Shown piece by piece: positions 1 through 64,000 of a DNA stretch of 64,000 bases. Source of the stretch: an uncultured Flavobacteriaceae bacterium (GTDB lineage Bacteria; Bacteroidota; Bacteroidia; Flavobacteriales; Flavobacteriaceae); the NCBI GenBank assembly GCA_913062575.1, contig CAJXVT010000006.1, positions 1-64,000 on the forward strand, in the 5' to 3' direction. The translations under genes were made by a program, and so were the position numbers. Every line of letters begins with the position of its first letter. The first letter of the stretch is position 1. Below the pieces are notes generated by a model. That model did no database searches and was not told where the DNA came from. It saw only the letters and a list, made by a program, of their open reading frames with translations.

Positions 1-741
1 TTAGACGTTACACCTTTATCTTTAGGAATCGAAACTATGGGGAATGTATTTACAAAGTTAATCGATGCAAATACTACCATTCCAACAAAAAAATCTCAAG
101 TATTCTCTACAGCAGTAGATAGTCAGCCGTCAGTAGAAATTCACGTATTACAAGGTGAAAGAGCTATGGCAGCAGATAACAATACTATTGGTCGTTTCCA
201 TTTAGATGGATTACCACCAGCACAAAGAGGAGTTCCTCAAATTGAAGTAACTTTTGATATTGATGCCAATGGTATTATCAAAGTTTCAGCTTTAGATAAA
301 GGAACAAATAAATCTCACGAGATTAGAATCGAAGCTTCATCTGGATTATCAGAAGAAGAAATCGAAAAGATGAAACAAGATGCAGAGGCAAACGCTGATG
401 CTGATAAAGCAGCAAAAGAAACTGCTGAGAAAATTAATGGAGCTGACGGTATGATTTTCCAAACAGAAAATCAATTGAAAGAATTTGGAGAGAAATTATC
501 TGAGGATAAAAAAGCTCCAGTTGAAGCTGCATTAGTTGAATTAAAAGCTGCTCATGAATCTAAAGATATTGCACTAATTGATGCTGCAATGGAAAAGATA
601 AATGAAGCTTGGAAACTAGCATCTGAAGAAATGTACAAAGCTGAGCAAGAAGGTCAAGCTGGTGCACAACAAGGTCAACCAGAAGCTGCTGCAGCGGATG
701 GGGATACTGTTGAAGATGTAGACTTCGAAGAAGTAAAGTAA
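1..741 (+). CDS. dnaK: Chaperone DnaK (Hsp70), C-terminal part, 5' truncated by window edge
   Basis: The reading frame is open from base 1, so the gene starts upstream of the window and 246 codons are visible. The visible part begins at the linker/substrate-binding domain junction ([14 protein letters not shown]), runs through the beta-sandwich ([18 protein letters not shown]) and the helical lid, and ends in an Ala/Gln/Gly-rich tail with the DnaK-type terminus VDFEEVK. DnaK is the cytosolic ATP-dependent Hsp70 that works with DnaJ and GrpE in protein folding. The ATPase domain is outside the window. The internal ATG at 37 is not a real start. An intrinsic terminator follows. Identification is very secure. 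Confidence 0.97.
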
Positions 742-811
742 GCAGAGAACACGTTTATTTATAAACGTTGTGAATCGCTAATGCTGAATTTATTTCAGTA
801 TCCATAAACTT

Positions 812-845
812 AAAAACGCAATCATTAATTTGGTTGCGTTTTTTT
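812..845 (+). terminator. Intrinsic terminator after dnaK
   Basis: An inverted repeat with arms AAAACGCAA and TTGCGTTTT around a 12-nt loop is followed by a run of T. It lies about 70 nt after the dnaK stop codon. Confidence 0.8.
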
Positions 846-846
846 G

Positions 847-927
847 TGTAATTGCGAAGCGGTTTTTTATTTTCTATGGTACTCTTTTGATAGATTATGA
901 GAATGCTTCCTTACTTTCGCAATGACA
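847..927. repeat. Degenerate REP-like intergenic element
   Basis: The ends are near-identical inverted 12-mers, TGTAATTGCGAA at the left and the complement of TGTCATTGCGAA at the right (11 of 12 match), enclosing an AT-rich centre. The pattern of an aatgaca/ttgcgaa end with a gcttcc core resembles the dispersed 'cgtcattgcgag' palindromic elements found between genes in many Flavobacteriaceae. Compare the copy at 27937-28016. Its function is unknown and it is strongly decayed. Confidence 0.45.
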
Positions 928-942
928 TTTTAAATAGCCATT

Positions 943-1470
943 TTGAAGACCTACAACAAAACCAATTTCTTTAAGCTCACCTTTTGTGATTTTAACAAAG
1001 TGAATCAAGAGTTCTTTGATGAAAATCAAGTTCATTTTAAAAGTAAAGCAGGTAGCCAATATTCATACACAGAAGAAGGTGTATATCGTTTCTCTAATCA
1101 TTGGGGACGGGTTGCAAATTGTAGATGGAGATTACTTTCTAAAGAAAAGCTAAAGAGCCAAAACTACTATTTAGGTTTTGCAAAATGGACAGACTTTTAT
1201 GCATTAAACGAAACTGAAAAGCAATTCTACATCTCAGTTGATTTTGAAAACAAGCTTGTCGATTTTCATCATAAAGGAACTAAAGAAGGTGTTTTTGTGT
1301 TTTATGCTGAATCGGCACAAAAGAGGGGTGTTGAAATAAGAAAATTATTGTCTGATCATAAATGGGCCAACTATTTCGAAACAGATATTGAAGAACTTCA
1401 GAGAAATATAATTTCAGAATACATCAACTCGAATAAAACATTGCAAGAAATAAAAAGGAGTTTTTCTTAA
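943..1470 (+). CDS. Hypothetical protein, no ATG codon in the frame
   Basis: A 175-codon frame encodes a soluble, aromatic- and Lys-rich protein with no signal peptide or membrane segment. I do not recognise a family. The core (FSNHWGRVANCRWRLL, then YYLGFAKWTDFY) looks like a real compact fold, and no competing frame explains the region. The frame contains no ATG at all. The in-frame stop at 931-933 leaves ATA, ATT (940) or TTG (943) as possible initiators, and TTG at 943 is chosen here. It could also be a gene that lost its 5' end to the repeat element just upstream. It stands alone between dnaK and the NADH dehydrogenase gene. Confidence 0.55.
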   Translation: MKTYNKTNFFKLTFCDFNKVNQEFFDENQVHFKSKAGSQYSYTEEGVYRFSNHWGRVANCRWRLLSKEKLKSQNYYLGFAKWTDFYALNETEKQFYISVDFENKLVDFHHKGTKEGVFVFYAESAQKRGVEIRKLLSDHKWANYFETDIEELQRNIISEYINSNKTLQEIKRSFS

Positions 1471-1582
1471 AGAAAATTAACAACAATTTTTGACTATTAT
1501 CAAGTCGTTTTTGTCAGATATTCCGTAAATTTACTACTCAATATTTCACTGAAATTAACTTAAGTTAGAGGTACTCAAAACG

Positions 1583-2875
1583 ATGAATATACCACAAACT
1601 AGCTTTCCAAGAGTTGTAATTGTTGGAGGCGGATTTGCAGGCTTAGCATTAGCTAAAGGATTAGAGAAAAAAGACATTCAAGTTGTTTTAATAGACAAAC
1701 ACAACTACCACACATTTCAACCCTTATTATATCAAGTTGCCACTGGAGGCTTAGAACCAGATTCTATTGCTTTTCCGATACGCAAGTTGTTTAATAACTT
1801 AAAATACTACCATTTTAGGCTTGCCGAGGTTCTCAATATCAACCCAGATAAAAAAGAGATAGAAACCAATATCGGTACTTTAGAATATGATCACTTGGTT
1901 ATTGCTACAGGTTCAAAAACAAATTTTTTCGGGAATAAAAACATCGAAAAACATGCGATGGAGATGAAAAGCATTCCGCAATCTCTAAACATAAGAAGTT
2001 TGGTGTTGGAAAATTTTGAAGAAGCATTGTTAACATCAAATTTTGAAGAGCGTAAAGCCCTGATGAATTTTGTAATTGTTGGTGGTGGTCCAACAGGAGT
2101 TGAGTTGGCAGGTGCATTGGCAGAAATGAAGAAAGGAATCTTACCCAAAGATTATCCAGATTTAGATATCCGTCAAATGCAAATAAACATCATTCAAGGT
2201 TCTGATAGATTGTTAGATGCTATGAGCAATCAAGCATCTAAAAAAGCAGAAGATTTTTTAATCAATCTAGGAGTGTGCGTTTGGAAAAACCTAATTGTTA
2301 CAAATTATGATGGAGAAATAGTAACGACCACTTCTAATGAGAAATTTAATGCTGCAACAGTAATCTGGGCAGCAGGTGTTGAAGGACAATTAATAAATGG
2401 TCTGCAAGCAGAATGTATTGTAGAAAGAGCGAATAGAATTAAAGTTGATGCATACAATAAAGTTGTTGGTTATAAGAATGTATATGCAATAGGAGATATT
2501 GCTGCAATGATGTCAGAAGAAAATCCACGTGGACACGGAATGATGGCACAACCAGCATTACAGCAAGGTAAGCTACTTGCAAAAAACATTCTGGCAGAAA
2601 TGAAAGGTAAGCCCTTAAAAGCGTTTGTATACAATGATAAAGGCTCTATGGCAACCATTGGTAGAAATAAAGCCGTGGTAGACTTGCCTAATTGGAAGTT
2701 TCAAGGAGTTTTTGCTTGGTTTGTTTGGATGTTTGTGCATTTATTCTCTCTAATCGGTTTTAGAAATAGAGCCATTGTGTTTTTAAATTGGGTGTACAAT
2801 TATGTGCGATTTGATAGAGAAACAAGATTGATTATAAGACCATTTAAAAATAAAAATGAGCAATCCTTTAAATAG
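1583..2875 (+). CDS. ndh: Type II NADH dehydrogenase (NAD(P)/FAD-dependent oxidoreductase)
   Basis: The 430-aa protein has two Rossmann dinucleotide motifs, VVIVGGGFAGLALAKGL near residues 11-27 for FAD and FVIVGGGPTGVELAGALAE near 163-181 for NADH. It also has the FAD-contacting YAIGDIAAM segment near residue 300 and a C-terminal hydrophobic stretch (FAWFVWMFVHLF) that typically anchors NDH-2 to the inner leaflet of the cytoplasmic membrane. NDH-2 passes electrons from NADH to quinone without pumping protons. The length is normal for the family. A zinc-ribbon membrane protein gene starts 6 nt after its stop, so the two are probably co-transcribed. Confidence 0.92.
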   Translation: MNIPQTSFPRVVIVGGGFAGLALAKGLEKKDIQVVLIDKHNYHTFQPLLYQVATGGLEPDSIAFPIRKLFNNLKYYHFRLAEVLNINPDKKEIETNIGTLEYDHLVIATGSKTNFFGNKNIEKHAMEMKSIPQSLNIRSLVLENFEEALLTSNFEERKALMNFVIVGGGPTGVELAGALAEMKKGILPKDYPDLDIRQMQINIIQGSDRLLDAMSNQASKKAEDFLINLGVCVWKNLIVTNYDGEIVTTTSNEKFNAATVIWAAGVEGQLINGLQAECIVERANRIKVDAYNKVVGYKNVYAIGDIAAMMSEENPRGHGMMAQPALQQGKLLAKNILAEMKGKPLKAFVYNDKGSMATIGRNKAVVDLPNWKFQGVFAWFVWMFVHLFSLIGFRNRAIVFLNWVYNYVRFDRETRLIIRPFKNKNEQSFK

Positions 2876-2881
2876 CAAGAT

Positions 2882-3190
2882 ATGAAAAGCGTTTCGCATA
2901 TTAAATGTCCAAATTGCGGAGAATTTAATACAGATAGAGATAACTGTGAAACATGTGATGCATTGATCTCTCATAAAAAGAAAGAAGAAACCAGAGCAAC
3001 AAAAGTCAAAGAGAAAGAAATGGCTATCGCAATTGAGCAATTTGAGAAATTGAATTTAGCTGATAGATTGCGAAAACATCCTTTTTTTCTTGTAAAAATT
3101 TTAGGCTGGGCTTTGCAATCTGTTTGGATAGTACTTAATATAATTGGTGGATTAATAGCTTGGTTTGTTGCTATGGTTGCAGCTGGATGA
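2882..3190 (+). CDS. Small zinc-ribbon membrane protein
   Basis: The 102-aa protein has an N-terminal zinc ribbon, with C9/C12 and C22/C25 (CPNC-x9-CETC). A charged, probably helical middle follows at residues 30-60, then one or two hydrophobic segments at about 68-102 (FFLVKILGWALQSVWIVL and GGLIAWFVAMVAAG). The ribbon probably faces the cytoplasm with the tail in the membrane. It sits 6 nt after ndh, and its stop overlaps the next start codon (ATGA). The role is unknown; partnership with Ndh is only suggested by position. Confidence 0.7.
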   Translation: MKSVSHIKCPNCGEFNTDRDNCETCDALISHKKKEETRATKVKEKEMAIAIEQFEKLNLADRLRKHPFFLVKILGWALQSVWIVLNIIGGLIAWFVAMVAAG

Positions 3191-3564
3191 AAAAACAACT
3201 CACATATTATTTTATATTTTCAATAGTACTTGGAAGTTGTATTTATGTATGTGAAAAACTCGAAATTTTATTACCAAAACTAATGCGTTTCTATGTAAAC
3301 GACTTTCTAATTATTCCAATAGTTTTATATAGCTGTTTATTTGTAATTCAGAAATTTAAAGGAAATGCCAAGATACAATTATCACCTTTAAATATTATAT
3401 ATGTAAGTGCCCTGTATTCACTAATTTTTGAATATTTGTTGCCTAAGTTTCATTTGAGATATACAGCAGATTATATTGATGTAGGGCTATATTTTTTAAG
3501 TGGAATGATGTTTTATTTTTTGCAAAAGAACAAGAATAGCTATGAAGTATCAAGAAGTAATTAA
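3187..3564 (+). CDS. Small integral membrane protein, four predicted helices
   Basis: The 125-aa protein is almost wholly hydrophobic with about four membrane segments (near residues 5-24, 34-55, 66-85 and 95-112). The ATG at 3187 overlaps the TGA of the preceding gene, which supports this start over an upstream in-frame codon at 3160. The RYTADYIDVGLYFLSG stretch resembles small flavobacterial membrane proteins that databases label magnesium citrate secondary transporter. That label is weakly founded, so I make no functional claim. Its 3' end overlaps alkD by 23 nt. Confidence 0.65.
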   Translation: MKKQLTYYFIFSIVLGSCIYVCEKLEILLPKLMRFYVNDFLIIPIVLYSCLFVIQKFKGNAKIQLSPLNIIYVSALYSLIFEYLLPKFHLRYTADYIDVGLYFLSGMMFYFLQKNKNSYEVSRSN

Positions 3565-4246
3565 TGAGCTGCACCAATTAGCGAATGCAAAGAAAGTTGC
3601 ATTTAAAAAGCGAAAGTTTGGTGTTGTAGCAGATAACTCATTAGGTATTTATCAGAAGGATTTAAAAGAGCTCGCTAAGAAAATAGGAACCAATAGTAAA
3701 CTTGCAATCCAGTTATTTGATTCAGGGATCTACGAGGCTCGAATTTTATGCAGTAAAATTTTTGATCCTAAAGAATTAACCAATGACTTGTTAGAAAAAT
3801 GGGTAGTTACTTTTGAAAATTGGGAAATCTGTGATTCATTTTGTATGGGCTTATTTGCAAAAAGCTCATTTGCTATTCCTAAAATAATAGAATGGTCGCA
3901 AAGAGAAAAGGAATTTGAAAAACGAGCTGCATTTGCAATTTTGGCGGCCTATTGCATGGCAGATAAAAAAGCAGCAAATTCAGTTTTTGAAAACTTCTTT
4001 TCTATCATAAAAAGAGAATCAAATGATAATCGATTGTATGTGAGGAAAGCGGTGAACTGGTCATTGAGAAATATCGGGAAACGAAACATTGATCTAAACA
4101 AGAAAGTGTTGGGAATTGCAAGTGAGATTGTGAGAATGGATACTAAATGTTCTAATTGGATCGGTTCTGATGCCATCAAACAATTAACACGAGATAAAGT
4201 AAATATCTTAGATTATCCAAGAGCTATTTATAGAATAGAAAATTAG
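3542..4246 (+). CDS. DNA alkylation repair protein, AlkD-like HEAT-repeat glycosylase
   Basis: The 234-aa all-helical protein matches the AlkD family. W94 and D98 in ENWEICDSF correspond to the conserved Trp-x3-Asp of the AlkD active cleft, and W173 in RKAVNWSLRNIGKRN to the third conserved residue. AlkD enzymes excise bulky or cationic alkylated purines (3- or 7-alkylated) without base flipping. The start lies inside the preceding membrane-protein gene (23-nt overlap) and the TAG stop overlaps the GTG just before the AraC start, so translational coupling is likely. Function is inferred from family membership. Confidence 0.88.
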   Translation: MKYQEVINELHQLANAKKVAFKKRKFGVVADNSLGIYQKDLKELAKKIGTNSKLAIQLFDSGIYEARILCSKIFDPKELTNDLLEKWVVTFENWEICDSFCMGLFAKSSFAIPKIIEWSQREKEFEKRAAFAILAAYCMADKKAANSVFENFFSIIKRESNDNRLYVRKAVNWSLRNIGKRNIDLNKKVLGIASEIVRMDTKCSNWIGSDAIKQLTRDKVNILDYPRAIYRIEN

Positions 4247-4248
4247 TG

Positions 4249-5172
4249 ATGAAGAATATCCAGCAAATAAGAAAAGAACATGTAGCAAGAATTAACAATG
4301 CTATTTTGTACATAGAAACTCATCTTTCAGAGAAATTGATGTTGAACGACATTGCAAAAAAAGCCTATTTTTCTCCATTTCATTTTCATAGACTGTTTTC
4401 TTTAGTAGTTGGTGAAACAGTTAATAATTTTATCATCCGCAAGCGAATAGAAAAAGCTGCTGGATTATTAATCCATCAGAAAGAAACTCCAATAACAGAA
4501 ATTTCTGAAATACTAGGTTTCACAAGTCTGTCTTCTTTTTCTAGAGCATTTAAAAAATTCTATGGGATGAGCCCTGTCGAATTTAAAGAATCAAGCCCAA
4601 ATAAATTTAGCAAGATTTGTAAAACAGAAAGCAAGAATGGGCAAGTAGCCATTTCATTTGAACAATACATTTGCAGTATTAATAACTCAATACAATGGTT
4701 TAAAATGAATGCAAAAACAACAGTACAAAAAATTAACAAATTCGAAATTGCTTATATCAGTCATCAAGGAGAAATAAATCAAGTAGAAGAAACTTTTGTA
4801 AGGTTAATCCATTGGGCAACCCCTAAAGGATTAATGAATCAAGAGAACTTACGATTGATTACTCTATACCATGACAGCCCAAAAATTACCGAACCATCAC
4901 AAATACGTTTGAGTGCTGGAATTATTTTAAATTCTAAAGTCTCTGTTGATGGAGATGTTGGATTGATTACTATAAATCCAGGAAAATGCATTGCATCACG
5001 ATTTGAAATTACATTGGATAATTTTGAAAAGGCATGGGAGTCTAACTTTGTATGGATGTCAGAAAATGGCTATAAAAAAGGAGAAAACGAACCTTTCGAA
5101 ATATACTATAATAACTACAACGAGCACCCAGAGAAGAAGTTTATAGTTGATTTATGCATTCCAATCTTGTAA
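4249..5172 (+). CDS. AraC-family regulator with GyrI-like effector domain
   Basis: The 307-aa protein has an N-terminal AraC/XylS double helix-turn-helix at residues 10-115 (LNDIAKKAYFSPFHFHRLFS, then ITEISEILGFTSLSSFSRAFKKFYGMSP). A C-terminal GyrI/Rob-type ligand-binding domain follows at about 155-305 (IAYISHQGEINQVEETFVRLIHWA; CASRFEITLDNFEKAWESNF region). This arrangement is typical of multidrug- or toxin-responsive activators. ATG at 4249 is preferred to the GTG at 4246, which overlaps the upstream TAG. It follows alkD directly and precedes a TonB-dependent receptor gene, a possible target. Confidence 0.88.
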   Translation: MKNIQQIRKEHVARINNAILYIETHLSEKLMLNDIAKKAYFSPFHFHRLFSLVVGETVNNFIIRKRIEKAAGLLIHQKETPITEISEILGFTSLSSFSRAFKKFYGMSPVEFKESSPNKFSKICKTESKNGQVAISFEQYICSINNSIQWFKMNAKTTVQKINKFEIAYISHQGEINQVEETFVRLIHWATPKGLMNQENLRLITLYHDSPKITEPSQIRLSAGIILNSKVSVDGDVGLITINPGKCIASRFEITLDNFEKAWESNFVWMSENGYKKGENEPFEIYYNNYNEHPEKKFIVDLCIPIL

Positions 5173-5335
5173 GTAATATTCTTCTTGATTCTGTCTTAAT
5201 AAATAATATTAAGAGTAAGAATTACATCAAATAACAATTCATCATATAATTATTACAGTTCAGTGTTTCTTTTTATAAAGGAATACCGAACTGTTACATC
5301 TTTGTGGCATCAAACAATCAAAATAATTCATAAAA

Positions 5336-7492
5336 ATGAAACAAGTAGTATTTTTTATAATCGCAATCTGTCAAATTTCTTTAGTTGCACAAACAACAAT
5401 TTCTGGAAAAGTAACAGACAATAAAGGAGAACCAATTTTAGGAGCCAATGTATATTTAGATGGCACTTATGATGGGGTATCAACCAATGAAAAAGGAATT
5501 TTCTCTTTTACAACTGCAGAAATAGGAGCTCAAACGTTAATTATTTCTTTTATTTCTTATGAAGCTTATTCAATAACAGCAGATGTGAAAACATATAAGA
5601 ACTTGGTTATAAAGCTAAGAGAAGATGTAAATACCTTAGATGCTGTAACTATAAATGCCGGAACGCTAGAAGCTGGAGACAATGCAAAAGTAACGGCTTT
5701 AAAACCGTTAGATATTGTTACAACAGCAGGAGCAATGGGCGATTTTGTTGGTGCATTACAAACTTTGCCAGGAACATCAACAGTTTCTGAAGACGGACGA
5801 TTATTTGTACGTGGAGGCGATGCAGAAGAAACACAAATATTTGTAGATGGTTTACGTGTATTTACTCCATATTCTCCAACCGCAAAGAACATTCCTACAA
5901 GAGGAAGATTATCTCCGTTTCTATTTAAAGGAATTTCATTTTCTACAGGTGGATATTCTGCAGAATACGGACAAGCATTATCGAGTGTATTATCATTAAA
6001 AAGTGTTGATGAACCACTAGAAGAAAGAACAGATTTGTCATTTATGACAGTAGGTTTAGGCTTTGGGAATACTCAGAAATGGAAAAAAAGTTCATTGAGT
6101 ATGAACGCATCATATATCAACTTAGCACCGTATCAATCAGCATTCCCAGATAAAAATGTTTGGCACAAACCTGTACAAGCTTTTGGTGGAGAATCTGTAT
6201 ACAGATATAAATTCAAAAACGATGGTTTATTGAAACTGTATGGAGCCATGAGTTCTCAAGAACTTGAGCTTACACAAGAAGACATCAATGTCGCTGAAGG
6301 TGTTCGTTTTGGATTGAAAAATAGAAACCTATACATCAATGCTTCATATCAAGCGTTTTTATCAAATGATTGGAGTGTTTTAACAGGTTTGTCTTTGAGT
6401 AATGATACATCTGATATTAAAGTGATGGATGCTATTATTGAAGACACCAACAATTCTGCACACTTTAAAGTAAAGTTAAAAAAGCACTTTAGCAATCGCT
6501 TTAAATTAAACATAGGATCAGAATATTTTATGACCAATTTTAAAGAGGATTACAAGGAACCAACCCAAGGGAGTTTCAATTATGGATTTAACAATAACAT
6601 CTTCGCTTCATTTGTAGAAGCAGATGTTTTCTTTTCAAAAAAGGTAGCTTCAAAAATTGGAGTACGGGTAGAATATTCAGAGTTGTTACAAGAATTCACT
6701 TTGTCTCCAAGACTATCAGTAGCTTATAAAACAGGTGCAAATTCGCAAATGTCTTTGGCTTATGGTCAGTTTTATCAAAATCCGAAGGATGCATATTTAA
6801 AGTTTAACACCAATTTTAAAGCAGAAAACACATCACACTTAATTGCAAATTACCAGTTTGTAAAAGATAAAAAAATATTTAGAGTTGAAGCCTATTATAA
6901 AAAATACAATGATTTGGTAAAATATGACACTACTACATCTTTGCCAACATCAAACTTTACAAATGATGGAAATGGGTACGCAAAAGGGCTGGATATTTTT
7001 TGGAGAGATAACAAATCATTTAAAAATACAGATTATTGGGTGTCATATTCGTACTTAGATACAGAACGTGATTATAAGAATTACTCAAAAACAGCAACAC
7101 CTCATTTTGCATCAAAACACAACTTGTCTGTAGTAGTAAAGCACTTTGTTACCGATTGGAAAAGTCAGTTTGGATTGAGTTACAATTTTGCTTCAGGTAG
7201 AAATTATACAAACCCAAATATAAGCGGGTTTTTAAATCAGAAAACTAAAAGTTACAATGCATTAAATGCTAATTGGGCCTATTTGATTAGTCAACAGAAA
7301 ATATTTTATGTATCGGTTAGTAATGTGTTAGGAACAAAAAACGTGAATGGATATCAATATTCAAATCAACCAAACAACAACGGAATATTTGAAAGTAAAG
7401 CCATAGTACCATCTGCAGATAGATTCTTTTTTGTAGGTTTCTTTTGGACAATCAGCAGCAATAAAAACGACAATCAATTGAAGAATTTATAA
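5336..7492 (+). CDS. TonB-dependent outer-membrane receptor with carboxypeptidase-like N-domain
   Basis: The 718-aa protein has a signal peptide ending at VAQ (about residue 19). A carboxypeptidase-D-regulatory-like beta-sandwich follows at 20-105 (ISGKVTDNKGEPILGANVYLDG), then a plug domain at about 115-225 (LQTLPGTSTVSEDGRLFVRGGDAEET is the plug signature region) and a beta-barrel to the C-terminus. It would take up a siderophore, cofactor or oligomer across the outer membrane using TonB/ExbBD. The ligand cannot be told from sequence and there is no SusD partner next to it. The last 6 nt overlap the convergent gene on the minus strand. Confidence 0.88.
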   Translation: MKQVVFFIIAICQISLVAQTTISGKVTDNKGEPILGANVYLDGTYDGVSTNEKGIFSFTTAEIGAQTLIISFISYEAYSITADVKTYKNLVIKLREDVNTLDAVTINAGTLEAGDNAKVTALKPLDIVTTAGAMGDFVGALQTLPGTSTVSEDGRLFVRGGDAEETQIFVDGLRVFTPYSPTAKNIPTRGRLSPFLFKGISFSTGGYSAEYGQALSSVLSLKSVDEPLEERTDLSFMTVGLGFGNTQKWKKSSLSMNASYINLAPYQSAFPDKNVWHKPVQAFGGESVYRYKFKNDGLLKLYGAMSSQELELTQEDINVAEGVRFGLKNRNLYINASYQAFLSNDWSVLTGLSLSNDTSDIKVMDAIIEDTNNSAHFKVKLKKHFSNRFKLNIGSEYFMTNFKEDYKEPTQGSFNYGFNNNIFASFVEADVFFSKKVASKIGVRVEYSELLQEFTLSPRLSVAYKTGANSQMSLAYGQFYQNPKDAYLKFNTNFKAENTSHLIANYQFVKDKKIFRVEAYYKKYNDLVKYDTTTSLPTSNFTNDGNGYAKGLDIFWRDNKSFKNTDYWVSYSYLDTERDYKNYSKTATPHFASKHNLSVVVKHFVTDWKSQFGLSYNFASGRNYTNPNISGFLNQKTKSYNALNANWAYLISQQKIFYVSVSNVLGTKNVNGYQYSNQPNNNGIFESKAIVPSADRFFFVGFFWTISSNKNDNQLKNL

Positions 7493-8170
7493 AGGGGTGT
7501 TATTTTGTAGAACAGAAATAAATCGGCCTTTAACTAACCAAGCAATGCTAAAAGAGGTTAACGCTGTCACTTCTAAATAAAAAACCAAATGAAGCTCTTT
7601 TATACGGTCAATTTCATGGAGCTTAAAAATAAAAAATGAAATAATAGCAAGTACAACTAGAAGCATGATATAGCCACAAAATTTAATAATAATACGTCTA
7701 ATTTTTGCTTCTTTAAATTTAGAAGTAGCATACCTAGGATTGGTAAAAAGGAAAAGACAAATATAAGTTAAAGTAGTAAAGAAAATGATTGCACTGGTAT
7801 TATGAATATGTCTTGAAATAGTAAAAGACCTGTTTGTATTTATGAATTCTAAGCAATTCTCTCTGGCATCAGGATCAATTATAGTAGGGAAATAGGCAAG
7901 AAACAAGACTGCAATTGCAGCTATTTTAAAAGCAATTTGATCTCCTTTATATCCTCTATAGGTGAAGAAAAAGAAAGAAATTAATACTGTAATTCCAATA
8001 AAATAATCGCGGGTAATGGTATGATAATAATCACTAATTGAGCTTTGAATTTGGTGACAGCCAAAAATAGAAGTACCGATTACTAAAATAAGAGGCAGCA
8101 TTAAGCCTAAATAACCAATTATTTTTCTGTGCTGATATTTTGTAAGGCTAAACGTATTTAAATGCTCCAT
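7487..8170 (-). CDS. Multi-pass membrane protein of unknown function
   Basis: The 227-aa protein has about six hydrophobic segments. An N-terminal loop reads SSISDYYHTITRDYFIG, a motif seen in bacterial DUF998-like membrane proteins of unknown role. A further loop carries DPDARENCLEF. There is no signal peptide and no catalytic motif. It is convergent with the TonB-dependent receptor gene with a 6-nt overlap, and no neighbour suggests a job for it. I am sure it is a membrane protein and unsure of the family. Confidence 0.65.
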   Translation of the reverse strand: MEHLNTFSLTKYQHRKIIGYLGLMLPLILVIGTSIFGCHQIQSSISDYYHTITRDYFIGITVLISFFFFTYRGYKGDQIAFKIAAIAVLFLAYFPTIIDPDARENCLEFINTNRSFTISRHIHNTSAIIFFTTLTYICLFLFTNPRYATSKFKEAKIRRIIIKFCGYIMLLVVLAIISFFIFKLHEIDRIKELHLVFYLEVTALTSFSIAWLVKGRFISVLQNNTPL

Positions 8171-8472
8171 GTTTCTAAATTTAAATTAAAAACAAATGAA
8201 AGAGCTTGTATTGTGAATTATTATTTGATGTGATAGTTGCACTACGTAATTTTAGCGAAATAAGCATTGTGCGGATGTGTATTGTTTTAGTCGTATTAGA
8301 TGCCTTTTTTTTACACTGTTTTGAAATGAAAATCAAGAATAATTCTCTCGATATAAGATTTGGAACTCATTAAGACAATTCAGAAGTATTAATCAACAAC
8401 TCGGTAAGAATAAAAAGGAGATTCCTCCGTAACAACGGATATTTGAATATAAATTAATAAACAACCATAACA
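8171..8472. other. Intergenic region between divergent genes
   Basis: This 302-nt stretch separates the divergent membrane-protein and secreted-repeat-protein genes. I see no RNA gene or convincing frame. Possible AT-rich promoter boxes exist, for example GATATTTG near 8438, one base off the TAnnTTTG consensus, but none is decisive. Confidence 0.4.
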
Positions 8473-9096
8473 ATGAAAAAAGTAATACTAGTATTAGCAC
8501 TAATTTTTGCAGCAAACATATCTGCTCAAACACCTTACGAGAATGGAATGAACAAAGCATTTGGGCTCTGGGGGCAGCAAAAAAATACAGAAGCAGTTCA
8601 GCTTTTTGAAAGAATAGCTTCTGCAGAAAAAGACAATTGGTTGCCAAAATATTATGCAGCAACTGTTTTAATTATAGAAGGGTTTAGTTTAAAAGATGAA
8701 ACTGCTTTAACTACACAAATGAATAGAGCACAACAATTTTTAGATGCTGCAAAAGTGATTTCTAAAAACAACCCAGAAATTATCATTACACAAGCATTAT
8801 TAAATACAGTTTATGTTGCATTTGATGGTCAGAAATACGGAATGACATTGTCTGGAGCAAATGTTCAATTATATGAACAAGCCTTGGCAATTGATCCGAA
8901 CAACCCAAGAGTAGTGTTGGCAAAAGCACAATGGGGAATGGGAGGTGCAAAATTCTTTGGTCAATCTACAGCGCCTTTTTGTAAAGAAATAAAACGCTCA
9001 ATTGAGTTGTTTAAAACAGAAAAGAAGAAGGGTGAATTCCATCCTTTTGGAGGAGTCGAAAGAGCAGAAGAAGCACTTAAAGAATGTGGTAAATAA
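8473..9096 (+). CDS. Secreted TPR-like protein
   Basis: The 207-aa protein has a clear signal peptide (MKKVILVLALIFAANISAQ). Helical repeat segments follow: residues 20-45 (GLWGQQKNTEAVQLFERIAS) and 135-150 (VQLYEQALAIDPNNPRVVLAKA, a typical TPR helix pair). Between them is a region like the flavobacterial tetratricopeptide proteins with KYYAATVLI and AQQFLDAAKVISKNNPE. It is probably periplasmic and acts as a scaffold. It is a single-gene unit ended by a strong terminator. Confidence 0.75.
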   Translation: MKKVILVLALIFAANISAQTPYENGMNKAFGLWGQQKNTEAVQLFERIASAEKDNWLPKYYAATVLIIEGFSLKDETALTTQMNRAQQFLDAAKVISKNNPEIIITQALLNTVYVAFDGQKYGMTLSGANVQLYEQALAIDPNNPRVVLAKAQWGMGGAKFFGQSTAPFCKEIKRSIELFKTEKKKGEFHPFGGVERAEEALKECGK

Positions 9097-9120
9097 ATAG
9101 CTTTATAAATCAGTTGAATT

Positions 9121-9153
9121 AAAAACCTCCATCAGAAATGATGGAGGTTTTTT
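9121..9153 (+). terminator. Strong intrinsic terminator
   Basis: A perfect 12-bp stem (AAACCTCCATCA / TGATGGAGGTTT) with a GAAA tetraloop is followed by a T-run. It lies 25 nt after the secreted repeat protein gene. Confidence 0.93.
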
Positions 9154-9341
9154 TTATGGTTTCTCATCATAAACACTAAATCACAGCATACAAAAGAAAG
9201 GAGACTAGTGTTGAAAAAGAGGTTAAAAGACAGTAGTTTACTTTGTGTTTACAGATATAGCCGTTTGGTTGATTTTTTAGATTTTCCTTTGATTTTCATT
9301 GTAGGTTTATCATCAAATAATTGATAGATAAACGATATTTT

Positions 9342-11021
9342 ATGAAACATTTTACCAGTGCACTAGCCTTTTTTTTAATCTCAATATGTGCTTTTGCACA
9401 AACAAATTATATAGATAAAAATATAATTGAAGCAGTTGACAATCTATTCAAAAAGTGGGATCATCCAGATTCACCTGGTGCAGTTGTAGGAGTAATTCAA
9501 AATGGAAAGATGCTCTATTCTAAAGGATATGGCGCAGCAAATTTAGAACATAATATTCCTAACACTTCGAAAACGGCATTCGGTATCGCATCGAATTCTA
9601 AGCAATTTACCGCGGCCTGTATTGTCTTATTGTCCCAACAAGGGAAACTAGACTTAAACCAATCCCTGTATTCTCTGTATCCCGATTTTCCAGAGTATGC
9701 TAAATCCATTAGTATTACAAACCTTTTACATCATACAAGCGGAATGAGAGATTACCCACAAATAGCTTATTTAAGTGGTTTACGACCAAACGATTATTTT
9801 AATGATGATGATATTATGACGTGGGTAAAAGGGCAAAAAGAGTTGAATTTCCCTACAGGAGAAGAATATTCATATTGTAATTCTGGATATTGGTTATTAG
9901 GACAAATTGTGAAAAAAGTATCAGGTTTGAGTCTTGGAAATTTTGCTAAGAAAGAATTATTTGAGCCACTTGGCATGAGCAATACTCAATTTTTTGATGA
10001 TAACTCTATGATCATAAAGGAAAAAGCATCTGGGTATAGACCTTCTCGGTCTGGAGCTTTCTTTGCTCTTTTATCAACTCAAGAAAATGTAGGTGATGGA
10101 GGTATTTACACTACTGTTGAAGACATAAAGAAATGGGATGACGAATTTTATAATCAAAAAATATTGAATGCTTCTTCCTGGAAAATAATGACTACACAAG
10201 GTGTTTTAAACAACGGAGAAACTTTAACATACGCAAATGGCCTTGAGATAAAGAAACATAAAGGTTTAAAAACGATAGATCATGGAGGAAGAGAGCCTGG
10301 GTTTTGGTCTAATATTATTCGTTTTCCTGAACAGCAATTTACTGTGATCGTATTTACAAATAGAGAGGATGCTAATGCGACTCCTTTAGCATATAGAATA
10401 GCAGACATTTTTCTTAAAGATAAGTTGGTAGATGAGGTTAAAAGAAAAGAAAATAAAAGAAATATAAAAACCATAAAACTTTCGAATAAAACCCTTAAAA
10501 AATTCGAGGCTACTTATTGGAATGCTGAAAAGAAGTCCTCAAGAAAAATATTTTTAAAAAATGATACCTTGATGTTTGTACGTGGGCCAGGAAGTATTCA
10601 TCCTTTGGTACCGATTGCTAAAAATGAGTTTAAAGTATTGGGAACGCCTCCATTTATTAAGGCCTTTGTAACTTTCGTGAAAACTGGTAGAAACTACCAA
10701 TTAAAAACAACCATAAATGGAGCTAAAAGCACACCTTTTGAAGTCTATACTCCAAAAGTGTATACAGCCAAAGATTTTGAATCTTTTTTGGGTAGGTATT
10801 ATAGCGACGAAATTGATGCTTCTTATGAGTTTAAAATGGAAAGAGGTAAAATTAGATTGTATATTAATGGTAGAAAAACGGTTTTATTAAGACAAATACG
10901 TGACGAATTATTTACGAGTCCGATGTGTGACTTCCAATTTAAAAAGTCTAATCAAAAGATAGACGGAGTTATGATATCAACTTCAAGAGTAAAAAACCTA
11001 CGCTTTAAAAGAGTAAAATAA
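9342..11021 (+). CDS. Secreted S12-family serine hydrolase (beta-lactamase fold) with C-terminal domain
   Basis: The 559-aa protein has a signal peptide ending at AFAQ (residue 20). The penicillin-binding/beta-lactamase class C fold carries S84-x-x-K87 (ASNSK), the second motif YCN (YSYCNSGYW) and the third motif HGG (IDHGGREPG). A separate beta-rich C-terminal domain spans about residues 375-559. ATG at 9342 is chosen over an upstream TTG because it gives a normal signal peptide. Such periplasmic enzymes act on D-amino-acid peptides, beta-lactams or esters; the substrate here is unknown. It precedes a LytS/LytR-type pair with its own terminator in between. Confidence 0.88.
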   Translation: MKHFTSALAFFLISICAFAQTNYIDKNIIEAVDNLFKKWDHPDSPGAVVGVIQNGKMLYSKGYGAANLEHNIPNTSKTAFGIASNSKQFTAACIVLLSQQGKLDLNQSLYSLYPDFPEYAKSISITNLLHHTSGMRDYPQIAYLSGLRPNDYFNDDDIMTWVKGQKELNFPTGEEYSYCNSGYWLLGQIVKKVSGLSLGNFAKKELFEPLGMSNTQFFDDNSMIIKEKASGYRPSRSGAFFALLSTQENVGDGGIYTTVEDIKKWDDEFYNQKILNASSWKIMTTQGVLNNGETLTYANGLEIKKHKGLKTIDHGGREPGFWSNIIRFPEQQFTVIVFTNREDANATPLAYRIADIFLKDKLVDEVKRKENKRNIKTIKLSNKTLKKFEATYWNAEKKSSRKIFLKNDTLMFVRGPGSIHPLVPIAKNEFKVLGTPPFIKAFVTFVKTGRNYQLKTTINGAKSTPFEVYTPKVYTAKDFESFLGRYYSDEIDASYEFKMERGKIRLYINGRKTVLLRQIRDELFTSPMCDFQFKKSNQKIDGVMISTSRVKNLRFKRVK

Positions 11022-11039
11022 AAGAACCTGATACTTTAT

Positions 11040-11064
11040 AAAAAGACAGCTATGCTGTCTTTTT
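11040..11064 (+). terminator. Intrinsic terminator between hydrolase and histidine kinase
   Basis: A perfect stem (AAAAGACAGC / GCTGTCTTTT) with a 3-nt loop begins about 20 nt after the hydrolase stop and is followed by a T-rich stretch. The in-frame ATG at 11052 overlaps the loop, so it is a poor candidate start for the kinase gene. Confidence 0.8.
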
Positions 11065-11084
11065 ATTCTATATTTGAATGCTAC

Positions 11085-12146
11085 ATGATATCTACACTAG
11101 GACATATTATTTCTAATAAAAAAATACGCTTTCATTTTCTATTTTGGACTGTGATATTGGTGTACTATACAAGCTCACGATGGCCTTTTGAGCCAAATAA
11201 GGTTTTTTTATTGGAGATGAGTATTTCAACTGTATTAATTCATCTTGGCTTGGCATATGTGATCATGTTTGTTTTAGTACCTCAATTATTATATAAAAAG
11301 AAGAAAATAATATTTGGACTTGGTTGCTTGGTTTGTGTTTATTTGGCCTTTGTAGCTTATGAGACACTTAGAGTTTGCTATTTAGTGCCAAAGTATTCTG
11401 AAGTTTTTAGATTAAGGCCTCCATTACTATTTATGGAGCGAATTACCAATATATTCACCTTTTTAAATAGTATATCTAGCCTCATTTTTCCAACAATTAT
11501 TTTAATGGTATTTGAGTATTATAGGCATCAAAAAGAAGTGTATAGTTTAAGAGAACAAAAGAAAACATCTGAGTTAGATGCGTTGAGAAATCAATTAAAT
11601 CCGCACTTTCTATTTAATACACTCAATAACTTATATGTTCTTACCTTAGAGAAATCTGATGAAGCACCAGAAGTTATAGATCGATTATCAGAAATTTTAG
11701 ACTATATATTGTTCCGTTGTAATGAGCAGTTTGTTTCTTTAGATAATGAGATTAATTTACTCAACAATTATATTGCTCTTGAGAAATTGCGTTATGGCAA
11801 GAGACTGAAAATTAGTTTTGAACACAATGTAGCTACTGGGGTGCAAATTGCACCACTATTATTACTTACCTTTTTAGAAAATTCATTTAAACATGGTGTA
11901 AGTCAGGAAATAAAAGAAGCAGTTATTAAAATTAAACTGAATGCATCAGATGAGAATATTAATTTTCAAATTGAAAATACAAAACCATCATCAATAAGTG
12001 GTGTAGTTATTGATCAAAACAGGCAATCCATAGGTCTTAAAAATATTAAAACGCAACTTAATATTTTGTATCCAAAAGATCATGTATTAGTTATCAACGA
12101 TAACCAACAAAATTTTTCAGTAATTCTAAATTTAATTTCTAAGTAA
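11085..12146 (+). CDS. LytS/YesM-type sensor histidine kinase
   Basis: The 353-aa protein has four predicted membrane helices in residues 10-145. A coiled linker (YYRHQKEVYSLREQKKTSELDALRNQ region) leads to the His_kinase domain with phospho-acceptor H174 in LNPHFLFNTLNNLY, and to an HATPase region with the N-box LLTFLENSFKHG. Members signal to LytTR response regulators, and one follows immediately with a 1-nt stop/start overlap. The start is set at ATG 11085 because the alternative at 11052 lies in a terminator hairpin. The pair sits between two S12 serine hydrolases, which are plausible targets. Confidence 0.9.
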   Translation: MISTLGHIISNKKIRFHFLFWTVILVYYTSSRWPFEPNKVFLLEMSISTVLIHLGLAYVIMFVLVPQLLYKKKKIIFGLGCLVCVYLAFVAYETLRVCYLVPKYSEVFRLRPPLLFMERITNIFTFLNSISSLIFPTIILMVFEYYRHQKEVYSLREQKKTSELDALRNQLNPHFLFNTLNNLYVLTLEKSDEAPEVIDRLSEILDYILFRCNEQFVSLDNEINLLNNYIALEKLRYGKRLKISFEHNVATGVQIAPLLLLTFLENSFKHGVSQEIKEAVIKIKLNASDENINFQIENTKPSSISGVVIDQNRQSIGLKNIKTQLNILYPKDHVLVINDNQQNFSVILNLISK

Positions 12147-12832
12147 TGTATAAATGTATCGTTGTAGATGATGAAGAATTAGCAAGAAGGTTGATGAAAA
12201 GACACTTGTCAGAGTTTAATGATTTTGAAGTGGTGGCTTATTGTGAATCGGCTATAGATGCACTTAAAATTATTCAAGAACAACCCATTGATCTAATGTT
12301 TTTAGATATAGAAATGCCCTTGCTTAAAGGAACTGACTTTCTTAAAAATCTGAATAAAAAGCCAAAAGTTATTTTTACTACTGCCTTTAGAGAATATGCT
12401 TTAGAAGGGTTTGAGTTAAACGTAATTGATTACTTATTAAAACCAATTAATTTTACAAGATTTCTTACATCCATAGAAAAATTTTTAGAGAGTGTTAAGA
12501 CTATTGAAGATTCAAAAGTTGATTACATCTATATACAGAGCAATAAAAAAAACATTAAAATAATACTCGAAGATGTGTTATATATTGAAAGTAAGAAAGA
12601 ATATGTACAGATTCATTTTAAGGAAAAAAAGGTTCTTTTTAAAGGAGGAATAACCCAGTTTGAGCAAAAACTAAATGATCATTTTGTTCGTGTTCATCGT
12701 TCATATATAGTAAATACTAACAAAATTACTGCGTACACCAAGAGTGATATTGAAATTGAGCAACTAGAAATTCCAATTGGAGATTCGTATAAGGAAAGGG
12801 TGTTAAAAAAGATCGATCTTAAGAAAGATTAG
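12146..12832 (+). CDS. LytTR-family response regulator
   Basis: The 228-aa protein has an N-terminal receiver at residues 1-120, with the acidic pair D8/D9, phospho-acceptor D54 in LMFLDIEMP, and the conserved T and K (FTTAF; DYLLKPI). A C-terminal LytTR DNA-binding domain spans about 130-225 (YIESKKEYVQIHF; FVRVHRSYIVNTNKI). The start codon overlaps the kinase stop (TAATG), indicating co-translation. LytTR regulators bind tandem short direct repeats upstream of envelope or secreted-enzyme genes. Confidence 0.95.
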   Translation: MYKCIVVDDEELARRLMKRHLSEFNDFEVVAYCESAIDALKIIQEQPIDLMFLDIEMPLLKGTDFLKNLNKKPKVIFTTAFREYALEGFELNVIDYLLKPINFTRFLTSIEKFLESVKTIEDSKVDYIYIQSNKKNIKIILEDVLYIESKKEYVQIHFKEKKVLFKGGITQFEQKLNDHFVRVHRSYIVNTNKITAYTKSDIEIEQLEIPIGDSYKERVLKKIDLKKD

Positions 12833-12854
12833 TTAATTATTTAAACATGTCCAC

Positions 12855-12889
12855 AAAAAAAACTCCACCGACTCAGATGGAGTTTTTTT
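12855..12889. terminator. Bidirectional intrinsic terminator
   Basis: The stem AAAAAACTCCA / TGGAGTTTTTT has A- and T-runs on both sides. It lies between the convergent response regulator and the lipoprotein hydrolase and can serve both. Confidence 0.88.
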
Positions 12890-12904
12890 GAATTGTAAAA
12901 CAGG

Positions 12905-14026
12905 CTATTTCAATTTCTGAAGAATACGTTCAACAGTTTTATTCAACTTTGTATGCACCGTTGGACCAGCTGTGTTTGTAACAATAAAAACTCCAATTTT
13001 CTTTTCGGGGATCAGAGTTAACCAACTAGAAGTTCCAAATGCACCACCATTTTGAAATATTTTTCTTGGTTTATTTTCTTTGGCTGTGAAAATTTGCCAA
13101 AATAATCCATTGTCAAAATTATCCCAAAGCCCTAAGATTTCTTGATGTGATGTTTTTATAATTGGATTATTCTCATTTAAATGATAGGCAACATATTTCA
13201 TCATATCTCCTAAAGTAGATTTTAAACCACCGGCTGCATTCATATCTTTCTCAGCTCCAAAAGGCATTTTCAAATGCTTCTCATTATAACCTTGTGCTAA
13301 ATATTCTTTGTCCTTTTTGCTCAGTACAATTTTTGTATTGTTCATTTGTAAAGGGTTTAATATTTGCTCTTTAAGGACGTCTTCAAATTTTTGATTGTAC
13401 ATGTTCTCGATACAATATCCTAATAAGTTAGCACCAGCATTAGAATACCCAAATTTTGAACCAGGAATGGTGTCTACATGCACCAAAGTCAAATCCTTAA
13501 AGAAGGCTTCTTTGGTGTAGTCTTTTTGTAAATCATTAATGATAAACGGCAGCGTATCATGATTTGGGTTTTCGAAAATTTCGGGTTTATTTGGAAACAT
13601 ATGTGGAATCCTTCCCCTATGTGTTGCTAAATTTTTATATGTGATAGGTGTATTCTGATATTCTAAATTAGAGAAATCTCCAGAAATGAAAGTTCTAATG
13701 TCATCCTCTAATTGTACTTTGTTTTCAACGATGGCTTTGGCAAGTAAGGTACCTGTAAAGGTTTTGGTAATGGATGCTATTTCATACAATGTTTCTTTAT
13801 TTGGAGTGTTTTCTTGTCCTTTTGTTAATTCTCCTTTGTGAAAGGTGTATGTTTTTCCATCAATAATGATTCCTGCTGAAACAGCATTAATTTCTAGATT
13901 TAGTAGTAAACTATCTAGTTGAATATTTATGATGTTGGTTATTGGGTCATTCTTTATCGTGTTGTTTTTACAATTGATAAAAATACTTGTAATGCATGCA
14001 AAGTAGAATAGCTGCTTAATTTTCAT
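12905..14026 (-). CDS. S12-family serine hydrolase, lipoprotein
   Basis: The 373-aa protein has a lipoprotein signal with the lipobox Cys at C19 (IFINC). The beta-lactamase fold shows S85-x-x-K88 (ASITK) and the Tyr motif YSN (FGYSNAGANLLGY). At the third motif it reads NGG (FQNGGAFGTSSW) instead of the usual H/K-x-G. The lack of a long C-terminal extension matches the minimal family length. It is convergent with the LytTR regulator across a shared terminator. The enzyme would be membrane-anchored in the periplasm or exposed at the surface. Activity and substrate are unknown, and the changed third motif may alter the reaction. Confidence 0.85.
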   Translation of the reverse strand: MKIKQLFYFACITSIFINCKNNTIKNDPITNIINIQLDSLLLNLEINAVSAGIIIDGKTYTFHKGELTKGQENTPNKETLYEIASITKTFTGTLLAKAIVENKVQLEDDIRTFISGDFSNLEYQNTPITYKNLATHRGRIPHMFPNKPEIFENPNHDTLPFIINDLQKDYTKEAFFKDLTLVHVDTIPGSKFGYSNAGANLLGYCIENMYNQKFEDVLKEQILNPLQMNNTKIVLSKKDKEYLAQGYNEKHLKMPFGAEKDMNAAGGLKSTLGDMMKYVAYHLNENNPIIKTSHQEILGLWDNFDNGLFWQIFTAKENKPRKIFQNGGAFGTSSWLTLIPEKKIGVFIVTNTAGPTVHTKLNKTVERILQKLK

Positions 14027-14119
14027 TTTCTTTAAGTAATAATGTTTGTATTATCTAGAATACTTAGTTATTACAAAAGCGTTACCAAAAAATGTTAGAA
14101 TATTTTTTAGCCGTAAATT

Positions 14120-15070
14120 TTAAAGCATTTGGTTTTTTATCATAATGATTTCTGCGGCAATACTCACCGCAATTTCTTCTGGAGTTTGACTTTTTATGTG
14201 TAATCCAATTGGTGCTTTTACTTGATTCAATTCTTCTAGAGTGAACCCTTCTTTTTCCATCACATTCCACATCGTTTTTAGTTTTGCTTTGCTGCCTAGT
14301 ACACCAATAAATTTGTAATGGGCTCTAATAAGTTGACACAACACTAACTTATCATCTGTGTATTTATTGGTCATAATTACCACATAACTATCATTGCCTT
14401 GTTTGATGTGTTTTTGAATATTGGCATAATCAATAACTTGTTTTTGATGCGCAAAAGTATTTACTTCTAATGTGTTTAGGTTTTCTCTATTATCCAACAC
14501 AACCACATGAAAATTTAATTGCCTAAACAATTGAGAAACCGCTAATCCAACATGTCCACCACCAACAATAGTAATCGTTTCTTTAAAAGAAATGAGTTCT
14601 TTAAATTGCCAGTCAGACTCAGATTGTATCGCTACTTCATTCTTTTCTGTAATTCCGTTTGATACAAATTCAATTCCAGTAGGAGAGAAGCAGATTGTTT
14701 TCTGATCATTGTTTTGCAAGTTTTCTAAAAGTTCTTTTACAAAATCAATTTGGTCAGTTTTAAAAGGATGAAAAACCACTGTTTGTTCTCCAGAACAAAT
14801 CATTCCCGATTTATCTTTTCCGTTTCCTTGGTGAATTTGCTTCTTAAATAAAATCGGTAAATTTTCTGTTTGTAATAAACTTTTTGCTTCTTCTACCAAT
14901 GTAAATTCCATAACACCACCACCCACAGATCCAAAAATAAAACCGTCTTCTGCAACCAACATTTTAAATCCTTTTCTACCAGGAGAACTCCCAAAGTTTT
15001 GGATTACTGTAAGTACATATGCTTTTTTATTTTCTTGTAGTTTGTGTAGAAGTTGTTGCCAGAATTTCAT
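14120..15070 (-). CDS. xdhC: XdhC/CoxI-family molybdenum cofactor insertion protein
   Basis: The 316-aa protein has the XdhC N-terminal domain (VTVIQNFGSSPGRKGFKMLV; FGSVGGGVMEF) and a C-terminal Rossmann domain (ITIVGGGHVGLAVSQLFRQL near residue 165; FIGVLGSKAKLKTM; PIGLHIKSQTPEEIAVSIAAEI). XdhC binds molybdenum cofactor, promotes its sulfuration and hands it to the large subunit of xanthine dehydrogenase. It is the last gene of the xdhA-xdhB-membrane protein-xdhC operon, 8 nt after the membrane protein gene. It could equally mature another hydroxylase of the same family. Confidence 0.92.
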   Translation of the reverse strand: MKFWQQLLHKLQENKKAYVLTVIQNFGSSPGRKGFKMLVAEDGFIFGSVGGGVMEFTLVEEAKSLLQTENLPILFKKQIHQGNGKDKSGMICSGEQTVVFHPFKTDQIDFVKELLENLQNNDQKTICFSPTGIEFVSNGITEKNEVAIQSESDWQFKELISFKETITIVGGGHVGLAVSQLFRQLNFHVVVLDNRENLNTLEVNTFAHQKQVIDYANIQKHIKQGNDSYVVIMTNKYTDDKLVLCQLIRAHYKFIGVLGSKAKLKTMWNVMEKEGFTLEELNQVKAPIGLHIKSQTPEEIAVSIAAEIIMIKNQML

Positions 15071-15078
15071 ATAAAAAT

Positions 15079-15597
15079 TTAATTAAAAAGAGTTTCACTA
15101 AGCGCATAATAAATTGCCATAATCGCAGAAAAAATAGCGCTAGACAAAAATCGCCAACGCAAATGAATTTTGTTCTGAATTATAAAGTTTGCAATAAAAG
15201 AAATCGGAATATTTACTAAAAAAGACAAACTTGCTATGAGCAATAAATTTAAATCTATTTGATCAAAATTCCCAGAGAAAATTTTAATAAATAGTAAATG
15301 TCTCCAAATCCAAATTGGGTTAAAGTAAGCAATTGCCAATCCTGTTTTAACTAATGTCTTTTTCACTCCATTATAAGACACTGTTTTTCTATCTATCCAT
15401 GCAAAATAATTTGGGATTTCAAAAGCGTAAATGGTTGCGCCAATAAGCATCATTCCTAACAAGCGGTAGATGGAGAATTCATCTAGTAAATAGGCAGCAA
15501 TGGTATCACCAGCACTATAAATTAGTACACCTTTAAGAATGTTCGATTTTGTGTAATGTAGTCTGATAATTATTTGTTTTTGATAACTATTTCTCAT
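15079..15597 (-). CDS. Membrane protein inside the xdh operon
   Basis: The 172-aa protein has about four hydrophobic segments (near residues 20-36, 45-60, 85-105 and 120-140). Its start overlaps the end of xdhB by 11 nt and it is followed 8 nt later by xdhC, so it is firmly within the operon. The stretch from TKSNILKGVLIYSAGDTIA to the Pro/Asn/Tyr/Phe region near residue 63 is weakly reminiscent of Mpv17/PMP22-type proteins. I hold that resemblance at low confidence. A role in substrate passage or enzyme anchoring is only a positional guess. Confidence 0.7.
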   Translation of the reverse strand: MRNSYQKQIIIRLHYTKSNILKGVLIYSAGDTIAAYLLDEFSIYRLLGMMLIGATIYAFEIPNYFAWIDRKTVSYNGVKKTLVKTGLAIAYFNPIWIWRHLLFIKIFSGNFDQIDLNLLLIASLSFLVNIPISFIANFIIQNKIHLRWRFLSSAIFSAIMAIYYALSETLFN

Positions 15598-17839
15598 ACA
15601 AACTCATCAATACTTTCTCAGGAGTAAATGGTGAGTTAAATTGTAATTTATGATTTTTATTAAAAGCTTTGACAGCATGTTGAATTGCAAAATAAGTGCC
15701 GATTCCATACATCAAAGGTGGTTCTCCTACTGCTTTAGATTTTTTAATTGCCATTGGGTTTCCTTCAGTTTCTAAAGGTAGCACATTCACTTTTTTTGCT
15801 GCAGAAAAAATATCTGGAACTTTATAAGTGGACAAAGTATTAGATAATAGTTTACCATTTGTGTCGTAGGCAATTTCTTCCATAGTCATCCAACCAATTC
15901 CTTGTGCCAGAGCTCCTTCAACCTGACCAATATCAATGCCTAAATTCATGCTTTTTCCAAAATCGTGTACAATATTTACAGCATCAATTTCATAGGTGCC
16001 ACGCAAACAATCTAGGGTGATACTTGTAATCGCGGTTCCATAGACATGATAAGCAAATGGGTGTCCTTTTTCTTTTGTTTTATCAAAATGGATGATAGGA
16101 GTTGCATAATGTGCATTTTCTGTCAATGCAACTCTTTCTAACATGGCTTGTGCAATAACAGCTTCCCAAGAAATCATCGTTTTTTTGCCATCAACAAAAA
16201 CGGTGTCATTTTGAAAAGTGATGTTTTCTGGTTTTACATAAAGTAACTTGCTTGCTACTTTTTGCAATCTTTCCATCAGATTATTACAGGCCATTTCTAC
16301 CGCTTTTCCATTCAAATCTGCGGTTGCACTTGCAGCTGTAGGTGAGGTATTGGCAACTCTGGTTGTATTGGTGCTTTCTAGTTTTAATTTATCTGCTGAA
16401 ATTCCAAAAATATCTTGTGCTACTTGTAGCATTTTGGTATTGACACTTTGCCCCATTTCTACCGCTCCAGTACTTACACCAACACTTCCATCTTGATAAA
16501 TATGAATCAAGGCTCTTGCATGATTCATAGGTGTGTTTGTAAATGAAATTCCGAATGCAATTGGCATTACAGAAATTCCTTTTTTGGTTTGATGATTATT
16601 GGTGTTGTAATCTGCTACTTCTTTTTGAAGTGTTTTTAAATCGAATTTTTCTTTGGCGGTTTTCCAAGTTTTCTCTGCCTGTACTTCAGTGGCAATTTGT
16701 CCGTAGGAAAAGCTGTCGTTTTCTTTTAATAAATTAGCTTCCTGAATGTTTATTTTATCAATTCCAATGTTATCTGCCGCAGCAGCAATAGCGCTTTCAA
16801 TAACATACATTCCTTGTGGCCCACCGAAACCTCTAAAAGCGGTGTTTGGTGGTAAATTGGTTTTACAACTAAATACTGTTGTGTGCACATTCGGAATGAA
16901 ATAACTATTGGTTGCATGGAACAACGTTCGTTCTGCAATGGCTGGAGATAAATCTGCAGCTGCACCTGAATTTTGTAAAAACTCTACTTCAAAAGCTTGA
17001 ATTTTTAAGTCTTTTGACAAACCAATTTTAAAAAACGAATTGTAAGGGTGTCGTTTTCCTGTCATTCTTAAATCATCATGTCTGTTTAAAATATATTTTA
17101 CGGGTCTGTTTAAAAGTTGAACTGCAACTGCAGCCATCACAGCCCAAGGAGTTGCTTGGTCTTCTTTTCCTCCAAATCCACCGCCTAAGCGAATAACATC
17201 TACTTCTATTTTATGCATTGGAATGCCCAAAACTTTAGCCGCAGTTTTTTGAACTTGCGTAGGTCCTTGTGTAGATGAAGTGATTTTTAAAGTTCCGTTT
17301 TCTTTAGGTTCTACATAACAACCTTGAGTTTCTAAATACAAATGCTCTTGACCGTTAGAAAAAGTTTCTCCTTCAAAAACATAATCACAATTAGCAAAAG
17401 ATGTTTTGGTATTCCCTAATTCAAAAGATCTTGGTGCATTGATAAAGCTTCCTTTCTCTTTGGCTTCTTTGGCAGTTGTAATTACAGGAAGTTCTTCAAT
17501 CTCAATGCAAATTAAAGCACGTGCTTTTTTTGCGATGGCCTCAGATTCTGCGACAATAAAAGCAATGGGTTGTCCCCAAAAATGAACTTCATCTTCTGCC
17601 CAAAGGGGCTCGTCAGGAATAATTCCTCCAATCTGGTTTTCTCCTAGAATATCTTTGTAAGTAAATATCCTTACAACACCTTGTAAAGCTGCTGCTTTGG
17701 TGTAATCTACTTTTTTTATTTTTCCATGAGCTTTTGGCGAGTCGAAACACAAGCCAAAAAGTGCATCTTGGCGTATCATAATATCATCTACAAAAAGAGA
17801 TTCGCCACGCAAATGTGTATAACTGTCTATGTTTTTCAT
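15587..17839 (-). CDS. xdhB: Xanthine dehydrogenase-like molybdopterin-binding subunit
   Basis: The 750-aa protein has the aldehyde oxidase/xanthine dehydrogenase a/b hammerhead domain at residues 10-115. The molybdopterin-binding domains follow, with GGGFGGKEDQ near 220 and NTAFRGFGGPQGM near 335. The catalytic Glu lies in KAVGEPPLMYG near residue 706. It oxidises purines (hypoxanthine, xanthine) or related heterocycles at the Mo centre and passes electrons to the FeS/FAD subunit. Its start overlaps xdhA by 4 nt (ATGA). Full length. The exact substrate cannot be fixed from sequence alone. Confidence 0.93.
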   Translation of the reverse strand: MKNIDSYTHLRGESLFVDDIMIRQDALFGLCFDSPKAHGKIKKVDYTKAAALQGVVRIFTYKDILGENQIGGIIPDEPLWAEDEVHFWGQPIAFIVAESEAIAKKARALICIEIEELPVITTAKEAKEKGSFINAPRSFELGNTKTSFANCDYVFEGETFSNGQEHLYLETQGCYVEPKENGTLKITSSTQGPTQVQKTAAKVLGIPMHKIEVDVIRLGGGFGGKEDQATPWAVMAAVAVQLLNRPVKYILNRHDDLRMTGKRHPYNSFFKIGLSKDLKIQAFEVEFLQNSGAAADLSPAIAERTLFHATNSYFIPNVHTTVFSCKTNLPPNTAFRGFGGPQGMYVIESAIAAAADNIGIDKINIQEANLLKENDSFSYGQIATEVQAEKTWKTAKEKFDLKTLQKEVADYNTNNHQTKKGISVMPIAFGISFTNTPMNHARALIHIYQDGSVGVSTGAVEMGQSVNTKMLQVAQDIFGISADKLKLESTNTTRVANTSPTAASATADLNGKAVEMACNNLMERLQKVASKLLYVKPENITFQNDTVFVDGKKTMISWEAVIAQAMLERVALTENAHYATPIIHFDKTKEKGHPFAYHVYGTAITSITLDCLRGTYEIDAVNIVHDFGKSMNLGIDIGQVEGALAQGIGWMTMEEIAYDTNGKLLSNTLSTYKVPDIFSAAKKVNVLPLETEGNPMAIKKSKAVGEPPLMYGIGTYFAIQHAVKAFNKNHKLQFNSPFTPEKVLMSLYEK

Positions 17840-19239
17840 TTGCTTGTGAAATTTTGAAGTTGAAATTGTGTTGGGAATAAGGTGATGAAATGTGCAAAAA
17901 ACAATTGTTTTGCCAAGAGTCTTTTATAAATATTGGTTCCTCTTACATCACTAATCGGACTTATTTCTGCTTGTAATATTTCTTCTGCGGATAGGATAGT
18001 TGCTAGGTTGAGCTCCTCTCCTAAAAGAAAAGCATTGGTATTTGTCAAGTATTTCGGAATTGCAGCAACACCACCAGTAGAAAAATGCGCATCGGTAATT
18101 ATGTTGTTCTCAATAGAAATGCTTCCAGCCGAATTTACACTGGCAATGTCTAAATGCGTACGCTTGCTTACTTTTTCGAAATTGAAATGTGCATTACTTG
18201 TTTGAATCGAAAAAGAAATGCTTTTGATAATTTCATTGGCAGCCAAATCATATTTTTTATAGTCGAGGTGAAATTCTTGAAACGTAAGCTCTCGTTCCTT
18301 TCCGTTAGTATCTATAATCGTTAAAGTAGAATTTAACGCTAAAAAGAAAATAGACATGTCTCCAATAGGAGAAGCGTTTACAAAGTTTCCTCCTAAGGTC
18401 CCCATATTTCTGATTTGCTCTGAAGAAACCAATTTTAAGAATTGATTTAATTTGGGGAACAAGGTTTGTAATTTTCTGTTTTCTGCTATTTCTGTAACTG
18501 TTGTGTTTGCTCCAATTGTACAAATACCTTCTTTAAAACGAATGCCATTTAAATCGGAGTTATCACTCAATAAATGCATTTCTTCATCCGCCATTTCATC
18601 CGCAAAGCGAACATATAAATCTGTACCATTGGCAACTTTAATCCCAGTTTTGTTTAATTTTTGAGGAGCAATCGCTTTTAATTTTTCTGGTATGCTTTTA
18701 AAATAATCAGGAATAAACTCATTGGTAATCAACCAATCTATTTGATCATTTTTATTTTTATCTCTTAGTTTTTCTTCGAGTTCAATTCCTGCTTTTTCAA
18801 TAGATTTATAACCTGTGCATCTACAAATATTACCACTAATTGCATCATTACAGCTAGTAGAATTGTTTTGTTGTAAAGCAAAACCAGTCATTGAAACCAC
18901 AAACCCAGGAGTACAAAAGCCACATTGAGTAGCAAAATTATCTGCCATTGCTTGTTGCGGAAAGGTCAATGATTTTGAAATATTGATACCTTCTATTGAT
19001 ACAATATGTTTTCCATGCGCATTTCCCAAAGGAGAAATACAAGAAGTAATAGATTGATATTGAAGCGTATCATCTGCAGTTAAAGATCCAACCAAAACCG
19101 TACATGCACCACAATCGCCTTCTCTACAACCAATTTTGGTTCCTTTCAAATGCTGGTGTTCTCGTATAAAGTCAATTAAGGTAACTCCGTTTATAACATC
19201 GGTTCTGATTACGGTGTTGTTTAATATAAATTCTGTCAT
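17836..19239 (-). CDS. xdhA: Xanthine dehydrogenase-like small subunit (2Fe-2S and FAD domains)
   Basis: The 467-aa protein has a plant-type 2Fe-2S domain with C38, C43 and C46 (GCREGDCGACTVL). The second [2Fe-2S] domain has CGFCTPGF and CRCTGY near residues 105-145. The FAD-binding and CO-dehydrogenase-flavoprotein domains follow from about 185 (MGTLGGNFVNASPIGD). It relays electrons from the Mo centre to FAD/NAD. ATG at 19239 is preferred to an upstream TTG. First gene of the operon, divergent from the cyclo-ligase gene. The whole complex is cytosolic, since no signal is seen. Confidence 0.93.
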   Translation of the reverse strand: MTEFILNNTVIRTDVINGVTLIDFIREHQHLKGTKIGCREGDCGACTVLVGSLTADDTLQYQSITSCISPLGNAHGKHIVSIEGINISKSLTFPQQAMADNFATQCGFCTPGFVVSMTGFALQQNNSTSCNDAISGNICRCTGYKSIEKAGIELEEKLRDKNKNDQIDWLITNEFIPDYFKSIPEKLKAIAPQKLNKTGIKVANGTDLYVRFADEMADEEMHLLSDNSDLNGIRFKEGICTIGANTTVTEIAENRKLQTLFPKLNQFLKLVSSEQIRNMGTLGGNFVNASPIGDMSIFFLALNSTLTIIDTNGKERELTFQEFHLDYKKYDLAANEIIKSISFSIQTSNAHFNFEKVSKRTHLDIASVNSAGSISIENNIITDAHFSTGGVAAIPKYLTNTNAFLLGEELNLATILSAEEILQAEISPISDVRGTNIYKRLLAKQLFFAHFITLFPTQFQLQNFTSK

Positions 19240-19324
19240 AAGCAAGGTTCAAGATACGAAAATGTTGGAATACTATTGGCTTTTTATAAAAGCATCTTCC
19301 TTTCATGGTTTAAAGAAAGCTTTT

Positions 19325-19332
19325 TATCTTTG
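19325..19332 (+). promoter_or_regulatory. Candidate -7 box (TATCTTTG) of the cyclo-ligase gene
   Basis: This is a perfect match to the Bacteroidota TAnnTTTG box, 27 nt before the ATG at 19360. No clear TTTG was found at the expected -33 distance. Confidence 0.4.
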
Positions 19333-19359
19333 TTCTGAATAGATCTATCAAAGGAACCC

Positions 19360-19911
19360 ATGGGAATTGTAGTAGAAAAGAAAGCGGTAAGAATTGCCAT
19401 AAAATTGCAACGAGATTCAATTGAACTTGAGTGTAAATCAGCATATGATGCTTTGATATGTAAAGAACTAGAGCAATTAATTATTGATCGTAACTGCCAA
19501 GTTGTGCATGCGTATATTCCCATGGGAAGTGAAATTGACATCAAACCATTATTAGAAAAATTATGGCAAAACAATACAACTGTTGTAGTGCCCAAAACCT
19601 TAAAAAAAAGAAAACTAGAACATTTGGTATTGGAATCTTTCTCTAATTTAGAAGCTGGAGTCTACGGCACTTCACATCCAAAAAACGGAACTGTTTTTAC
19701 AGGTGAAATTGATCTTGTAATTGTGCCAGGCTTGGCTTTTGATACAGAGAACTACAGATTGGGTTATGGCGGCGGTTATTATGATACATTTTTAGCTGAA
19801 CATTCAAAAGCTTATACAGTTGGTATTGGATATCCTTTTCAAAAAGTGAACTCAGTTCCCAAAGAGGTGCATGATGCTTGTTTAAGTACAGTATTGATAA
19901 AGGAATTTTAG
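19360..19911 (+). CDS. 5-formyltetrahydrofolate cyclo-ligase
   Basis: The 183-aa protein has the family signatures VVHAYIPMGSEIDIKPLL (formyl-folate pocket), PGLAFDTENYRLGYGGGYYD (the conserved G-[YF]-GGGYYD ATP/Mg site, residues about 125-144) and VGIGYPFQ. The enzyme uses ATP to convert 5-formyl-THF to 5,10-methenyl-THF in one-carbon metabolism. The length is normal. It is a single gene divergent from xdhA. No 6S-RNA-like sequence, the usual partner in proteobacteria, is recognised beside it. Confidence 0.92.
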   Translation: MGIVVEKKAVRIAIKLQRDSIELECKSAYDALICKELEQLIIDRNCQVVHAYIPMGSEIDIKPLLEKLWQNNTTVVVPKTLKKRKLEHLVLESFSNLEAGVYGTSHPKNGTVFTGEIDLVIVPGLAFDTENYRLGYGGGYYDTFLAEHSKAYTVGIGYPFQKVNSVPKEVHDACLSTVLIKEF

Positions 19912-19920
19912 AACCGATAT

Positions 19921-20835
19921 TTACTTAATTTCAAAGGTAGTTACTACAAAACCATGATCTGAAGGATAGGTGATTACCTTGCTGTTAATTCTAAAAGGTT
20001 CATTGAAATACACTTGATAGGCTTCTGATTTTATAGAGCGAATAGATTTTCCTTTGTAAAAAATATAGTCGATTCTATGCGCGTCATTTTTCCCTTTGGT
20101 ATTCCAAGTAATTCCAGGATGTGTATTGGGATTTGGGTTTTCTTTTCGGTAAGAATCTATAAAACCTATTTCTTCCAATACTTTTGTTGCATACCAAGGA
20201 ACAATTAAATCATTGTGTAACTTTTTAGTTTGAGTGTCCCAATCTTTATGAGAGGGTGTATTCATATCTCCTCCAAAAATAATAGGTGTGTCATCTGCTT
20301 CTTTAGTGTATTTTTTTAAATATGGGAGTACATTTTGAATCATTTTAAATTTACTTCCAGTTTGTTCCCAAGCTAATAATTCTTTGGCCGATTTCCCCAT
20401 AGTTTCTGGAGCATCACTCCATGGTGTATAATGAAACCAATTAGAGAAAAAACGAATCTTTTGATTGTGAATGATCACTTCTCTACCACCTAAATAAAAT
20501 GGGTATTTGGTATCGATTCTTTCTCCAAAAGGATATTTTGAGAAGATAGATAAATTCACGTTTTTATTGTCCAAAGCCGTACCTTCTTTAGCGATTAAGT
20601 GAAAGTTATAGCCTAGAGATTCTGCAATCAATTTTCCAGATCCATAGGTTTCAACCATTAAAATAATATCAGGGTTTATTTCTTTAATGATTTTAATTGC
20701 GTTTTCCTTTCCATTTTTAATGTCATTAGCACCATGAAAAATATTCCATGCCATCACTTTAAAGGTATTGTTTTGTGCTGTTGCTTGAAACACGAAGAGA
20801 ATGAAAAAGAAATAAAAGAGTTTGTGTGTATTCAT
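19921..20835 (-). CDS. Secreted endonuclease/exonuclease/phosphatase-family hydrolase
   Basis: The 304-aa protein has a signal peptide (to about residue 20, TAQ). EEP-fold motifs occur in order: MAWNIFHG (about residue 28), IILMVETYG (the Mg-binding Glu), FGGDMNTPSHKDWD (Asp/Asn), HRIDYIFYKG, and the C-terminal PSDHGFVVTTFE with the catalytic His. It is exported, so it more likely acts on extracellular nucleic acids, phospholipids or sugar phosphates than in DNA repair. It is convergent with the cyclo-ligase gene, only 9 nt away. The substrate is not predictable. Confidence 0.87.
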   Translation of the reverse strand: MNTHKLFYFFFILFVFQATAQNNTFKVMAWNIFHGANDIKNGKENAIKIIKEINPDIILMVETYGSGKLIAESLGYNFHLIAKEGTALDNKNVNLSIFSKYPFGERIDTKYPFYLGGREVIIHNQKIRFFSNWFHYTPWSDAPETMGKSAKELLAWEQTGSKFKMIQNVLPYLKKYTKEADDTPIIFGGDMNTPSHKDWDTQTKKLHNDLIVPWYATKVLEEIGFIDSYRKENPNPNTHPGITWNTKGKNDAHRIDYIFYKGKSIRSIKSEAYQVYFNEPFRINSKVITYPSDHGFVVTTFEIK

Positions 20836-20950
20836 AAGTTGTGAATTGAATAGATCTACGGTTTTGTGAAGTTTTTAACTTGTTTTGGAAAGATACTTAA
20901 CTCGAGTGAATTTTCATTCTGTCTTTTAAGATGCAATATCTTTTTTATAG

Positions 20951-21625
20951 TTATTCTTTAATACATCTAACAGAGGTGCCAAAACTTAATGTTGATGAAC
21001 CTATAAAAGTTTTGTCAGTATCGTACAGTAAGGATACGGTTTCATAGGTGAATTGATTTAATTGATTTTTTGTACCCCAATTAGCAATAATACCATCTAC
21101 TTTTGGGGTGCCAAAGGTATCAACATAACCTGCGGGTAGTGCATTAAAACCAAAAACATTGTCTCCATGTCCGTTATTAAACCAACCAGAATCACTTTTT
21201 AAAGCAAAAGCATCTCTATTAGCATACCCATTTTCTTTTACATTAGAAATTAATTGTTTCCAATCTTCTAAAGTTGCAACCCGCCAACCTTTAGGTGCTA
21301 ATTTCCCAGAATTGATCGCAGCAAAATTATAGATTACTCCATAATAATCTGAAGGAATGTCAAAATCTACAGCATTGTTAAGATCATTCGTGCTTGCCCA
21401 TTGATAACGACCTTCATTAGATGCCCAAGGAGAAGATTTTATGGGCTCACCATCATTAAAAGTAGTTGTTTTTAAGTTTTGCGTCATCCATATTTGCTCC
21501 CCAATTTTGACAGTCTCATAAATGTTTCCATCAATGTCTATAATCTTTTCTACTTCTTGAATAGTATCTTTAGTGCAAGATAGAAGTGCTAAGGTGAATG
21601 CAATAAGTAATAGTTTGATTTTCAT
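20951..21625 (-). CDS. FISUMP-domain lipoprotein
   Basis: The 224-aa protein has a lipoprotein signal with the lipobox LLSC (Cys about residue 17). The body is the Fibrobacter succinogenes major paralogous domain: IWMTQNLKTTTFNDGEPI near 45-62, YGVIYNFAAI, KGWRVATLEDWKQLI near 115-130, LPAGY, and the terminal TSVRCIKE. These are surface-exposed lipoproteins of Bacteroidota and Fibrobacteres whose function is not established. The gene stands alone. Confidence 0.88.
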   Translation of the reverse strand: MKIKLLLIAFTLALLSCTKDTIQEVEKIIDIDGNIYETVKIGEQIWMTQNLKTTTFNDGEPIKSSPWASNEGRYQWASTNDLNNAVDFDIPSDYYGVIYNFAAINSGKLAPKGWRVATLEDWKQLISNVKENGYANRDAFALKSDSGWFNNGHGDNVFGFNALPAGYVDTFGTPKVDGIIANWGTKNQLNQFTYETVSLLYDTDKTFIGSSTLSFGTSVRCIKE

Positions 21626-21733
21626 GAAACTAAATGTAGTTATATTTAATAATACTTTTCAAAAAAACTTTTATATTTTTTATCATTTTTTAGAAAAAAA
21701 CAACCCCTGACATGATTTGACATCTCTCGCTGT

Positions 21734-21741
21734 TATTTTTG
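21734..21741 (+). promoter_or_regulatory. Candidate -7 box (TATTTTTG) of the SRPBCC gene
   Basis: Perfect TAnnTTTG match 21 nt before the ATG at 21763. A TTTG lies 14 nt upstream, closer than the usual 17-23 nt. Confidence 0.4.
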
Positions 21742-21762
21742 CATCATAATTAACAAACAAAG

Positions 21763-22251
21763 ATGAAGAAATCAGGATTTACAGAGGTAATTAATGCCTC
21801 TAAAGAAAAAATTTGGGATGTATTATTTAATCAATATGGAGATATTCATGTACACAATCCAGGAATGATAGCCTCTAATTATGAGGGCAATGCTACAAAA
21901 GGCGAATTAAATTGTGTGAGACATTGTCAGTTCAGTGAGAAGTTGTCTTTAGACGAAGTGATCACTGAAGTTGATGAAAATAATAGCTTTAGAGTAGTAG
22001 TTACAAATCATAATCTACCACTGATTAAACAAATGTCTGCTAGGTACGAATTGACTTCTGTTGGAAATGATAAGACAGAAGTGAAGATGACTACTTATAA
22101 TAGTACGTCTCCTAGTTTTATGATTCATTTAGTAAAAGGGCCAATGGCAAAAGCATTGCGTAAACACCTGTTTGGTTTAAAGTATTATATAGAAACAGGA
22201 AAAACTGTGAATCCAGAAAATTACGCAGTAGTTTTTAAAAACTACAAGTAG
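21763..22251 (+). CDS. SRPBCC-superfamily protein (polyketide cyclase/START-like)
   Basis: The 162-aa soluble protein begins FTEVINASKEKIWDVLF, the usual first strand and helix of the SRPBCC helix-grip fold. It continues with strands such as FRVVVTNHN and ARYELTSVG, and ends with the long C-terminal helix (KGPMAKALRKHLFGLKYYIETG) that closes the hydrophobic cavity. It is likely to bind a small lipid-like ligand. No signal peptide. It is a single transcription unit bounded by a bidirectional terminator. Confidence 0.8.
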   Translation: MKKSGFTEVINASKEKIWDVLFNQYGDIHVHNPGMIASNYEGNATKGELNCVRHCQFSEKLSLDEVITEVDENNSFRVVVTNHNLPLIKQMSARYELTSVGNDKTEVKMTTYNSTSPSFMIHLVKGPMAKALRKHLFGLKYYIETGKTVNPENYAVVFKNYK

Positions 22252-22291
22252 TACAATCAGCTAATTTGATACTAGACAAAAATGCAATAAA

Positions 22292-22326
22292 CAAAAAAAA
22301 TCAATGCTATATGAGCATTGATTTTT
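22292..22326. terminator. Bidirectional intrinsic terminator
   Basis: The stem AAAAATCAATGCT / AGCATTGATTTTT around a 5-nt loop has A and T runs on either side. It lies between the convergent SRPBCC and esterase genes. Confidence 0.9.
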
Positions 22327-22354
22327 CTTCGTTATATCTACTGCTAAAAGCTTT

Positions 22355-23515
22355 TTAGTTTTCTTCCAAACGCTTCAATTGTCTTTTAAAATAAGCTGAG
22401 TTTGGAGAACCTAATTTCTCTGCAATTTGCAATGCACCTTCAAAGGCTTTGGCGGCATTTTTAAATTGTTTTAATCCTTCGTATGCTCTTGCCAACGTAT
22501 TAAATGCTCCCATAGATGTTGGGTTGTTTTTTGTGTTTAATACTAACAATTCAATACCTGATTTTTCTTGTTTATCTCTAATCAACACAGTTGCTAAACG
22601 TCTTAAAGTGTTATCAGCAATTACGTTTTCTGTATTGTATTTTTGTGCTCTTTTAGTGTAAAATGCTTTTAGTTGTTGCATTCCACCACGAGATGTATAT
22701 TCTGCAAAACTGGTGTATGTTGGAGATTGAAAATCTTGAAACACATCTGTCAATCCTTTAAACATAGTTAAGTACGGTGTTGTCATGTGTACTTGATTTG
22801 GGATGAAATCATATTCCCAAGGAAAATTTTTAGGTGCTTCTTTCTTTAAAAGTGCTACAAATTTATCCATAGCATCTGTTACTACTTGTCCTTCGGCTTC
22901 AACTCCTGCAATAGAAAAGTACAAGGGTTTAGAAATATTTTTCTGTGTTTTAAATAGTGTACTGTATTGCGTTAATAATTCTGAATTAAATATCTGAATC
23001 ACAGGGCTTGCAGCAATATAATTGTCAAATACATTTGTATCTGTTGCTAAATAATTTAATGTAAATGCGCCTGCCATAGAATGTCCAAACAGCGTTTTGT
23101 GTTTGCTAGTTCTGTAGTTGCTGTTTACAAAGGGAATTACTTCTTCTTTAATGTATTTTTTAAAATTGTCTCTTCCGCGACCTAAATCTCTACCACGAGT
23201 ACCACGATTGTTTGGTATCGCAACAATAATAGTCTCTGGCATTCTTCCGTTTTGTGCCAAAAGTGTTGTTGCGTTGATGGCTTGGTTAAAATGATTATCA
23301 CCATCTAAGACATACAAAACACCGTAATTTTTAGAAGAGCTAGCATAACTAGCTGGTGTATGAATTAACAAAGTGCGCTCTTCTTTTAATATAGAAGAAG
23401 TCATTTTGTATTCTTTTCCTACCATTTCTGTGATTGCTGTTGAAACTGGTTTTTGTTGTGCTTGAATGCTTACAATAAAAAGAATTGCAAACAATTTAGT
23501 AATGATTTTTATCAT
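22355..23515 (-). CDS. Secreted esterase (alpha/beta hydrolase, esterase D-like) with TPR-like tail
   Basis: The 386-aa protein has a signal peptide ending at IQAQ (about residue 20). It carries an esterase-D/enterochelin-esterase-type fold with YVLDGDNHF near 68 and nucleophile Ser in LFGHSMAGAFTLNYL near 144. The catalytic His is likely in NQVHMTTPYL near 245. The last 100 residues form two or three TPR-like helices (GAFNTLARAYEGLKQFKNAAKAFEGALQ region) absent from plain family members. The downstream-of-hydrolase position and a similar tail on the neighbouring S12 enzyme suggest a joint role. Confidence 0.85.
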   Translation of the reverse strand: MIKIITKLFAILFIVSIQAQQKPVSTAITEMVGKEYKMTSSILKEERTLLIHTPASYASSSKNYGVLYVLDGDNHFNQAINATTLLAQNGRMPETIIVAIPNNRGTRGRDLGRGRDNFKKYIKEEVIPFVNSNYRTSKHKTLFGHSMAGAFTLNYLATDTNVFDNYIAASPVIQIFNSELLTQYSTLFKTQKNISKPLYFSIAGVEAEGQVVTDAMDKFVALLKKEAPKNFPWEYDFIPNQVHMTTPYLTMFKGLTDVFQDFQSPTYTSFAEYTSRGGMQQLKAFYTKRAQKYNTENVIADNTLRRLATVLIRDKQEKSGIELLVLNTKNNPTSMGAFNTLARAYEGLKQFKNAAKAFEGALQIAEKLGSPNSAYFKRQLKRLEEN

Positions 23516-23543
23516 TTGATTGTTGTATAATTTTCGCCAAAAG

Positions 23544-23586
23544 TAATCCCTTCTTAAAAGGTTATTGTCCTTTTAAGAAGGGATTA
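23544..23586 (-). promoter_or_regulatory. 18-bp perfect inverted repeat overlapping the esterase promoter
   Basis: The arms TAATCCCTTCTTAAAAGG and CCTTTTAAGAAGGGATTA are separated by 7 nt. On the minus strand the second arm runs straight into a perfect TAnnTTTG box, TACTTTTG (23538-23545), 23 nt before the esterase ATG. There is no T-run, so this looks more like an operator or RNA leader structure than a terminator. Confidence 0.6.
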
Positions 23587-23632
23587 TCAGTACTTTAACA
23601 GGTTTTATTAATGTTGTGTTAAATGAAGTGAA

Positions 23633-25222
23633 TTACTTGTTTAGAGTTCTTTTTTTTACGCGGGCTAAATTCTTCTTAAAAGAAACGGTATTTGTGTGAA
23701 AGTGTTTTTTTGCCAGGTCAACTGCTTTTACATAGGCTTTTTCTGCTTCAATAAGTTGTTGTTGCTTTTCATAAAACTCACCCAAACTATCCCATGTATT
23801 TGCAGATGAAGAAAAGTATTTAGTGTTCAATTTAAAATAATACAATCCTTTTTTTGCATCCGTTTTTGCAAATTCATAAGCGGTTCTGTTGATTAGATCT
23901 TCTGCATTTTGATTCTCTTTAATGAAGCTTACAATCAATGTTTCTAAAGCCTCCGTATCCATTTTTTCTTTTACATGCATTCTAATCACACGTTGTATAT
24001 AGCCACCAGTTGGGAATACGTTAAAACCCGCACTTTTTGTCAACACCTTGTGGTATTTTTTGATTTGAGTATACCCACCTTCTTTTAAAAACTGAGCTTT
24101 GGTTCTAAAACTTGGTACAATAATTCGAGTGCTGCTGCTAAGGTCTTCTTGATGGGTTTTTCTGTAAATTTGACTCACCATTTTATAGGGTTGAATACGA
24201 GCTGCATTAGATAATATAATGATGGTAGTACCATCATCACCCATAAACAAATAACTGGTAAACATATTTACACTTCCGCTATGTCCGTAAAATTGTGCTT
24301 GTGGAATATATCGCAAAATTTCCACGTCATTTCGCATCCATCCGTAGGTGTATCCGTTTGAATTCTTTTTAAACAGCTTTTTTGTAAGACGCTTTTTTAA
24401 CAATTTATTGTCTTGTAATGCTTGAGACCAAATAAACAATTCTTTTGCCGTAGCATGCATTCCACCAGCAGTATAAGTATTGCTTTGATCTCTGTTTTCA
24501 CTTTCAGTGTACGTTCCTTTTCTTAAACGATAGTTTTTTACAATCTCGTTTTTTAAGAAGTCATTGTCTCCAAAACCAGTATTTTTTAAGTCTAGCGGAT
24601 TGGCAATGTAGTCTGCTATCAATTCCGAAAATGTCAATCCAGTTACTTCTTCTAAAACTGCTCCTAATAAGACGTATCCTAAACTACTGTATTCAAATTT
24701 TGAACCAGGAATGGTAGTTAGGCCAGTTTTGTTAACCAATTGTGCATATTCTGTTGGTGTCATTTTTTGACTAGAAAAGGAACGCATACTTTTTATATGT
24801 CCTCTTAAGCCATCATAATGTGGTATGCCAGAGGTGTTTGCTAATAAATGGTGAATAGTAATTTGTTTCCCTTTCTCTTTGTCTATATACGGTAAGAAAT
24901 CGGTAATGGGTTGGTTTAGTTTTATCGTTCCTTTTTCTACCTGTTGTACTACCAATAAAGCCACAAAAGGCTTAGTTAACGATCCAATTAAGAATTTTGA
25001 ATCTGTGGTTAATTTTTTCTTGGTTTTAAAGTTTGCAAAACCATAGGCTTTGTTGAGTAGAATTTGGTTGTCTTTTGCAACTAGCACTACGCCGTTAAAG
25101 TTAGAACGAATGCCCAATGCTTTTCCTTGGGTTGTGTATTGTTGTACAAAGGCATCTAATTGTTGTGCGTGTAGCGTGTTTGCCACTACTATGAAGGCAA
25201 TGACATGTAAGATTTTTTTCAT
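23633..25222 (-). CDS. Secreted S12-family serine hydrolase with TPR-like C-terminal tail
   Basis: The 529-aa protein has a signal peptide ending at LHAQ (residue 20). The beta-lactamase fold has S81-x-x-K84 (IGSLTK), the second motif YSS (FEYSSLGYVLLG) and the third motif HSG (FYGHSGSVNMF). After about residue 350 comes a beta-rich linker, then a TPR-like pair at 450-529 (WDSLGEFYEKQQQLIEAEKA region). The esterase gene follows on the same strand 117 nt on, with its own promoter. A membrane-tethered XRE regulator is encoded just upstream. The substrate is unknown. Confidence 0.86.
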   Translation of the reverse strand: MKKILHVIAFIVVANTLHAQQLDAFVQQYTTQGKALGIRSNFNGVVLVAKDNQILLNKAYGFANFKTKKKLTTDSKFLIGSLTKPFVALLVVQQVEKGTIKLNQPITDFLPYIDKEKGKQITIHHLLANTSGIPHYDGLRGHIKSMRSFSSQKMTPTEYAQLVNKTGLTTIPGSKFEYSSLGYVLLGAVLEEVTGLTFSELIADYIANPLDLKNTGFGDNDFLKNEIVKNYRLRKGTYTESENRDQSNTYTAGGMHATAKELFIWSQALQDNKLLKKRLTKKLFKKNSNGYTYGWMRNDVEILRYIPQAQFYGHSGSVNMFTSYLFMGDDGTTIIILSNAARIQPYKMVSQIYRKTHQEDLSSSTRIIVPSFRTKAQFLKEGGYTQIKKYHKVLTKSAGFNVFPTGGYIQRVIRMHVKEKMDTEALETLIVSFIKENQNAEDLINRTAYEFAKTDAKKGLYYFKLNTKYFSSSANTWDSLGEFYEKQQQLIEAEKAYVKAVDLAKKHFHTNTVSFKKNLARVKKRTLNK

Positions 25223-25255
25223 GTTAAAATTGATTATTATTTTAACGCAAAATTA
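25223..25255 (-). promoter_or_regulatory. Candidate -7 box and leader palindrome of the S12 hydrolase gene
   Basis: On the minus strand TAATTTTG (25248-25255) matches TAnnTTTG. It is followed by an 8-bp inverted repeat, GTTAAAAT-N8-ATTTTAAC (25223-25246), that ends at the start codon. Confidence 0.4.
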
Positions 25256-25384
25256 GAACGTCTACCATTAAATACTTGCTTCATAAGTACTGCTTTCTTA
25301 GGTCATTCTTACCTCATTAAAAGGATAAGTGGTAGTAAACGAGTTGTTTGAGTATTTCTGGAGTTTTTTCTATCTCCAAGTTCT

Positions 25385-25990
25385 CTAAAAGAAATTAGGA
25401 ACAAAAGAAAATACAGTTAGGTCTTTTGCATTTAGTTTTGTGACTTGTTTTAAGCTGATGATTAGATTAAGTATCACAAAAAACAGGTATACAAAGAGCT
25501 CTACAGGAACAGGTCTATATCCTTCTAAACCTGTAATTAAATAAATGACAAAATCGGCTAAAAAGAACGACAATACAACAGCAATAGTCCACAGAATTTG
25601 AAAGCTTAAAACATTTCCAGCGGCCGAATTATTTGAAAGTAATGCCTTCTTCTTTTTCCAAAATAATATCGGAATAATGATGTTGCCGAATGGTATTAAC
25701 GAACCTAACATACCTGCCATAACCATGCGTTTTAAGATTGGAGATTCTTCTGCTGAGGTATCTACACTAGGTTTTGATATTGTTTCTTCTGTGGCAATGA
25801 GTTCTGCAAAATCAATTTCTAAAGCTGTGGCCAATGTTTTTAGGGTAAACGATCTTGGTTGCACAGTTCCTTTTTCTATACGTTGTATGGTACTTAAAGA
25901 AATGTTGGCTTCCGCAGACAAAGCCTCTTGAGACAATCCTTTGTTTTTGCGTGCTGCTACAATTTTTCTTCCAACGTTATTCTTAGTCAT
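25385..25990 (-). CDS. XRE-family regulator with C-terminal membrane helices
   Basis: The 201-aa protein has an N-terminal HTH_3 domain at residues 8-62 (KNKGLSQEALSAEANISLSTIQRIEKGTVQPRS region). A short linker leads to a C-terminal half with about four hydrophobic segments from residue 88 (MVMAGMLGSLIPFGNIIIPILFW; ILWTIAVVLSFFLADFVIYL; VELFVYLFFVILNLII), resembling DUF4870. It would be a DNA-binding regulator held at the cytoplasmic membrane. It resembles the gene at 41759-42334 in both parts. It lies upstream of, and on the same strand as, the S12 hydrolase, with a 162-nt gap. Confidence 0.85.
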   Translation of the reverse strand: MTKNNVGRKIVAARKNKGLSQEALSAEANISLSTIQRIEKGTVQPRSFTLKTLATALEIDFAELIATEETISKPSVDTSAEESPILKRMVMAGMLGSLIPFGNIIIPILFWKKKKALLSNNSAAGNVLSFQILWTIAVVLSFFLADFVIYLITGLEGYRPVPVELFVYLFFVILNLIISLKQVTKLNAKDLTVFSFVPNFF

Positions 25991-26434
25991 GTACTTGATT
26001 GATATGCTAAAATACGGTTATTGGTTTACATGAGTATAGAATAGTTTGAGAAAAGGGAAAAGCTGTTTTACTACTATTGATAAATAGTAAGTTAATTGTT
26101 AGATTGTTGGAAAAGCAGGAGTTGTCATTTGATATTTTTCGTGCAAAAACAAAGGCAGTTTTTGCAAAGGAGTTTCCAAAGAGAGCAACGGTCTGGAAGC
26201 GATGTAAAAACGGGCAGTAGTTTTTCAGAATAAAAATCTGAAGACTAGATTTTTTTGTTTCGTTTTTTATCAATGGGAAAAATGAAAAGGAAGGAAAAGA
26301 GTGTTAGTTATTAGTTGTGAGTTTTTGATTGTTGGAGAAGCAAGTATTGTTCTTAAGAATGTTTATATAAAAAAAAAGAGCCTAACTTTATGTTTAGCTC
26401 TTTTTAGCGTATTCTTTTAGATGGATAACAAACC
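25991..26434. other. Intergenic region, mostly unexplained
   Basis: This 444-nt stretch holds the promoter side of the XRE gene and the terminator of the PI-PLC unit. An 88-codon frame on the minus strand (26007-26273) has no family features and looks accidental. A plus-strand open stretch of about 54 codons ending near 26219 has no start codon. I see no RNA gene. Confidence 0.4.
26371..26405 (-). terminator. Intrinsic terminator of the PI-PLC unit
   Basis: The stem pairs AAAAAGAGC...TAA with TTAGCTCTTTTT (one bulged base). On the minus strand it is followed by a run of nine or more T. It lies about 30 nt after the PI-PLC stop. Confidence 0.75.
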
Positions 26435-27394
26435 TTAGTTAGACGAAATAATCTTCTTCATTAGATTAGTATTTGGAAAATCTATAGGAAATATCATTCC
26501 GTTTTCTGACCAGCCTTTATTTGTAATATAATTATTTTGTATTTGAGAATTCCTTAGAACACCATTCGTGAACAACGGATAGTATTTAATATCAGAACTA
26601 GAAGCAGTTAAGAAATTAATATTGAGTTTATTGTTGGCATTGGTTGGATCCTTTTTAAGAAAATCAGAAATATGACTTGTTTTTTGTGCATAATTCCAAC
26701 CATTCGGAGTTTTTTGAGTTCTTTCTGTAATGCCCGGAATTGTCACGGTATGACAATGGTTATTTAGTGGCCATGGTAGGCACACTTTATGATGTCTTGC
26801 CGGGATACCAGGAATAATTACCTTTTCATAATAGTGCATGTGTAGCTCGTAACTGTCTTGTATGTTAAAGAGATTCCAAGGATATCCACAATTAGAGGTC
26901 ACTCTATTTAGCAGTACAATTTTTCCTCTTAGATCACTCATTTCAACATCTTCAATATTTTTTTTATGATCATAAGAGCGTTCTAATGTTGCAAACTCTT
27001 CCATGTCTGCAGCATCAATTGGATATTTGGATTCTTCTGATTTGATAGACATAAATACCATTTCTGTTGGGTTTTTATCAAGAAATTGATTGATTGGAGA
27101 TAAAACGGTATGTGCAAAATCTCCTCCTACTGGTGCAGGTCCATGCATTAATATATACACCGCAGAATTTTTTATACTAAACGGCTTGGCTATATCTTTA
27201 CTTACTATTTTAGATAGGCGAATATCTAAAAAACGGATGCCTTGATTTAGTTGCTGCTCTATAGACCAATCTTGCGTCTTGGTATAAGGAACTGCTGAGT
27301 TAAAGGTTCCACTGTCGTGTGTGCCTGGTATGTTTACATTAATTATTTTTTTTGAATCTGGAATGGTAGACATCCAATTGCTTGTATTTGCCAT
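26435..27394 (-). CDS. PI-specific phospholipase C-like phosphodiesterase (X-domain)
   Basis: The 319-aa protein matches bacterial PI-PLC. It has NIPGTHDSGT with catalytic base H26, the EQQLNQGIRFLDIRL strand with Asp/Arg near residues 54-60, and the second catalytic His H84 in YILMHGPAP. The enzymes cleave phosphatidylinositol or GPI anchors by forming a cyclic inositol phosphate. The gene begins MANTSNWMST and has no recognisable signal peptide, unusual because family members are normally secreted. It is the second gene of a two-gene unit, 50 nt after a small acidic protein gene. Confidence 0.87.
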   Translation of the reverse strand: MANTSNWMSTIPDSKKIINVNIPGTHDSGTFNSAVPYTKTQDWSIEQQLNQGIRFLDIRLSKIVSKDIAKPFSIKNSAVYILMHGPAPVGGDFAHTVLSPINQFLDKNPTEMVFMSIKSEESKYPIDAADMEEFATLERSYDHKKNIEDVEMSDLRGKIVLLNRVTSNCGYPWNLFNIQDSYELHMHYYEKVIIPGIPARHHKVCLPWPLNNHCHTVTIPGITERTQKTPNGWNYAQKTSHISDFLKKDPTNANNKLNINFLTASSSDIKYYPLFTNGVLRNSQIQNNYITNKGWSENGMIFPIDFPNTNLMKKIISSN

Positions 27395-27444
27395 AACTTA
27401 TAATTTAAAAGGTTTAAAAAAAGTACTTCATTGATAATCCAATA

Positions 27445-27810
27445 TTACGAGGTAGCTTCATCAATATATAGTTCATAATCTTCACCATCGCAATCTGGGT
27501 CTATACAAAACGAAATAGCGTTTACTTGGAAATCTTCCCAATCACTAGGGTCTATCGGCCAACCACCAATTTGGTTCATGTCTGCATCAAAGACCATAAA
27601 TAAAGCGTAGTTATAACCAGAATCAACAGGACCTGCAGCAACACCTCCAAATACAGAAACACCATCTGAAAACTTCGCATAGGAAGCAGCAATATATTGG
27701 CCTTCTGTAACTCCTTCTGGTAGCGTAGATGGGTTTTGCATAATGTCTGTCCATAAATTTTTCCCATCTTTTGGGATGGTCATTGTAGCTGTAAATTGTG
27801 ATGTGCTCAT
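27445..27810 (-). CDS. Small acidic protein of unknown function, partner of PI-PLC
   Basis: The 121-aa protein starts at ATG 27810 (MSTSQF). It is rich in Gly, Asp and aromatics and predicted all-beta (QFTATMTIPKDGKN; YNYALFMVFDADMNQIGGW; a DPDCDGEDYELYID acidic end). It has two Cys and no signal peptide or membrane segment. I do not recognise a family. It is first in a transcription unit with the PI-PLC gene, which suggests a chaperone, inhibitor or co-exported partner; that is inference from position. Confidence 0.7.
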   Translation of the reverse strand: MSTSQFTATMTIPKDGKNLWTDIMQNPSTLPEGVTEGQYIAASYAKFSDGVSVFGGVAAGPVDSGYNYALFMVFDADMNQIGGWPIDPSDWEDFQVNAISFCIDPDCDGEDYELYIDEATS

Positions 27811-27833
27811 AGTTTTAAGTTTAATGATAGAAA

Positions 27834-27850
27834 TTGTGTACACAAACTTA
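27834..27850 (-). promoter_or_regulatory. Candidate operator and -7 box of the PI-PLC unit
   Basis: A perfect 12-bp palindrome TTGTGTACACAA (27834-27845) overlaps the end of TAAGTTTG (27843-27850 on the minus strand), a perfect TAnnTTTG box 33 nt before the ATG at 27810. A repressor bound there would cover the transcription start. Confidence 0.5.
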
Positions 27851-27936
27851 ATGGTTGTAAGTTGTAGATTTACAGGTATTTATACGTGAATTTTTAGCGA
27901 AATAAAAAAGGAAAGACTCGAAAGGTTGGTGCTTTT

Positions 27937-28016
27937 CGTCATTTCGAGTGCAACCAAGTAATCTCATTACTTTTAGATACTGTTAGGCTGATTACTTTAC
28001 TGTGTTCACAATGACG
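27937..28016. repeat. REP-like palindromic intergenic element
   Basis: An imperfect inverted repeat of about 80 bp. The left end CGTCATTTCGAGTGCA...AAGTAATCTCATTA is mirrored by a right end reading (in complement) CCGTCATTGTGAACACAG...AAGTAATCAG. This matches the general pattern of dispersed 'cgtcattgcgag...gaagcaatctc' palindromes in Flavobacteriaceae genomes. It overlaps the last codons and the stop of the gene at 28006-28575. Confidence 0.65.
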
Positions 28017-28575
28017 GTTTGCTTTTGTTTAAAGATTTCATACCTAGAATTAGTAGTATTACAATCAAACTAATAAAAAAAAGGCTTGTTGATATGCTTT
28101 TTACTACAGAAAAGAAACTTGTTGTTTTTATTGCTGTCTCGGTCAAGAGAGGGTAATTTTGTAATAGGATGATAATTCCGACATTTTCTACATAATCTGC
28201 TATTCCTGCAAGTACTGGTAACAGACATAGAAAAATAGATGAGGTATTTAGCTTGTTTAATTTTTTTAGAAAATATGCCAAGAGCAAAGAATACGTCAGT
28301 CCAAAAAGTAACGGATACACCATGTCTACAGGTAGTTGGGTTGTTAGATATGTTTCACGTCCAGTTTCTCCCAACGCCTTGAATAATTTGTTGACATAGC
28401 TTACGTCATATCCCATTGGCATCATGTCTAATAATTGGATTCCATTAGCGAAACTCATTGTATTGGGAATTGTAACCGTTAACATAAATACATATACTGC
28501 ATTGGTCAATATAAAAAGGACTAAAACTATTTTGCCTGAGCTGTTAGCATTTATGAATTTACTGAATTGTTTCAT
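28006..28575 (-). CDS. Four-helix membrane protein of unknown function
   Basis: The 189-aa protein has about four membrane segments (residues 16-36, 82-104, 112-130 and 150-178). It starts at ATG 28575 (MKQFSKF); an upstream in-frame codon would overlap the DUF2306 gene and add a non-native leader. The last residues (KPSL) and the stop are encoded by the REP-like element at 27937-28016. It follows the DUF2306 membrane protein gene by 46 nt on the same strand, so the two may be co-expressed. No family recognised. Confidence 0.65.
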   Translation of the reverse strand: MKQFSKFINANSSGKIVLVLFILTNAVYVFMLTVTIPNTMSFANGIQLLDMMPMGYDVSYVNKLFKALGETGRETYLTTQLPVDMVYPLLFGLTYSLLLAYFLKKLNKLNTSSIFLCLLPVLAGIADYVENVGIIILLQNYPLLTETAIKTTSFFSVVKSISTSLFFISLIVILLILGMKSLNKSKPSL

Positions 28576-28621
28576 TATTTTTAAATATCTGTTATCGTGT
28601 ATGTTTTTAATAATCAGCAAA

Positions 28622-29302
28622 CTAAACAGGAACCACTTTTGTCTTCTTTTTCCCAAACCGTTTACGAATAATTAATTGCGCAACAAACAAATTCGCAATC
28701 CAAGAAATCCAAGCATCAATAGGATATGCTTCTAAGAATTCTAATTGAAAAGCAATAATTAAAAAGGGCATCCACAATCTAAAAGTAACTCCTGTAAATG
28801 TCACTGCATAACTACGAATCATCCAACGTTCGTGTTGTTGTATGTTTTTATTTCTAATGGCTTTGTATGCAATATAAGTGCAGATAAACCAAGCAATAGA
28901 CATGCCTGCAAAACCTGTTTTGGCAATCCATCCTCCAGTTGCATAGTAAGCAGCAATTAAACCACTAACACTACTTAATAAAACAGCAATGATATATACT
29001 TTTCCAACCAACCGATGGATGTGTAATTTTTTTACTCTTAATTTTTTAAGGAATAAAGACCAACCAATCAATAGCGAGAATCCACCCAAAGAAATATGAG
29101 TGTAAAATGCAACACTCCAAAAGGTGTTTGCTAATAATTTTGGAGTTTTATGGCTCAATAAACCTTCATTATGGTTTACGTCTAAAAATGTTAATGGGTA
29201 CAAGCCAATGGCAATTGCAAGGAGAACAATCAGCACCCAAAATGAGGTATTGGTAAATTTTTTAAAAGGTGATATTGTTGGTTTTCTGGTTGCAATAGAC
29301 AT
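28622..29302 (-). CDS. DUF2306-family membrane protein
   Basis: The 226-aa protein has about six hydrophobic helices. The pattern of DUF2306 proteins is visible: a His in a helix (FYTHISLGGFSLLIGW), then HRLVGKVYI, and QQHERWMIRSYAVTFTGVTFRLWMP with the conserved His/Arg. The conserved histidines resemble haem or quinone ligands of cytochrome b561-like bundles, but no activity is known. ATG 29302 (MSIATRKP) is favoured over an upstream start. It is transcribed in the same direction as the membrane-bound AraC gene upstream. Confidence 0.8.
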   Translation of the reverse strand: MSIATRKPTISPFKKFTNTSFWVLIVLLAIAIGLYPLTFLDVNHNEGLLSHKTPKLLANTFWSVAFYTHISLGGFSLLIGWSLFLKKLRVKKLHIHRLVGKVYIIAVLLSSVSGLIAAYYATGGWIAKTGFAGMSIAWFICTYIAYKAIRNKNIQQHERWMIRSYAVTFTGVTFRLWMPFLIIAFQLEFLEAYPIDAWISWIANLFVAQLIIRKRFGKKKTKVVPV

Positions 29303-29378
29303 GTGCTTCTTGTTTATAATTATGAAGCAAACATAGCAAGACAAAAGGGTTTGAGCGTGTCAACTTGTAAGATGGCAC

Positions 29379-30458
29379 CTATTTTTGAACAGAAATAGCG
29401 TATTGAGAAGGTGTAAGACCCGCATGTTTTTTAAACGAACGATTGAAAGAAGATTTTGAGTTAAAGCCGCAATCATATGCCAATGCTAGTAAGGTGTATT
29501 GTTGGTTTGTAGGAATGGCAATCAATCGTTTAAATTCTGCTACGCGAAAGGCATTGATAAAGTCGAAAAAGTTTTTACCTTCCTTTTCGTTGATAATTTG
29601 CGATAAATAATTGGGCGAGATGTCTAATTTTTGTGCCAAGTCATTTAAAGAAAGTGTAGTTTCTGTATAATAACTTTCTTTGGTGAGTTTCTCAATTAAG
29701 TTTTTATAAAGGTCTTCTGCAGTTTCAGATGAGAGTCCAGAAGAAGCATATTTTTCTTTTTTCTCTTGGGATGGAGGCTGTTTTAACGATTTTACATTGC
29801 TAAAAATATCACGCTGTTGCACACCAAAAAAACCAATGAGAATTACAAAAATAGCAACGCCTCTAAAAATATAGAATCCGTTGTTAAAGAAAATAACAAT
29901 CACCCAAATAGCGCCAATTCCGAAAATTAATAATTTTAACCATCTTAAATTGATGTCTTCAATATCAGAAAACTGATTGCGAATGTTCTTTTTATGTTTC
30001 CACAGTAAAAAACTAGACCAGCCCACATAAACAACACCAGATGCAAAAATAAGAACGAGATTGATGAGTCCAAAGAGTTCGCTATAGCCTTTTCCTTTGT
30101 TTTCTAAAATGGTTGCTTTCTCTTCTGCCGACAATAAAAAGAAGGGCAATAAAAAGAGATAGGAGAGAAGTGCAGGGAGTAGATGCAATAATATGGTTGT
30201 TTTTTTCTTTGGAAACTGATTGGTAACCGAAGCCACATAAAAGTATAAAAACACTGCTTGTAGTAAAGGCATTGGCAAATGCATGCCAATTAAAGAAGGT
30301 GGGATTTCTCCGAAATAATTAGCATAAAACAACGATAAATGTGCAGCCATTAACAGCATCCATAATAGCAGAATAATATCTGAGTTGGATTTCTGTTTCT
30401 TATTAAAAAGCAATGCCGAAATAAATAAGGCAATACTCGCACCTGCTATGTAAATCAT
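29379..30458 (-). CDS. Membrane-bound AraC-family regulator
   Basis: The 359-aa protein has about seven hydrophobic helices in residues 1-215 and a cytoplasmic C-terminal AraC domain at about 245-355 (LSLNDLAQKLDISPNYLSQIINEKEG; LLALAYDCGFNSKSSFNRSFKKHAGLTPSQYA). This 7TM-plus-HTH type is common in Flavobacteriia and probably senses membrane or periplasmic signals. Its stop is 34 nt before the DUF2306-side gene region and its start lies 21 nt after the M1 peptidase gene on the same strand, so an operon with the peptidase is possible. Confidence 0.88.
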   Translation of the reverse strand: MIYIAGASIALFISALLFNKKQKSNSDIILLLWMLLMAAHLSLFYANYFGEIPPSLIGMHLPMPLLQAVFLYFYVASVTNQFPKKKTTILLHLLPALLSYLFLLPFFLLSAEEKATILENKGKGYSELFGLINLVLIFASGVVYVGWSSFLLWKHKKNIRNQFSDIEDINLRWLKLLIFGIGAIWVIVIFFNNGFYIFRGVAIFVILIGFFGVQQRDIFSNVKSLKQPPSQEKKEKYASSGLSSETAEDLYKNLIEKLTKESYYTETTLSLNDLAQKLDISPNYLSQIINEKEGKNFFDFINAFRVAEFKRLIAIPTNQQYTLLALAYDCGFNSKSSFNRSFKKHAGLTPSQYAISVQK

Positions 30459-30479
30459 AAGATTACCTTGTTTTAATCG

Positions 30480-32129
30480 CTATACTTTTTTACTAGTTAT
30501 ATAATAGTTTTCATCGACAATTAAAAAAGGTTTAGTCTTCGTGAAATTGTTTGGGTTTACTCCAGTAATTGTTTTCCAATTAGTTGTAGGTTTTAATAAT
30601 TGATGTTTTTCTCCAATAATTACTTTTAGTGGCATATTAAAGCCAGTAACGACATTATTCCAACGATATTTAACCTTGCCATTTTCTACTTTATATTCAA
30701 AAACAGGAATGCGAACATCTCTTAAATACTGATCAAAAATGGTTGATAAATTAATACCAGCAGTTTTAGACATATATGCTTCAATTTCTTGTGTAGTAAC
30801 TGTTTTATGGTAAAATGTTTTATTCAATCCACGTAATACTTGTCTCCAAGTTTCATCATTATCAATTACAGTTCTAATGGTGTGTAACATGTTTCCACCT
30901 TTGTTATACATATCTCCAGAGCCAGAATTGTTTACGTCATATTCTCCAATAATTGGTCTGTCATTTCTAATGCCTCTACGGTTCCCGATTACATATTCTG
31001 AAGCCGCTTTTTTTCCGTAATAATAATCAATAAACAAACTTTCAGAATAGTTGGTAAAACTTTCGTGCACCCACATGTCTGCCATGTCCTTATAGGTGAT
31101 GTTATTGGCAAACCATTCGTGACCTGCTTCATGGATAATAATAAAATCGAACTTTAATCCCCATCCAGTTCCTGAATTGTCTCTTCCTAAATAGCCTTTT
31201 TTGTATTGATTTCCGTAGGTAACAGAACTTTGGTGTTCCATACCTAAATAAGGAACTTCTACCAATTTAAAACTGTCTTCATAAAAAGGGTATTTCCCAA
31301 ACCAATGCTCAAAAGCTTTCATCATTTTTGGAGCATCTTTAAAATGTACTTTCGCTTTTTCTAAATTGTCTCTTAAGACATAGTAATCCATATCTAAAAC
31401 ACCATCTTCTCCATTAAATTTTTCTGAAAAATGAACATAATCTCCAATGTTTACGTTTATTCCGTAATTATTAATTGGGTTTTTTACTGTCCAATGATAG
31501 GTTGTTGTATTGTTATTATGTTTTTCAATTTTCTTTAGTCTTCCATTAGAAACATTCATCAAGTTTGAAGGCACACGAACGCTTATATCCATGCTCTCCA
31601 CTTCATCATACATATGGTCTTTGTTTGGCCACCAAACACTAGCTCCTAATCCTTGACAAGAAGTGGCAATAAAATGCTTTCCGTTTTTATCTTTTTTCCA
31701 AGAAAAACCACCATCCCAAGGAGCACGTTTTGCTTCTTGTGGTTTTCCTTCATAAAACACGGTTATAGAATTTGTATCACCTACTTTTTGATCTCTTAGC
31801 AAATGAATAAAATGAGCATTTCCTTCAGAAACCACTTTTAATTGTCGGTCCATTTGTTCTACTCTGGTAATCTTAAGAGGTGCTTGTAAATCTATCTGTA
31901 ATACTTTATGCGATTTTAAAACCGTATACTTTACCGTATTTTTTCCTTTGATGGTTTTTGTCTCTGGAAAAACCTCAATATCTAAATGATAATATTTTAA
32001 ATCCCACCATGCACGTTCTGGAGTTATAGAACCACGTAAGGTATCTTGGCGAGTAAAATTGTTTTTTTGAGCGTTTACAGAGATTGCAATAAAAAGAAAT
32101 GCAATACAGATTAAAAATTTGTTCTTCAT
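30480..32129 (-). CDS. Secreted M1-family aminopeptidase
   Basis: The 549-aa protein has a signal peptide ending at VNAQ (residue 21). The gluzincin zinc site is HEAGH at 333-337 with the third ligand E356 in WVHESFTNYSE. The exopeptidase motif reads GMEHQ at 296-300 (GxMEN in classical members). It is shorter than eukaryotic-type M1 enzymes because the C-terminal helical domain is reduced. It should trim N-terminal residues of peptides in the periplasm or outside. Downstream on the same strand is a membrane-bound AraC gene. Confidence 0.9.
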   Translation of the reverse strand: MKNKFLICIAFLFIAISVNAQKNNFTRQDTLRGSITPERAWWDLKYYHLDIEVFPETKTIKGKNTVKYTVLKSHKVLQIDLQAPLKITRVEQMDRQLKVVSEGNAHFIHLLRDQKVGDTNSITVFYEGKPQEAKRAPWDGGFSWKKDKNGKHFIATSCQGLGASVWWPNKDHMYDEVESMDISVRVPSNLMNVSNGRLKKIEKHNNNTTTYHWTVKNPINNYGINVNIGDYVHFSEKFNGEDGVLDMDYYVLRDNLEKAKVHFKDAPKMMKAFEHWFGKYPFYEDSFKLVEVPYLGMEHQSSVTYGNQYKKGYLGRDNSGTGWGLKFDFIIIHEAGHEWFANNITYKDMADMWVHESFTNYSESLFIDYYYGKKAASEYVIGNRRGIRNDRPIIGEYDVNNSGSGDMYNKGGNMLHTIRTVIDNDETWRQVLRGLNKTFYHKTVTTQEIEAYMSKTAGINLSTIFDQYLRDVRIPVFEYKVENGKVKYRWNNVVTGFNMPLKVIIGEKHQLLKPTTNWKTITGVNPNNFTKTKPFLIVDENYYITSKKV

Positions 32130-32153
32130 GATAGATGTAATAGTTGGCGAAAG

Positions 32154-33047
32154 TTATGGTTTTTGAATGCTATCTTCAAGCGCTTTGTCTAAAATCTTAT
32201 AAGAAAATGTAAAACCAGATTTTTCTGTTTTGTTAGATAATACTCTACTTCCTGTAGTTAAAAGGATAGCCATTTCTCCAAAAATAATTTTTAAGAAAAA
32301 AGTAGGAACTCCAATTGGAATGAATATTTTGTTTGTTTTTTTAGCAAGTATTTTTGCAAAACTAAAACTAGTTTTTGTTTCTGGAGCAACAGCATTGTAA
32401 ATACCCGTAAACGTGATATCTTCAATGGCTTTGAGATACATATTTGTCAAATCTTCAATATGAATCCAAGGAATATAATGTTTGCCAGTAGCAATTGGGG
32501 TAATCGCAATTGGCGTATTCATTTTTGACAATGCACCTCCATTTTTAGACAGTACAATTCCGACTCTGAGTATTGTGGTTGGTATATTTATGGTTTTAAA
32601 TTTTAAAGAAGAGTTTTCCCATTGTTGGCAGACACTTCCTAAGAAATCGCTAGCAGATTCGTCTGATTCTTTAAAAATACGTTCTGAAGTAATGGCTCCA
32701 TAATAGCCAACAGCAGAGGCTGCAATAAAGCCTTTAAGTGGTGTTTTTAATTTTTTGATAGTATTGAAAAGTAGCTCTGTAGTTTTTGTTCTGCTGTCAG
32801 TAATTTCTTGTTTTCGTTTTGTTGTCCAGCGTTTATCTGCAATTCCGGCACCAGCTAAATGAATGATATACTCAATATTTATAAATGCATTTTCGTCTAT
32901 TTCGTTGTTGGTGCTATTCCAGTAAAATTCATTTTTTCTTGTAGGGTTTCTAGTTAAAACTCGAACAATATAGTTTTTGTTGACTAATTTCTTTTGAAGA
33001 TATTGTCCAACCAAACCTGTTCCGCCTGTTATCAATATAGTTACCAA
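32154..33047 (-). CDS. TIGR01777-family epimerase (extended SDR)
   Basis: The 297-aa protein has the N-terminal NAD(P) motif ILITGGTGLVGQYL (GxxGxxG) and continues with the family segments EYIIHLAGAGIADKRWT, FIAASAVGYYG, QQWENSS and a C-terminal segment ending near residue 295. Members (YfcH-like) have unknown substrates. It overlaps the YdeI gene upstream by 7 nt. M28 peptidase, YdeI protein and epimerase all overlap end to end, indicating a single operon of three genes. Confidence 0.9.
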   Translation of the reverse strand: MVTILITGGTGLVGQYLQKKLVNKNYIVRVLTRNPTRKNEFYWNSTNNEIDENAFINIEYIIHLAGAGIADKRWTTKRKQEITDSRTKTTELLFNTIKKLKTPLKGFIAASAVGYYGAITSERIFKESDESASDFLGSVCQQWENSSLKFKTINIPTTILRVGIVLSKNGGALSKMNTPIAITPIATGKHYIPWIHIEDLTNMYLKAIEDITFTGIYNAVAPETKTSFSFAKILAKKTNKIFIPIGVPTFFLKIIFGEMAILLTTGSRVLSNKTEKSGFTFSYKILDKALEDSIQKP

Positions 33048-33616
33048 TCTCCTCTAGATTTTATGTTTTGCTCGCAAAGTTTCATGATTTCTAAAATACG
33101 CTTTTCTCGTGTGGCTTCTCTTTTGGCTTGGTTAACCCAATACAAATATCCTTTTTTATAAGATTTAGCAAAGCCTTGATAGTTTTTAAAAGCAATTTGA
33201 TTTTCATTAAATGCTTCTTGTAGTTCTTTAGGAATTACTAAGTTTTCTACATCATCTAAAGCAGTCCATGAACCATTTTTTTTACCAATGTTAATTTTGT
33301 CTATTCCAGATTGATGCATTAAATTATCGGTTACCAATTCTTTAATGTATCTTTTGTTTAGAGCACTCCACACACTTTTTTCTTTTCTTGGAGTGAAGGT
33401 TTGTTTTCTTTTTCCGTCACCTAAACTCTTTACGGTAGAGTCTATCCAACCAAAACACAAAGCAACTTTTACGGCTTCTTCCCAGCGCATACTTTCTTCT
33501 TTGTTTTCTACTTTATAGAACACTAAATACACACCTTTATGTTCTGAATGGTTTTCTTGAAGCCAAGTGCGCCACTCTGAATGTTTTTTAAAATATAATA
33601 AAGGTTTTTCTACCAT
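33041..33616 (-). CDS. YdeI/OmpD-associated family protein
   Basis: The 191-aa protein has the family features: FKKHSEWRTWLQENH, GVYLVFYK, MRWEEAVKVALCFGWIDS near residues 43-60, TPRKEKSVWSALNKRYI near 74-90, and a C-terminal helical YdeI segment (GYLYWVNQAKREATREKRI). Members are sometimes called bacteriocin-protection proteins but the biochemical role is unclear. It overlaps the M28 peptidase and the epimerase genes by 7 nt each. Confidence 0.87.
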   Translation of the reverse strand: MVEKPLLYFKKHSEWRTWLQENHSEHKGVYLVFYKVENKEESMRWEEAVKVALCFGWIDSTVKSLGDGKRKQTFTPRKEKSVWSALNKRYIKELVTDNLMHQSGIDKINIGKKNGSWTALDDVENLVIPKELQEAFNENQIAFKNYQGFAKSYKKGYLYWVNQAKREATREKRILEIMKLCEQNIKSRGDW

Positions 33617-34947
33617 TTTCTAACAATTTTAGAAGGGAACACCACTACACTTTCATGACCATCTTTTCCAACAGCGGCAACTCCGAAAAAGAAATTATCA
33701 ATCACAATTCCTTTTAATAAAAAACGTGAAACATCGCCAACATATCGACTGTTATCCCAAGTAGGAGAGGTTGTGTCTCTCCAATAAATTTTATAACCTA
33801 CAGCTCCATCAACTTTATCCCATTGCAATTTAGCGGATGCCTCTACGATTCCACCAATTCCAACATTTTTTGGTGATGGTGGAGCAGAAGCCAATCCAGC
33901 CATGGTAATTGCATTAACTGCAGTTAGTTTTTTAGCATATGCAAAGTTTACGTGCTCAAAAGTATCTCCATATTTAATACCGTTTTCTGTTCTAAGATCT
34001 TGATGTTGCTGTGTGTAGTTTTCATGAGCTTCCATAATTCTAATTCCAGCAAACCCTATATCATTAAAAGGTCTATGATGTCCACCACGACCAAAACGAT
34101 CTAATCGATAAATCATCATCGGATTCATTTCTGGCATATAGGTTTTTGTCATTTTATGTGTATAACGTGCTAATTGACGAGATATCCCATCTACTTCTCC
34201 ACCGTAAAAACGACGTGCTCTTCGCTGTCTTTCAGTTTCATTTGCAGGCACGGGTTCTGAGAAAATTCTAAATGCTCTATTATCAATAACACCATCAACA
34301 CCCGTAATATTTCCAATCATATCATTGTTTAAAACACCAATAATATCCCAATCATTGTCTTTTGCATATTTGGCCAATCCAGCTCCGCCAAAAAGACCTT
34401 GTTCTTCCCCAGACAATCCTACATAAATAATACTGTTTTCAAATTTGTATTTAGATAAGACTCTTGCTGCTTCAATGGTTCCTGCCATTCCAGAAGCATT
34501 GTCATTAGCCCCAGGAGCGTCAATTGTAAAATTCATTGTATTGCTTGAGCGAGAATCAATATCTCCACTCATAATAATATATCTATTTGGATATTTTGTT
34601 CCTTTCTGAATAGCAACTACATTTACAATCCAAGCATCGTGTGGTACACGTCGATTTCCTTTTTTAGTAACCAAGTCTTTTTGGTAAAAAGTAGTGATGC
34701 AGTTATTGCAATCTTTAGAGATATCATCAAATTCTGATTTTATCCAGCGGCGAGCTGCTCCAATTCCACGGGTAGTAGAAATGGTGTCACTAAAGGTATT
34801 TCTAGTTCCAAAATCGACTAATGTTTTAATGTTTTTTTTGATTCTATTTGCAGATACAGCATCAATAATATCATAGATTTTTTGATCTGTTTGAGAAAAG
34901 GAGAAAGTAATTACAAGAAGTAATGTAGCTGTTAGTAGTTTTTTCAT
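33610..34947 (-). CDS. Secreted M28-family metallopeptidase with fibronectin-like C-domain
   Basis: The 445-aa protein has a signal peptide (MKKLLTATLLLVITFSFSQ). The M28 metal site is recognisable: D149 in APGANDNASG, E181/E182 in GLSGEEQG, D209 in LNNDMIGN and H308 in IMEAHENY. The first motif, normally G-H-x-D, reads GDID at about 128-131, so the usual His ligand is Asp. A fibronectin type III-like domain follows from about residue 355. It probably acts as an aminopeptidase or carboxypeptidase in the periplasm. First gene of an overlapping three-gene unit. Confidence 0.87.
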   Translation of the reverse strand: MKKLLTATLLLVITFSFSQTDQKIYDIIDAVSANRIKKNIKTLVDFGTRNTFSDTISTTRGIGAARRWIKSEFDDISKDCNNCITTFYQKDLVTKKGNRRVPHDAWIVNVVAIQKGTKYPNRYIIMSGDIDSRSSNTMNFTIDAPGANDNASGMAGTIEAARVLSKYKFENSIIYVGLSGEEQGLFGGAGLAKYAKDNDWDIIGVLNNDMIGNITGVDGVIDNRAFRIFSEPVPANETERQRRARRFYGGEVDGISRQLARYTHKMTKTYMPEMNPMMIYRLDRFGRGGHHRPFNDIGFAGIRIMEAHENYTQQHQDLRTENGIKYGDTFEHVNFAYAKKLTAVNAITMAGLASAPPSPKNVGIGGIVEASAKLQWDKVDGAVGYKIYWRDTTSPTWDNSRYVGDVSRFLLKGIVIDNFFFGVAAVGKDGHESVVVFPSKIVRKW

Positions 34948-34979
34948 GGTGAAAATTTGAACCACTAAGGTATAAAAAT

Positions 34980-35014
34980 AAAAAAACCACTCCTGTTTAG
35001 AAGTGGTTTTTTTT
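34980..35014 (-). terminator. Intrinsic terminator of the DUF6249 gene
   Basis: The stem AAAAAACCACT / AGTGGTTTTTT has a 10-nt loop, and both sides carry A/T runs. It lies 20 nt past the stop of the 35035-35424 gene on the minus strand. Confidence 0.85.
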
Positions 35015-35034
35015 GAATTGAATTGAAAAAGAGT

Positions 35035-35424
35035 TTATGCTTCCTTGTCCATTTTTTTAGTTTGATTAAAGCCAATAAATAAAGCAGCTCCAGCAGATAA
35101 AAAGATTGATGCAGAATAGAAAACACCTTCGTCAATATAGTTGTCTGGACGATCTGCCCAAGCACCGCTATATCCAAAGTTATAACTTAAAAGTGTTCCT
35201 AATAAAATTCCAACTCCAACTCCCATTGCTAATAAAGCTACGTTTAATAAAAAAACTTGTGCAAAAGATGTCGATTTTTTTCTTCTTTCTCCTTGCATAA
35301 ATATTTTTGCGTCAACCCCTTTTTCAATTAATGCCAATCTTTCTTTGTTTCTTGTTGAAAAGAATAAATAAAAGATTCCGAAAATTGTTCCAAAGATGAC
35401 TGTTAATACTACTAATGCTTCCAT
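35035..35424 (-). CDS. DUF6249-type small membrane protein
   Basis: The 129-aa protein has three hydrophobic helices (residues 1-22, 55-82 and 100-118). Between the first two is a cytoplasmic segment FFSTRNKERLALIEKGVDAKIFM, typical of the DUF6249 family of Bacteroidota, which often sits beside ECF sigma factor genes. The function is unknown. Its promoter contains the same TGTAACC-N17-GTC element as the sigma gene, so it is likely a member of that sigma factor's regulon. Confidence 0.78.
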   Translation of the reverse strand: MEALVVLTVIFGTIFGIFYLFFSTRNKERLALIEKGVDAKIFMQGERRKKSTSFAQVFLLNVALLAMGVGVGILLGTLLSYNFGYSGAWADRPDNYIDEGVFYSASIFLSAGAALFIGFNQTKKMDKEA

Positions 35425-35474
35425 ATTGTTTATGTTTAAATTTAATGATTATTTTTAATGCGTTCATTCCATAT

Positions 35475-35501
35475 GACTGCTACTTTTAAATAAAGGTTAC
35501 A
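35475..35501 (-). promoter_or_regulatory. ECF sigma-type promoter of the DUF6249 gene
   Basis: On the minus strand TGTAACC (35495-35501) is followed by exactly 17 nt and GTC (35475-35477). The same element with the same spacing precedes the sigma gene and the S12 hydrolase at 37714. Confidence 0.75.
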
Positions 35502-35539
35502 AAAAAAGGAATTTTTTTTATTATACTTATTATAAGTGA

Positions 35540-35712
35540 AATAGCGTGATATTGAGAAACCTCTATTTTACTTACCTCTCCGCTACGGTCGAGATGATAG
35601 ATGCGGTTGAGACGACAAACCTTGTTCTTTAAAATGAAGTGTAGCGTAATTGAGAAACTTCTGCTTTACCTCTTTATATATAGATCTCTCAGCTAGAGTA
35701 GAGATGACAAAT
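35540..35712. repeat. Two tandem copies of a degenerate REP-like element
   Basis: Copy 1 (about 35540-35620) and copy 2 (about 35634-35712) both read roughly tgaa-n-tagcgt...attgagaaac-ttct-tttac-ctct followed by cta-g-t(a)gagatga and a gacaa end. This is the style of 'gagatctctcgac...gagatgaca' dispersed intergenic elements of Flavobacteriaceae. Both copies are decayed, and the role is unknown. Confidence 0.5.
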
Positions 35713-35751
35713 ATGCTCAAAAGGACAATTATTGCATTTAATGAAAAAAAC

Positions 35752-35778
35752 TGTAACCTTTTTTATATATTATAGGTC
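35752..35778 (+). promoter_or_regulatory. ECF sigma-type promoter of the sigma/anti-sigma operon
   Basis: TGTAACC (35752-35758), 17 nt, GTC (35776-35778). The ATG follows 10 nt later, implying an almost leaderless mRNA. It supports autoregulation. Confidence 0.75.
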
Positions 35779-35788
35779 AAAGATAATA

Positions 35789-36373
35789 ATGGCCAACAAA
35801 ACTGACGAAAACTATATTGAGTTAACCTTAAAAGGAGATCCTAATGCTTTTGCTTTTCTAGTAGAAAAGTATAAGGACATGGTATTTACGTTGGCCGTAA
35901 AAATGGTAAAGAGTAGAGAAGAAGCAGAAGAAGTCTCTCAAGATGCATTTATAAAAGCATATAAGTATTTACCTAAGTTTAAAGGGGATTCGAAATTTTC
36001 TACTTGGTTGTATAAAATTGCCTACAATACAAGTTTAGATGCCATTAAAAAGAAATCGAATTCTTATAATAATGTGGCTATTGATGAAATTACAATCAAC
36101 TATATTTCATCTGTAGAAACTATTTTAGATGGCATAGAAAGAGAAGAGCGCGCAGAAGTAATAAACGATTGTTTAGAACAGCTGCCAGAAGAAGAGAAAG
36201 CAATTTTATTGTTTTTCTATTTTAAAGAGTTAAGTTTGAAAGAAATTGTAGAAGTTACTTCTATGAGTGAAGCAAACGTAAAAGTAAAATTACACAGAGC
36301 TCGTAAGAAACTATTGAGCATTGTGAAAAATACAGTAGAACCAGAGTTAATTAGTCATTATGGGAGAAAATAA
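35789..36373 (+). CDS. ECF-type RNA polymerase sigma factor
   Basis: The 194-aa protein has sigma region 2 at residues 15-85 (FLVEKYKDMVFTLAVKMVKS...AEEVSQDAFIKAYKYLPKF, with the region 2.4 KFSTWLYKIAYN). It has sigma-70 region 4 at about 125-180 (LPEEEKAILLFFYFKELSLKEI; MSEANVKVKLHRARKKL). The start at ATG 35789 (MANKTDEN) avoids a leader that would overlap the promoter. A 14-nt overlap with an anti-sigma-like membrane gene follows. Its own upstream element is shared by two neighbours, so autoregulation and a small regulon are likely. Envelope stress is a plausible signal. Confidence 0.93.
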   Translation: MANKTDENYIELTLKGDPNAFAFLVEKYKDMVFTLAVKMVKSREEAEEVSQDAFIKAYKYLPKFKGDSKFSTWLYKIAYNTSLDAIKKKSNSYNNVAIDEITINYISSVETILDGIEREERAEVINDCLEQLPEEEKAILLFFYFKELSLKEIVEVTSMSEANVKVKLHRARKKLLSIVKNTVEPELISHYGRK

Positions 36374-36773
36374 ACATATTGAAGAAATTGATGCTTTTGC
36401 AAAAAAGTATATCAAAGAGATTCCAGTTGAATCTCCTTCAGTAAATTTTACGGCAAATTTAATGAATACAATTTCTCAGTTACAAACAGAGAAAACAATT
36501 GTATACAAACCATTAATTTCTAAAAAAGGATGGTTTGTTGTTGTTGCAGCAGTCATTGCTGTAGTTCTTATTTCTTTTAAATCTAGTAAAGAAAGTATTT
36601 TCACTATGCCAGAAATAAATCTATCATTTTTAGAGAAGTTTAGCTTTTCTGGAGTTTTTGAAAGTGTTAGTGTTTCTACATCAACATTATATTTAGCAAT
36701 TTTATTTTCTGTATTGATTTTTATTCAAATATTCTATTTAAAGGGGTATTTCGAAAAACAAATTAATAGTTAA
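36360..36773 (+). CDS. Anti-sigma-like membrane protein
   Basis: The 137-aa protein has a cytoplasmic N-terminal part (residues 1-56) that begins HIEEIDAFAKKYIKEIPVES, as in FecR/RseA-like partners of ECF factors, followed by TM1 (about 57-73) and TM2 (about 107-127). It overlaps the sigma gene by 14 nt, the standard sigma/anti-sigma arrangement, so it probably binds the sigma factor until an envelope signal releases it. It has no recognised anti-sigma domain that I can name. It is convergent with the propeller protein gene, 2 nt apart. Confidence 0.8.
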   Translation: MGENKHIEEIDAFAKKYIKEIPVESPSVNFTANLMNTISQLQTEKTIVYKPLISKKGWFVVVAAVIAVVLISFKSSKESIFTMPEINLSFLEKFSFSGVFESVSVSTSTLYLAILFSVLIFIQIFYLKGYFEKQINS

Positions 36774-36775
36774 TC

Positions 36776-37627
36776 TTATTCTGAAACCAACGCGAGTTTA
36801 GTTCCTTTTTCATTGACAATAATTCGAGAAATATTTTTGTGCTTTTTAGCTGAAAATGTATGAAAGACACTCCATGTTTTATCCGTTGCAGGATTAAATT
36901 TCATCAAGGTGTTATTTATTGCTAATAACAGTGTGCCATCTGGCAACCAGCAAACATCTTCTTTATTGCCAATAGAATTGATAATACTGCTTGTTTCTCC
37001 AGTTTTAGGATTTAGCATTCTAATCTCCCAATCTTCTTTTGCTTTACTAATATAGCTTACGAATCTTGTATTCGGAATTTTATGTACAGATCTACCTACT
37101 TTTTTCTGAATTGTTCTATTTCTTTTCGATTTTAGCTCGCTAAGAATTAAATCTAAATCTTTACCAACAATCACAACATTAATGGCAGTGTTCTTTTTAT
37201 ACCACATTGGATAGGCTACTTTTAAATCGGCAATCAATTCTGTGCTTTTTCCTGTTTTAGAATTATATTTATAAAAACGTTGTAAACCATCATTATCTAG
37301 TCTTACAGCAGAAATATCTTTAGAATTCGGAATACGTTGTGGAGAATATTCTCCACCATTTGGTGTATCATTTAAAAACTTTATTTCACCAGTATTCATA
37401 TTATATTTGGCAATATCGGTTAGCTTATCTCTGGTTGATGAAAAAACAATTGATTTACTAGAGTAAAAATGAGGCTGGCTGTCATAGCCAGGATTGTTGG
37501 ATATGTTTATACCACTCGTAATTGCATAATTTCCATTGTCATTAGACAGGTTATAGAGATATACTTCTGTGTTTGATTGTGAAAATGCAATAGTTGTTGT
37601 AAGTAGTAAGAAAACTAGTTTTTTCAT
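36776..37627 (-). CDS. Secreted TolB-like beta-propeller protein
   Basis: The 283-aa protein has a signal peptide ending at AFSQ (about 17). WD40/PD40-type repeats follow: HFYSSKSIVFSSTRD near residue 50, YSPQRIPNSKDISAVRLD near 95, RFVSYISKAKEDWEIRMLN near 190 and EDVCWLPDGTLLLAINNT near 225. Such six-bladed propellers in Bacteroidota are periplasmic, often of unknown ligand. Not co-directional with the sigma operon, and I see no ECF element before it. The short gap to the S12 gene suggests independent regulation. Confidence 0.8.
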   Translation of the reverse strand: MKKLVFLLLTTTIAFSQSNTEVYLYNLSNDNGNYAITSGINISNNPGYDSQPHFYSSKSIVFSSTRDKLTDIAKYNMNTGEIKFLNDTPNGGEYSPQRIPNSKDISAVRLDNDGLQRFYKYNSKTGKSTELIADLKVAYPMWYKKNTAINVVIVGKDLDLILSELKSKRNRTIQKKVGRSVHKIPNTRFVSYISKAKEDWEIRMLNPKTGETSSIINSIGNKEDVCWLPDGTLLLAINNTLMKFNPATDKTWSVFHTFSAKKHKNISRIIVNEKGTKLALVSE

Positions 37628-37659
37628 TGAGAATAGATTTCTTCAAATATAGTAAAAAG

Positions 37660-37692
37660 AAAAACCTCTTAGTTCTACTAAGAGGTTTTTTA
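37660..37692 (-). terminator. Intrinsic terminator of the S12 hydrolase gene
   Basis: The perfect stem AAAAACCTCTTAG / CTAAGAGGTTTTT around a 5-nt loop is flanked by A and T runs. It lies 22 nt past the stop of the hydrolase at 37714-38778. Confidence 0.9.
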
Positions 37693-37713
37693 GATTGAAT
37701 AGTATTTCTAGAA

Positions 37714-38778
37714 TTATTCTATAACTATTTTAGTAATATCTCTTGTTAATTGAGTTGGAGAAATACAATCGCAATTAGTTAAGATTACTACATAAGTCCC
37801 TTTGCTTGGTATGTACACTCCCATAGATTTGTATCCGAAAATACTACCTCCATGTTCATAAGAAACCTCATTGTTTATGGTTTTAATATTCCAACCATAG
37901 CCATAATTTATTTTCTCTCCGTTGTTTAACGTATAATTAGTATAGGCTTTTTGAAGTATTTCTTTTCTCAATAGTTTGTTTGTTATTAATGCTTGTTGCC
38001 AAAGATTTAAATCATCAACAGTAGATGTTAATGAACCGGCAGCATAAGGTAATGTATAGCTGATAAACATTGCGTTTTGGTATCCGTTTCTGTTATGATA
38101 ACCAGAAGCTCTATTTTTTATTAGTTTAGACTGGCTATTATAGGTAGAATTCTTCATGCTCAATTTGTCAAAAATATGTTGTTGAATAAATTCAGCATAA
38201 GAAAGACCAGAAATTTTTTCGATGATGTAGCCTAAAATAATATATCCCGAATTGTTGTATTTGTATTTTTCTCCTGGATTAAAATCAACAGGCTCATTTT
38301 TAAAGAAATTGATCAATTCTAAAGGAGTCATATCATTTCTTGCTACAGCAAATAATTTTTTTATTCGTGTGTAACTTTTAATTCCAGAAGTATGGTTTAA
38401 TAAATGATGTACGGTTATTTTTTGTCCATGAGTTGGGTAATCTGGAATGAATTTTGTGATTTCATCTTCCAGACTAATTTTACCTTGCTCTACTAACATC
38501 AATATAGAAACTGCTGTAAATTGTTTGGTCATGGAGCCAATTTCAATTCGGTTTTCTGGTGTCATCTTTACATTTAACTCAAGATTTGCTAATCCAAAAG
38601 CTTTGCGATACGTTGGTTTTCCTTTTTCTGATATAAGTACTACTGCACCTGTAGTATTTGCTTTGAGCTTTTCGTTTAAGAGTTTGTCTATTTTTGCTTC
38701 TTTAGTTTGAGAATATCCTATAGAGATAAAAGCTAATGTAATTATGAACACTATGCTTTTTGTTATTTTTTGTTTCAT
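37714..38778 (-). CDS. Secreted S12-family serine hydrolase, minimal form
   Basis: The 354-aa protein has a signal peptide ending at GYSQ (residue 24). It has S82-x-x-K85 (IGSMTK), the Tyr motif YNN (YKYNNSGYIILGY) and the third motif HGG (SYEHGGSIFG). Near the end is a conserved TNCDC pair of cysteines. It is closely similar to the hydrolase at 42803-44158 (shared KQFTAVSILML, LLNHTSGIK, TSTVDDL, TNC-C) but lacks that enzyme's C-terminal domain. An ECF-type promoter (38808-38834) precedes it, tying it to the neighbouring sigma factor. Confidence 0.88.
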   Translation of the reverse strand: MKQKITKSIVFIITLAFISIGYSQTKEAKIDKLLNEKLKANTTGAVVLISEKGKPTYRKAFGLANLELNVKMTPENRIEIGSMTKQFTAVSILMLVEQGKISLEDEITKFIPDYPTHGQKITVHHLLNHTSGIKSYTRIKKLFAVARNDMTPLELINFFKNEPVDFNPGEKYKYNNSGYIILGYIIEKISGLSYAEFIQQHIFDKLSMKNSTYNSQSKLIKNRASGYHNRNGYQNAMFISYTLPYAAGSLTSTVDDLNLWQQALITNKLLRKEILQKAYTNYTLNNGEKINYGYGWNIKTINNEVSYEHGGSIFGYKSMGVYIPSKGTYVVILTNCDCISPTQLTRDITKIVIE

Positions 38779-38807
38779 CTTGGTTTTTACTGTTTGTTTT
38801 CAGGTAA

Positions 38808-38834
38808 GACCTAGGCTGTATTGGTTAGGTTACA
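38808..38834 (-). promoter_or_regulatory. ECF sigma-type promoter of the S12 hydrolase gene
   Basis: On the minus strand TGTAACC (38828-38834), 17 nt, GTC (38808-38810), 29 nt before the ATG. Spacing is identical to the two elements flanking the sigma gene. Confidence 0.72.
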
Positions 38835-38904
38835 GAATACAGGGTGTAGTTTAAATGCAGGCTGATTTTTGTGTTCAAATAATTTTATTTGGTAAACTCA
38901 AAAA

Positions 38905-38964
38905 TGTAAAGTATATTTGTCATAACGAAAAGTAAATTTTACATAATATAAAATATATTTGTCA
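38905..38964 (+). promoter_or_regulatory. Repeated operator and promoter boxes of the membrane protein/XRE pair
   Basis: Two 18-bp direct repeats, TGTAAAGTATATTTGTCA (38905) and TATAAAATATATTTGTCA (38947), differ at 2 positions and start 42 bp apart (four helical turns). Between them is an 11-nt palindrome GTAAATTTTAC (38932-38942). Each repeat contains a perfect TATATTTG box. It is a likely autoregulatory operator. Confidence 0.55.
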
Positions 38965-38967
38965 ATT

Positions 38968-39417
38968 ATGAACACGAGAAAAATAATAGAGTGCGAACAA
39001 AGACGTTTTGGGAAAATTATAAATTTTAGATTGTCATCTAAATTTATGAAAGTTGGAATTACACTAGGAGCATTGTCTATTGTGATGATGCTTGTTAGAA
39101 AATTTGCTCTCGAAGGAGATACCGATTGGTTAAAGTTGTTATTGCAAAAGACATTGTTAGTCGGGTTGCTAATTATGTCTATATCAAAAGATAAAGAAGA
39201 AGATGAAATGGTTATTACATTAAGATCACAATCTTATGCTATTGCATTTGTTATTGGTGTTGTATATGCATTGGTAATGCCGTATGTTGAGTTTGGTGTA
39301 GATAGCGTTATAGGATCAAATGTTTCTGAATTTAAAAATTTAGGTGATTTTCAAGTACTATTATTTATGTTGATGATTCAACTGATGTTTTTTCATAGTT
39401 TAAAACGTTTTAGATAA
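38968..39417 (+). CDS. Membrane protein paired with XRE regulator
   Basis: The 149-aa protein has a short basic cytoplasmic N-terminus and about four hydrophobic segments (residues 28-43, 55-72, 88-105 and 128-142). The loop KDKEEDEMVITLRSQSYA lies between helices two and three. The stop overlaps the ATG of a small HTH gene (1 nt, TAATG). This two-gene arrangement resembles membrane-protein/XRE modules that control envelope responses. ATG 38968 is preferred to an upstream TTG. It is divergent from the S12 hydrolase. Confidence 0.72.
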   Translation: MNTRKIIECEQRRFGKIINFRLSSKFMKVGITLGALSIVMMLVRKFALEGDTDWLKLLLQKTLLVGLLIMSISKDKEEDEMVITLRSQSYAIAFVIGVVYALVMPYVEFGVDSVIGSNVSEFKNLGDFQVLLFMLMIQLMFFHSLKRFR

Positions 39418-39617
39418 TGGTAAATACAATTAAAGTAGAACGCGCTATATTAAATCTAACACAAGACGATTTAGCTAAGAAAATAGGAGTTTCTAGGCAG
39501 ACTATCAACTCAATTGAAGCCAATAGATATGTGCCTTCTACAGTCTTAGCATTAAAACTATCTGACGTTTTTGGAAAACCTGTAAATGAGTTTTTTAAAC
39601 TTTCTAATGAAGATTAA
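39417..39617 (+). CDS. Small XRE-family regulator
   Basis: The 66-aa protein is a single HTH_3/YozG-like domain (MVNTIKVERAILNLTQDDLAKK; GVSRQTINSIEANRYVPSTVLALKLSDVFGKPVNEFF region). Being only a DNA-binding unit, it probably acts as a dimer and is coupled to the preceding membrane protein by an overlapping start. It is the likely binder of the repeats at 38905-38964. Confidence 0.88.
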   Translation: MVNTIKVERAILNLTQDDLAKKIGVSRQTINSIEANRYVPSTVLALKLSDVFGKPVNEFFKLSNED

Positions 39618-39618
39618 T

Positions 39619-40470
39619 TTATAGTTTTTCTTGTAGAGCTTTTCTCCAATAATAGATTCCAAACACAAAAGTAACAATAGCAAACATAACTCCGTATTCG
39701 CCAAGCCAATGTTCAGAACCTTCAACATTTGTTGTTAGTTTTGGAAAGATTTTCTGAATATAGACATTGCTAGCTGCGTGAAATAGTACTGCTGGCCATA
39801 CACTTTTAGATTTAAAAGTATAGTAGGTCATTATAAATGACATAGAGACAATAACTACATAAAAAGTAGTCATTTCAAGAGCAATGTTACCGCCATAATA
39901 TACAATTAATGGCCAATGCCACGTTGCCCAAACAATTCCGCTAAATATAGAAACCCAAGTAAAAGAAAGTACTTTTCGTAATTCGAAAATAAAGAAACCG
40001 CGCCAACCAATTTCTTCTCCTAACGTAGTTGCCATTGCTCTAACAACACTAACGGTTCCTACTAGAACAATCGCAATAATTAATGCGATAGTTGTGTTTA
40101 AAGTACCAATACCCATTAGCCCAATTTCTGTAGCCCAAGTAACAATTGTTTCTTTAGTTGCAATGTTGCCATATCCTAATAACCAAATTGCTGCATAAGT
40201 AATAGTTGCATAAAGTGCAGGGATAAAATATGACATACGAATGTGTTTCCAGTCTCCCCAATTCCAATGTAGAGAAGAGATTTTTCTCCCTTTTATTTTT
40301 AAAGTCAGAAATGCAGCCAAAGCTGGACACCACATTAAAGCGCCAATGTAAATCCTTGATGGATATAAATTGACAATTGCATAATGAAACACTGCACTAA
40401 AAAGCGTTACAATAACTAGAAAAATTGAGATTGTACTTAAAGCTTCTTTACGTTCTAATTTACTTTGCAT
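39619..40470 (-). CDS. CPBP-family intramembrane metalloprotease
   Basis: The 283-aa protein has about eight hydrophobic helices. The ABI/CPBP active-site motifs are present: EEIGWRGFFIFEL (EExxxR) near residue 152, ATWHWPLIVY (the H motif) near 180, and LFHAASNV near 232. Members cleave or process peptides in the membrane (CAAX-prenyl or bacteriocin-like). The stop is 1 nt from the XRE stop on the other strand. The EthD gene lies 50 nt upstream on the same strand. Confidence 0.88.
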   Translation of the reverse strand: MQSKLERKEALSTISIFLVIVTLFSAVFHYAIVNLYPSRIYIGALMWCPALAAFLTLKIKGRKISSLHWNWGDWKHIRMSYFIPALYATITYAAIWLLGYGNIATKETIVTWATEIGLMGIGTLNTTIALIIAIVLVGTVSVVRAMATTLGEEIGWRGFFIFELRKVLSFTWVSIFSGIVWATWHWPLIVYYGGNIALEMTTFYVVIVSMSFIMTYYTFKSKSVWPAVLFHAASNVYIQKIFPKLTTNVEGSEHWLGEYGVMFAIVTFVFGIYYWRKALQEKL

Positions 40471-40520
40471 ATACTAATTTTTAAAGAAGACGAGGTAGAT
40501 TTATTATTGTAACAATAATT

Positions 40521-40844
40521 TTAAACCATTGCTTTACTTAGTTGAACAACAGGCTCTATGTTTGTGTAATTTGGAACGTCTGCCATAATCTGTGCGGCAT
40601 TTGGTCCGAATGAGTTTTGAAAAGATTCCATAGTGTCAAAATAGAGATTCCCCATGGCAATAAAAGTTGCTGGATCACCAGGTGCTCCGCCACCAAGACC
40701 TTCTTCTACAGATGCTCCTTTAACAGCATCGCCTAAAAGTTCTGCAACCATTGGTATGTGCTTGTTACAATAATAATCCATATCAAATTTTTTTCCTTCT
40801 TGATTTGGGTAGAATACGCTTAATTTAATCATGCCTGGTTTCAT
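40521..40844 (-). CDS. EthD-family protein
   Basis: The 107-aa protein is a dimeric alpha+beta barrel typical of EthD: MIKLSVFYPNQEG, FDMDYYCNKHIPMVAELLGD near residues 21-41 and YFDTMESFQNSFGPNAAQI near 69-87. EthD proteins are small accessory proteins, often linked to ether or aromatic degradation or carried as orphan genes. The start could be at ATG 40844 or 40832 (MIKL). No catalytic neighbours; function unassigned. Confidence 0.85.
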   Translation of the reverse strand: MKPGMIKLSVFYPNQEGKKFDMDYYCNKHIPMVAELLGDAVKGASVEEGLGGGAPGDPATFIAMGNLYFDTMESFQNSFGPNAAQIMADVPNYTNIEPVVQLSKAMV

Positions 40845-40891
40845 ACTTTATTATTTTGAGTTGTTTATTTCTTAAAGATAGAAAAAACTTT

Positions 40892-41419
40892 TCAGTGTGA
40901 GTCATTGTATTCTAAATACAATATGTGATTTGGGTTTGTGTGAGCTGCTGATATTCTAAAATCATATTTTCCAACAATTTCAAAACCTCTTTTGATGTAA
41001 AAATCGATGGCTCGTTTGTTTTCTACCCAAACAGCTAACCAAATACCTTGTTGGTTGTGTTGCTTAGAAAATTCAATATTAAAATTGAATAACTCTTTGC
41101 CCAATTGCAAACCATAAAACTCTTTGAGTAAATACAATCTACTCATATAGGTTATATTTTCTGAAGAAATGTTTTTGTTTGTGGTATTGAGTGTAATTTT
41201 AGAATACCCAGCCAATTTAGTGTCATGATAAATCAAATAATAATGATTGTCTTGATTTGACAACTCTGTTACAAAGTTAGCTTCACTAAAATTGTCTGCT
41301 ACATAATTGTCTATCTCTTCTTCGGATGCCGAATGTCCATGAGCTGTTAAAAAAGCTTCTTTGGCAATTGGAGCTAGTTGTTTGGCGTCTTGAAGTGTGG
41401 CTTTGGTGATTTTGATCAA
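40892..41419 (-). CDS. GNAT-family N-acetyltransferase
   Basis: The 175-aa protein has the GNAT fold: ITKATLQDAKQLAPIAKEAFL (alpha1), YYLIYHDTKLAGYSKI (beta), MSRLYLLKEFYGLQLGKELF with the acetyl-CoA loop near 92-111, and WLAVWVENKRAIDFYIKRGFEIVGKYDFRI. The substrate is unknown. It is the last gene of the run that starts with the S12 hydrolase at 42803-44158, 12 nt after the small membrane protein gene. Confidence 0.88.
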   Translation of the reverse strand: MIKITKATLQDAKQLAPIAKEAFLTAHGHSASEEEIDNYVADNFSEANFVTELSNQDNHYYLIYHDTKLAGYSKITLNTTNKNISSENITYMSRLYLLKEFYGLQLGKELFNFNIEFSKQHNQQGIWLAVWVENKRAIDFYIKRGFEIVGKYDFRISAAHTNPNHILYLEYNDSH

Positions 41420-41431
41420 AATAAAATTGTA

Positions 41432-41710
41432 TTAAACTATCTCAGGATAAAAACCTTCAGCAATTGCACCAACAGACAGCGCAATCCATAGTAGAAATAC
41501 TGCCAGTATAATTTTTAATAGATAATGTATAGAGATGCCAAATTTCTTTTTGATATAATGATTTGTGGTTGGGATGTATAAAAATGAAACCAGCATAAAC
41601 GCAATTCCTAAATAAGGATCATTTCCTCTTAGAATATTTAAAACACCGATGATGAAAATTACAAATCCTACAGCCCAGCTTATCGAATTTAAAAGTGATT
41701 TTTTGCTCAT
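41432..41710 (-). CDS. Small membrane protein
   Basis: The 92-aa protein has three hydrophobic segments (residues 10-25, 31-47 and 65-88). No family recognised. It is co-directional with the XRE-membrane regulator upstream (48 nt) and the GNAT gene downstream, so it probably belongs to that operon. Confidence 0.65.
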   Translation of the reverse strand: MSKKSLLNSISWAVGFVIFIIGVLNILRGNDPYLGIAFMLVSFLYIPTTNHYIKKKFGISIHYLLKIILAVFLLWIALSVGAIAEGFYPEIV

Positions 41711-41758
41711 GTTTTTATGATTTAGTGCATACTAATTTACATATTTTTTGCTACAGTT

Positions 41759-42334
41759 TTATCTTAGTAATTTAATTTTTGGAAAATAGTGCACACTTTT
41801 ACCTGATGTTATTCTAACAGTATTTATAGTAATACTTAAAAAATTATAGATATACAGAACTACTATTACAACTATAAAGGTGCTCATTGTAATTCCTTTA
41901 ATAAGCTCTAAACGAGCAGAAATAAACAGAACAATTGGAATGAAAAAGAGCATGATGCTCCAGCTTATTTGAAAATTAATCAACGCTTTCGCATTGCTAT
42001 TGATGTTCTTTATTTTGTCTTTTTTTGTAGTCCAAAGTATAAAAGGAATTAATATACCTAGTAGTGGAAAAAAAATAAAGGATAAGGCAGACAGATTTAA
42101 AAAAGTCAAATACCTAGCATCTTCTTTGATGGCCCAATCTATAAGTTCGTCTGAGTTTACCTGTAAAGCATCTGCCAACCTTTTAAGAGAATCTCCATTA
42201 GGGTTGCTTTCTCCTAATTCTATACGCTGAATGGTTCTTCTGCTCAATCCAGATTCTTCTGCTAAAGTTTCTTGAGACATGCCTCTTTTTAATCGGAACT
42301 CTTTTACTTTGATGGCGATGTAACTTTTATTCAT
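41759..42334 (-). CDS. XRE-family regulator with C-terminal membrane helices
   Basis: The 191-aa protein has an N-terminal HTH_3 at residues 8-62 (KRGMSQETLAEESGLSRRTIQRIELGESNPNGDS region). A short linker leads to four hydrophobic segments from residue 77, as in the gene at 25385-25990. It is probably membrane-tethered. It is in the operon S12 hydrolase, 148-aa membrane protein, regulator, small membrane protein, GNAT (all minus strand, gaps of 5-48 nt). Confidence 0.86.
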   Translation of the reverse strand: MNKSYIAIKVKEFRLKRGMSQETLAEESGLSRRTIQRIELGESNPNGDSLKRLADALQVNSDELIDWAIKEDARYLTFLNLSALSFIFFPLLGILIPFILWTTKKDKIKNINSNAKALINFQISWSIMLFFIPIVLFISARLELIKGITMSTFIVVIVVLYIYNFLSITINTVRITSGKSVHYFPKIKLLR

Positions 42335-42350
42335 TCTTTTTAGGATTAAA

Positions 42351-42797
42351 TTATTTTACTGATTTGGCTTTGTACTTCATAATAGCAATTGTTATGGAAC
42401 CAACTAGAAAACCAGGAATAGTTTGAACCAAGGATCCATAAAACAATTGACCAACTAGCGCTTGTGTCCAATTATCAAATATGTCATAATGACTTCCTAA
42501 ATTATAGGTTTTGGTTATCCACCAAAGTATAAATACAGGAATTCTAGAAATAGGAGAGAAGATGACCAAACTCAATAATAGAATTAGTAATGAACTCTTC
42601 TGTTTATATAATTTAATGCCCCAATAAATAGAGAAGCCCAAAGTTAACCAGAGTAAGCCGATAATAAAAATAACATTTTCTGATAGCCCAATCTTTTCTA
42701 AAGTAAAACGAACAGGTGTTAGAAATAGCGCAATTAGTATAGGAAGTTTCGCGTTCTTTGAGGCAATTCTAAAAGGAGTGTATTTATTTTTAGTCAT
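42351..42797 (-). CDS. Membrane protein of unknown function
   Basis: The 148-aa protein has about four hydrophobic helices (residues 18-34, 41-60, 70-92 and 112-138). It lies 5 nt after the S12 hydrolase gene and 16 nt before the XRE regulator gene. I recognise no family. Its operon position suggests a sensor or transport role linked to the hydrolase. Confidence 0.65.
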   Translation of the reverse strand: MTKNKYTPFRIASKNAKLPILIALFLTPVRFTLEKIGLSENVIFIIGLLWLTLGFSIYWGIKLYKQKSSLLILLLSLVIFSPISRIPVFILWWITKTYNLGSHYDIFDNWTQALVGQLFYGSLVQTIPGFLVGSITIAIMKYKAKSVK

Positions 42798-42802
42798 AAT
42801 CT

Positions 42803-44158
42803 TTAGATTTTAGTTGCTAAAATTTTTCTTCCAGATTGATTCAATATTAAACCGGTTACTGCTCCTTTTTTATTGGTTTTAAACATGATTTTTGCAGGAA
42901 CTACTTTCATGAAAAATTGAAATTCGTTTTTAGGAAAAAGCGCAATAGATTTTGTTTGTCTTGGAGCTGTTAAAAATAATGAGTTGTTCTTATAGCTAAT
43001 GGTGATGTTTACAGTTGGTTTTACTTCGTATGTACCAATGTACTTTTGCAATATCTCTGAAGCTATTTTTACTGTTTTTATTTGTGGAGAAACAATCGAT
43101 TTCTTTAAAATTAGATTAGCAATGGATTTATTTACATCGAGAATGTTTTTACAATTACAATTTGTTAATATTACCATATAGATGTTTTCTTTTGGGAAAA
43201 ACATAGCTGTAGAGGTAAATCCTTTGGTGCTTCCTGTGTGAGCAATTACGCTAGAACCTTTTAGGTTTGCAAATCTCCAACCATATCCATACGGAATCTT
43301 TTTTCCATTATTTAATATGCTTGGACTCATTGCTTTTTGTAAACTCTCCTTTTTTATCAGTGTGAAGTTTTGTAACGCATTATGCCATGCTAATAAGTCA
43401 TCTACTGTAGTCATAATAGCTCCTGCAGAAAAGGGTAAGGTTAAACTCATATAGTCTGCATTTACAAACTTGTTCTGTTTAAATTGATATCCATTAGCTC
43501 TTTTTTTTATGATCGTTTTCATGCTTCCATAAGAAGATGAACTCATGTTCAATTTTTTGAAAATGTTATTTTCAATAAACTCTTTATAGGAAACTCCAGA
43601 AATGATTTCTACTATTCTACCTAATAAAATGTAGCCAGCATTGCTATATTTAAACTTGCTACCAGGTTCAAAATCTAAAGGATTATTTTTAATGTAATTC
43701 GTCAACTCAATAGAGCTCATATCTTTTCTAGATAGATACCCTTTATCTCCAATTGGAGTATTATTTTTAATTCCAGAGGTGTGATTTAGTAATTGATGAA
43801 TGGTGATTTTTTTTCCTCTTATTGGGAAATCTGTAATATAGGTTTCAATGCGATCATCTAAGTTTAATTTCCCTTGTTCTAGTAACATTAAAATAGAAAC
43901 AGCCGTAAATTGTTTTGTTAGAGAGCCAATCTGAAAGACGTTTTCAGAACTCATTGTAGTGTTTAATTCTAAATTAGATTTCCCAAATGCTTTTCTGTAT
44001 ATCGCTTTTCCATTTTCCGCAATTAAGACAGAAACTCCAGGATTAGTTTTTGTATAATTAGAAGAAATAAGAGCATCTATTTTAGAAGAAATATCATCTT
44101 GAGCAAAGATGATCTGTATACTTAAAAGAAGAATTAAAGTAGTAGTGAATTTTTTCAT
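42803..44158 (-). CDS. Secreted S12-family serine hydrolase with C-terminal domain
   Basis: The 451-aa protein has a signal peptide ending at IFAQ (residue 20). It has S79-x-x-K82 (IGSLTK), the second motif YSN (FKYSNAGYILLG) and the third motif HTG (IAHTGSTKGF). It shares the TNCNC cysteine pair with the paralogue at 37714. A beta-rich C-terminal domain of about 95 residues follows (YIGTYEVKPTVNITISY; SLFLTAPRQTKSIALFP). First gene of the operon with membrane proteins and an XRE regulator. Presumed peptide or ester hydrolase of the periplasm; substrate unknown. Confidence 0.87.
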   Translation of the reverse strand: MKKFTTTLILLLSIQIIFAQDDISSKIDALISSNYTKTNPGVSVLIAENGKAIYRKAFGKSNLELNTTMSSENVFQIGSLTKQFTAVSILMLLEQGKLNLDDRIETYITDFPIRGKKITIHQLLNHTSGIKNNTPIGDKGYLSRKDMSSIELTNYIKNNPLDFEPGSKFKYSNAGYILLGRIVEIISGVSYKEFIENNIFKKLNMSSSSYGSMKTIIKKRANGYQFKQNKFVNADYMSLTLPFSAGAIMTTVDDLLAWHNALQNFTLIKKESLQKAMSPSILNNGKKIPYGYGWRFANLKGSSVIAHTGSTKGFTSTAMFFPKENIYMVILTNCNCKNILDVNKSIANLILKKSIVSPQIKTVKIASEILQKYIGTYEVKPTVNITISYKNNSLFLTAPRQTKSIALFPKNEFQFFMKVVPAKIMFKTNKKGAVTGLILNQSGRKILATKI

Positions 44159-44181
44159 TTTGATCTGTTTTTTTGATAAAA

Positions 44182-44189
44182 CAAAATTA
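44182..44189 (-). promoter_or_regulatory. Candidate -7 box (TAATTTTG) of the S12 operon
   Basis: A perfect TAnnTTTG match on the minus strand, 23 nt before the ATG at 44158. No good -33 TTTG at the right spacing. Confidence 0.4.
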
Positions 44190-44306
44190 GACCATTAACA
44201 AACTCGTGGTAGCGACACCCTTTGGACATCTTGGCGACATCTTTGTGATTTGATTGTTTTTACTGAATTTAACGTCGCATTTCTGTTTTTATTTAGTGAG
44301 TTAAAT

Positions 44307-44343
44307 AAAAAAAACCGCTCTGTTTTCACAAAGAGGTTTTAAA
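44307..44343 (-). terminator. Intrinsic terminator of the 44370-44804 gene
   Basis: On the minus strand AAAACC...GGTTTT close an imperfect hairpin followed by eight T. It resembles the htpG terminator at 44866-44897 in sequence. Confidence 0.65.
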
Positions 44344-44369
44344 ATTATTTGGCAACATAACATGGTTAC

Positions 44370-44804
44370 CTATTTCTTTAATTCGCATATTAAAGCACCA
44401 AGCCCTATGCCTTTGTTTAAAGAGGAAGGTTTATTTTTATTAAAATCCATTTCTACAACCAACACTTCTGCAGGGACGATGTTCTTATTAAATAAATTTT
44501 CATTTTCTTTAATAAGATGCACTACTAGTCTAGAAGGGTTTTCTTCTGTTTTTTTGTAGACTTCTAATTTTAGTTGCCCAAAATCTTTTGAAATCATGGA
44601 ATAAAAATCAATATGTGATTTTAAATTAATTTTTTTAAAAAGTTGAGGGTTGTAAGTCTCCTTAATAAACTGTCCAAACGCTTCAGTTGTTCCTAGGTTG
44701 TTGGCAATAATGTACTTATTAAGTATAGTTAGCTGCTTATTGCTTTGAGAGTATGACAGCGTTACAAATGCAATAGCTATAATAGTTAAAAATGTGTTTT
44801 TCAT
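44370..44804 (-). CDS. Secreted protein of unknown function
   Basis: The 144-aa protein has a signal peptide ending at LSYSQ (about residue 19). The mature part is mixed alpha/beta (EAFGQFIKETYNPQLFKKI; KLEVYKKTEENPSRLVVHLI; EVLVVEMDFNKNKPSSLNKG) with no Cys pair of note. I do not recognise a family. It is a single gene between the S12 operon and htpG, with its own terminator. Confidence 0.7.
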   Translation of the reverse strand: MKNTFLTIIAIAFVTLSYSQSNKQLTILNKYIIANNLGTTEAFGQFIKETYNPQLFKKINLKSHIDFYSMISKDFGQLKLEVYKKTEENPSRLVVHLIKENENLFNKNIVPAEVLVVEMDFNKNKPSSLNKGIGLGALICELKK

Positions 44805-44865
44805 TGTGTCGTTTTTATGATTTTCTTTAAAGACGAGTTTTTATACGCTAAGTTGCAAAAATAAA

Positions 44866-44897
44866 AAAAACCTCTCTGTGAAAACAGAGAGGTTTTA
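44866..44897 (-). terminator. Intrinsic terminator of htpG
   Basis: The perfect stem AAAACCTCTCTG / CAGAGAGGTTTT around TGAAAA is followed on the minus strand by a T-run. It lies about 40 nt past the htpG stop codon. Confidence 0.9.
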
Positions 44898-44907
44898 GGC
44901 CTTATTA

Positions 44908-44936
44908 TGAGATACTGAAACAAGTTCAGCATGACG
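44908..44936. repeat. REP-like intergenic element
   Basis: The sequence from TGAGATACTGAAACAAG to TTCAGCATGACG contains the hairpin CTGAA-ACAAG-TTCAG. It is of the 'gagat-ctgaaacaagttcagcatgacg' type common between flavobacterial genes. It sits between htpG and its terminator. Confidence 0.55.
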
Positions 44937-44937
44937 T

Positions 44938-46848
44938 TTATTTAACCAATTCGTAACTACGTTTGATAAAGTTGGTCAACTCTTCACCATGTAAAAGGTT
45001 TTGAGACAACTTAGCTAAATCAAAAGATTGCTTGATTAAACGTTCTTGTTTTTTAGCAGTTTTAGTATTTAAAATTTCACCAACTAAAGGATGGTTTGTG
45101 TTTACAACCAAGTTGTACATGTCTGGGAAATTACCCATTCCCATCATTCCGCCACCACCAGAAGCTTGCATTTCTTTCATTCTACGCATAAATTCTGGTA
45201 CGGTAATTAAAAATGGAGAAGCAGAAGAATCCATAGATTCTAATTGAACAGTATATGTTTCTTTAGGAACAGCAGCTTCAATAATTGGCTTCAATGTTTC
45301 TTTCTCTTCATCAGTTAATTTAGAAATAACCGTATCGTCTTTCTTAATTAAATTGTCTATATGATCAGAATCTACACGTGTAAACTTCAATTTCTCGTTG
45401 CTACCTTCTATCTTCTGAATTAAATGCCCAATAATTGGAGAATCTAAGATTAACACTTCATATCCTTTTGCTTTTGCATCTTGAATATAACTGTGTTGTG
45501 CATCTTTATGAGACGTGTACAAAATAATTTGATTTCCATCTTTATCAGTTTGTGCATCTTTTGTCTTTTCAATCAATTCTTCTAAGTTGAAGAAAGTATT
45601 ATCTACCGTTGGGTACAAAGCAAAGTTCTTTGCTTTGTCAAAGAATTTATCGTCAGATAACATTCCGTATTCAATAATAACTTTGATATCGTTCCATTTT
45701 TGTTCAAAATCTTCACGATTGTTTTTGTACAAAGAATTTAACTTATCAGCTACTTTCTTAGTGATGTAACCAGAGATTTTCTTTACAGCTCCATCTGCTT
45801 GTAATCCAGAACGAGAAACATTTAATGGAATATCTGGAGAATCAATCACTCCTTTTAACATTTGTAAGAAATCTGGTACAATTCCCTCTACATTATCAGT
45901 AACAAATACTTGATTTTGGTACAATTGAATCTTGTCTTTTTGCATATCCATATTCGGACTTAACTTAGGGAAATATAAAATTCCTGTTAAGTTAAAAGGA
46001 TAATCAACATTTAAATGAATGTGAAATAAAGACTCTTCAAATTGCATTGGATACAACTCTCTGTAGAAATTGTTATAATCCTCATCTTCTAATTCAGAAG
46101 GCTTTTTTGTCCAAGCCGGAACCGTATTGTTGATGATATTATCTACATCAATTTGTTTGTGTGGCTCAGTAGTTTCTTTACCGTCTTTATCTGTAGTAGT
46201 CTCTGGAGTAAACTCAGGATCGTTTACCTGTTTGTTTCCAAATTTAATTGGAACTTGATTAAAACGGTTGTATTTGTTTAGTAACTCATTGATTTTACTG
46301 TCTTCTAAGAAGTCTAAAGAATCTTCAGCAATATGTAAAACAATCTCTGTTCCTCTTTCTGTTTTATCATCTTCAACTAAAGTGTATTCTGGAGAACCAT
46401 CACAGGTCCATTTTACAGCTTTGTCGTCTTTATAAGATTTAGTAATGATATCAACTTTCTCAGCAACCATAAAAGAAGAGTAAAAACCTAATCCGAAGTG
46501 ACCAATTACGCCCGTATCATTTTTATCGTCTTTATATTTTTCTAAAAACTCTTCAGCTCCAGAAAAGGCAATTTGGTTGATGTATTTCTCAACTTCCTCA
46601 CCAGTCATCCCAAGACCTTGATCTTTAATTGTAAGTGTTTTATTTTCTTTATCTATGCTGATTTCTAACTTAGCATCTCCTAATTCTACCTTGGCTTCAC
46701 CAATAGAAATTAAGTGTTTTAATTTTGTAGTTGCATCTGTTCCGTTAGAAATTAATTCACGCAAGAATATTTCGTGATCAGAATACAAGAATTTTTTAAT
46801 TAACGGAAAAATATTTTCTACCGATACATTAATACTCCCTTTACTCAT
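44938..46848 (-). CDS. htpG: Molecular chaperone HtpG (Hsp90)
   Basis: The 636-aa protein has the ATPase motifs FLRELISNGTDAT near 24-36, DQGLGMTGEEV near 77-87 and GHFGLGFYSSF near 117-127. The middle domain (LNVSRSGLQAD near 337-347) and the C-terminal dimerisation part (FMRRMKEMQASGGGGMMGM) follow. HtpG is a cytosolic ATP-dependent chaperone dimer. A region that looks like a heat-shock or sigma-54-type promoter precedes it (46893-46935). Full length and unremarkable. Confidence 0.96.
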   Translation of the reverse strand: MSKGSINVSVENIFPLIKKFLYSDHEIFLRELISNGTDATTKLKHLISIGEAKVELGDAKLEISIDKENKTLTIKDQGLGMTGEEVEKYINQIAFSGAEEFLEKYKDDKNDTGVIGHFGLGFYSSFMVAEKVDIITKSYKDDKAVKWTCDGSPEYTLVEDDKTERGTEIVLHIAEDSLDFLEDSKINELLNKYNRFNQVPIKFGNKQVNDPEFTPETTTDKDGKETTEPHKQIDVDNIINNTVPAWTKKPSELEDEDYNNFYRELYPMQFEESLFHIHLNVDYPFNLTGILYFPKLSPNMDMQKDKIQLYQNQVFVTDNVEGIVPDFLQMLKGVIDSPDIPLNVSRSGLQADGAVKKISGYITKKVADKLNSLYKNNREDFEQKWNDIKVIIEYGMLSDDKFFDKAKNFALYPTVDNTFFNLEELIEKTKDAQTDKDGNQIILYTSHKDAQHSYIQDAKAKGYEVLILDSPIIGHLIQKIEGSNEKLKFTRVDSDHIDNLIKKDDTVISKLTDEEKETLKPIIEAAVPKETYTVQLESMDSSASPFLITVPEFMRRMKEMQASGGGGMMGMGNFPDMYNLVVNTNHPLVGEILNTKTAKKQERLIKQSFDLAKLSQNLLHGEELTNFIKRSYELVK

Positions 46849-46892
46849 AAATATATATTTTAATGTTATTGTTAATTATTTGAAGATGTTAT

Positions 46893-46935
46893 AGTCAAAA
46901 AAAATACCAAAAGAATAATTGTGACAAACTGACAT
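46893..46935 (-). promoter_or_regulatory. Candidate sigma-54-like promoter with inverted/direct TGTCA boxes before htpG
   Basis: On the minus strand the order is TGTCAG, TTTGTCAC, then TTTTGGTA and, after a T-run, TTTGAC. The GG/GA pair at -24/-12 spacing resembles a sigma-54 promoter, and the TGTCA pairs resemble an activator or repressor site. Confidence 0.4.
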
Positions 46936-46973
46936 AAAAAAACGCCAATGATAAAATCAATTGGCGTTAGGTT
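46936..46973 (-). terminator. Intrinsic terminator of the tlpA-like gene (copy A)
   Basis: The stem AACGCCAAT / ATTGGCGTT with loop GATAAAATCA lies 13 nt after the stop. A 38-nt stretch is identical to 48404-48441 on the other side of the gene. Confidence 0.88.
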
Positions 46974-46985
46974 GTCTTGTGAAAA

Positions 46986-48338
46986 TTACTTTAAATTTTC
47001 TAATTGTTTCTTTAGTTGAGGGAATGATGGTGGTTTTGCTTTAGATTCAATTATATTTCCTTCTTTGTCTAGTAAAATGAACCTGGGTATACTTTCTATA
47101 TTAAAGAACTTAAAAAAGGCTGAATCCTTTTCGCCAAATAGTTGAAATCCTTTTAGGTTTTTAGATTTAATGAAATTGTTCCAGTTTTTTGGTGTGTCAT
47201 TCCATGCAATACTAACGAAATGCACTTTTTCACCAAACTCTTTTTCTAGTTTTTGTAGATATGGAATCTCTTTTATACATGGTGAACACCAAGAAGCCCA
47301 TACATCTATGTAAATATATTTACCTTTAAAATCATTTAGAGTATAGGTTTTTTTGTCAATCCCTTTAAATTTAAATTCAGGAGGCATTTTCCCCTTTTCT
47401 GTATTCTTTTTTTGGTATAATTTTTTAAATTCGGTTATATATTTATTTGTTGTTGCATAACTTAGATAAGTTTCATAAAATAAAGAGGCATTTTTTGAAA
47501 AAGAAAAACCATATTCAGAAATATATAGCCCTAACTCATCAATGATTTTTGGATGAAATTTAGAGTTAGACAAGTCTAATAGGTATTGAATATAGAAATC
47601 ACCAGAATTATTGTTATTAGTTTTTGACATAGCTCTAGTATTAAAATAATCATGAACTAGGTCTCTGTATCTATATGTATTTAGTAGTTCAGGTTTATTT
47701 AATGGAACATTTTTAAATGGATTAGGATATTCTTTTGAAACAACATATTCCTGATTATTTGTTACAAAACGTTTCTGATTTTGAAATTGTGCCAATCGAA
47801 TAGCATTTTCGATTTTTATAGAATTTAGCTCTAGATAGTTAAACTCTTTACTTAAAAAACCTCTCTTTTGTGTAAATAATTTTTGATATGCTTGGTCAAT
47901 GGAATCTGTTTGCTTTAAGAATGCTACTTCATTTAGCGTTGCATAGAATGAATAGAACTTTTTTTTAGAAGGAATGCTATTTGTCAATCGATCTTTATCT
48001 GCCAAATAATTATTTTCTTTTTCCCCTTTTCCAGAATAACATAAAGACGTTTGGAAGTTTTTAGTGTCAAAACTAATTTCTATGTTATCCTGTGGTTTTA
48101 AAAAAATATGAGTAAAATTTTCTCCATAACTAAAGAAATAATATCCTTCTTTTATACGTAAATTAATTTTCTTGTTTGATAATTGAATGGTGTCGATTGG
48201 TTCCCAATAATTATTTCGTAAAACAATGAAATTTGATTTTTTGTTTTTTATGCTGAAAGTTAAGCTTGTCTCTTTAGTTTGTGCGTAAAAACTAAATGAT
48301 AGAATTAGGAGTAATAGCACTACTATATTTTTATTCAT
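46986..48338 (-). CDS. TlpA-family thiol-disulfide oxidoreductase
   Basis: The 450-aa protein has a signal peptide ending at FYAQ (about 20). The long N-terminal part (residues 25-310) has features of DUF4369-like domains with many Tyr/Phe. The C-terminal thioredoxin-like domain has redox C351 and C354 (WASWCSPCIKEIP) and the cis-Pro ESIPRFILLD near 415. It acts in the periplasm, probably as a disulfide reductase. The gene is flanked by identical terminator copies. The N-terminal domain looks unlike the typical family, so its partner is unknown. Confidence 0.87.
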   Translation of the reverse strand: MNKNIVVLLLLILSFSFYAQTKETSLTFSIKNKKSNFIVLRNNYWEPIDTIQLSNKKINLRIKEGYYFFSYGENFTHIFLKPQDNIEISFDTKNFQTSLCYSGKGEKENNYLADKDRLTNSIPSKKKFYSFYATLNEVAFLKQTDSIDQAYQKLFTQKRGFLSKEFNYLELNSIKIENAIRLAQFQNQKRFVTNNQEYVVSKEYPNPFKNVPLNKPELLNTYRYRDLVHDYFNTRAMSKTNNNNSGDFYIQYLLDLSNSKFHPKIIDELGLYISEYGFSFSKNASLFYETYLSYATTNKYITEFKKLYQKKNTEKGKMPPEFKFKGIDKKTYTLNDFKGKYIYIDVWASWCSPCIKEIPYLQKLEKEFGEKVHFVSIAWNDTPKNWNNFIKSKNLKGFQLFGEKDSAFFKFFNIESIPRFILLDKEGNIIESKAKPPSFPQLKKQLENLK

Positions 48339-48403
48339 TTAAAACAGGTTAAGTACGTATGAAGCAAACGACTAATTTATTTTAATATTCCTTTTTGTGT
48401 AAA

Positions 48404-48441
48404 AAAAAAACGCCAATGATAAAATCAATTGGCGTTAGGTT
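48404..48441. terminator. Orphan second copy of the terminator (copy B)
   Basis: Identical to 46936-46973 over 38 nt (stem AACGCCAAT / ATTGGCGTT). It lies between divergent genes, where no terminator is needed. Confidence 0.85.
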
Positions 48442-48486
48442 AAGTTTGGTTATAGTTGTTTGAATTTTTTTCTAACGACTACGTTG

Positions 48487-48517
48487 TTGTAAAGATATAA
48501 ATAAATTAGTAAGTTTG
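48487..48517 (+). promoter_or_regulatory. Candidate promoter of the KAS III gene
   Basis: TTG (48487-48489), 20 nt, TAAGTTTG (48510-48517), fitting the flavobacterial TTG-N17..23-TAnnTTTG consensus. The ATG is 37 nt downstream. Confidence 0.55.
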
Positions 48518-48554
48518 AGTAGCGAATATTTAGAGACGAAAAAAGAAATATAAT

Positions 48555-49565
48555 ATGATGTATAATTCAAAAATAACAGGTTTAGGATATTATGTACCAG
48601 ACAATGTTGTGACAAATGATGACTTGAAACAATGGATGGAAACTAGTGATGAATGGATTCAGGAGAGAACCGGAATTAAAGAGAGAAGATGGATAGATCC
48701 AAAAACTGGAGATACAACTGCAGTAATGGGAGCGAAGGCTGCAAGAATTGCAATTGAACGTTCAGGTTTAACTAAAGACGATATTGATTTTATCGTTTTT
48801 GCAACTTTAAGTCCAGATATGTATTTTCCTGGAGGTGGAGTGCAAATTCAAGATATGTTAGAGATGCCTACTATTGGTGCATTAGATGTGCGTAACCAAT
48901 GTTCTGGTTTTATTTATGCCATGTCTGTAGCCGATCAGTTTATAAAAACCGGAATGTATAAAAATATTTTGGTGATAGGAGCAGAGAATCATTCTGGAGG
49001 ATTAGAAAAAACCACAAGAGGTAGAAATGTTTCTGTCATTTTTGGTGATGGAGCAGGAGCTGCAGTATTGTCTAGAACAGAAGAAAAAGGAAAAGGGATT
49101 TTATCTTCTCATTTACATTCTGAAGGAAAACATGCCAAAGAGTTGGTGTTGGAAGGTCCATCTACAGGACGTTGGGTTCCAGAAATATTAGAAAAAAACG
49201 ATCCAGATGATGTGTCATATTATCCATATATGAACGGGCAATTTGTATTTAAACATGCAATTGGTCGTTTCTCAGAAGCAATTGTAGAAGGATTGCAGGC
49301 TAACGGTCTAGAAAAAGATGATATTGATATGTTAATTCCGCATCAAGCAAATTTGCGTATTGCACAGTTTATCCAACGTAAGTTTCAATTACCTGATGAT
49401 AAGGTGTATAATAATATCATGAAATATGGTAATACCACTGCAGCATCTGTAATTATTGCATTGACAGAAGCATGGGAATTAGGTAAAATAAAAGAGAATG
49501 ACTTAGTTGTTCTAGCTGCTTTTGGAAGTGGGTTTACTTGGGGTTCTGTAGTGATACGTTGGTAA
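48555..49565 (+). CDS. 3-oxoacyl-ACP synthase III (FabH-like)
   Basis: The 336-aa protein has the catalytic triad C116 (VRNQCSGF), H263 (IPHQANLRI) and N293 (KYGNTTAAS). It also has the usual FabH N-terminal GLGYYVPDNVVTNDDL and SDEWIQERTGIKERRW. It condenses a starter acyl-CoA with malonyl-ACP. It is not beside plsX or rpmF, the usual partners of housekeeping fabH, so it may be a second KAS III for a specialised lipid or pigment; that is inference. ATG at 48555 or 48558 (MM) are both possible. Confidence 0.9.
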   Translation: MMYNSKITGLGYYVPDNVVTNDDLKQWMETSDEWIQERTGIKERRWIDPKTGDTTAVMGAKAARIAIERSGLTKDDIDFIVFATLSPDMYFPGGGVQIQDMLEMPTIGALDVRNQCSGFIYAMSVADQFIKTGMYKNILVIGAENHSGGLEKTTRGRNVSVIFGDGAGAAVLSRTEEKGKGILSSHLHSEGKHAKELVLEGPSTGRWVPEILEKNDPDDVSYYPYMNGQFVFKHAIGRFSEAIVEGLQANGLEKDDIDMLIPHQANLRIAQFIQRKFQLPDDKVYNNIMKYGNTTAASVIIALTEAWELGKIKENDLVVLAAFGSGFTWGSVVIRW

Positions 49566-49583
49566 TGAAAATCATATAAAAAC

Positions 49584-49614
49584 AAAAAGCCGATGCAATT
49601 GCATCGGCTTTTTT
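49584..49614. terminator. Bidirectional intrinsic terminator
   Basis: The perfect stem AAAAAGCCGATGC / GCATCGGCTTTTT with loop AATT lies between the convergent KAS III and outer-membrane receptor genes. Confidence 0.92.
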
Positions 49615-49646
49615 ATTCAAATAATATACTTGGTTAATAGTGTTAG

Positions 49647-52010
49647 TTATATGAAACCGCCACCGCCACGTTTTTCGTTGTTATCTCTATTTCTTCTACG
49701 TTTAGCTTTGTTTTTTCCTCCACCAAATCTGTAGTTAAATCCAACACGAACTGTTCTGCTGTCTCCTCTAAATTGACCACTTTGTGTAAAAGGAGTGGTT
49801 GTGCTAAATCTAAATCTAGCAGTTCTAAAGATGTCGCTAGCGCTAAAAGTAATATCTCCTTTTCCTTTTAAAACTCTATAACTTCCACCCATATTTACCA
49901 TCCACATGTCTTTTGCATCAAATTGTAAGCTCTTGCTTGCTCCTCTAAACATGGTAAATAGTTGGAAACGTAAATTTTTAGTTGCTGTGAAACTGTTGCT
50001 TAATCGGATGTTGAAAGCAGTGTTTTTAACTTCACTTTGCACATTTGCTACAACTCCTCTTTGTGTTTGAGAATAGAAGTCTAAACTAGAATTTACTCTC
50101 CACCATTTTGCAAGTCTATAGCTTAAAGAAGCTTCAAATCCAAATCTATTGTTTGCATCAAAATTATCATCAGATTTTATTTGTTGAGTACCTGTTAGAT
50201 CATCCGGATCAGCATATAAAATTGTAGAAATTTCATCATTCACTCTTCTAAAGAAAGTACCTAAAGTTAATGATCCTCCTTTTATTTGTCTTGTATAGTT
50301 TACTTCAAATGAATTTGTAAATTGAGGTAATAAATCAGGGTTACCAAGTGATCTTACTAATGGAGTACTCCATTCTCTAATAGGGTTTACTTGTTGTATA
50401 GATGGTCTATCAACTCTTCTACTATAACTTACTTGGTATTGGTTTTTGTCTGATGGATTGAACGTAAAGAATGCTGAAGGATAGACACTAAAAATATCAC
50501 TTGAATATGTATTAAGGCCTACAGTTTCTTCATTAAATAAACCATCGACATTGTACTGCTCTAAACGGGCTCCAACTTGCATCGTAACTTTATCAAATTT
50601 ATGTCCATAATTGAAATATGCTGAATACATTTTACGATCATAAGTAAATGAAGAGTTGTTTGCATTTGTATTTTTATTTATGTTCTCAGTATTATTAATT
50701 CTGATTTCAGCTCCTAATTCTAATTTTCCATTTTTAGAAATTGGATTTGTATAGTCAATATTAAATAAAGTATTACTTCTTTCATTAGAGATATCTTCTA
50801 TTCCAGTATCTCTAGTTGCGTGTTCTGGAGAGTTTGAATCTGAAAAAGTAGCTTCTAATTCAAGATTATGTCCTTTTTTATCAAAATCTAATTTATAGTT
50901 TAAATTGTAAGCACTAGATCTAGAACCATCAGAAAGTGATGTAAATGGAGAGTCAATTAAAAGCGCTCCAGCTGGATTGAAAACTTTTGTAGATCCAGTT
51001 CCAACTCCGTCAGAAAAATTTTGTGTTGTGTAAACAGATAAGGTGTTTTTATCGTTCAAATACACATCAGCTCCTAATTTAATTAAGTGAGAAGTATTGT
51101 CATTGAAAAAAGCAAACTCTTGTCTTGAAGCGTTTGCTCCAGTTCTAGTAACGTTTCCAGCTCCACCGTTTTTACCTGAATTGTATCCGTAATTTGAGTA
51201 GAAATTTACTTTTCCTGTTTTGTAGTTCATATCTAAAGAACCATTGTAACGTGTGTTTTGACCAACAGTTACTCCTGTGTTAACAGAACCGTTAAAACCA
51301 ATATTTGCTCTTTTGTTTAAGATTATATTAATAATACCACTCATACCTTCTGGGTTGTATTTAGCAGATGGATTGGTGATTAATTCAATACTTTTTATAG
51401 AAGTAGAAGGAATTTGTCTTAACAATTGAGCAGTACTCATATTGGTTGGTTTTCCATCTACTAAAACTCTTACATTGCTATTTCCACGTAAGCTTAAAGC
51501 TCCAGTCTGGCTATCAACACTTACAGATTGTACGTTATTTAACAACTCAGAAGCTGTTGCTCCTGCTGCAGTTAAATCTTTACCTACATTAATTACTTTT
51601 CTGTCAATTTTTTGAACAACTGTAGAAACTTCTGCTCTAATTTGAACTTCGTCCAAAGTAGTTGCATCTTCAGATAAAGGAATAGTCCCTAAGTTAATTT
51701 TAGTGCTATTTCTTTTTACATTAATTTCTCTTGAAAAAGTTTTATATCCAATAAATTGAACTTCTACAAAACTAATTCCTTCAGGAATATTTTTGATTCT
51801 AAATTTTCCGTTTTCGTCGGTGATACCACCAGTAACAATTTTTTTGTTTGTGTCTCTAATTACAATATTTACATAAGGTAAGGTTTCTTTTGATTCTTGG
51901 TCTACTACTTTCCCAGATATGACTCCAGGTTTAGCGATTTTACTTTTATCCATTTGTGCAAATGTGTTCATGCTAAGGGTTAAGATAAAAAGTAGGATTA
52001 ATTTTTTCAT
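49647..52010 (-). CDS. Outer-membrane beta-barrel receptor (TonB-dependent-receptor-like)
   Basis: The 787-aa protein has a signal peptide (MKKLILLFILTLSMNTFAQ) and a carboxypeptidase-like N-domain (GKVVDQESKETLPYVNIVIRD) at 30-115. A plug-like domain at 120-240 contains VSTVVQKIDRKVINVGKDL and ELITNPSAKYNPEGMSGIINI, the signature of the OMP beta-barrel family (PF14905 type). The barrel ends at the C-terminus in a basic and Gly-rich tail (KRRRNRDN..., GGGGF). ATG 52010 is preferred to an upstream start because the leader is then normal. Ligand unknown. Divergent from the CoA-binding gene. Confidence 0.9.
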   Translation of the reverse strand: MKKLILLFILTLSMNTFAQMDKSKIAKPGVISGKVVDQESKETLPYVNIVIRDTNKKIVTGGITDENGKFRIKNIPEGISFVEVQFIGYKTFSREINVKRNSTKINLGTIPLSEDATTLDEVQIRAEVSTVVQKIDRKVINVGKDLTAAGATASELLNNVQSVSVDSQTGALSLRGNSNVRVLVDGKPTNMSTAQLLRQIPSTSIKSIELITNPSAKYNPEGMSGIINIILNKRANIGFNGSVNTGVTVGQNTRYNGSLDMNYKTGKVNFYSNYGYNSGKNGGAGNVTRTGANASRQEFAFFNDNTSHLIKLGADVYLNDKNTLSVYTTQNFSDGVGTGSTKVFNPAGALLIDSPFTSLSDGSRSSAYNLNYKLDFDKKGHNLELEATFSDSNSPEHATRDTGIEDISNERSNTLFNIDYTNPISKNGKLELGAEIRINNTENINKNTNANNSSFTYDRKMYSAYFNYGHKFDKVTMQVGARLEQYNVDGLFNEETVGLNTYSSDIFSVYPSAFFTFNPSDKNQYQVSYSRRVDRPSIQQVNPIREWSTPLVRSLGNPDLLPQFTNSFEVNYTRQIKGGSLTLGTFFRRVNDEISTILYADPDDLTGTQQIKSDDNFDANNRFGFEASLSYRLAKWWRVNSSLDFYSQTQRGVVANVQSEVKNTAFNIRLSNSFTATKNLRFQLFTMFRGASKSLQFDAKDMWMVNMGGSYRVLKGKGDITFSASDIFRTARFRFSTTTPFTQSGQFRGDSRTVRVGFNYRFGGGKNKAKRRRNRDNNEKRGGGGFI

Positions 52011-52051
52011 AATGTTATTTAAGTGTATTTTAAGTTGTTTTGATTTGATGC

Positions 52052-52079
52052 TTGGTAGACGTCTCAATTCGTATATTTG
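52052..52079 (+). promoter_or_regulatory. Candidate promoter of the CoA-binding protein gene
   Basis: TTG (52052-52054), 17 nt, TATATTTG (52072-52079), matching the flavobacterial consensus. The ATG at 52117 is 37 nt downstream. Confidence 0.5.
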
Positions 52080-52086
52080 TTACTAG

Positions 52087-52114
52087 CTTTAACAGTCTTT
52101 AACGTTTTCTTAAC
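52087..52114 (-). promoter_or_regulatory. Triple GTTAA direct repeat upstream of the receptor gene
   Basis: On the minus strand GTTAAGA, GTTAAAG and GTTAAAG recur at 11 and 10 bp intervals, one turn of the helix each. They lie about 80 nt upstream of the receptor start. Likely a regulator binding site. Confidence 0.45.
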
Positions 52115-52116
52115 AA

Positions 52117-52479
52117 ATGAAAAAATACACTTTAGTTCTCGGAGCCTCTGTAAATACTGATCGTTACTCGAATGCTGCCATACGAAAATTAAGGGCAAAA
52201 AAAAATGAAACTTTTGCCATCGGAAATATAAAAGGAACAGTTTTGGACGTAGAAATTTTTGATAAGAAGCAATTTTTTGAAAATATTGATACGGTTACTT
52301 TATACCTTAATCCAGAAAGACAGAAAGAATATTATGATTACATTTTAGCGTTAAATCCTAGAAGAGTAATTTTTAATCCTGGAACAGAAAATATAGAATT
52401 GATGAGCTTATTAAAAGAAAACAATATTAACTCAGAAGTAGCTTGTACTTTGGTGTTATTGAGCTCAAATCAGTACTAA
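52117..52479 (+). CDS. CoA-binding domain protein
   Basis: The 120-aa protein is a single Rossmann-like CoA-binding domain: KYTLVLGASVNTDRYSN near residues 3-19, the FDKKQFFENIDTVTLYLNP strand, and PRRVIFNPGTENIEL near 81-96. Members (CoA_binding_2) are of unknown function. The start is the first ATG. It is convergent with rnz (29-nt gap). Confidence 0.87.
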   Translation: MKKYTLVLGASVNTDRYSNAAIRKLRAKKNETFAIGNIKGTVLDVEIFDKKQFFENIDTVTLYLNPERQKEYYDYILALNPRRVIFNPGTENIELMSLLKENNINSEVACTLVLLSSNQY

Positions 52480-52508
52480 TAGAAATCGAATAATTAGAGT
52501 TTAAAAAT

Positions 52509-53423
52509 TTAGATTAAAACTTTTTTTCCTTCAGTTGCTAAAATTACATTTTCAAAAATGGCAGCTGCTTCTTCTTTAAAAAGTTCAATGTTTTGATATC
52601 TACTAGAATAATGCCCAATAATCAATTGGTTTACATTGGCAAGAGCAGCTATTTGCGCTGCTTGTTTGGCTGTAGAATGTTTTGTTTTTTTTGCTAAATC
52701 TTCTCTATCACTTAAAAAAGTAGCTTCATGGTACAATAAATCTACATTTTTTATAATAGGAACGATATCTTCTTTGTAAGAAGTGTCACTACAAAAAGCA
52801 TAGCTTTTTGTTTTAGGTGGTGGTAATGTTAATTCTTCATTTTTCACTACTTCTCCACTTTCTAATATATAGTCTTTACCAGCTTTGATGTTGTGATAAT
52901 CACAGGTTTCTATTTCTGGATATTGCTGTACATTTTCTATATGTAGTTTTTTCTGCCCAGTTTTTTCTTTGAATAAAAACCCATTTGTATATACTCTGTG
53001 ATTTAATGGTATTGTTGTAACGGAAACCTTATCATCTTCAAAAATCAACTCACTTTCTTTAGAGATTAATTCGTGGTAAATGATTTCGAACTTCGAATAT
53101 GATTTTGAAACTTTTAATTGTAAAGTAGTTACTTGTTTTAATCCTTTTGGACCATAAATATGTAGCTCTTTTTCTCGGTTTAAAATTCCGAAAGTAGAAA
53201 TTAAGCCTATCAATCCAAAAAAATGATCGCCGTGTAAATGAGAAATAAATATCTGATTTATTTTCGAAAACCCAACCTTATGTTTTCGCATTTGACGTTG
53301 AGTACCTTCTCCGCAATCAATTAAAAAATGACGATTGTTTATTTCTAAATATTGAGAAGTCGGATGAGCATTTACTCTTGGTGTAGCAGAGTGGCAACCT
53401 AAAATAGTTAGCTCTAAACTCAT
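52509..53423 (-). CDS. rnz: Ribonuclease Z
   Basis: The 304-aa protein is a metallo-beta-lactamase-fold nuclease with H62, H64, D66, H67 (SHLHGDHFFG) and the LGCHSATPR N-terminus. The C-terminal part has SDTSYKEDIV near 210, LLYHEATFLSD near 225 and LIIGHYSSRY near 265. RNase Z trims tRNA precursors at the 3' end. It overlaps the T9SS-domain gene by 4 nt and ends the pyrR operon. Confidence 0.95.
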   Translation of the reverse strand: MSLELTILGCHSATPRVNAHPTSQYLEINNRHFLIDCGEGTQRQMRKHKVGFSKINQIFISHLHGDHFFGLIGLISTFGILNREKELHIYGPKGLKQVTTLQLKVSKSYSKFEIIYHELISKESELIFEDDKVSVTTIPLNHRVYTNGFLFKEKTGQKKLHIENVQQYPEIETCDYHNIKAGKDYILESGEVVKNEELTLPPPKTKSYAFCSDTSYKEDIVPIIKNVDLLYHEATFLSDREDLAKKTKHSTAKQAAQIAALANVNQLIIGHYSSRYQNIELFKEEAAAIFENVILATEGKKVLI

Positions 53424-53737
53424 TTGATAACAAAGCGTTTAGAAATAATTTCTTTTCTAGTTTGGATTGCGTAAATGTACATTCCGGATTGTAAATTATT
53501 TCTATTAAAAAAAATCTTATTTAAACCAACCTTTGCTGTGTATGTTTTTTTGAAAACCGTTTTTCCTAAAACATTTTTTATGATTAAAAATATAGGTTGC
53601 TTACTTTTTGATTGAAATTGAATTGTAGCTGAGCTATAAAATGGATTTGGTCCAATAGTTAATTTCTGCAGTGTTTTTTGAGAAAAAACAGCAGTAGAGA
53701 GATATAAAAAAGTAATAAAAAGTAATTTTTTTACCAT
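53420..53737 (-). CDS. Small secreted protein consisting of a T9SS sorting domain
   Basis: The 105-aa protein has a signal peptide (residues 1-19, FSQ) and is otherwise only a type A T9SS C-terminal sorting domain: LTIGPNPFYSSATIQFQ near 26-42, VLGKTVFKKTYTA near 62-74, LNKIFFNRNNLQSGMYIYAI near 78-97 and the terminal KRFVIK. No passenger domain is present. It lies in the pyrR-pyrB operon between the STAS-like gene and rnz. Confidence 0.85.
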   Translation of the reverse strand: MVKKLLFITFLYLSTAVFSQKTLQKLTIGPNPFYSSATIQFQSKSKQPIFLIIKNVLGKTVFKKTYTAKVGLNKIFFNRNNLQSGMYIYAIQTRKEIISKRFVIK

Positions 53738-53748
53738 CCAAATTTCAT

Positions 53749-54081
53749 TTAAAAGCCTAAATCTCGTTCAATGGCATCCATTTCAAGAACATCTTCGGCT
53801 TCGGTTAGCGTTGGAACTATATTAATCTCATCAGGGATTTCATCAATATCAATTCCGTTACAAATAACCACAAAAGATATGCCATTGCTTCTATATTTTG
53901 TAGCTATATCCAAAAATAAAGACAAATTTTGAGTTGTTGTGTTAAGATTTTCAGAAAGTTGAAGAATCGTATGGATTTTAGGTGTTATATTGTATGCTGA
54001 CTTAAAATTATTAAAGAAGTCAGAGAAAGAATTTTCAGTTGAGGTGATCAACGAATAGTCTGTTTTGTTAGAAATGTCCAT
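53749..54081 (-). CDS. Probable STAS-like domain protein
   Basis: The 110-aa soluble protein is alpha/beta, and the conserved end TEAEDVLEMDAIERDLGF is one I associate with flavobacterial proteins coded next to rnz and pyrB. The size and the ISFVVICNGIDIDEIPD strand fit a STAS (anti-anti-sigma) domain, but I see no clear phospho-serine. Function is not established. It lies 11 nt before the T9SS gene and 36 nt after pyrB. Confidence 0.7.
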   Translation of the reverse strand: MDISNKTDYSLITSTENSFSDFFNNFKSAYNITPKIHTILQLSENLNTTTQNLSLFLDIATKYRSNGISFVVICNGIDIDEIPDEINIVPTLTEAEDVLEMDAIERDLGF

Positions 54082-54117
54082 ACTTAAGGAGTTTAAGTAA
54101 GTTAAAAATACTAAAAT

Positions 54118-55047
54118 TTATCTTTTAATCTGTTGTGCCAGCAAATAAATAACTGCCATTCTAACTGCAACCCCATTTTCTACTTGGTTTAAGATAATAG
54201 AATTGCTAGAATCTGCGACATCACTAGTAATTTCTACTCCACGATTTATTGGTCCTGGATGCATAATGATTACCTTTTTATCTAAGCTGTCTAAGATTTG
54301 TTGGTTGATTCCGAATAGTTGTGTGTATTCTCTTGTTGATGGAAAATATTTTACATCCATTCTTTCGTGTTGTACACGCAAAACGTTTGCTACATCACAC
54401 CATTCAAGGGCCTTTTTTAAGTTGGTTTCTACTCCAACTCCTAAGCTAGAAATGTATTTAGGAATTAATGTTGTTGGTCCGCAAACTTTTACTTCTGCTC
54501 CTTGTAATTGTAGTGCGAAAATATTTGACAACGCAACTCTAGAGTGTAAAACATCTCCTACAATTACAATCTTTTTGCCTTTTACACTTCCTAATCTTTC
54601 TCTGATAGAATACGAATCTAACAATGCTTGTGTTGGATGTTCGTGTGTTCCATCACCAGCATTAATAATTTTAGCATCTACATGTTTAGATAAGAAAACT
54701 CCGGCTCCAACATTTGGATGACGCATTACAACAATATCTACTTTCATAGATAGGATATTGTTTACAGTGTCAATTAAAGTTTCTCCTTTTTTTACGGAAG
54801 ACTGACTTGCGGAGAAGTTTATTACATCTGCAGATAATCGTTTTTCTGCAAGCTCAAAAGATAATTTTGTTCTTGTACTATTCTCAAAAAATAAATTGGC
54901 AATGGTAATGTCTCTTAGAGAAGGAACTTTTTTAATGGGTCTATTGATAACTTCTTTAAAATGATCGGCAGTCTCAAAAATAAGATCAATATCATTTTTG
55001 TTTAGATATTTTATGCCTAATAAATGGTCTACGCTTAATTGCTTCAT
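54118..55047 (-). CDS. pyrB: Aspartate carbamoyltransferase catalytic subunit
   Basis: The 309-aa protein has the carbamoyl-phosphate-binding S57-T58-R59-T60 (FFENSTRTKLSFE). HEHPTQALLDSYSIRE near 135-150 and MHPGPINRGVEI near 265-276 mark the aspartate-binding domain. It makes N-carbamoyl-aspartate, the first committed step of pyrimidine synthesis. No pyrI regulatory-subunit gene lies next to it. It begins 1 nt after pyrR. Confidence 0.96.
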   Translation of the reverse strand: MKQLSVDHLLGIKYLNKNDIDLIFETADHFKEVINRPIKKVPSLRDITIANLFFENSTRTKLSFELAEKRLSADVINFSASQSSVKKGETLIDTVNNILSMKVDIVVMRHPNVGAGVFLSKHVDAKIINAGDGTHEHPTQALLDSYSIRERLGSVKGKKIVIVGDVLHSRVALSNIFALQLQGAEVKVCGPTTLIPKYISSLGVGVETNLKKALEWCDVANVLRVQHERMDVKYFPSTREYTQLFGINQQILDSLDKKVIIMHPGPINRGVEITSDVADSSNSIILNQVENGVAVRMAVIYLLAQQIKR

Positions 55048-55048
55048 T

Positions 55049-55591
55049 TTATATGTTGTCTTCTATATAAACTACGTCTTTGTTGTGTGTTTCTTTCCAG
55101 CAAACTTTTACTTTTTCTTGATTGATTGCATCAACCTGTCTTCCTTTATAATTAGGTTGAATTGGTAAGTGTCTACTAAAACGTCTATCAATCAACACTA
55201 AAAGTTCTACTAAATTAGGTCTTCCAAAATCGTTTATTGCAGAGAGTCCTGCTCTTATGCTTCTTCCAGAAAATAAGACGTCGTCTATTAAAACCACGTT
55301 TTTATCTTCAATTAAAAAGTCGATTTCAGTACTGTTTGCATCTAAAGGTGCGTCTCTTCGTCTAAAATCATCTCGGTAAAACGTAATGTCTAATAAGCCT
55401 AGTTTTAAATCTTTGATGTGATATTCGTTTGTTAATAAATCTTTTAATCTATTAGCCAGGTAAATACCTCTTGGTTGTAGACCAATTAAGACAGTATTAG
55501 AAAAATCGTTGTGGTTTTCGATAAGCTGACAAGCTAGTCGATGTAGGATGATTTCAATTTCTTTCGAGTTTAATAAAACTTTTGAGCTCAT
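55049..55591 (-). CDS. pyrR: PyrR pyrimidine-operon regulator / uracil phosphoribosyltransferase
   Basis: The 180-aa protein has the PRTase motif VVLIDDVLFSGRSIRAG at about residues 99-115 and IGLQPRGIYLANRL near 36-49. In Gram-positives PyrR binds pyr mRNA and causes attenuation; its uracil phosphoribosyltransferase activity is often present too. It is the first gene of the operon pyrR-pyrB-STAS-T9SS-rnz. The leader shows two small hairpins, one followed by T6 just before the ATG. Confidence 0.92.
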   Translation of the reverse strand: MSSKVLLNSKEIEIILHRLACQLIENHNDFSNTVLIGLQPRGIYLANRLKDLLTNEYHIKDLKLGLLDITFYRDDFRRRDAPLDANSTEIDFLIEDKNVVLIDDVLFSGRSIRAGLSAINDFGRPNLVELLVLIDRRFSRHLPIQPNYKGRQVDAINQEKVKVCWKETHNKDVVYIEDNI

Positions 55592-55602
55592 AAGAAAAAA
55601 GG

Positions 55603-55638
55603 TCCAAATTTTATTTGGAATAAATCAGTTAAACTGAT
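55603..55638 (-). promoter_or_regulatory. Leader hairpins of pyrR, terminator-like
   Basis: On the minus strand ATCAGTTTAACTGAT (55624-55638) is followed by TCCAAAT-AAA-ATTTGGA (55603-55619). CC and TTTTTT follow, ending 3 nt before the ATG. The second hairpin with its T6 tract has the look of an attenuator. Confidence 0.5.
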
Positions 55639-55651
55639 AATTAATGTTAAG

Positions 55652-55682
55652 CAAAACTAATGTAAATAAAAGAAATCGCAAA
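55652..55682 (-). promoter_or_regulatory. Consensus promoter of the pyrR operon
   Basis: On the minus strand TTTG (55679-55682), 19 nt, TAGTTTTG (55652-55659), an exact match to the Bacteroidota TTTG-N19..21-TAnnTTTG consensus. It lies 61 nt before the ATG. Confidence 0.65.
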
Positions 55683-55895
55683 ACTTTAAACGATTGCTTT
55701 TTAGAAATCACTTCTATTTTGTTAATTAATTTGTTGAAAAGTAAAACATTTTTATTAAAAGTGGTATAAGACTTGTAGTACTTTTAAATAAGTAATACAA
55801 TCAGAGTCATTTGATGAATTATTACAGCTTGTTTAATCAAATGAAACTATAGAAAGGAGTTTTGTTTTTCTGTTTCATGATAAAATTGGAAGCCT

Positions 55896-57266
55896 ATGTC
55901 ACTTTTAAAGTTCGAATCCATGTTAAAGACTAATAATGTGTATTTCTTTGACTCTGTTGAGTTTGAAGAGATAATTCAGCATTATTTAGACTCTGGAAAA
56001 CATTCATTAGCCAACAAAGCAGTTAAGTTAGGTTTAGAGCAGCACCCATCATCAGTGCTTTTGAAACTATTAAAAGTTGAGCTGTTAATTTTTGAAGATA
56101 AATTACAAAATGCAACAACTTTAATCGTCGAAATAGAAGCGATTGAGCCAAACAACGAAGACCTGCTTATTCAGAAATCAACAATTTTGTCAAAAGACAA
56201 CAAACATGTTGAAGCAATAAATACACTAAAAAAGATTTTAGCCTTTACAGATGAGCCAGTAGATATTTGGTCAATGATTGGTATGGAATACCTGTATTTA
56301 GATGATTTCGAGAATGCACGTTTAAATTTCGCCAACTGTATTGATGTAGATTTTGAAGACTATTCTTCGTTATATAACGTAGTGTATTGTTTTGATATGG
56401 AGAATAACCATGAAGAAGCAGTTGAATTTTTAAAGGCATATATTGATACAAATCCATACTGCGAGGTTGCTTGGCATCAATTAGGACGTCAATATTTTGT
56501 ATTGAACAGATTTAAAGAAGCATTAAGAGCTTTTGATTTTGCTGTAATAATTGATGAAAGCTTTATTGGTGGTTATTTAGAGAAAGCAAAAACATTAGAG
56601 GAATTAAAAGAATATGAAGAAGCAATTCAGAATTACCTAATAACCTTAGAATTAGATGATCCTACTGCATTTGTATATGTTAGAACAGGAGAATGTTACC
56701 GGGAGTTAGGAGATTATGAAACAGCTATTAAGTATTATAAAAAAGCGGTTCACGAAGATCCTTTGTTAGATAAAGGTTGGTTGCTATTAACCAATTTGTA
56801 TCAAGAAGATAAGCAATATCAAAAAGCATTGTACTATATCACAAAAGCATTGAATATAGATGATAATAATGCTGTGTTTTGGCGCAAATATGCCGAGATA
56901 AATTTAAAACTAAATTTTTATGAAGAAGCTGTAAAAGCATTTTATAAATGTTTAGAAATAGAAGATACTTCTATGGAGATTTATGTAGGATTGGCAGATG
57001 TATTATTGTTTTTAGGTGATTTTGAAGATGCCTTAAAAATAATGGTAAAGGCCAAAAATCAATACAAGCAATTTGCAGAGATAGAGTATCGTTTGTGTGG
57101 CTTGTTTATGTTAACACATAAAGAAAAATACAGTTTACTTCATTTAAAAAACGGATTGGCTATTGATGCTGAATACCGAGAGATTATAAAAGAATTGTAT
57201 CCTACAGTTTTTGATAATGAAAAAGTACAAAAAATAATACATAATTATCTAAAAGCTACAGAGTAG
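55896..57266 (+). CDS. Cytosolic tetratricopeptide repeat protein
   Basis: The 456-aa protein is built from TPR repeats. An example is AWHQLGRQYFVLNRFKEALRAFDFAVIIDESFI near 193-225. Further repeats recur about every 34 residues (AFVYVRTGECYRELGDYETAIKYYKKAVHEDP near 263-293; GWLLLTNLYQEDKQYQKALYYITKALNID near 297-325; IYVGLADVLLFLGDFEDALKIM near 365-386). There is no signal peptide or membrane segment. It probably acts as a protein-protein scaffold. It is a single-gene unit with a terminator. Confidence 0.88.
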   Translation: MSLLKFESMLKTNNVYFFDSVEFEEIIQHYLDSGKHSLANKAVKLGLEQHPSSVLLKLLKVELLIFEDKLQNATTLIVEIEAIEPNNEDLLIQKSTILSKDNKHVEAINTLKKILAFTDEPVDIWSMIGMEYLYLDDFENARLNFANCIDVDFEDYSSLYNVVYCFDMENNHEEAVEFLKAYIDTNPYCEVAWHQLGRQYFVLNRFKEALRAFDFAVIIDESFIGGYLEKAKTLEELKEYEEAIQNYLITLELDDPTAFVYVRTGECYRELGDYETAIKYYKKAVHEDPLLDKGWLLLTNLYQEDKQYQKALYYITKALNIDDNNAVFWRKYAEINLKLNFYEEAVKAFYKCLEIEDTSMEIYVGLADVLLFLGDFEDALKIMVKAKNQYKQFAEIEYRLCGLFMLTHKEKYSLLHLKNGLAIDAEYREIIKELYPTVFDNEKVQKIIHNYLKATE

Positions 57267-57287
57267 TAGCAATAATTTTGAAAAATG

Positions 57288-57318
57288 AAAACCGAGTTTG
57301 TCAGCTCGGTTTTTTTTT
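57288..57318 (+). terminator. Intrinsic terminator of the TPR gene
   Basis: The stem AAACCGAG / CTCGGTTT with an 8-nt loop is followed by a run of T, 22 nt after the stop. Confidence 0.85.
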
Positions 57319-57486
57319 CAAGCAAAAGAGACGGTACTTTTTATTATTTTAGTTAAATATTTTGTTATAAGGGCCTGTACTTCAGAGGACACTTAATCTG
57401 TTTAGAAATAGAAAGGACTTTTTGTTTTCTTATTAATTATAAACATTAAATAATTACTTGAGATATTTAATCGTATTATTGTAATA

Positions 57487-60309
57487 ATGATAAAATGTAG
57501 TCAACATAATGCTAGCCAATTAATAAATGTATTTTTCCTTTTTGTGTGTGTATTTGTTTCTAAAATGTACTCACAAGAGCTCCCTCCTGTTAATAATTTC
57601 TCTCCAAAGGATTACAATGCAGAAGCTCAGAACTGGTCTGTTTCTCAATCTGAAGAAGGAAATTTATATGTTGCTAATAACTTAGGGTTGTTAGAATTTA
57701 ATGGAGCAGAATGGAAACTTTATAAGACTCCTAATTCAACGATTATTAGGTCTGTAAAAACAATTGGAGAAAAAATATTCACGGGGTTTTATATGGATTT
57801 TGGTTATTGGGTAGTCAATGATTATGGTAAATTGGCTTACACTTCTTTTGTGGCTAAATATAAGATTCCAATCATTGAAGATGAACAGTTCTGGAACATT
57901 ATTCAGTTTGATGAATGGATTTTATTTCAATCATTGCAACGAATTTATTTTTTTAATCTTCAAACTAAAGAATACAAAATAATTTCTTCAGAGGTTAAGA
58001 TTACTAAAATGTTTAACCTAAAAAACACAATTTACTTTCAGCAATTTGGTAAAGGATTGTATAAAATAGAAAATGGTGAGCCTAAATTAGTTTCTGATAA
58101 TAAAGTTTTTAGAGAAACAGATATTATTAATATCCATCAAAAAGAAAATAAATTAATACTATTAACAAGCACTAAAGGGTTTGTTGAATTAGAAAATAAA
58201 AAACTAAAATTTTGGTCAAAGGCTAATGAAATTTTGGTAAATAAAAAAGTTTATAATAGTATCCAACTAAAAAACGAAGGATTTGCTATTGGGACAATTT
58301 CTAACGGTGTCATATTTTTAAGTAAAAATGGAGATGTTCTTTACAATATTTCTCAGGCAAATGGATTGATAAATAATACAGTTTTATCTCTTTGTGAAGG
58401 GAAAGATGGAGTTGTCTGGTTGGGTTTAGATAATGGGGTTAGTAGTATAAATGTTAATTCAGAAATTAAAATATTTAAAGAGAAAGAAGGGCGAATAGGC
58501 TCAGTTTATGCTTCTGTTTTTTTTGAAAACGATTTGTATTTAGGGACAAACCAAGGATTGTTTGTGAAAAAGTATAAGTCAAACGATAAATTTAAAATTA
58601 TTGAAGGGACACAAGGACAGGTTTGGAGTTTAAATGTTATAGATGATAAGTTATTTTGTGGCCACGATACAGGAACTATTATCATTAATAATAGAAAAGT
58701 AATAAACAAAATAAATATTCAGGGTACTTGGGATGTAAAACAAATTGAAAAGAATATCTTACTTCAAGGGAATTATACGGGTCTGTATTTACTTGAAAAA
58801 AACAATGATAATTGGACTTTAAGAAATAAGATAAAAGGGTTTAATAATTCAAGTAGATCATTTGAATTTAGTAAAGGCAATCAAATATTTGTCAATCATG
58901 AGTATAAAGGAGTTTTTAAACTAAAGGTAGATAACGAATATAAAAATGTTATTGAAATACAAAAAGATACAATTGTAGGTAAAGGGTTGCATTCCAATAT
59001 AATTAAATATCGTGATAAAGTGTATTATTCAGATCACAAAGGGGTATTTGAATATTCCTCCTCACAAAACCTCTTTATTAGAGATTCATTATTGAGTTCT
59101 ATATATGCTGGTGATTATACGACCGGAAAATTAATTTATGATAAAGAGAGCGATATATTATGGAGCTTTTCAAAAAGACATATAAGTTATGTGAAACCAA
59201 ATATTGTTAATCAAAAATTAAATATAAAGAAAATACCTATATCAGAAACATTAAGAAAAGGAGCACCAGGATTTGAAAATCTTTCAATTTATAAAGGGGA
59301 TGAGTTTTTGGGAATAAATAACGGTTATATAATATTAAACGTAAACGATATTGAAGCACGTAGTGTTTCTTATAAAATAAATATTAATTCTGTTAAAATA
59401 AATGAACTTGATAGGTTATCAGAAAATGTAGTTTTAGAAAAAGCAGGGCGTTTTACTGATAAAGAAAATAATTTAGGTTTTAGGTTTAATGTGCCTTTCT
59501 TAACGAAAGATGTTAATGTAGAATACCAATTTAAATTAGAAGGATATACAAGCTCTTGGAGTAGGTGGTCCACAAAACCTTATGCTACATTTGAAAATTT
59601 ACCTAGAGGAAATGATTACACATTTTATGTGAATGCAAAAATTGGAAATGAACCAACCATTAATACTGCTGCCTATAGCTTTAGAATTGAAAATCCTTGG
59701 TTTTTAACTAAAATAGCTATTATTAGTTACACTATAATAACGTTGTTAATATTGTTCCTGATAGATAGAATTTACAAAACCTATTATAGAACTCAACGAG
59801 AAAGGTTGTTAGAGAAACAAGAAAAAGATTTTAAATTAAAATCACTTGCTAGTGAGAAAGAATTGATTCAGGCGAAGAATGATCAATTAAAGATTGATGT
59901 AGAGAGTAAAAGTAGAGAGTTGGCTACTTCTACAATGAGTATCATTAAAAAGAATGAGATGCTAAATTCTATCAAGAAGGAATTAAGTGAAGGTGGAGAG
60001 AGTGGAATTAAAAGCGTCGTGAAAATCATTGATAAAAATTTAAATAATGCAGATGATTGGCAAGTATTTAAAGAAGCATTTAATAATGCGGATAAAGATT
60101 TTATTAAAAAATTAAAACTTTTACACCCAACACTTACTCCAAATGATCTTAGATTATGTGCTTATTTAAGATTGAATTTATCGTCGAAAGAGATTGCACC
60201 ATTGTTAAATATCTCGCCAAGAAGTGTGGAGGTAAAAAGGTATCGTTTGCGAAAAAAAATGTGTTTAGAGCATAATGATAGCTTAACAGATTCTATTTTA
60301 GGTATCTAA
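57487..60309 (+). CDS. Propeller sensor / Y_Y_Y / LuxR-type regulator of a Sus-type locus
   Basis: The 940-aa protein has a signal or signal-anchor segment at residues 12-29, then a periplasmic beta-propeller sensor with two-component-regulator repeats (GLLEFNGAEWKLYKTPNS near 68-85; LSLCEGKDGVVWLGLDNG near 299-316). It continues with a Y_Y_Y domain near 660-735 (VEYQFKLEGYTSSWSRWS), one membrane helix at about 740-760, a coiled coil at 770-825, and a C-terminal LuxR-type HTH (LTPNDLRLCAYLRLNLSSKEIAPLL; ISPRSVEVKRYRLRKKM). It senses a degradation product and controls the neighbouring susC/susD genes. Confidence 0.9.
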   Translation: MIKCSQHNASQLINVFFLFVCVFVSKMYSQELPPVNNFSPKDYNAEAQNWSVSQSEEGNLYVANNLGLLEFNGAEWKLYKTPNSTIIRSVKTIGEKIFTGFYMDFGYWVVNDYGKLAYTSFVAKYKIPIIEDEQFWNIIQFDEWILFQSLQRIYFFNLQTKEYKIISSEVKITKMFNLKNTIYFQQFGKGLYKIENGEPKLVSDNKVFRETDIINIHQKENKLILLTSTKGFVELENKKLKFWSKANEILVNKKVYNSIQLKNEGFAIGTISNGVIFLSKNGDVLYNISQANGLINNTVLSLCEGKDGVVWLGLDNGVSSINVNSEIKIFKEKEGRIGSVYASVFFENDLYLGTNQGLFVKKYKSNDKFKIIEGTQGQVWSLNVIDDKLFCGHDTGTIIINNRKVINKINIQGTWDVKQIEKNILLQGNYTGLYLLEKNNDNWTLRNKIKGFNNSSRSFEFSKGNQIFVNHEYKGVFKLKVDNEYKNVIEIQKDTIVGKGLHSNIIKYRDKVYYSDHKGVFEYSSSQNLFIRDSLLSSIYAGDYTTGKLIYDKESDILWSFSKRHISYVKPNIVNQKLNIKKIPISETLRKGAPGFENLSIYKGDEFLGINNGYIILNVNDIEARSVSYKININSVKINELDRLSENVVLEKAGRFTDKENNLGFRFNVPFLTKDVNVEYQFKLEGYTSSWSRWSTKPYATFENLPRGNDYTFYVNAKIGNEPTINTAAYSFRIENPWFLTKIAIISYTIITLLILFLIDRIYKTYYRTQRERLLEKQEKDFKLKSLASEKELIQAKNDQLKIDVESKSRELATSTMSIIKKNEMLNSIKKELSEGGESGIKSVVKIIDKNLNNADDWQVFKEAFNNADKDFIKKLKLLHPTLTPNDLRLCAYLRLNLSSKEIAPLLNISPRSVEVKRYRLRKKMCLEHNDSLTDSILGI

Positions 60310-60330
60310 TACCAATACAACCATTGAAAT

Positions 60331-60364
60331 AACCTATACATTACTACAACATTAGGTTTTTTTT
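60331..60364 (+). terminator. Possible intrinsic terminator after the sensor-regulator gene
   Basis: A short stem AACCTA / TAGGTT with a long loop is followed by a run of T about 25 nt after the stop. It is weak, so some read-through towards susC is possible. Confidence 0.45.
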
Positions 60365-60385
60365 ATTTTTAAACAATAATTCATA

Positions 60386-60401
60386 ACTGCTCCATAGCAG
60401 T
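60386..60401. promoter_or_regulatory. Inverted repeat upstream of susC
   Basis: ACTGCT-CCAT-AGCAGT is flanked on both sides by TTCATAA. It lies about 113 nt before the susC ATG, a plausible site for the adjacent LuxR-type regulator. Confidence 0.4.
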
Positions 60402-60513
60402 ATTCATAAGGGAATTTCGTTTTTTTTCCGAATGTATGATTTTTGTTGTGTACCTTTTTAGGGATTTCTTAATCATTCATGCATAAATTTATGAAAAATT
60501 AAAAACCCGTTTT

Positions 60514-63500
60514 ATGAGAAAACAAATTTCACTTTTTATTTTCCTGTTATTTGCGGTTTATTCATTTGGACAAAAAATTACTGTTAAAGGAGTAATTACA
60601 GATGAATCTACTAAAGATCCTTTACCAGGAGTTAACATTATAGTTAAGAATACAACCACCGGAACCCAAACAGATTTTGATGGTAATTATTCTTTAGCTA
60701 ATGTTTCAGCAGGTACTGTTCTTGTTTATAGTTTTGTAGGATACCAAACTAAAGAAGTAATAGTTAAAGAATCGACAATTAATGTTGTGATGAGAGAAGA
60801 TTCACAGCAATTAGAAGAAGTCGTAATAGTAGGTTACGGTAAGCAAAAGAGAAAAGATATTACAGGGTCTGTTTCATTAGTAAGCGAAGAAACCTTAGAT
60901 ATTTTAAAACCTATAGATGCTACAACAGCATTGCAGGGTACAAGTTCTGGAGTTGCTGTAAACTTATCTTCAGGTGCACCAGGAGCTAAGGTTAATATTT
61001 TAATTAGAGGTGTTAGTTCTAATACTAATAATCAACCGTTAACAATTGTAGATGGTTATGAAGGAGATTTGAATAGTATTAACCCAAACGATATAGAATC
61101 TATCACAATATTAAAAGATGCTCAAGCTGCCATTTATGGTATAAAAGGAGCAAACGGGGTAGTCTTGGTAACTACCAAAATTGGAAAAAATAATAAAGTT
61201 CCTACTGTAAAATACGATACTTACTCTGCTGTGCAGCAAACTACACGTAAATTAAAGTATTTAAATGCAACAGAATATGCTTTGGTGTTAAACGAAGCAT
61301 ATGCTGCTAGTGGGCAAGCATTACCATTTGCAAATATTAGTCAATTAGGTAAAGGAACAAATTGGCAAAATCAACTATTTAATGATGCTATGTTAATAAA
61401 TCACAATATCAGTTTATCTGGTGGAGGAGAAAATGTGAAATATTATATTAGTGCATCTCGTACAGAACAAGATGGTATTATTGCTAAAGAAAAATCAAAT
61501 TTTATTAGAAATAATATCAAACTTAATTTAGGTGTAGATATATCAGAAAAATTGAACTTTTCTTTAATTGCTAATTATTTTACTAGTGCTTCACAAGGTG
61601 TTGATGGTTCACTTTTATTTAATGGATTAAATTATGCACCTACTTTTGGTGTTGATGAAGATGATACCAATAACTTTTTAGGAATTGAAGTTGTAAACCC
61701 TTTATCATTACTGAAAAATACATTTGGAGAAAATAATGGGAACGGAATTGAAGGAAACTTTAGTTTAAACTATAAACCTATTGATGGATTATCTATAACA
61801 ACTAGGTTAGGTTATAAAATTTATAACGAAAAACAACGTTCATTTTTCCCTACTTATGATTATGGGGCTAGCAAAGTGTATAATAGAACACAAAGCTCTG
61901 TGTATCAGTTTAAAGCAACTTCAACTAGGGTGAATTTGGAAACATTTGCAACTTATAAAAAAACTTTTTCAGAAGATCATAACACAACTTTTACAGTTGG
62001 GACAAGTGTTCAAAATGATTTATTTGATGGGATTTATGCTACTGGATTTGATGTTCCTAATAACTCTTATAGTTTTGCAGATATTAGTTTAACCAATTTA
62101 CAAAGTGATCAAAGAAGTTTTAACACTGGTAATGGTGATATAAGATTAACAGCATTTTTTGCAAGAGCTCAATATAATTACAAAGGAAAATACTTGTTTT
62201 CTGGTTTAATAAGAAGAGATGGAGCTTCAGTATTTGCAAAAGATAAAAGAGTTGATAATTTCTGGTCAATAACATCAGGTTGGAGAATTTCTGATGAAGA
62301 TTTCTTAAAAGATAATGAAACAATTAGTTTTTTAAAATTAAGAGCAAGTTATGGTACGTTAGGTAATTTAGTTGGAGATAACTTATATAGATCTTTATTA
62401 AATGGAGAAGGAACCTACGTTTTTGATGGCTCTTTAGTAGATGGGACTGCACAGGGTGGATTGCCAAACCCACAGGCGACATGGGAAACTGCTGAAAAAC
62501 TAGATATTGGTTTAGATGTAAATTTATTTGATGACAAACTTTCTATAGTGGTAGATTATTTTGAAGAAACCAGAAAAGATTTGTTAATTCAAAATTTCCC
62601 TGTTTCGGGTATTTTTGGATCTGGTGCTCCAGGAGGAGCTAATCCAACTGTAAATGCGGGGTCATCAAAAAATACCGGGGCAGAACTAGCTTTAAACTAC
62701 AAGGTGTTAAAAACAGATAATACTACAGTAAACTTATCTTACAATGTTACTTATGTGAAAAATAATGTAACAGAAGTATTAGGTGGAGCATTTGTAGAAG
62801 GAGGAGCTTTTGCAATTGGAAACTTAGCTCCGTCTAGAATGGAAGTAGGTCAACCTATAGGATATTTTTATGGATTAACAACTGACGGGATTTTTCAAAA
62901 TCAAACTGAAGTAGATGCACATCCATCTCAAGCAGCTTTAGGGTCTAATATAACTTCGCCAGGAGATATCAGATATAAAGATGTTAACAATGATGGTGTT
63001 ATAGATTTTAATGATAGAAGTAATATAGGAAATCCACAAGCAGATTTCTATATGGGATTCAATATTTCTGCAAAATATAAAAACTGGGATTTTACTACGT
63101 ATTTATATGCAGAAATAGGAAAAGATATGGTTAGAAATTTTGAGCGTTTTTTACCAAATGTTAATAAACCAAATTATTACTTAGGTAGATGGATAGGTCA
63201 AGGAACTAGTAATTCAATTCCAAGATTAACAAATGACGCAACAAATAATAAATTGTTCTCTGACTTTTTTGTAGAAGATGCATCATTCTTAAGAATGCAG
63301 AATATCCAAATAGGATATAATTTATCCGAAGATTTATTAAGTAAAGTAGGACTGTCTAAGTTAAGAGTTTACACTTCTATTAATAACTTATTTACATTAA
63401 CAAAATATACTGGATTTGATCCAACAGTTAATGGAGGAGCGATTGGAGCAGGTATAGATTACGGTACCTATCCTTCTGCAAAACAGTTTCTTTTAGGTTT

Positions 63501-63516
63501 AAATGTTACATTTTAA
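60514..63516 (+). CDS. SusC/RagA-family TonB-linked outer-membrane protein
   Basis: The 1000-aa protein has a signal peptide (to about residue 19, SFG). A carboxypeptidase-like domain follows at 20-105 (GVITDESTKDPLPGVNIIVKN), then the TonB-box/plug region near 108-225 (QLEEVVIVGYGKQKRKDITGSVSLV region) with DPxxIESITILKDAQAAIYG, the SusC-type plug signature. The long beta-barrel ends in FLLGLNVTF. It forms the channel of a SusCD nutrient-uptake pair (glycan or peptide) with the SusD gene that starts 11 nt later. Confidence 0.95.
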   Translation: MRKQISLFIFLLFAVYSFGQKITVKGVITDESTKDPLPGVNIIVKNTTTGTQTDFDGNYSLANVSAGTVLVYSFVGYQTKEVIVKESTINVVMREDSQQLEEVVIVGYGKQKRKDITGSVSLVSEETLDILKPIDATTALQGTSSGVAVNLSSGAPGAKVNILIRGVSSNTNNQPLTIVDGYEGDLNSINPNDIESITILKDAQAAIYGIKGANGVVLVTTKIGKNNKVPTVKYDTYSAVQQTTRKLKYLNATEYALVLNEAYAASGQALPFANISQLGKGTNWQNQLFNDAMLINHNISLSGGGENVKYYISASRTEQDGIIAKEKSNFIRNNIKLNLGVDISEKLNFSLIANYFTSASQGVDGSLLFNGLNYAPTFGVDEDDTNNFLGIEVVNPLSLLKNTFGENNGNGIEGNFSLNYKPIDGLSITTRLGYKIYNEKQRSFFPTYDYGASKVYNRTQSSVYQFKATSTRVNLETFATYKKTFSEDHNTTFTVGTSVQNDLFDGIYATGFDVPNNSYSFADISLTNLQSDQRSFNTGNGDIRLTAFFARAQYNYKGKYLFSGLIRRDGASVFAKDKRVDNFWSITSGWRISDEDFLKDNETISFLKLRASYGTLGNLVGDNLYRSLLNGEGTYVFDGSLVDGTAQGGLPNPQATWETAEKLDIGLDVNLFDDKLSIVVDYFEETRKDLLIQNFPVSGIFGSGAPGGANPTVNAGSSKNTGAELALNYKVLKTDNTTVNLSYNVTYVKNNVTEVLGGAFVEGGAFAIGNLAPSRMEVGQPIGYFYGLTTDGIFQNQTEVDAHPSQAALGSNITSPGDIRYKDVNNDGVIDFNDRSNIGNPQADFYMGFNISAKYKNWDFTTYLYAEIGKDMVRNFERFLPNVNKPNYYLGRWIGQGTSNSIPRLTNDATNNKLFSDFFVEDASFLRMQNIQIGYNLSEDLLSKVGLSKLRVYTSINNLFTLTKYTGFDPTVNGGAIGAGIDYGTYPSAKQFLLGLNVTF

Positions 63517-63527
63517 AAAATAAAAAG

Positions 63528-64000
63528 ATGAAAGTATACAATCAAAAAATAAAATTAGGAGTCATCTTTATTGCAAGTTTATTTGTGCTAAGTTCTTGTT
63601 CAGATGATTATTTAGATGAATCAAAAATCTATGCAGAAGATTCAGAGTCATATTTCAATTCTGAAGCAGATTATTACAATGCTTTAGTTGGAGCATATGA
63701 CCCGTTACAATCAACTTTTATTAATGTGTTAATGGGAGAAATTGCTTCTAATAATACTTTATGTGGAGGAGAAAGTGCTACAGATGTACCAGGATATCAA
63801 CAAATAGATGATATGACCCATACTCCTGTAAACGAGCAATTACAGAGCCTTTGGAGTTGGATGTATGGAGGTGTAAATAGAGCTGCTTACATTATAGAAT
63901 TTCAAGATAAAACAGATTTTATTGGTAAAGAAGTTTATATAGGAGAAGCACGTTTTTTAAGAGCATATTATAATTTCGAATTGGTAAAATGGTTTGGTGA
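63528..64000 (+). CDS. SusD/RagB-family nutrient-binding lipoprotein, 3' truncated by window edge
   Basis: An ATG 11 nt after susC opens a frame that runs to the window end with no stop (157 codons visible). It has a lipoprotein signal with lipobox LSSC (about residue 24) followed by the usual acidic SDDYLDE start of SusD proteins. Further SusD features are DYYNALVGAYDPLQ, LWSWMYGGVNRAAYII and the GEARFLRAYYNFELVKWFG helix. It is surface-exposed and binds glycan for the SusC channel. Substrate not predictable. Confidence 0.93.
   Translation, partial: MKVYNQKIKLGVIFIASLFVLSSCSDDYLDESKIYAEDSESYFNSEADYYNALVGAYDPLQSTFINVLMGEIASNNTLCGGESATDVPGYQQIDDMTHTPVNEQLQSLWSWMYGGVNRAAYIIEFQDKTDFIGKEVYIGEARFLRAYYNFELVKWFG

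Follow-up and report, generated by a model that had tools for sequence, protein, structure and literature searches.

An ECF sigma factor gene lies in a 64,000-nt stretch of DNA (the window) from an uncultured Flavobacteriaceae bacterium, close to copies of one promoter-like element, TGTAACC followed by 17 nt and GTC (TGTAACC-N17-GTC). This arrangement raises the question of whether, as a preliminary description of the locus had proposed, the sigma factor controls its own operon, a divergent gene for a DUF6249 membrane protein and a gene for an S12-type serine hydrolase. The features concerned are the following.

35035–35424, minus strand: DUF6249 membrane protein gene, 129 aa (PF19762, E 1.6e-12)
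35475–35501, minus strand: predicted ECF-type promoter, DUF6249 gene (−35 TGTAACC, 35495–35501; −10 GTC, 35475–35477)
35502–35751, no strand: spacer between the two −35 elements, 250 nt
35752–35778, plus strand: predicted ECF-type promoter, sigma operon (−35 TGTAACC, 35752–35758; −10 GTC, 35776–35778)
35789–36373, plus strand: gene for a 194-aa ECF sigma factor with regions 2 and 4 (Pfam, TIGR02937)
36360–36773, plus strand: probable anti-sigma gene, 137 aa, two hydrophobic helices (position and conservation)
37714–38778, minus strand: gene for a 354-aa S12-type serine hydrolase with a signal-peptide-like start (PF00144, E 3e-66)
38808–38834, minus strand: predicted ECF-type promoter, S12 gene (−35 TGTAACC, 38828–38834; −10 GTC, 38808–38810)

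Occurrence of the element in the window and the genome

The preliminary description had placed the element at 35752–35778 (plus strand), 35475–35501 (minus strand) and 38808–38834 (minus strand), each copy pointing at a start codon. We find it exactly there, with GTC ending 10 nt upstream of the sigma ATG (35789), 50 nt upstream of the DUF6249 ATG (35424) and 29 nt upstream of the S12 ATG (38778). A scan of the entire window returned these three copies and no others; they were also the sole matches to TGTAACC-N16–18-GTC, and the looser pattern of TGTAAC, 16–18 bases and GTC recovered the same three. In 100 dinucleotide shuffles of the window the mean count was 0.11 and the maximum 1, so that three copies were reached in 0 of 100.

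No enrichment of the bare string was seen across the genome: the source assembly (2.36 Mb, 68% complete) contained 9 matches to TGTAACC-N16–18-GTC versus 20 for the reversed control. Six of the nine lie outside the window, comprising an N17 match that precedes an esterase gene, an N16 match upstream of a second ECF sigma gene, two N16 matches 8 and 16 nt upstream of other ORFs, one match in no ORF of at least 50 aa (L001) and one within an ORF (L009). Sigma-bearing genomes (111.6 Mb) yielded 18 additional matches, fewer than the 46 of the reversed control. Because the bare string is unenriched, and about as common genome-wide as its reversed control, the case rests on conservation and position, with spacing and position carrying the evidence.

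The sigma factor and its probable anti-sigma

The 194-aa protein matches Sigma70_r2 (PF04542, E 1.9e-17) and Sigma70_r4_2 (PF08281, E 3.3e-16), both above cut-off, scores above cut-off for TIGR02937 and carries regions 2 and 4 without other sigma-70 domains, as expected of an ECF sigma factor. Its closest solved structure is SigW (E 2.8e-27); it stays below the SigW equivalog cut-offs of NF007223 and TIGR02948 (129.2 versus 209 and 120.4 versus 243.1 bits, respectively). The published ECF group classification was absent from the literature we found, so the group of this sigma factor may be described elsewhere and a numbered group could already exist. Exact TGTAACC-N17-GTC begins 34–38 nt upstream of the aligned sigma start in 37 of 41 orthologous loci, and the gap from promoter to start is 9–11 nt in 26 of 29 loci of the genus. 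This conserved placement supports the proposal that the sigma factor may control its own operon.

The downstream gene shares 14 nt with the end of the sigma gene. Its 137-aa product, which is probably the anti-sigma factor as judged from position and conservation, could not be assigned to any family, and searches up to E 0.1 gave no anti-sigma family for it; among 16 families listed for 20 relatives, no anti-sigma family appeared. RseA_N matches were obtained for the positional equivalents at four of seven other loci, all below cut-off (best E 9.8e-5). A low-confidence structural model (pTM 0.26) places helices at residues 5–19 and 30–43 and hydrophobic helices at 55–74 and 107–136.

A conserved divergent pair of predicted promoters at the DUF6249 gene

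The DUF6249 protein exceeds the PF19762 gathering cut-off of 33 with 47.7 bits and is modelled as three helices (residues 2–34, 54–83 and 99–128); a PDB fold search with this model gave nothing at E < 0.001 (best, 0.54). The sole mention of DUF6249 found in the literature, in a search that most subscription papers lay outside, was in a paper titled on a plant gene family. An Rfam search of positions 33000–40000 gave no family above threshold.

Among 58 genomes of the genus, all 31 with the sigma gene carry at least two sites, including a divergent pair facing the sigma and DUF6249 genes, and none of the 27 without it carries two. The paired site is present in 29 of 29 genus loci having both genes within reach, 19 of which have 26–36 nt between the −35 elements. 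A blind search of 392 genomes of the phylum for the pair pattern matched 37, in 34 of which the DUF6249 gene stands beside the pair. In 14 genomes from outside the genus, the strict CGTC form gave 27 matches; 21 of these belong to the pair, and five of the six others fall within ORFs. Conversely, an ECF sigma gene is present in 90 of 94 further DUF6249 neighbourhoods, 48 of which have a strict TGTAAC site scored on neither side. Since sigma gene, DUF6249 gene and site pair are physically linked, their co-occurrence is not independent support for recognition.

The two promoters also change together. Where TGAAAC replaces TGTAAC as the −35 element, it tends to do so on both sides of the locus: in 43 loci chosen by DUF6249 alone, the paired −35 elements agree in 41, versus a shuffled mean of 29.7, and 0 of 10,000 shuffles were as high. 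The reversed motif gave 0 sites at the same positions. Sequence comparison establishes the sites, their conservation, their linkage and this concerted change, and conserved, co-varying promoters favour the earlier suggestion that the DUF6249 gene would be under the control of the sigma factor.

The S12 serine hydrolase gene

The S12 protein exceeds the PF00144 gathering cut-off of 27 with 224.3 bits, and its closest solved structure is the alkaline D-peptidase 4y7p (E 4e-45); its score falls far short of the cut-offs shown for named class C beta-lactamases, so we do not call it a beta-lactamase. An N17 site stands 22–33 nt upstream of the S12 start in six genomes, that of the window and five further ones, and in three of the six (G003, G069 and G067) the gene is remote from the sigma gene. 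The sigma gene is present in all five genomes tested that have the S12 N17 site. The 18 S12 loci read in the genus include seven with an N16 form, upstream of longer proteins, and six with no site; G073 lacks the sigma gene and yet retains an N16 site upstream of its S12 gene. The C24 sigma, encoded by the second ECF gene mentioned above, was considered as the reader of these N16 promoters and rejected (the seven genomes gave no match to it at E 1e-40), as was general decay to N16 after sigma loss, the sigma gene being present in six of the seven. Control of the S12 gene, the third part of the proposal, is supported by the N17 sites, comparison having established those unlinked to sigma; membership is lineage-specific.

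Alternative readings of the sites

The N16 and siteless S12 loci, together with the predominance of the pair among strict CGTC matches beyond the genus, could mean that the pair is real and the S12 site a chance neighbour of a gene outside the regulon. We regard this as unlikely, given the N17 site upstream of the S12 start in six genomes, in three of them unlinked to sigma, and the sigma gene in 5/5 tested. Less probable still is that TGTAACC/GTC is a generic promoter read by several ECF sigmas, the three genes forming a cross-regulated set. TGTAACC is indeed not exclusive to the sigma factor at 35789: the C24 ECF gene has TGTAACC-N16-GTC, 14 of its 15 relatives have TGTAACC-N16-GTT, N16 sites precede S12 relatives in seven genomes, one without the sigma gene, and 19 genes of the source genome exceed the region-4 cut-off. 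Against a generic promoter, the C24-type sigma is limited to 16 of 58 genomes whereas the N17 pair accompanies the window's sigma in all 31 genomes that have it, the divergent promoters change in concert, and exact TGTAACC with GTC was found at a single further ECF gene in the source genome (scripted scan with rough start choices).

The two divergent sites might instead be read as an inverted-repeat operator, GGTTACA...TGTAACC, bound by a dimeric transcription factor, and as 28-nt arms they are 71% complementary. We consider this highly improbable and rejected a palindromic operator because the distance between the arms varies from 29 to 413 nt over 29 genus loci; moreover, S12 genes are preceded by single sites, and GTC at a fixed N16/N17 with a start 9–11 nt beyond (26/29) is promoter-like.

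A probable small autoregulated switch

We consider it likely, from these comparisons, that the locus encodes a small ECF sigma/anti-sigma switch that regulates itself and has a very small regulon, in which DUF6249 is the constant partner and the S12 hydrolase a lineage-specific addition; at each step open to sequence analysis, the proposed regulon of sigma operon, DUF6249 and S12 is upheld. The 137-aa product of the overlapping gene would probably keep the sigma factor at the inner membrane, and the sigma factor, once freed, would direct RNA polymerase to TGTAACC-N17-GTC promoters; we infer that the sigma factor encoded at 35789 recognizes these sites. It would activate its own promoter, creating positive feedback, and the divergent DUF6249 promoter, and in the window's lineage also the secreted S12 hydrolase. 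DUF6249 would probably act as a third component, either tuning the anti-sigma factor or repairing whatever that factor senses. The same reserve as for site recognition applies to the action of the anti-sigma, to the signal, to what DUF6249 does and to the proposal that the sigma mRNA is near-leaderless.

More tentatively, the sigma factor, two-helix anti-sigma and DUF6249, as dedicated third component, may form an ancient three-part switch of Bacteroidota and near relatives, with its own two back-to-back promoters as the entire core regulon. Sensing would then take place inside the membrane and the sigma mRNA would be leaderless, while the trans targets, S12 and alpha/beta hydrolases, would be lineage-specific additions that pass from one ECF regulon to another through a one-base change in promoter spacing. 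DUF6249, a family with no assigned function, is tied phylum-wide to one regulatory module. The recurrence of the two-sided core makes the role of the protein testable, and the exact promoter rule brings both this role and the regulon within reach of simple deletion tests. Lineages with TGAAAC at both promoters offer natural variants for studying −35 specificity.

Comparison with known systems

A literature search combining TGTAAC, ECF sigma and Bacteroidetes found nothing, and titles retrieved for TGTAAC with ECF sigma factor concern other phyla. The SigW–RsiW and RpoE–RseA switches pair the sigma factor with a small membrane protein; their self-directed promoters contain AAC in the −35 element and GT in the −10 element, and their regulons are large. 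The window's sigma is nearest SigW in sequence and is likewise paired with a small membrane protein gene and a predicted self-directed promoter with AAC and GT; it differs in an anti-sigma without family match, a constant DUF6249 partner and a two-promoter core.

Among Bacteroidota, the ECF21 Das/Dma and EcfO/Reo systems also have an ECF sigma gene adjoining an anti-sigma gene. In Bacteroides, the Dma and Reo anti-sigmas extend to the outer membrane through a long tether and a C-terminal beta-barrel, and the das2 sigma is upregulated with its own operon once the anti-sigma is removed (PMC13088901, PMC13114119). The window's protein, at 137 aa with two hydrophobic helices, is predicted to contain helices only, without tether or barrel, and its targets are not those of the Bacteroides systems, which include NigD and PULs. 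The SM6 promoters of Flavobacterium psychrophilum are ECF-type with a CGT −10 box, include a sigma/anti-sigma operon and span T9SS and other genes (PMC9723704). Compared by −10 box and gene content, the two sets differ in these T9SS and other targets and share a flavobacterial ECF-type promoter, the CGT −10 box and a sigma/anti-sigma operon.

Promoter-like sites around an ECF sigma gene

The preliminary description had placed TGTAACC-N17-GTC (N17 being the spacer length) three times around the ECF sigma gene of the window, each copy facing a start codon, and had noticed no further copy in those intergenic regions that it checked. All three are there, with the GTC ending 10, 50 and 29 nt upstream of the starts of the sigma, DUF6249 and S12 genes, respectively, and no fourth copy occurs in the window, even with the looser TGTAAC followed by 16–18 bases and GTC. 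The chance expectation in the window is 0.11 versus three sites seen. A genome-wide scan for motif enrichment gave none: the own assembly as a whole contains 9 copies of the bare string versus 20 of the reversed control (the motif reversed, counted as chance background). Because the bare string lies at or below this control, counts in a single genome prove nothing, and we therefore used conservation and position. The observation and the proposed local regulon were assessed separately. The genes concerned are:

35789-36373 (+): sigma, with ECF regions 2 and 4; SigW is nearest among solved structures
Next gene, overlapping sigma by 14 nt: 137 aa, two hydrophobic helices; putative anti-sigma
Divergent from sigma: DUF6249, 129 aa, helical membrane protein
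37714..38778 (-): S12 serine hydrolase; D-peptidases nearest
43106-44152 (-): another S12 gene, sharing 48% identity with the one above; no TGTAAC site upstream

Among named records, the sigma is most closely related to those of Polaribacter and other Flavobacteriaceae, and the window may come from Polaribacter or a close neighbour of it. The 137-aa protein had no significant match in a family search and gave a poor structure model, and RseA_N was matched, below the cut-off, by the same-place protein in four of seven other module loci tested (best E 9.8e-5); the anti-sigma assignment is thus by position. By module we mean the back-to-back sigma and DUF6249 genes with one predicted promoter facing each, the two sites forming a pair.

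Conservation of the module within the genus

The sigma was found at E 1e-40 in 31 of 58 genus genomes, and DUF6249 in the same 31, plus a 39-residue match in genome G073. The pattern TGTAACCT-N16-GTC, equivalent to an N17 site whose spacer begins with T, had at least two matches in 31/31 sigma-bearing genomes; among the 27 sigma-less genomes, none had two matches and four had one (reversed control, 46 and 25 matches, respectively). Because sigma, DUF6249 and the pair are physically linked, this co-occurrence marks a co-inherited unit rather than recognition. In G073 (L283, G073:C1:975000-985000, 4092-4205), DUF6249 is reduced to its last 38, C-terminal residues, sigma and anti-sigma are absent, and the remnant is flanked on both sides by relatives of the genes that flank other loci, a pattern resembling natural loss of the module by deletion.

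Geometry was compared in 30 genus loci, or 29 after leaving out one (L189) without sigma in its flank. Since these sites were selected by the exact pattern, their sequence invariance arises by construction; the telling point is that sites are missing from no locus with both genes (29/29). The GTC ends 9–11 nt upstream of an in-frame sigma ATG in 26 of the 29, with no ATG there in three, and the distance between the two -35 elements is 26–36 nt in 19 of the 29, and 250 in the window. G004 carries the whole module twice (G004:C13:25121-26229 and G004:C68:11621-12798). At a contig end in G031 (G031:C346:8300-8599), sigma is matched a second time, over its last 100 residues only (91%), possibly through assembly or strain variation.

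The footprint upstream of sigma was read at 43 loci, 41 after exclusion of two partial copies (L021 and L114); L010/L091 and L011/L092 in this set are apparently the same contigs. Exact TGTAACC-N17-GTC begins 34–38 nt upstream of the aligned sigma start in 37 of the 41. Sigma identity to that of the window ranges from 42 to 100%. The others have TGTAACG-N17-GTC at -40 (L023 and L024), an N16 spacer (L026) or, as the sole site, TGTAACT at -83 (L112). In L094 (G027), L096 (G022) and L097 (G002), the sigma ATG of relatives is replaced by ACG or ACA, and no ATG, GTG or TTG is found where the gene should begin; translation may start at a non-standard codon or farther downstream.

The module across the phylum

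Among 25 named loci (L010-L020, L022-L035), including Flavobacteriaceae, Prolixibacteraceae, Bacteroidales and Chryseolinea records and a MAG labelled Chlorobiota, DUF6249 was recognised divergent from sigma in 23, the exceptions being L018 and L025. A blind search of 392 genomes from 178 genera for the divergent-pair pattern returned 37, which belong to 25 genera (reversed control, 10 genomes). By eye comparison of coordinates, a DUF6249 gene adjoins the pair in 34 of the 37 (not in G413, G359 and G185). Models recognised both proteins in 27 of 30 pair loci read; L254 lacked sigma, L271 DUF6249 and L279 both.

DUF6249 itself is present in 134 of the 392 genomes. We fetched approximately 3.6 kb around each of 94 further DUF6249 places above the cut-off, and 90 contained an ECF sigma match of >60 bits. 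The strict TGTAAC site preceded both genes in 33, DUF6249 only in 10, sigma only in 3 and neither in 48, of which 46 still have the sigma. Both sides of many of the 25 site-less loci inspected by eye show TGAAAC or TGCAAC, or differ in the -10 or the spacing. In two Ignavibacteriota loci (L042, L044), DUF6249 and sigma are codirectional, not back to back, behind a single TGTAACC-N16-GTC site.

Paired predicted promoters change in concert

Both phylum searches together gave 124 loci, 94 of them divergent, with TGNAAC...GTC on both sides in 65, at sigma only in 10, at DUF6249 only in 8 and at neither in 11; the variable base was the same on both sides in 63 of the 65. Because L253-L282 were selected by TGTAACC, their agreement is by construction, and the fair test is restricted to L344-L437. 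Here, 67 loci are divergent and 43 have both sites, 41 of which agree (35 T/T and 6 A/A, the latter in three families, f34, f45 and f53); the remaining two are A/C mixtures, and T/A does not occur. The reversed motif gave no site on either side at these places. Shuffling gave a mean of 29.7 agreeing versus 41, with 0/10000 as high, a result that is not a strict probability because the loci are related. A single shared reader of both divergent promoters would be the simplest cause of the matching -35 bases.

Putative targets in trans and specificity of the element

Outside the pairs, sigma-bearing genus genomes hold 18 matches: seven lie 18–33 nt upstream of a hydrolase gene (five S12, one esterase, one alpha/beta hydrolase) and 11 within open frames, as do all four matches in sigma-less genomes. 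L015 is a sixth S12 case with a site. In G003, G069 and G067, the S12 gene is distant from sigma or on a different contig. A protein similar to the alpha/beta hydrolase of G012 (L211) occurs in G388 (L327), its site likewise at 18 nt. In 14 genomes, 11 of them from other genera, strict CGTC matches fall in the pair (21 of 27), in ORFs (5) or at the G388 hydrolase (1).

Of 18 S12 loci read, five have the N17 site, seven TGTAAC[CT]-N16-CGTC and six no site. The S12 gene of G073 retains its N16 site despite the module loss. The N16 form precedes longer S12 genes (457–550 aa; L222-L224, L226-L229) and a 226–228-aa lipoprotein-like gene in G022, G027, G077 and G003 (L288, L298, L308, L309), which suggests that it belongs to a second ECF class; no sigma for this form was found.

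One other ECF gene of the own genome, on contig C24, has TGTAACC-N16-GTC upstream; by eye, 14 of 15 relatives have N16-GTT and one (L252) neither form. The -35 heptamer alone is thus insufficient to define the regulon. This C24 sigma (G000:C24:9168-9698; L237-L252) has its own conserved promoter, TGTAACC-N16-GTT, with GTC in the own genome, where the next gene encodes a CxxC-type zinc-finger-like N-terminus. A tree of 66 sigmas unites 39 of the 40 linked to the module in one group (96/90), to which one long-branch paralogue (L161) also belongs; L271 falls outside.

A probable self-regulated ECF module

ECF transcription starts a few nucleotides downstream of the -10, so the sigma mRNA would have almost no leader. 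Leaderless mRNAs make up 5.5% in F. psychrophilum (PMC9723704), and 5′ UTRs under 10 nt approximately 3.7% in B. thetaiotaomicron (PMC7366714). Four elements are inferred here: the signal, the release of the brake, the feedback and what DUF6249 does. Sequence comparison supports the local regulon proposed in the preliminary description, and supports well the reading of sigma and DUF6249 as a self-regulated ECF module. Such a module would be ordinary in kind; its very small size, two-sided layout and wide retention are unusual, as is its constant partner DUF6249, a protein without known function.
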